Below, piece after piece: positions 1 through 11,595 of a stretch of DNA of 11,595 nucleotides. Origin of the DNA: Dehalococcoidia bacterium (GTDB taxonomy: Bacteria; Chloroflexota; Dehalococcoidia; UBA3495). Each line of letters begins with the position of its first letter. The first letter of the stretch is position 1. Both the position numbers and the translations under genes were made by a program. Under the pieces are notes generated by a model, which worked only from the letters and a program-made list of their open reading frames with translations, did no database searches and was not told the origin of the DNA. The DNA lies in assembly GCA_028822675.1 (NCBI GenBank), contig JAPKDE010000059.1:1-11595 (forward strand), in the 5' to 3' direction.

Positions 1-128
1 TCACACCCCAAGACCTAATTAATATGGGAGTAAATTACTGCTCCGTGGCTCCGGCGCCTCCGACCATTGTGTTGAACGCCCTTAAGGCTACAGCTGCCAG
101 CATCCGGGAAGAAGCAACCAAAGCTTAG
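1..128 (+). CDS. C-terminal end of an unidentified protein (partial, 5' truncated)
   Basis: An open frame runs in from the left edge (first full codon at 3) and ends at TAG 126-128, giving 41 residues. They include NMGVNYCSVAPAPPTIVLNA and finish IREEATKA. The composition is protein-like: a hydrophobic strand, then an amphipathic Ala/Lys/Glu-rich helix ending in charged residues. A strand followed by a final helix faintly recalls the ends of HpcH/HpaI-type aldolases, but the fragment is too short to name. A frame this long can stay open by chance, so confidence is moderate. The hairpin at 122-147 overlaps the stop but has no T-run. Confidence 0.5.
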   Translation, partial: TPQDLINMGVNYCSVAPAPPTIVLNALKATAASIREEATKA

Positions 129-220
129 CCCTTCTTGCGGCTAACGCTGGAACCTGACGAGTGAATCGGATTCCGATTAAATCGTTGACGTAATCAGTGG
201 TGGCTTTGAGACCGAACCGC

Positions 221-264
221 TATAATTTGGAACAACATCCGGCGGAAATATTTCGGCTTATAAT
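221..264 (+). promoter_or_regulatory. Two TATAAT boxes upstream of the desaturase
   Basis: Perfect TATAAT hexamers lie at 221-226 and 259-264. Neither has a convincing -35 at 16-18 nt; TTGACG at 185-190 is 30 nt from the first box. The second box would start transcription near 270-273, only a few bases before GTG 276, implying an almost leaderless message. The first would leave a leader of about 40 nt without a clear Shine-Dalgarno. These are candidates by sequence only. Confidence 0.4.
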
Positions 265-275
265 GCTGACTGCCG

Positions 276-1418
276 GTGCCTGACTACGGTCACGTGAGCC
301 CCAAGGCCACGGGAGAAAATAACATCAGTACAGAAAATACTATTGGGTCTGCGGTTGGCGTCACTGGCGGCGTCAGTGACGAAGCATTCTCCGCCGAACC
401 AATAATCAGACGAGAACGAGACAGGGAATATCTAGAGCTAAAAAGAAGAGTCACCAAAGCAGGACTGCTGGACCGGCAATACGGTTATTACGCGTGGAAG
501 ATTCCAAGCGTGGTGGCCATGGTTGCAACCAGCGTGGCGGTGATGGTCATCTTCAGCGGAACGCTGTGGATACAATTAATCAACGCGGCCTTCCTGGCGC
601 TGACCTTCACGAACCTGGGGTTTTTGGGGCACGACTCCGGCCACCGCCAGATTTTCAAGAAAGTAAGGCACAATGACTGGGTCCTACTTGGCGTGGGATT
701 CCTAACGGGTATGACGCCTAGTTGGTGGCAAGACAAGCACAACACCCACCACCGTGCGCCCAACCAACTTGAAATTGACGGCGATATTGAGGTCTCCCTC
801 TTCGCCTTCACCCAAGAACAAGCCATGACCATGAAGGGCATTGGCCGCATCACGGTTAAGCATCAAGCAGTACTGTTCTACCCATTGTTGATGTTGACCG
901 CCATAAGCTTGCTGTTTGGTGGCATCGCCTACCAGCTTCGCAAGGAGCGCATGCGCTATCCGATCACCGAGCCGATCCTGGTGGTCTCCGGGGTAATCGC
1001 TTACTTGGCGGTTATATTCTTCTTCCTTGGCCCCTGGTACGGCGCAGCTTTCATTGCGGTGCACCGGGCTTTGGGCGGAATCTACATGGGTTCAGTCTTT
1101 GCGCCCAACCACAAGGGGATGCCGATCCTGGACAACGACACGGATATGGATTTTCTGCACCAGCAGGTGCTCACCGCTCGTAACGTCCAGGGAAGCCCAA
1201 TAGCAGACTTCTGGTACGGCGGGCTGAATTACCAGATTGAGCACCACTTGTTCCCCAACATGCCGCGCAACAACCTCAAAAAGGCCCAGCCAATAGTGCG
1301 GTCATTCTGCAAGGAAAAGGGAATACCCTACTACGAGACTGGAGTGTGGCAATCTCATGTGGAGATAATCACATTCCTTCATGAAGTGAGCGCTCCCCTA
1401 AGGCAGAAAAAAGCCTAG
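276..1418 (+). CDS. Membrane fatty-acid desaturase, three-histidine-box type
   Basis: This is a non-haem di-iron desaturase that would put a double bond into a membrane-lipid or CoA-linked acyl chain. The three diagnostic histidine boxes are present: HDSGH at residues 119-123, HNTHH at 155-159 and QIEHH at 320-324. QxxHH as the third box is typical of the acyl-lipid/front-end branch. Hydrophobic segments flank the boxes at about 77-112 and 197-262. At 380 residues the length is normal for the family. There is no N-terminal cytochrome b5 domain (no HPGG), so an external ferredoxin or reductase is needed. The first 45 residues are hydrophilic and poorly conserved in type. GTG 276 is the earliest start after an in-frame TGA at 267-269, and GTG 294 is an alternative; neither has a clear ribosome site. 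Regiospecificity cannot be read from sequence. Confidence 0.9.
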   Translation: MPDYGHVSPKATGENNISTENTIGSAVGVTGGVSDEAFSAEPIIRRERDREYLELKRRVTKAGLLDRQYGYYAWKIPSVVAMVATSVAVMVIFSGTLWIQLINAAFLALTFTNLGFLGHDSGHRQIFKKVRHNDWVLLGVGFLTGMTPSWWQDKHNTHHRAPNQLEIDGDIEVSLFAFTQEQAMTMKGIGRITVKHQAVLFYPLLMLTAISLLFGGIAYQLRKERMRYPITEPILVVSGVIAYLAVIFFFLGPWYGAAFIAVHRALGGIYMGSVFAPNHKGMPILDNDTDMDFLHQQVLTARNVQGSPIADFWYGGLNYQIEHHLFPNMPRNNLKKAQPIVRSFCKEKGIPYYETGVWQSHVEIITFLHEVSAPLRQKKA

Positions 1419-1441
1419 CAACCCAGCGCTAATTCGCAACC

Positions 1442-1483
1442 AACAAAAAGGCTGTCCTTCCATCGAAGGACGGCCTTTTTGTT
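1442..1483. terminator. Bidirectional rho-independent terminator between convergent genes
   Basis: A 19-bp stem (1442-1460 with 1465-1483) closes a CATC loop, with one G-U pair. A5 and T5 tracts lie within the stem, so it works as a GC hairpin plus U-run on either strand. It sits 24 bp after the desaturase stop and 32 bp after the stop of the leftward 62-residue gene. Confidence 0.85.
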
Positions 1484-1514
1484 TTCAATTTTGCTGTGCG
1501 GCGGTTTGATGTGG

Positions 1515-1703
1515 CTATTTCCTAACCCAGGGAGCGAAACCATCCACCATCAATTCCATTAAATCGTGAACCATCCGGCTCACCGTGTTCCGGCATTTAT
1601 TGGGTGCCGGAGGTTGTTCAGGGTTTTCAGATTGGTTTGTCTCTGACCCATCACCCATCGAGTTGCCTGCTAAGTGTGTGTGATCTGTGTCTGTTGTAGC
1701 CAT
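1515..1703 (-). CDS. Small hypothetical protein, 62 residues
   Basis: I do not recognise this protein. ATG at 1703 is preceded by GGAG with a 6-nt spacer, a good ribosome site that supports translation. The first 35 residues are polar and Asp/Glu/Asn/Pro-rich and probably disordered. Residues 36-60 (from KCRNTVSRMVHDL) look like one amphipathic helix with Met, Leu and Val on one face and end WVRK. There is no signal peptide or membrane segment. It lies 77 bp downstream of the repeat membrane protein on the same strand and directly before the shared terminator, so it is probably the last gene of that transcript and may be a partner of the membrane protein. That link is inferred from position only. 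Confidence 0.55.
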   Translation of the reverse strand: MATTDTDHTHLAGNSMGDGSETNQSENPEQPPAPNKCRNTVSRMVHDLMELMVDGFAPWVRK

Positions 1704-1741
1704 TTGCTACTCCAAATTGGGCCAAGGCCTGTCGGCCACTC

Positions 1742-1770
1742 AACCCGCCAAGTGATTAACTTGGCTGGTT
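1742..1770 (-). other. Intergenic hairpin between membrane protein and 62-residue gene
   Basis: A 7-bp stem (GCCAAGT / ACTTGGC) has a 5-nt loop. It extends by 4 more pairs (AACC / GGTT) across a single mismatch. There is no U-run, so it is not a standard terminator. It could stabilise the upstream mRNA or reduce expression of the last gene. Confidence 0.35.
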
Positions 1771-1780
1771 GTTGGCTGGA

Positions 1781-2851
1781 TTAATCGCCTGCTACCAATT
1801 CTGGCTCGGGAGTCGATACCGCTTCTGCGACCGCCTGGTTTCCTTCAATCATTATCATGCGGCGGGCTTCAACGAACCCCACTATGGTTGTGAAGAACCG
1901 AGCCACTGAGTAGAGGATTATTCCCATCCCAAACAGCATCCAAGGCGCTAATGATGCCCCAAAGAGGTTGTTGGCCAGGAAGCTTGACTCGTACAGCCTG
2001 GAGGCTGTGCCTACCACCCCGGAGCCAGCAAACTGTTCTCCCAACATGCGGTCGATGCTCAGGCCGAAGAAAATAACTGCCGGTAGCGTTCCAGAGATGA
2101 CAATCAACACTCCCAACATCAGGGGGCGGAACAAGTTCCAAGGAGCAAGTTCTATCAGGTTGAACGAGGCCGGTTCTTCTTCAGATCCTTCTTCCGGGTC
2201 GTCATCATCGTATTCGTCAGACCCACCGCCAGCGGCGACGATGAGCTTGGAGAAGGCCTGTAGCAGCGCCAGGGTGGTGGTCATGAGGTTGACCACAATG
2301 GCCACCAAGGCCAGTCCGATTGCTACGAACAACGATGTTATACCGATGAATCGAACTGCACCGATCACGGGGCCGAGTAGCCGGTCCAACCGCAGTGCTC
2401 TTTGGTAGGCACCGCAGGTGGTGTCACCGGCAAACTGCATGGTGAGGAAGTGGTTGAAGTTGAAGTCACGTATCTCGGTTATCGTAAAGAAGAAGAACCC
2501 AACCACGAAGATGCCAAAGATTGCAAACGGTGTTACCCATCTGGCCGGCCAGAGCTGAGGCTCCGGTGCCGACGGTCCAGTAGCCGTTCCTGATACTTCC
2601 GCTGACAGACTTCCGTAAGCCCCGCGTTGTTCGCCCAACCACCGGATGATGGTCACCAATAACAGGGCAATGGTGAAGAACAGGATTCCCAGACCCAGGT
2701 TAGTCAGTGGGTCAATCGTTCTGGCTAGAAGGCCGTCCAACCGGACAGCAGTCTCGCTCAGTCCGCCTTCAAATTGCCGGCAAAACCCAGCCAATGACTC
2801 CGGCCCGGGCCGTCGCCAGGGGGAAGGCCAAAGCCAACACGGCGAACCCAA
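1781..2851 (-). CDS. Repeat membrane protein, C-terminal part (frame 2 of a split gene)
   Basis: The family is unknown to me. This frame carries the second half of a polytopic membrane protein. The first 25 residues from TTG 2851 (many Trp, Pro and Arg) are only the other frame read over a membrane helix of the upstream ORF. Credible protein begins at Gln26 (codon 2774-2776). Then come helix 2 of repeat 3 (residues 51-71), repeat 4 (99-200) and repeat 5 (235-331), each two helices around a 40-50-residue hydrophilic loop. Loops have QFEGG at 26-30, QFAGD at 139-143 and QFAGS at 273-277. A strongly acidic Gly/Asp/Glu linker (208-229) separates repeats 4 and 5 and should be cytosolic by the positive-inside rule. 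It overlaps the upstream frame by 83 bp with no ribosome site for TTG 2851, so independent translation is doubtful. The stop is TAA 1781-1783. Confidence 0.65.
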   Translation of the reverse strand: MGSPCWLWPSPWRRPGPESLAGFCRQFEGGLSETAVRLDGLLARTIDPLTNLGLGILFFTIALLLVTIIRWLGEQRGAYGSLSAEVSGTATGPSAPEPQLWPARWVTPFAIFGIFVVGFFFFTITEIRDFNFNHFLTMQFAGDTTCGAYQRALRLDRLLGPVIGAVRFIGITSLFVAIGLALVAIVVNLMTTTLALLQAFSKLIVAAGGGSDEYDDDDPEEGSEEEPASFNLIELAPWNLFRPLMLGVLIVISGTLPAVIFFGLSIDRMLGEQFAGSGVVGTASRLYESSFLANNLFGASLAPWMLFGMGIILYSVARFFTTIVGFVEARRMIMIEGNQAVAEAVSTPEPELVAGD

Positions 2852-3578
2852 AGGTGCCCAGCTTGATTAGGGCAGATGGTATTACCGGTCCCGCCAACGG
2901 TGTGCCACGGCTGGGGTTGTGCTCATCCAGCGCCCGGCGAGCTAACTCCGGTAGGTTTCGCGCCTGTCGGCTCAGGTTCCAGATGATGGTTGCCAGTCCG
3001 GTCAGGATTCCAAATATTAGGAAAGCCTCACCCAGGAACTTGCCACCAAAGACAACGGCGCCTAGCACCCTTTCAATCATCAGATAAGCTTCATAAGCAA
3101 ACCCGGTGGTGCGTCCGTCAAACTCCGCGTTCCTTAGGAAAACCAGGTTTATGTCCCACCAGATGGTTAGTAAAAAGAAGAACCCAAGGAGCAAGATTCC
3201 TGTGAACAGGAATTTGGTGAACATTCTGCTTAACCACGGTTCTTCATAGCTGTCCAGTTCATCTTGGGCTTCACTCAACCCCGCTGAGGCGTAGGAGCTA
3301 AGGCTTAATCGTCCAGTTATTCTTAGGTTTTGAACGATGGTTGCTATGGCAAAACCAATCCCAAGTTTTATAAACCTCAGGCCTAGGAAGAACCATATAG
3401 TAAGTGTGTGGCCAATGGCCTGTTCTGCTGTTTGAGCTGCTTGAAAGAGACCATCTGATGAATTTCCATCTAAGAGTTTATCAACCCAGATGGAGATTAA
3501 GATGTCTCCGCCAGCGAACAGAACGAACAATCCGGACATCACGATCCATAGGCAGATGGTCAAGAATGTTGGGTAGTT
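1859..3578 (-). repeat. Five-copy protein-level tandem repeat (two-helix module)
   Basis: Approximate copies are R1 3309-3578, R2 2949-3245, R3 2621-2885 (spanning the frame change), R4 2252-2557 and R5 1859-2149. The best pair is R2/R4: GFFFLLTIWWDINLVF against GFFFFTITEIRDFNFN in helix 1, and RVLGAVVFGGKFLG against RLLGPVIGAVRFIG before helix 2, both followed by LA-I--NL. R1, R3 and R5 are more diverged. The copies are visible at protein level only; I see no DNA-level repeat. Confidence 0.65.
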
Positions 3579-3599
3579 GGGGATCAATCTATTGATCAC
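2769..3599 (-). CDS. Repeat membrane protein, N-terminal part (frame 1 of a split gene)
   Basis: The family is unknown to me. GTG 3599 has GAGGA 5 nt upstream, a good ribosome site. The 276 residues hold repeat 1 (about 8-97), repeat 2 (119-217) and the first helix of repeat 3 (244-270). Each repeat is helix, external loop, helix, followed by an Arg-rich cytosolic stretch such as RITGR or SRQARNLPELARR. The loop of repeat 2 has NAEFDG (158-162), matching QFAG-type motifs in later copies. The frame ends abruptly at TGA 2769-2771, six bases after codon Pro274. Dropping one base of the CC at 2777-2778 continues the protein as VLPQFEGG into the second frame, which restores repeat 3. There are no catalytic or transport motifs. 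Likely role: an unassigned integral membrane protein, perhaps a scaffold, sensor or transporter. Confidence 0.7.
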   Translation of the reverse strand: MINRLIPNYPTFLTICLWIVMSGLFVLFAGGDILISIWVDKLLDGNSSDGLFQAAQTAEQAIGHTLTIWFFLGLRFIKLGIGFAIATIVQNLRITGRLSLSSYASAGLSEAQDELDSYEEPWLSRMFTKFLFTGILLLGFFFLLTIWWDINLVFLRNAEFDGRTTGFAYEAYLMIERVLGAVVFGGKFLGEAFLIFGILTGLATIIWNLSRQARNLPELARRALDEHNPSRGTPLAGPVIPSALIKLGTFGFAVLALAFPLATARAGVIGWVLPAI

Positions 3600-3765
3600 T
3601 GTAGTCCTCGTTATCGCGCTTGCAGCGCTGGTGGTTCAGGGTAGCTTGAGATTCTCGGTTTCAGACCAGAGTAGGTCCCACGCCGGATATACTCTTGTCG
3701 AAGAACCCTCTCAGGCCTAGCGCGAACTTCTAGCTAGGGTGCTGCTAGTATCTTTGCTGTGGTTA

Positions 3766-4131
3766 CTAGCTGTGGACCTGGTCCCAGGTGGACTGGAACG
3801 CGTCTCGAGTGGACTTTGAGAGCTTGGAGAAGATTTTCTTCGGCACGTCTCGGTCCTGTTGGTCTAGCTCCGGCGCTACCTTCAGTGCCTCGCTCAGTGA
3901 GGAGATGATGGTGCGGCGTTTATCTGCTGAGAGTTCTCCGACTATCTCTACCCTAGTAGCGACGAAACTCTCGCGGGCCTTGGAATTTACCTTGGAGCTG
4001 TGAAAGGCTTCGATCATGTCACGGATCGATTCCTGACGCTGTTCCTCACTCAGCGAAAGGAGTTGATTGATACGCCCTTTCATCATTGGCTTTCGCATCA
4101 TGTGCGGCATACCGGCCAGCATTTTCATCAT
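3766..4131 (-). CDS. Hypothetical helical protein with Met-rich N-terminus
   Basis: I do not recognise this protein. From ATG 4131 it is 121 residues. The first 19 hold eight methionines with His10, Arg13 and several Lys (MMKMLAGMPHMMRKPMMKG). The rest is charged and predicted all-helical, with two similar stretches, LSLSEEQRQESIRDMIEAF at 26-44 and LSADKRRTIISSLSEAL at 67-83, so it may be an internal duplication. ATG 4131 has no clear ribosome site. The same frame runs upstream through a TAA (4180-4182) to ATG 4203, which has GGAGG at an ideal 6-nt spacing, so the real gene may be about 146 codons interrupted by a nonsense codon. It lies 166 bp upstream of the repeat membrane protein on the same strand and may share its transcript. 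It has no signal peptide or membrane helix. Confidence 0.6.
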   Translation of the reverse strand: MMKMLAGMPHMMRKPMMKGRINQLLSLSEEQRQESIRDMIEAFHSSKVNSKARESFVATRVEIVGELSADKRRTIISSLSEALKVAPELDQQDRDVPKKIFSKLSKSTRDAFQSTWDQVHS

Positions 4132-4179
4132 GCCAACATTGTCACCACCCCATTCTCCTGTGGCTGTATCGTAGCCACC

Positions 4180-4203
4180 TTATTTCTTTCCAAACATTCC
4201 CAT
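4180..4203 (-). other. Seven-codon leader ORF, in frame with the downstream gene
   Basis: ATG 4203 is preceded by GGAGG with a 6-nt spacer (TCCACA), the best ribosome site in this part of the window. It encodes MGMFGKK and then stops at TAA 4180-4182. The frame is open from there to ATG 4131 (16 codons, GGYDTATGEWGGDNVG) and continues as the helical protein. It is either the true N-terminus cut by a nonsense change or a short leader peptide. Confidence 0.5.
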
Positions 4204-4584
4204 TGTGGACCTCCATTGTGTCCTGTGATCTGAAGGGCTACGCAACTTGTTGTTGCCCGTTCACAAATTCAAATGCACCTGAAAATCAGATGATTCACCC
4301 CGATTTGTATTTCAATAATCGATAATAATTTCACGATAGGCCGCTCCAGTCACGAGTTAAATCCCGGTTTGTGACTAAGCAAATTGGCGGAAAATTGGTG
4401 AGAAATCCAATGGATATTGAGTTGTCGTATTGGGAAATCTAGGGCGCCAACAGATGAATTCTTCGCTTTTTTGGCGGTGACGATTGGAGGAGGTAAGCAA
4501 TTTGACATAGTTGCTGACAATAAAAAAGAGAGCCCCGATACTGAGGCCCTCTTTTTAAATTGCGCCAATTAGTTTTGAGATGAA
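4204..4584. other. AT-rich intergenic stretch, no gene supported
   Basis: These 381 bp lie between two leftward genes. They hold the terminator of the luciferase-like gene (4523-4556) and should hold the promoter of the small helical gene, though I find no clear -35/-10 pair. A 72-codon leftward frame (4350-4568) runs through the terminator and has no ribosome site. Confidence 0.6.
4523..4556 (-). terminator. Rho-independent terminator after the first luciferase-like gene
   Basis: AAAAAGAG (4523-4530) pairs with CTCTTTTT (4549-4556). An inner GCC/GGC pairing lies beyond one mismatch. Read leftward, the hairpin ends in T6. It lies 28 bp past the stop of the monooxygenase gene. Confidence 0.8.
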
Positions 4585-5670
4585 TTAGTCGGGGTTCATG
4601 CCCTCAAACCGAGGCATCACTTCCTCTGCCAACAGTTTCATAGACTTTTCCCAACCCTGTTGGTCGTCCATGTTGTCATAGACCAAGGAGAGCAGGGTCC
4701 CAAATCCGCCACACATCTCGTACAGGTTTAGTATCTTTTTCTCGACCGTATCTGGGGAGCCGATCAGCCAAACATGCTCGGCCATGTATTCCGGAGTGAC
4801 CGCAGAATCCGGCAGACTGGAGTCATGTTTAATCACTCGGAGCAGGTCAAATTGGGCAAACAGAGGCAGCAGATAATCGCCCCAAACCCGGCCAAGCATG
4901 CCGTTAACCGCCTTGTCGTACGCCTCGTCATCCGAGTCTGCCACCCAGATATCTCGGGTTATCCGCCAGTCTTTTCTACTGGGGGTCCTGCCGCTCCGTT
5001 TTGCGCCTTCCAGGACCGCCTCCCAATGGCTGATCACGTAATCTTGGTTGAAGGCCAAGCTCATGGGAATGAAGCCGCGTTCGCCGGCAATTTTGAGCGT
5101 CTCGGATGCAAAACTGACCGAGGCCACACCGATGGGTGGGTGGGGTTGTTGGAAGGGTTTTATGTGGTGCTTCAACGTGCCGTATTGGGGCTCCGGCAGG
5201 TTGACGTTCCAGAACTGCCCCTTGTATTCAAAGGGCTCGTCTTCCGCCCAAAGCTTGAGAATTATGTCAATCGCCTCGCGGGTCATCTCTCGGTGCTGGC
5301 CGTTCAGACCGTCAACGTCGAACATTGTGTAGTCGGTGGGCAGGCCACCAGCCCCAATGCCAAACATGAACCTACCCTGAGCCATGTGGTCCAGGTAGGC
5401 GACGCGGCAGGCCAACTCTGCGGGATGGTGGTACGGCAGCAAGTGAACGCCTGTCCCCAAACGGATATTCTTGGTCAGCATCAAAGCCTGGGCGATCATC
5501 AGGTCTGGCGAAGGTACTGGCTCCCAAGGGGAGGTATAGTGTTCTCCGATCCAAGCCTCTGAGAAGCCCAACTTGTCGGCTAAAACCAAGCAGTCCAAGT
5601 CCCACTGATGGGCTTGGAATAGCTCCCGCTCCGGCGGATGGGATGGCATCAGAAAGACTCCGTAATCCAT
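4585..5670 (-). CDS. Luciferase-like (LLM class) flavin-dependent monooxygenase
   Basis: This is a TIM-barrel enzyme of the bacterial luciferase superfamily, using FMNH2 or F420 to oxidise a small organic substrate; the cofactor and substrate are not decided by sequence. Diagnostic features are the N-terminal strand MDYGVFLMPS, AWIGEHY at residues 39-45, IRLGTGVHLLPYHHP at 69-83, and GRFMFGIGAGG at 99-109. Later motifs are the LWAEDEPFEYKGQFW segment and the PHPPIGVA strand, both typical of the alkanal/limonene-monooxygenase-like branch. The length of 361 residues is normal. I chose ATG 5670 because GGGGAG lies 5 nt upstream; the GTG two codons earlier overlaps that site. It is divergent from the MFS transporter across 182 bp and has a likely promoter at 5729-5756. 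Such genes are known to be expanded in SAR202 Chloroflexota, so this fits the suspected host. Confidence 0.88.
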   Translation of the reverse strand: MDYGVFLMPSHPPERELFQAHQWDLDCLVLADKLGFSEAWIGEHYTSPWEPVPSPDLMIAQALMLTKNIRLGTGVHLLPYHHPAELACRVAYLDHMAQGRFMFGIGAGGLPTDYTMFDVDGLNGQHREMTREAIDIILKLWAEDEPFEYKGQFWNVNLPEPQYGTLKHHIKPFQQPHPPIGVASVSFASETLKIAGERGFIPMSLAFNQDYVISHWEAVLEGAKRSGRTPSRKDWRITRDIWVADSDDEAYDKAVNGMLGRVWGDYLLPLFAQFDLLRVIKHDSSLPDSAVTPEYMAEHVWLIGSPDTVEKKILNLYEMCGGFGTLLSLVYDNMDDQQGWEKSMKLLAEEVMPRFEGMNPD

Positions 5671-5728
5671 GATCACTCCCCTAGGTCGTTATTGTCGAAA
5701 TTCTAGTCAAATGGCCGTAAGAGCACCC

Positions 5729-5756
5729 ATTCTAGCGTCCGCTGGCCAATTGTCAT
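5729..5756 (-). promoter_or_regulatory. Promoter of the first luciferase-like gene
   Basis: On the minus strand, ATGACA (5756-5751), a 16-nt spacer and TAGAAT (5734-5729) each match consensus at five of six positions. The same two hexamers occur at the glutaredoxin promoter (8370-8398). Transcription would start near 5722, leaving a leader of about 50 nt to ATG 5670. Confidence 0.5.
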
Positions 5757-5815
5757 AGGGGAGACTCGGGTATCTGGCATTGAGTTTCAGCGCCTTTCTC
5801 TAGAACAAGGCTGGT

Positions 5816-5821
5816 TATAAT
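5816..5821 (+). promoter_or_regulatory. -10 box of the MFS transporter gene
   Basis: Perfect TATAAT lies 31 nt before TTG 5853. The -35 region is weak (no TTGACA-like hexamer at 16-18 nt), which may mean an activator is involved. Confidence 0.45.
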
Positions 5822-5852
5822 TAAAATCCGGCCAACGCCGGTTTGGAGTTAC

Positions 5853-7196
5853 TTGTTTAGTCTTTTGAACATGGGGAACCCTTGGCAGGAATCCCCCACC
5901 GGTAAATCAAAGGGAATTTTCTACGGCTGGTGGATGGTAGCCGTCAGTGGCTTCATCATGGTCATCACCTCCGTGCCGATATTCCAGGCGTCTGCGCTCT
6001 GGGCGGTGGCGTTGGAGTCTCAGTTCGGCTGGAGCCGGACTCAGTTGGGTCTGGCCTTGAGTTTCACCAGGGTAGAAGGCAGCCTCACCGGACCCATTGC
6101 CGGATACCTGGTGGACCGCATGGGCACACGGTTCATGGTCTTAACCGGCTTGATGATTCTCACGGTAGGGTTTTTCCTATTTAGCCAAGTACAGAACCTG
6201 TGGATGTTCTACCTGGCTTATTTCGTCATGTCTGTAGGGCAGGGCCAGGCTGGTTGGCTCACTGTGATGACGCTGCTGAACCATTGGTTTGTGCGACACC
6301 GGGGAATGGCCATGGGGCTGGCGATGGTCGGGATGGGCATTGGCGGGTTGTTTCTGATGCCGATGATTGCCTGGCTGATCAACCCTGAGGCTGACCGGTT
6401 GGGCTGGCGGCATACGGTGGAGATTTTTGCGGTTGTTACTTTAGTCTCAGCGGTGGTATTGCCCAAGATAATCCGGAACAAACCCGAGGACATCGGGGCA
6501 TTTCCCGATGGAGAGGTGCGGGGCACCGGTGCCGGTGCCGGTTCCGGGTCAGACTCGAACTCGGACTCGGACAGTTCAAGCCAGGAATTGGATCTGACGA
6601 TTGGACAGGCGCTGCGCACTCAGGCGTTTTGGTGCATTTCATTTGGCCATGGTCTCGGTTCCATGGTTGTGCTGGCCATCATGGCTCATTTGGGATTGCT
6701 GCTGAGCGATTTCGACTACGGTGTGCAGACAGCGGCCTGGATAATCATGGTGCAGACCGGGGTGTCTATCGTGTTCCAGTTTTTTGGCGGCTGGATTGGC
6801 GACCAGATGCCCAAAAATGTAGCGCTGTTCGTGTTTACCATCATACAGGGCATCGGTGTGGTGTTCTTGACCCTAGGCTCGGACCTGATCTATTTCTACG
6901 CCTTTGCGGTGCTGTTTGGCATCGGCTTTGGCGGCCGTACTCCATTGACCACGGCAATCAGGGGCGACTACTTCGGCAGAGCGTCCTTCGGGAAGATATT
7001 GGGTATATCCACTGTTCCCATGAATATTCTGCTGTTGATCGCCGCACCCATGGCCGGGTTCATGCGGGATGAGCTGGGTGATTACGACATGGCATTCCTG
7101 GTTTTGGCCGGACTCAACATGATTGGAGCTGTGTTGTTCCTGGTGGCTAAAAAACCCAAACTTCCGGGCGTATTTCAAGCAACTCCAACGATTTGA
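5853..7196 (+). CDS. Major facilitator superfamily transporter (oxalate/formate-antiporter or monocarboxylate-porter type)
   Basis: An inner-membrane carrier of about 12 helices, 447 residues. MFS motif A is clear between helices 2 and 3: GYLVDRMGTR at residues 84-93. The stretch NHWFVRHRGMAMGLAMVG (143-160) is characteristic of the OFA/MCT branch, which carries small carboxylates. The central cytosolic loop contains an unusual Gly/Ala then Ser/Asp/Asn low-complexity run (224-243). TTG 5853 follows GGAG by 4 nt; TTG 5865 and ATG 5871 are alternatives with poorer spacing, and the conserved part begins at GIFYGWWM either way. It is divergently transcribed from the first luciferase-like monooxygenase, so it may handle that enzyme's substrate or product, though this is positional inference. 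The substrate is unknown. Confidence 0.87.
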   Translation: MFSLLNMGNPWQESPTGKSKGIFYGWWMVAVSGFIMVITSVPIFQASALWAVALESQFGWSRTQLGLALSFTRVEGSLTGPIAGYLVDRMGTRFMVLTGLMILTVGFFLFSQVQNLWMFYLAYFVMSVGQGQAGWLTVMTLLNHWFVRHRGMAMGLAMVGMGIGGLFLMPMIAWLINPEADRLGWRHTVEIFAVVTLVSAVVLPKIIRNKPEDIGAFPDGEVRGTGAGAGSGSDSNSDSDSSSQELDLTIGQALRTQAFWCISFGHGLGSMVVLAIMAHLGLLLSDFDYGVQTAAWIIMVQTGVSIVFQFFGGWIGDQMPKNVALFVFTIIQGIGVVFLTLGSDLIYFYAFAVLFGIGFGGRTPLTTAIRGDYFGRASFGKILGISTVPMNILLLIAAPMAGFMRDELGDYDMAFLVLAGLNMIGAVLFLVAKKPKLPGVFQATPTI

Positions 7197-7216
7197 ACAA
7201 GACCTGACTTATGCGC

Positions 7217-7313
7217 ATCCTTCGACGGGTCCGATAAATCGAGACTCTCGACTTTAGTCGGAACTCAGGACGAACGAAATTGTGGCAACCATCGACCCCA
7301 ACCGTCATTCCGG
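7217..7313. repeat. Degenerate intergenic palindromic repeat cluster
   Basis: ATCCTTCGAC (7217-7226) and CTCAGGACGAACG (7264-7276) are the two ends of the unit seen intact at 9059-9084. Here they are separated by 37 bp containing the hairpin CGACTTTAGTCG. A decayed copy of the CGTCATTCC element follows from about 7303 (CGTCATTCCGGAGAAG). No gene is supported between the MFS stop and the terminator at 7379. Confidence 0.5.
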
Positions 7314-7378
7314 AGAAGGCCGCAATCCACTTCGCCACCATGTTCTGCGAACGTGTCCGTTCGTGTTCGGGGAATAAC

Positions 7379-7415
7379 AAAAAGGCTCGGCCAAACAATT
7401 TGGCCGAGCCTTTTG
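7379..7415. terminator. Rho-independent terminator, perfect 16-bp stem
   Basis: 7380-7395 pairs perfectly with 7399-7414 around a CAA loop. The minus-strand reading ends in T5 and lies 30 bp past the stop of the thioredoxin-fold gene. The plus-strand reading has only T4 but could also stop transcripts from the MFS gene 183 bp away. Confidence 0.85.
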
Positions 7416-7444
7416 ATGCTCATAGGGACCTTGGTAATGGGTTG

Positions 7445-8029
7445 TTAGGAGAGGCTGCTGGTCAGCAGTTCCTTCAGTTCCACAACAGTGGCGTCGATCC
7501 AGTCCTGGGCCTTGTCAGCGGTGCGGGCCCGGCGTTGTTGGCCAAACTCGCGTTCGTCAATGTCCGGGTTTTCGGCTCGAATGGCCTGTTCAATTGCACG
7601 CTGCTCTGTGACTGCGACGGCGGGACGTTCGATCCAGTGGCAGATGTACTTGTGGTCGGCAGTGTAGAAAACGGCCACCGGAATGGACAGGTACTCGCCC
7701 TTGTTTAGGTACTCGTTCATGATGTCCATGTGGCTGTCCCTGGGGAATATGCTGATGGGAATTTCAGCCGCTTCCGCGACTCGTGCTAGCACTGGCAGAC
7801 CACGGATAACGTCGCCGCACCAGTCTTCGCCAATGACCATCATCTTGGCTGGGCCGTTGGGGCTCTGTGTTAGCTCTTTGAAGAACTCGGTATCCGCTGC
7901 GCTCAGCGTGAGGCCGTCATAGAATCCCTCAAAACGCTGTTTGTTGACCTTGATCTGGTCCATGTAGTCTGGGTAATTGAAGCCTTGGGCATACCGCTCC
8001 GGGGTCACAACACTATCTTCTCTAGCCAT
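7445..8029 (-). CDS. Thioredoxin-fold protein with WCGD in place of WCGPC
   Basis: 194 residues. EDWCGD at 68-73 followed by GLPVLARVAE (77-86), and the cis-Pro strand SIPVAVFYT (115-123), match the Thioredoxin_9-type family (PF14595-like), cytosolic proteins of uncertain role. Only Cys71 of the usual CxxC pair is present; Asp73 follows Gly72, so it cannot form the standard intramolecular disulfide. It may act through a mixed disulfide, as a reductase of a partner thiol, or as a non-redox binder. The C-terminal 45 residues are a charged helix. I chose ATG 8029 because GGAGGAG lies just upstream; a longer frame to 8116 overlaps the upstream gene and has no such site. It is second in a two-gene operon after the CPAC protein, 83 bp apart. 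The CPAC partner could be its electron donor, which is inference. Confidence 0.82.
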   Translation of the reverse strand: MAREDSVVTPERYAQGFNYPDYMDQIKVNKQRFEGFYDGLTLSAADTEFFKELTQSPNGPAKMMVIGEDWCGDVIRGLPVLARVAEAAEIPISIFPRDSHMDIMNEYLNKGEYLSIPVAVFYTADHKYICHWIERPAVAVTEQRAIEQAIRAENPDIDEREFGQQRRARTADKAQDWIDATVVELKELLTSSLS

Positions 8030-8112
8030 GGCTCCTCCGTTTGATCTAATGAATCTTTGAACAACTATTCTGCTGCAGACTTGGTCGGGCCAACGGCCCG
8101 TTAGCCGATCTC

Positions 8113-8328
8113 TCAACCGGTCTGGCCATTAAAGCCTACCTCTATACGGCCGTCCGGGTAGATGATTATGGGCACTGTGGCGGCGTAATCAAGGGCGGTG
8201 TCCAGGTCATCTTGGTTCTGGTCCACCCTGATTTCCTGGTACTCAATGCCGTCGCGCTTCCAGGCGGCGCGCAGGGCGTCGCAGGCAGGACAGACGGTTA
8301 GCGTATAAACGATGGGTATGTCGGCCAT
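8113..8328 (-). CDS. Glutaredoxin-like thiol-redox protein (CPAC)
   Basis: A short, 71-residue thioredoxin-fold protein. It starts with a beta strand (IPIVYTLTV), then the redox motif C13-P-A-C16 and a helix. The cis-Pro TVP is at 51-53 and the last strand/turn is PIIIYPDGRIEVGF. This arrangement matches glutaredoxin and NrdH-type proteins, slightly shorter than the usual 75-85. CPAC is less common than CPYC. ATG 8328 has GGGAG 10 nt upstream. It is the first gene of a leftward operon with the WCGD thioredoxin-fold protein and is preceded by a good promoter at 8370-8398. Likely role: cytosolic dithiol-disulfide exchange; the partner is unknown. Confidence 0.83.
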   Translation of the reverse strand: MADIPIVYTLTVCPACDALRAAWKRDGIEYQEIRVDQNQDDLDTALDYAATVPIIIYPDGRIEVGFNGQTG

Positions 8329-8369
8329 GAAGAAGGCTCCCTAATCTTTAATAAGCGCCAGAGGGGAAC

Positions 8370-8398
8370 ATTCTACAACTACCGCCAACCGGTGTCAT
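8370..8398 (-). promoter_or_regulatory. Promoter of the CPAC/WCGD redox operon
   Basis: On the minus strand, ATGACA (8398-8393), a 17-nt spacer and TAGAAT (8375-8370). Both hexamers are one mismatch from consensus and spacing is ideal. The expected start is near 8363, about 35 nt before ATG 8328. Confidence 0.6.
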
Positions 8399-8429
8399 CC
8401 CTCGTGACGAGCACTAAGGAACGAGGCTG

Positions 8430-8458
8430 TTGTCCCTGGATACTCTCGTGGCTATAAT
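8430..8458 (+). promoter_or_regulatory. Promoter of the ABM-domain gene
   Basis: TTGTCC (8430-8435), a 17-nt spacer and a perfect TATAAT (8453-8458). Transcription would start near 8465, about 45 nt before ATG 8511. Its -35 is 31 bp from the -35 of the divergent redox operon, so one regulator could sit between them. Confidence 0.65.
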
Positions 8459-8510
8459 GCCGAGGCAAGTTATCAATTTAGAGACAATAAAAACTGTTCA
8501 TGGAGGAACA

Positions 8511-8825
8511 ATGTTCGCACTATTCGTAACCGCCAAGATCAAGGCTGGACACCGCGCTGAATTCATCGAGGCCACCATGGGTGACGCTGTTGGGTCCAAC
8601 AACGACGAGCCGGGCTGCCTGCAGTTCGACGTTCACGCGAACCCCAATGACGAGAACACCGTATACCTGTATGAGGTCTACGAGAATAAAGACGCTTGGG
8701 AGACCGCCCACCGCTCCGCCCCTCATTACACCAAATGGCGTGAGACGGTTTCCCCTTGGTTTGATGGCGACCCCACCCGTGTGGAGTTGAGCCCCATCTT
8801 CACCAAAGACAAGGGAAAAATCTAG
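8511..8825 (+). CDS. Antibiotic-biosynthesis-monooxygenase (ABM) domain protein, quinol-monooxygenase-like
   Basis: 104 residues forming a single dimeric ferredoxin-like alpha/beta fold. Family features are the N-terminal strand MFALFVTAKIKAG, the EPGCLQFDVH strand at 33-42, VYLYEVYENKDAWETA (51-66) and the His-containing helix HRSAPHYTKW (67-76). Relatives such as YgiN act on quinols without a cofactor; others only bind small ligands, so the reaction here is open. ATG 8511 has GGAGG 5 nt upstream, better than the in-frame upstream TTG at 8430 that lies inside the promoter. It has its own promoter and is followed by a very strong terminator, so it is a single-gene transcript. It is divergent from the thiol-redox operon, which may point to a shared oxidative-stress response. 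Confidence 0.88.
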   Translation: MFALFVTAKIKAGHRAEFIEATMGDAVGSNNDEPGCLQFDVHANPNDENTVYLYEVYENKDAWETAHRSAPHYTKWRETVSPWFDGDPTRVELSPIFTKDKGKI

Positions 8826-8841
8826 GTTTTCAAAACCAGAC

Positions 8842-8896
8842 AACTAGAACAAAAAAGGGCGTCCCGTTTCATCGGGACGCCCTTTTTGTTCTAGTT
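8842..8896. terminator. Very long bidirectional terminator hairpin
   Basis: AACTAGAAC (8842-8850) pairs with GTTCTAGTT (8888-8896). Inside it, A6GGGCGTCCCG pairs with CGGGACGCCCT5 around a TTTCAT loop. The stem is about 24 bp with one unpaired A. It ends the ABM gene (17 bp after its stop) and can stop leftward transcripts from the second luciferase-like gene. Confidence 0.9.
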
Positions 8897-8898
8897 AA

Positions 8899-9199
8899 CT
8901 TCTCAGCCCCCACCCGTCATTCCAGCGAAAGCTGGAATCAACTGCGCCATAACCTAAGTCAGCCGACCAAAACCACCTGCCTACCCGGCCCGCTCATGGT
9001 GTCCTTCCGCGGAAGGATCGAACCACCCGCTTCGCAACAACCCTGCGTGACCCAAGCAATCCTTCGACAAGCTCAGGACGAACGGAACAGGGAGTGCGGC
9101 TGTGCTGGTGGTTGCCAACCAATTCCGCCAGCCCTACCACCCGTCATTCCGACTTTAGTCGGAGCCCGTTGCGCCAAGACTCTGGCCTAGGGAGACAAA
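8899..9199. repeat. Intergenic nest of palindromic repeats
   Basis: This 301-bp spacer has no credible gene. It holds: (a) ATTCCAGC-GAAA-GCTGGAAT (8919-8938), an 8-bp stem with a GNRA-type loop, preceded by CACCCGTC; (b) a perfect 16-bp palindrome TCCTTCCGCGGAAGGA (9002-9017); (c) ATCCTTCGACAAGCTCAGGA and onward (9059-9084), a repeat common in several bacterial genomes; (d) TCCGACTTTAGTCGGA (9148-9163), again preceded by CACCCGTCATT. Elements a and d both lead into a CGCCA motif a few bases downstream. These are probably REP-like dispersed elements. Confidence 0.6.
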
Positions 9200-10255
9200 T
9201 CAGCTATCGCGGAACTTGGGCATGATCTTCTCGCTGAGCAGCCGCATCGATTTGGCGGTATTCTCGCTGGAGATCAGACCACGGTTGGTCAACATCAAGT
9301 TCCTGACACCCATGTCGCGCATCATGGCTATCTGCTCAGTCACCCGCTCCGGTCCTCCGATTAGAAGTTCCCCCACAGTCGGGTCCGGATTTTCAGCGTA
9401 GCCTTCCTTTTTCATGGGAGGCCGCTGCATGTTCACCTCCATCTCCGGAGGGTTCCACTCCTTCCGCACCTCCTCCAGGTACTCGAAGGCGGCGTAATGG
9501 GCGGGCAGATACTCGTCCCAGGCCGCGTCGTTGGTCTCGGCGATATGCATCTCGCGCCAGACCCAGATCTGGTCCAGGTTTTTCTGGACGGCTTCGTCAC
9601 TGAAGCCCGACGCCGACATAGTGTCGCGATAGGCCAGGATTTGCTCTGCAGTGGCATCAAACGTGCCACCCCTGAGCAGCACCGGGCGGCCAATCTTGGC
9701 CAGTTCTATAACAGAAGGCAGAGTGGATGCGGCCCGAGCCAGGGGAGGGTGCGGTTTCTGAAACGGCCTGGGCCGCACGGATGGGAACGCCACCTGCCAA
9801 AACTGGCCCTCGAACTTTACGTTGTCGGTGGTCCAGGCCTTCACCAGCAGCTCTTCGGCCTCGTCCAACTGGGCCTTGCCCAGGCCGGGGGTGGTGCCAA
9901 AGCCCACGTACTCGTAGGCGTTGTAGTTGGAGCCTCGGCCGGTGCCGACGATCAGCCGACCCTTGGACAGGTTGTCCAGCAGCGCGGTCTGATGGGCCAC
10001 CCGCACCGGGTTGTGGAGCGGCAGTTCGATAATGCCAAACCCCAGCGTGATCCTTGACGTCTTGACCGCCACTGCGCTGGCGAAGACCAACGGGTCGCCA
10101 TAAACGCACTCACCGGTGAAGTAATGCTCCGCAAACCAGACGGCGTCCATCCCTAACTCTTCGGCCAAAACCGCCTCGTCCAGACACTGGTCAATCTCCT
10201 GACTGTCCCGGCTGTCATCAAATTTCATGGGATACAGAAAGTGGCCGAATTTCAT
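9200..10255 (-). CDS. Luciferase-like (LLM class) flavin-dependent monooxygenase, second copy
   Basis: A TIM-barrel oxygenase of the bacterial luciferase superfamily, 351 residues, normal length. Key features are MKFGHFLYPM (1-10), AVWFAEHYF (38-46), ITLGFGIIELPLHNPVRVA (69-87) and GRLIVGTGRGSNYNAYEYVG (99-118). Further on are KFEGQFW and the RPRPFQKPHPPLARA segment typical of alkane/aromatic-type LLM proteins. FMN or F420 dependence and substrate cannot be told. It differs from the copy at 4585-5670 in its central region and C-terminus (MEVNMQRPPMKKEGYAENPD insert), so the two are distant paralogues, not a recent duplication. ATG 10255 has AAAGGA 9 nt upstream; ATG 10228 is a weaker alternative. 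It is a lone leftward gene without its own T-run terminator. Confidence 0.88.
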   Translation of the reverse strand: MKFGHFLYPMKFDDSRDSQEIDQCLDEAVLAEELGMDAVWFAEHYFTGECVYGDPLVFASAVAVKTSRITLGFGIIELPLHNPVRVAHQTALLDNLSKGRLIVGTGRGSNYNAYEYVGFGTTPGLGKAQLDEAEELLVKAWTTDNVKFEGQFWQVAFPSVRPRPFQKPHPPLARAASTLPSVIELAKIGRPVLLRGGTFDATAEQILAYRDTMSASGFSDEAVQKNLDQIWVWREMHIAETNDAAWDEYLPAHYAAFEYLEEVRKEWNPPEMEVNMQRPPMKKEGYAENPDPTVGELLIGGPERVTEQIAMMRDMGVRNLMLTNRGLISSENTAKSMRLLSEKIMPKFRDS

Positions 10256-10498
10256 GGTGGTGGTTCCTTTTCGTGGTGGGGTGGTTGGCGGTGGGTATTG
10301 TACTACGGAGGGCGGTGGGCGAGTGGCTTGGAGGTAAAGAGCGAGATCTTCCGAAGGTACCTAACTAGCTCAGTTGTTGCGTATTTACCTAACCGATATA
10401 ATTAGCTATGCAGAGTGAAACTATCGCGATTTCTAATAGTCGATATGATTGCCGGCCCGTGTGAATGATTCGTAACTTATTCGGGAAGGTAAGTAACA
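10256..10498. other. Intergenic region between the luciferase-like gene and the rightward AT-rich block
   Basis: The first 60 bp upstream of the leftward gene are G-rich on the plus strand, with a possible minus-strand -10 (TACAAT, 10303-10298) but no clear -35. The rest turns AT-rich and holds the rightward promoter at 10374-10402. AGCTCAGTTG near 10367 resembles a tRNA D-arm, but no tRNA folds around it. Confidence 0.5.
10374..10402 (+). promoter_or_regulatory. Promoter of the rightward AT-rich block
   Basis: TTGTTG (10374-10379), a 17-nt spacer and a perfect TATAAT (10397-10402). An ATG lies at 10408, six bases after the -10, where transcription should begin. That opens an 18-codon leaderless frame (10408-10464). 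The next start with a ribosome site is ATG 10499. Confidence 0.6.
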
Positions 10499-10717
10499 AT
10501 GCCACCAGTTAATATGAGCGTCAACTCGCGAGACCGGTTGGTTAGGTCTTTAAAGGTGTATTCGTCAGAACTTAAATAAATGATTGATGCCATAGGCGAG
10601 CAGGCAAAGTTCGTTGGGGAAAAGGCAGAGAATCATATCCCTAGGGATCTTTCGGACGAATACCGACTTGCCAAGGAATCAATGCAAATCGTGCTTACCA
10701 AGGGGGTGATGATTTGA
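10499..10717 (+). pseudogene. Small ORF pair interrupted by an in-frame TAA
   Basis: ATG 10499 has GGAAGG 9 nt upstream and encodes 26 residues ending RSLKVYSSELK, then TAA 10577-10579. The same frame resumes at once with ATG 10580 for 45 residues (MIDAIGEQAKFVGEKAENHI and on) to TGA 10715-10717. ATG 10580 has no ribosome site. Joined, it would be a 71-72-residue mostly helical, charged protein, SSELK-x-MIDAIGEQ reading as one continuous amphipathic helix. It overlaps the next gene by three bases at TTGA, suggesting translational coupling. Small size, coupling and the AlbA_2 neighbour recall antitoxin-like first genes, but no family is recognised. Alternatives: two real tiny genes joined TAA-ATG, or a sequence error. 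Confidence 0.4.
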
Positions 10718-10989
10718 GATTCCCTGGTGTAAATCTTTGGGACGATCATTTGAGAGTGACCGCATCCGCTTTATTGCTATACAAAGATGATTTAAATAAT
10801 CGACTCGGGTCGGTAAAATCAGACTTGCTGATGCCGACTGAAGCAAGTTTTCCTATTGAACTTGAATTGAATAACCTCAATCAAGATTTCGATGCGTTTT
10901 ACTTCCAATATGGGGAATCAGCTTTGCTTGAGGAGTTGAGCTCTAGGCGTGAACGAAAATCAGGATTGGCTTATCCAAGTAACATCTAA
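10714..10989 (+). CDS. Hypothetical protein, probable N-terminal part of the AlbA_2 protein
   Basis: I do not recognise this 91-residue segment. TTG 10714 has GGGGG 7 nt upstream and overlaps the previous stop. The protein has several charged stretches, DDHLRVTASALLLYKDDLNN at 10-29 and a Phe/Tyr-rich part (FDAFYFQYGE, 59-68), and ends GLAYPSNI at TAA 10987-10989. There is no signal peptide or membrane helix. The frame continues directly past this TAA into AAELIQEGEGQTIEFKK, the start of an AlbA_2 domain, so this is probably the front part of one 235-codon gene broken by a nonsense codon. Confidence 0.5.
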   Translation: MRFPGVNLWDDHLRVTASALLLYKDDLNNRLGSVKSDLLMPTEASFPIELELNNLNQDFDAFYFQYGESALLEELSSRRERKSGLAYPSNI

Positions 10990-10998
10990 GCCGCTGAG

Positions 10999-11421
10999 TT
11001 GATACAAGAAGGAGAAGGGCAGACCATAGAGTTCAAAAAACAACTCCCGAAACAGGCTGATAGTTTAGCAAAAGAAATTGCAGCTTTTGGTTCTACCAAC
11101 CCTGGCGTAATCCTTCTCGGTGTTGCCAAAAATAGCGATATCATCGGAATAGATGAGATTGCCACCCCTGCTGGGTTCGATGAATTCAGGACCTGGATTG
11201 AAGGAATTTCATCGAACAGCATTATACCGAGTCTGGCGATTCGAGTGAGATCAACTCAAATCGAAGGAAAAAATTTAGCTGTTGTAGAGGTCCCGAAAGG
11301 ACCAGAAGCTGTCTATTACACCAAAAATGGAGTTCCGTATCTCCGCCACGGAAGCTTGTCGAGACCTGCGAATCCCATGGAAGTATATGAACTCATCAAA
11401 AGGCATATTGAGCGGGGCTAA
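10999..11421 (+). CDS. AlbA_2 (Schlafen-type) domain protein, apparently truncated at its N-terminus
   Basis: An AlbA_2 domain (PF04326 family), a putative nucleic-acid-binding fold found in transcription regulators, defence and mobile-element proteins and, in eukaryotes, Schlafens. Visible motifs are GEGQTIEFKKQ (5-15), the helix LAKEIAAFGSTNPG, the strand VILLGVAKNSDIIGID (38-53), and the terminal RHGSLSRPANPMEVYELIKR. From TTG 10999 it is 140 residues, about one domain, with no wing or HATPase extension. TTG 10999 has no ribosome site, and the domain's conserved start (AAELI) lies partly before it, right after TAA 10987-10989. It is most likely the back part of a gene starting at 10714. 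Codon use is AT-richer than in neighbours, consistent with transfer. It converges on the S1-protein gene with an 18-bp gap. Confidence 0.7.
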   Translation: MIQEGEGQTIEFKKQLPKQADSLAKEIAAFGSTNPGVILLGVAKNSDIIGIDEIATPAGFDEFRTWIEGISSNSIIPSLAIRVRSTQIEGKNLAVVEVPKGPEAVYYTKNGVPYLRHGSLSRPANPMEVYELIKRHIERG

Positions 11422-11439
11422 ACTAGCCACCCGAACCCG

Positions 11440-11595
11440 TTACCCCTTCATACTCAACGCAATTCTCTTGCGCTCCAAGTCCACTTCTAGGACTGTTACC
11501 CAGACTTGTTGTTGGACTTTTACTACGTCGGCGGGGGTGCTTACGTATTTGTTGGCTAGGTTGCTGATGTGGACTAGGCCGTCTTGATGGACGCC
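11440..11595 (-). CDS. C-terminal S1 RNA-binding domain, Tex-like (partial)
   Basis: A leftward frame enters from the right edge and ends at TAA 11440-11442, giving 51 residues. [18 protein letters not shown], then [20 protein letters not shown] and RIALSMKG. This is the second half of an S1 (OB-fold) RNA-binding domain. The [11 protein letters not shown]...VVKV...[16 protein letters not shown] pattern is that of the C-terminus of Tex, the transcription accessory protein, though other S1 proteins such as RpsA or Pnp share parts of it. The frame stays open to the edge, so most of the gene lies outside. It has no terminator within the 18 bp before the convergent AlbA_2 gene. Confidence 0.8.

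Follow-up and report, generated by a model that had tools for sequence, protein, structure and literature searches.

Locus structure and state of the genes

The window, by which we mean the whole 11,595-nucleotide stretch analysed here, carries on its minus strand a membrane protein gene that is spread over two open reading frames (ORFs). The upstream part (ORF 2769-3599) encodes 276 aa and the downstream part (ORF 1781-2851) 356 aa. The two overlap at 2769..2851, the site of a frame change. Joined across this site they encode about 605 residues, the length originally predicted, and the product matches intact relatives end to end. A search of 5.8 billion proteins returned at least 107 relatives at E ≤ 0.01, counted among the 7995 scored candidates with the most shared words. 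Many of these are 590-620 residues long and match over their full length at 50-78% identity, and the last seven fall to 28-31%. The relatives' consensus runs unbroken through the frame-change site; since full-length intact relatives exist, the frame change is private to the window.

Upstream on the same strand lies a Met-rich gene (3766..4131) of 121 aa as called, which we refer to as the partner gene. Its counterpart in a close relative (L004) has 146 aa. The N-terminal stretch present in L004 corresponds to 4132..4203 (minus strand) in the window, where an in-frame stop (4180-4182) precedes the called start. This stop is also private to the window, and L004 reads through. Downstream of the repeat gene, again on the minus strand, is a 62-aa ORF (1515..1703). 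Both genes of the pair are therefore interrupted in the window, by the stop and by the frame change, and their close relatives are intact. Selection on the remaining sequence looks normal: with dS near saturation (1.3-1.7), dN/dS is 0.058 upstream of the frame change, 0.097 after it and 0.051 in the partner gene, and the neighbouring genes give 0.044 and 0.107. Decay into pseudogenes was rejected on these low, neighbour-like values. The breaks are thus either recent or sequencing errors, two cases that cannot be told apart at such saturation.

Five hairpin repeats

The joined protein is built of five copies of a helix-loop-helix unit, all on the minus strand: R1 (3264..3599; predicted outer helix A1 and inner helix B1), R2 (2898..3254), R3 (2582..2882), R4 (2216..2566) and R5 (1790..2158). 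The boundaries follow from profile comparison and a structural model, and the window coordinates of R1 were derived by hand from the alignment numbering. R3 is the copy split by the frame change, and relatives read through it. To compare the copies, a 69-row alignment of intact relatives was cut into five segments and these were aligned profile to profile with hhalign. All ten pairs matched, with E-values from 2.6e−4 to 2e−20, and the best of 20 reversed-column controls reached 0.002. The weakest pair, R2-R5 (E 2.6e−4, probability 42.5%), exceeds the controls by a small margin only; each of the remaining nine reaches 1.2e−7 or better. R2 and R4 are the closest pair (2e−20), and R3-R5 gives 1.2e−11. 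Stacking the repeats shows a common plan: helix A, the outer one, is joined by an outside loop to a long helix B that follows the pattern G...L...I...L..I...L..(polar). Hydropathy has ten main maxima, and an AlphaFold2 model of the relative P0007 has ten long helices, although DSSP splits the third outer helix in two.

The original prediction, made from the window sequence, had named five diverged two-helix copies, ten membrane helices, R2 and R4 as the most alike, a (Q/E)F(D/A/E)G motif in four of the five outer loops and an acidic linker between copies 4 and 5. All of these are borne out, the self-similarity being significant against the reversed controls. The motif reads EFDG, QFEG, QFAG and QFAG in the window protein. 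In six Heimdallarchaeota rows of a set of 25 diverse family members (hereafter A3) the outer loops are shorter and the motif is largely absent, so the fold does not depend on it. The linker (2159..2215, minus strand) is acidic in the window, short and only weakly acidic in archaeal rows, variable across the family, and modelled with low confidence in P0007.

Family identity and distribution

The repeat protein matched no NCBIfam family and no PDB entry by sequence. One of 25 relatives (L017) matched the Pfam family DUF981 (4.6e−5, 23.9 bits), with a score below the family cut-off of 29. No named transporter family was matched in Pfam, NCBIfam or PDB sequences, and the protein stands, as first proposed, outside the recognised families. 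Searches with PADLOC and of plasmids and IMG/VR gave nothing useful, nor did Rfam on the window, and no literature on the repeat family was found among the open-licence PMC papers listed. A phage tail protein that came up among viral structures (best E 2.4e−3) was rejected at an rmsd of 37.

The single-chain protein is patchily distributed. In a sample of one Chloroflexi order it occurs in 2/147 genomes (G001 and G002), the other seven matches being split relatives that are described below. It occurs in 1/250 genomes from the phylum of the thaumarchaeal G008, and in 11/148 from the phylum of the Asgard archaeon G009. Transfer between domains is likely.

The partner gene

Of 24 genome loci with the single-chain gene (5 Chloroflexi, 19 archaeal), two (L003 and L020) start inside the gene. 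The partner gene is directly upstream on the same strand in 19 of the remaining 22, as an 87-aa piece in L005; these include nine loci from one Heimdall synteny block, which are not independent. The exceptions are three Thaumarchaeota loci (L008-L010), where an Lrp-like regulator occupies the place (Pfam, tested on L009). L009 and L010 carry a copy of the partner about 4 kb downstream. Among the 148 genomes from the phylum of G009 the repeat protein is found in 11 and the partner in 12. Ten have both, always adjacent (Fisher p 7e−13, kinship ignored), and G1101 and G1180 have a distant version of the partner only. In the eleventh genome counted for the repeat protein, the Heimdall-like G1136, the flanking genes are kept (L188), the repeat gene is reduced to a 53-residue tail and the partner is gone; the two were lost as a unit. 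The gene order and sequence matches identify the Met-rich neighbour as a conserved partner of the single-chain gene in Chloroflexi and archaea.

The model of the L004 partner is a seven-helix solenoid (pLDDT 90.8), and the protein looks soluble. It has no clear structural relative, and by sequence the PDB gave only weak armadillo and PABP matches (best E 0.005). The MgtE N domain is the closest known system, for the partner gene only.

Split relatives

Searching genomes with A3 led to distant Chloroflexi relatives that have fewer repeats per gene. With two- and three-repeat queries these were found in 22/250 genomes of the order of G001, 15/294 of a class sample and 2/251 of a phylum sample. 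The two-repeat protein has at least 469 relatives at E ≤ 0.01; among the 120 matches listed, those that are named are hypothetical proteins, and some are labelled SAR202 or Chloroflexi. Repeats were counted with a profile at 43 split loci. Three adjoining genes with one, two and two repeats are present at 13 of them, 3+2 sets at five and 1+2 sets at 19; six are cut or partial (L055, L129, L130, L132, L134, L148). Four genomes (G367, G560, G732 and G502) have two split loci each. Among the triplets, the order is 2, 1, 2 in L046, L144 has a frame break and L149 is cut at a contig end. The partner gene is absent from all 43 loci (ORFs of at least 60 residues).

Subunit profile scores were obtained for 11/13 triplets, 5/5 pairs and 13/19 1+2 loci. 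The three-repeat gene scores 119, 161 and 166 against the lone hairpin and the first two-repeat gene, and the gene beside it scores as the second two-repeat gene (157, 185). From these scores, the three-repeat gene is a fusion of the lone hairpin with the first two-repeat gene. In the 1+2 sets, the two-repeat gene scores almost alike against the first and the second two-repeat gene (194/198 and 218/201), and these sets would reach five hairpins if the two-repeat chain were used twice. With that proviso, the sum of five is kept through splitting and fusion. The residue at column 25 of helix B supports one count for all sets. In the split genes the lone hairpin carries an Arg and each two-repeat unit has mostly Gly or Ala followed by Gln, so that a ring would contain one Arg, two Gln and two small residues; the single chain likewise has one Arg and two Gln, with two Thr in place of the small residues. 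Two features speak against a simple correspondence: the single chain carries its Arg on R5, and an R1-type Lys is present in 5/5 three-repeat genes but in 4/11 and 0/13 lone hairpins. Profile scores do not decide a one-to-one mapping of R1-R5 onto the split genes. The position of the Arg suggests that the ring was either shifted or of independent origin in single-chain and split forms.

The conserved face of the B helices

Across A3, the lowest mean entropies in helix B are at columns 15, 18, 11, 22 and 25 (0.00-0.13 bits), then at the Gly of column 3, and columns 4 and 8 extend the same side. The spacing is 4-3, as in a coiled coil, and the helical periodicity of conservation was reached by only 2/5000 permutations. 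All five B helices carry the same heptad face, with Ile, Leu/Ile/Phe, Ile and Leu/Val every other turn. At column 25 the residues from R1 to R5 are T, Q, Q, T and R. Column 8 is Lys in R1 in 24/25 members, the lone Lys of the conserved face; the other repeats mostly have Ile, Leu or Phe there. The conserved columns of this face include neither an acid nor His, and the single-chain protein has no invariant His or Cys. The chain has 2.7% Met, 0.7% His and almost no Cys. Lys and Arg make up 0.110 of the residues on the predicted inside against 0.074 outside, with net charges of −0.020 and −0.029, a modest positive-inside signal.

Predicted fold and comparison with known systems

A Foldseek search with the model gave no significant match, and the designed single-chain barrel sc-CC-5 (PDB 8QKD) ranked 28th with an E-value of 1.1. 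In a structural comparison, 8QKD led the next-best match by 14 Z units. The model has the arrangement of this five-helix alpha-helical barrel, with five central helices and outer buttresses in a closed ring, and the protein is very probably a natural single-chain, pseudo-five-fold alpha-helical membrane barrel. The fold and its five-fold closure are predicted from the model. That the B helices lie inside, which residues line the lumen, how wide the pore would be and that the N terminus is cytosolic are inferred. The agreement among the five B helices is imperfect, which counts against the explanation favoured below, as their entropy profiles correlate at only r 0.27-0.70. sc-CC-5 is soluble and has n−1 = 4 outer helices, whereas the window family is predicted to lie in the membrane, with ten helices and long loops, and comes with a partner gene. 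The first reading had called the arrangement an unfamiliar fold. This holds in so far as no natural solved structure clearly matching the model was found, but the designed sc-CC-5 does match, and the published model of YhiM also has five central helices.

Escherichia coli YhiM is the nearest natural parallel. Its published model has five central helices, and it was returned by right-handed six- to eight-helix designs, not by the left-handed sc-CC-5 (PMC11288890), which the window-family model matches. YhiM belongs to Pfam PF10951 (DUF2776; 1.1e−158), a family matched by 0/25 A3 members and 0/6 one- or two-repeat proteins. Comparing the internal repeats of YhiM/DUF2776 (six sequences, run without reversed controls) gave E-values of 2.5e−14 to 0.0019 for the 10 pairs. 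Nine are clear and the weakest is not convincing. This inner-membrane protein, like the window protein, therefore has five hairpin repeats in one chain, though shorter ones. No link between the two sets of repeat profiles emerged in 50 comparisons (best E 0.0057; best of 35 reversed controls, 0.0095), and YhiM is, by sequence comparison, an unrelated analogue. We file the window proteins as a new family of five-hairpin membrane rings with no sequence relation to YhiM. A DUF2776 (YhiM) protein, of the kind in which five internal hairpin repeats are seen, is encoded at L151:6842-7894.

MscL-type channels are homopentamers of two-helix hairpins round an axis, and their inner helix, the first of the hairpin, is rich in small residues with Ile, Leu and Val. 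The window family would share the five hairpins round an axis and the residue types of the inner helix. It differs in being one chain or a hetero-set and in having the small-residue helix second in the hairpin. MscL (PF01741) was not matched up to E 1 by the 25 A3 members or the six one- and two-repeat proteins in Pfam.

Proposed function and alternatives

The explanation that we favour, by a small margin over even, is a hydrophobically gated pore or narrow conduit with a solenoid partner. It builds on the repeats, the family, the gene partnership and the conservation pattern observed here. Five hairpins would stand side by side, with the Gly-containing second helix B inside and the first helix A buttressing it from outside. 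The heptad faces of the B helices would line the centre. At their cytosolic end the residues Thr, Gln, Gln, Thr and Arg would form a polar ring, and R1 would contribute a single Lys further up the conserved face. The pore would open on a signal, and the soluble solenoid would dock on the cytosolic face as gate or sensor. Even granting the barrel, a conduit function is a coin toss. A closed helix bundle would also need a long conserved Ile/Leu face, and a lumen formed by five helices may leave too little room for solutes. In the design work, the five-helix design is contrasted with six- and eight-helix designs that bound dye. More tentatively, the single-chain and split forms together may represent a new class of membrane pore, a modular barrel that always has five hairpins, whether these come in a single chain or are put together from the products of genes with one, two and three hairpins in a fixed 1:2 or 1:1(:1) ratio. 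One Arg and two Gln would break the symmetry of its mouth, the single chain would be gated by the solenoid, and the system would be common to SAR202-like Chloroflexi and to Asgard, Bathy- and Thaumarchaeota.

The protease neighbours would fit better with a role as scaffold or adaptor in the membrane that serves quality control of the envelope, in which the ring holds proteases or substrates and the solenoid is a substrate adaptor. We consider this unlikely, though it is the strongest competitor. FtsH-type (M41) genes are on the same strand as the single-chain gene in L001 (G001) and L002 (G002). HtrA-type genes (trypsin and PDZ domains) share the strand of the single-chain gene in L002 and L008, the latter gene having homologues in L009 and L010; in L003 (G003) one lies 4 kb off on the opposite strand. 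In G004 (L027) a PDZ-domain ORF, cut by the contig end, converges on the repeat gene and slightly raises the standing of a scaffold; a protease or PDZ gene is thus near the single-chain gene in 4/4 Chloroflexi genomes examined. A rhomboid gene lies directly downstream in L011 and L014 and has homologues in nine Heimdall loci in all. These nine are one synteny block and count as one event, and the rhomboid's case as a functional partner is weakened by G1136, where it stays after the loss of the pair. No protease was seen among the window ORFs scanned, all but a few small ones, or among the scanned neighbours of L006, L018 and L019. The analogue YhiM has been tied to the CpxAR envelope stress response and also to copper content (PMC11005409).

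The copper link, together with one to GABA export (PMC6604978), is what recommends a transporter with a specific substrate, such as a small amine or a metal, along the lines put forward for YhiM. Methionine is in keeping with this (6.6% in two-repeat proteins, 9.5% in the partner), as is a Met/His-rich membrane gene near 6/43 split loci (L026:5409-5879, L054:2898-3368, L127:2479-3015, L136:2336-2860, L137:2-409 and L145:3254-3727; no Pfam match in the three members scanned). The single chain, however, is not Met-rich, is poor in His and Cys, and has neither an invariant His or Cys nor a conserved acid or His on the inner face, and there is no sequence link to YhiM, so that we regard a specific transporter as improbable.

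MotA, ExbB, TolQ and GldL form five-fold rings of membrane hairpins, and that architecture is the attraction of a stator-like rotary or force-transmitting ring. In MotA/TolQ/ExbB systems a partner with one membrane helix is seated within the ring. The B face has no conserved membrane acid, PF01618 (MotA/TolQ/ExbB) was not matched up to E 1 by the same 25 and six proteins, and the conserved partner, a predicted seven-helix solenoid, looks soluble, which makes a place inside the ring unlikely for it; a stator is accordingly very improbable. We give just as little credit to an ordinary transporter with an accidental repeat number, since its support, the middling similarity of the model to many helical membrane proteins, is set against the 14 Z units by which 8QKD leads and against the constant sum of five.

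Design work has produced closed single-chain helical barrels, and the 2024 paper reports YhiM and some similar proteins as natural counterparts (PMC11288890). The window family adds a predicted natural example that is unrelated to YhiM in sequence. Its one-, two-, three- and five-hairpin genes suggest a stepwise route from a ring of like hairpins to an asymmetric one and then to a single chain, which makes testable the general question of how oligomeric channels become single-chain asymmetric ones. The family also offers a starting point for studying a two-gene unit that is conserved in bacteria and archaea alike.

Other genes at the loci

The original prediction had suggested a three-gene system with the two small same-strand neighbours, both of which are present as described, and had asked for their co-occurrence. 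This stands for the Met-rich gene, a conserved partner at 19/22 loci. It is weakly supported for the 62-aa gene, which with a three-sequence profile has no relatives in the loci examined beyond G003 and G551. The resemblance is weak (tblastn E-value 0.009) and concerns the C-terminal motif. In G003 the motif begins the ORF that immediately follows the repeat gene (L003:1072-2262), an oxidoreductase-like reading frame whose N-terminal part it forms, joined to a pyridine nucleotide-disulphide oxidoreductase domain; in G551 it directly follows a two-repeat gene. The 62-aa gene would be at most an occasional third element.

A Crp-like regulator is near 7/43 split loci, and at L046:6793-9448 (G252) the regulator ORF continues into a two-repeat protein; a one-repeat gene and another two-repeat gene come after it. 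In the window, an ORF of 140 aa with a Schlafen/AlbA_2 domain (10999-11421) adjoins a 91-aa ORF without a Pfam match. Upstream of the pair are two luciferase-like (LLM class) monooxygenases (4585-5676 and 9200-10255), the first of which is 90% identical in L004.
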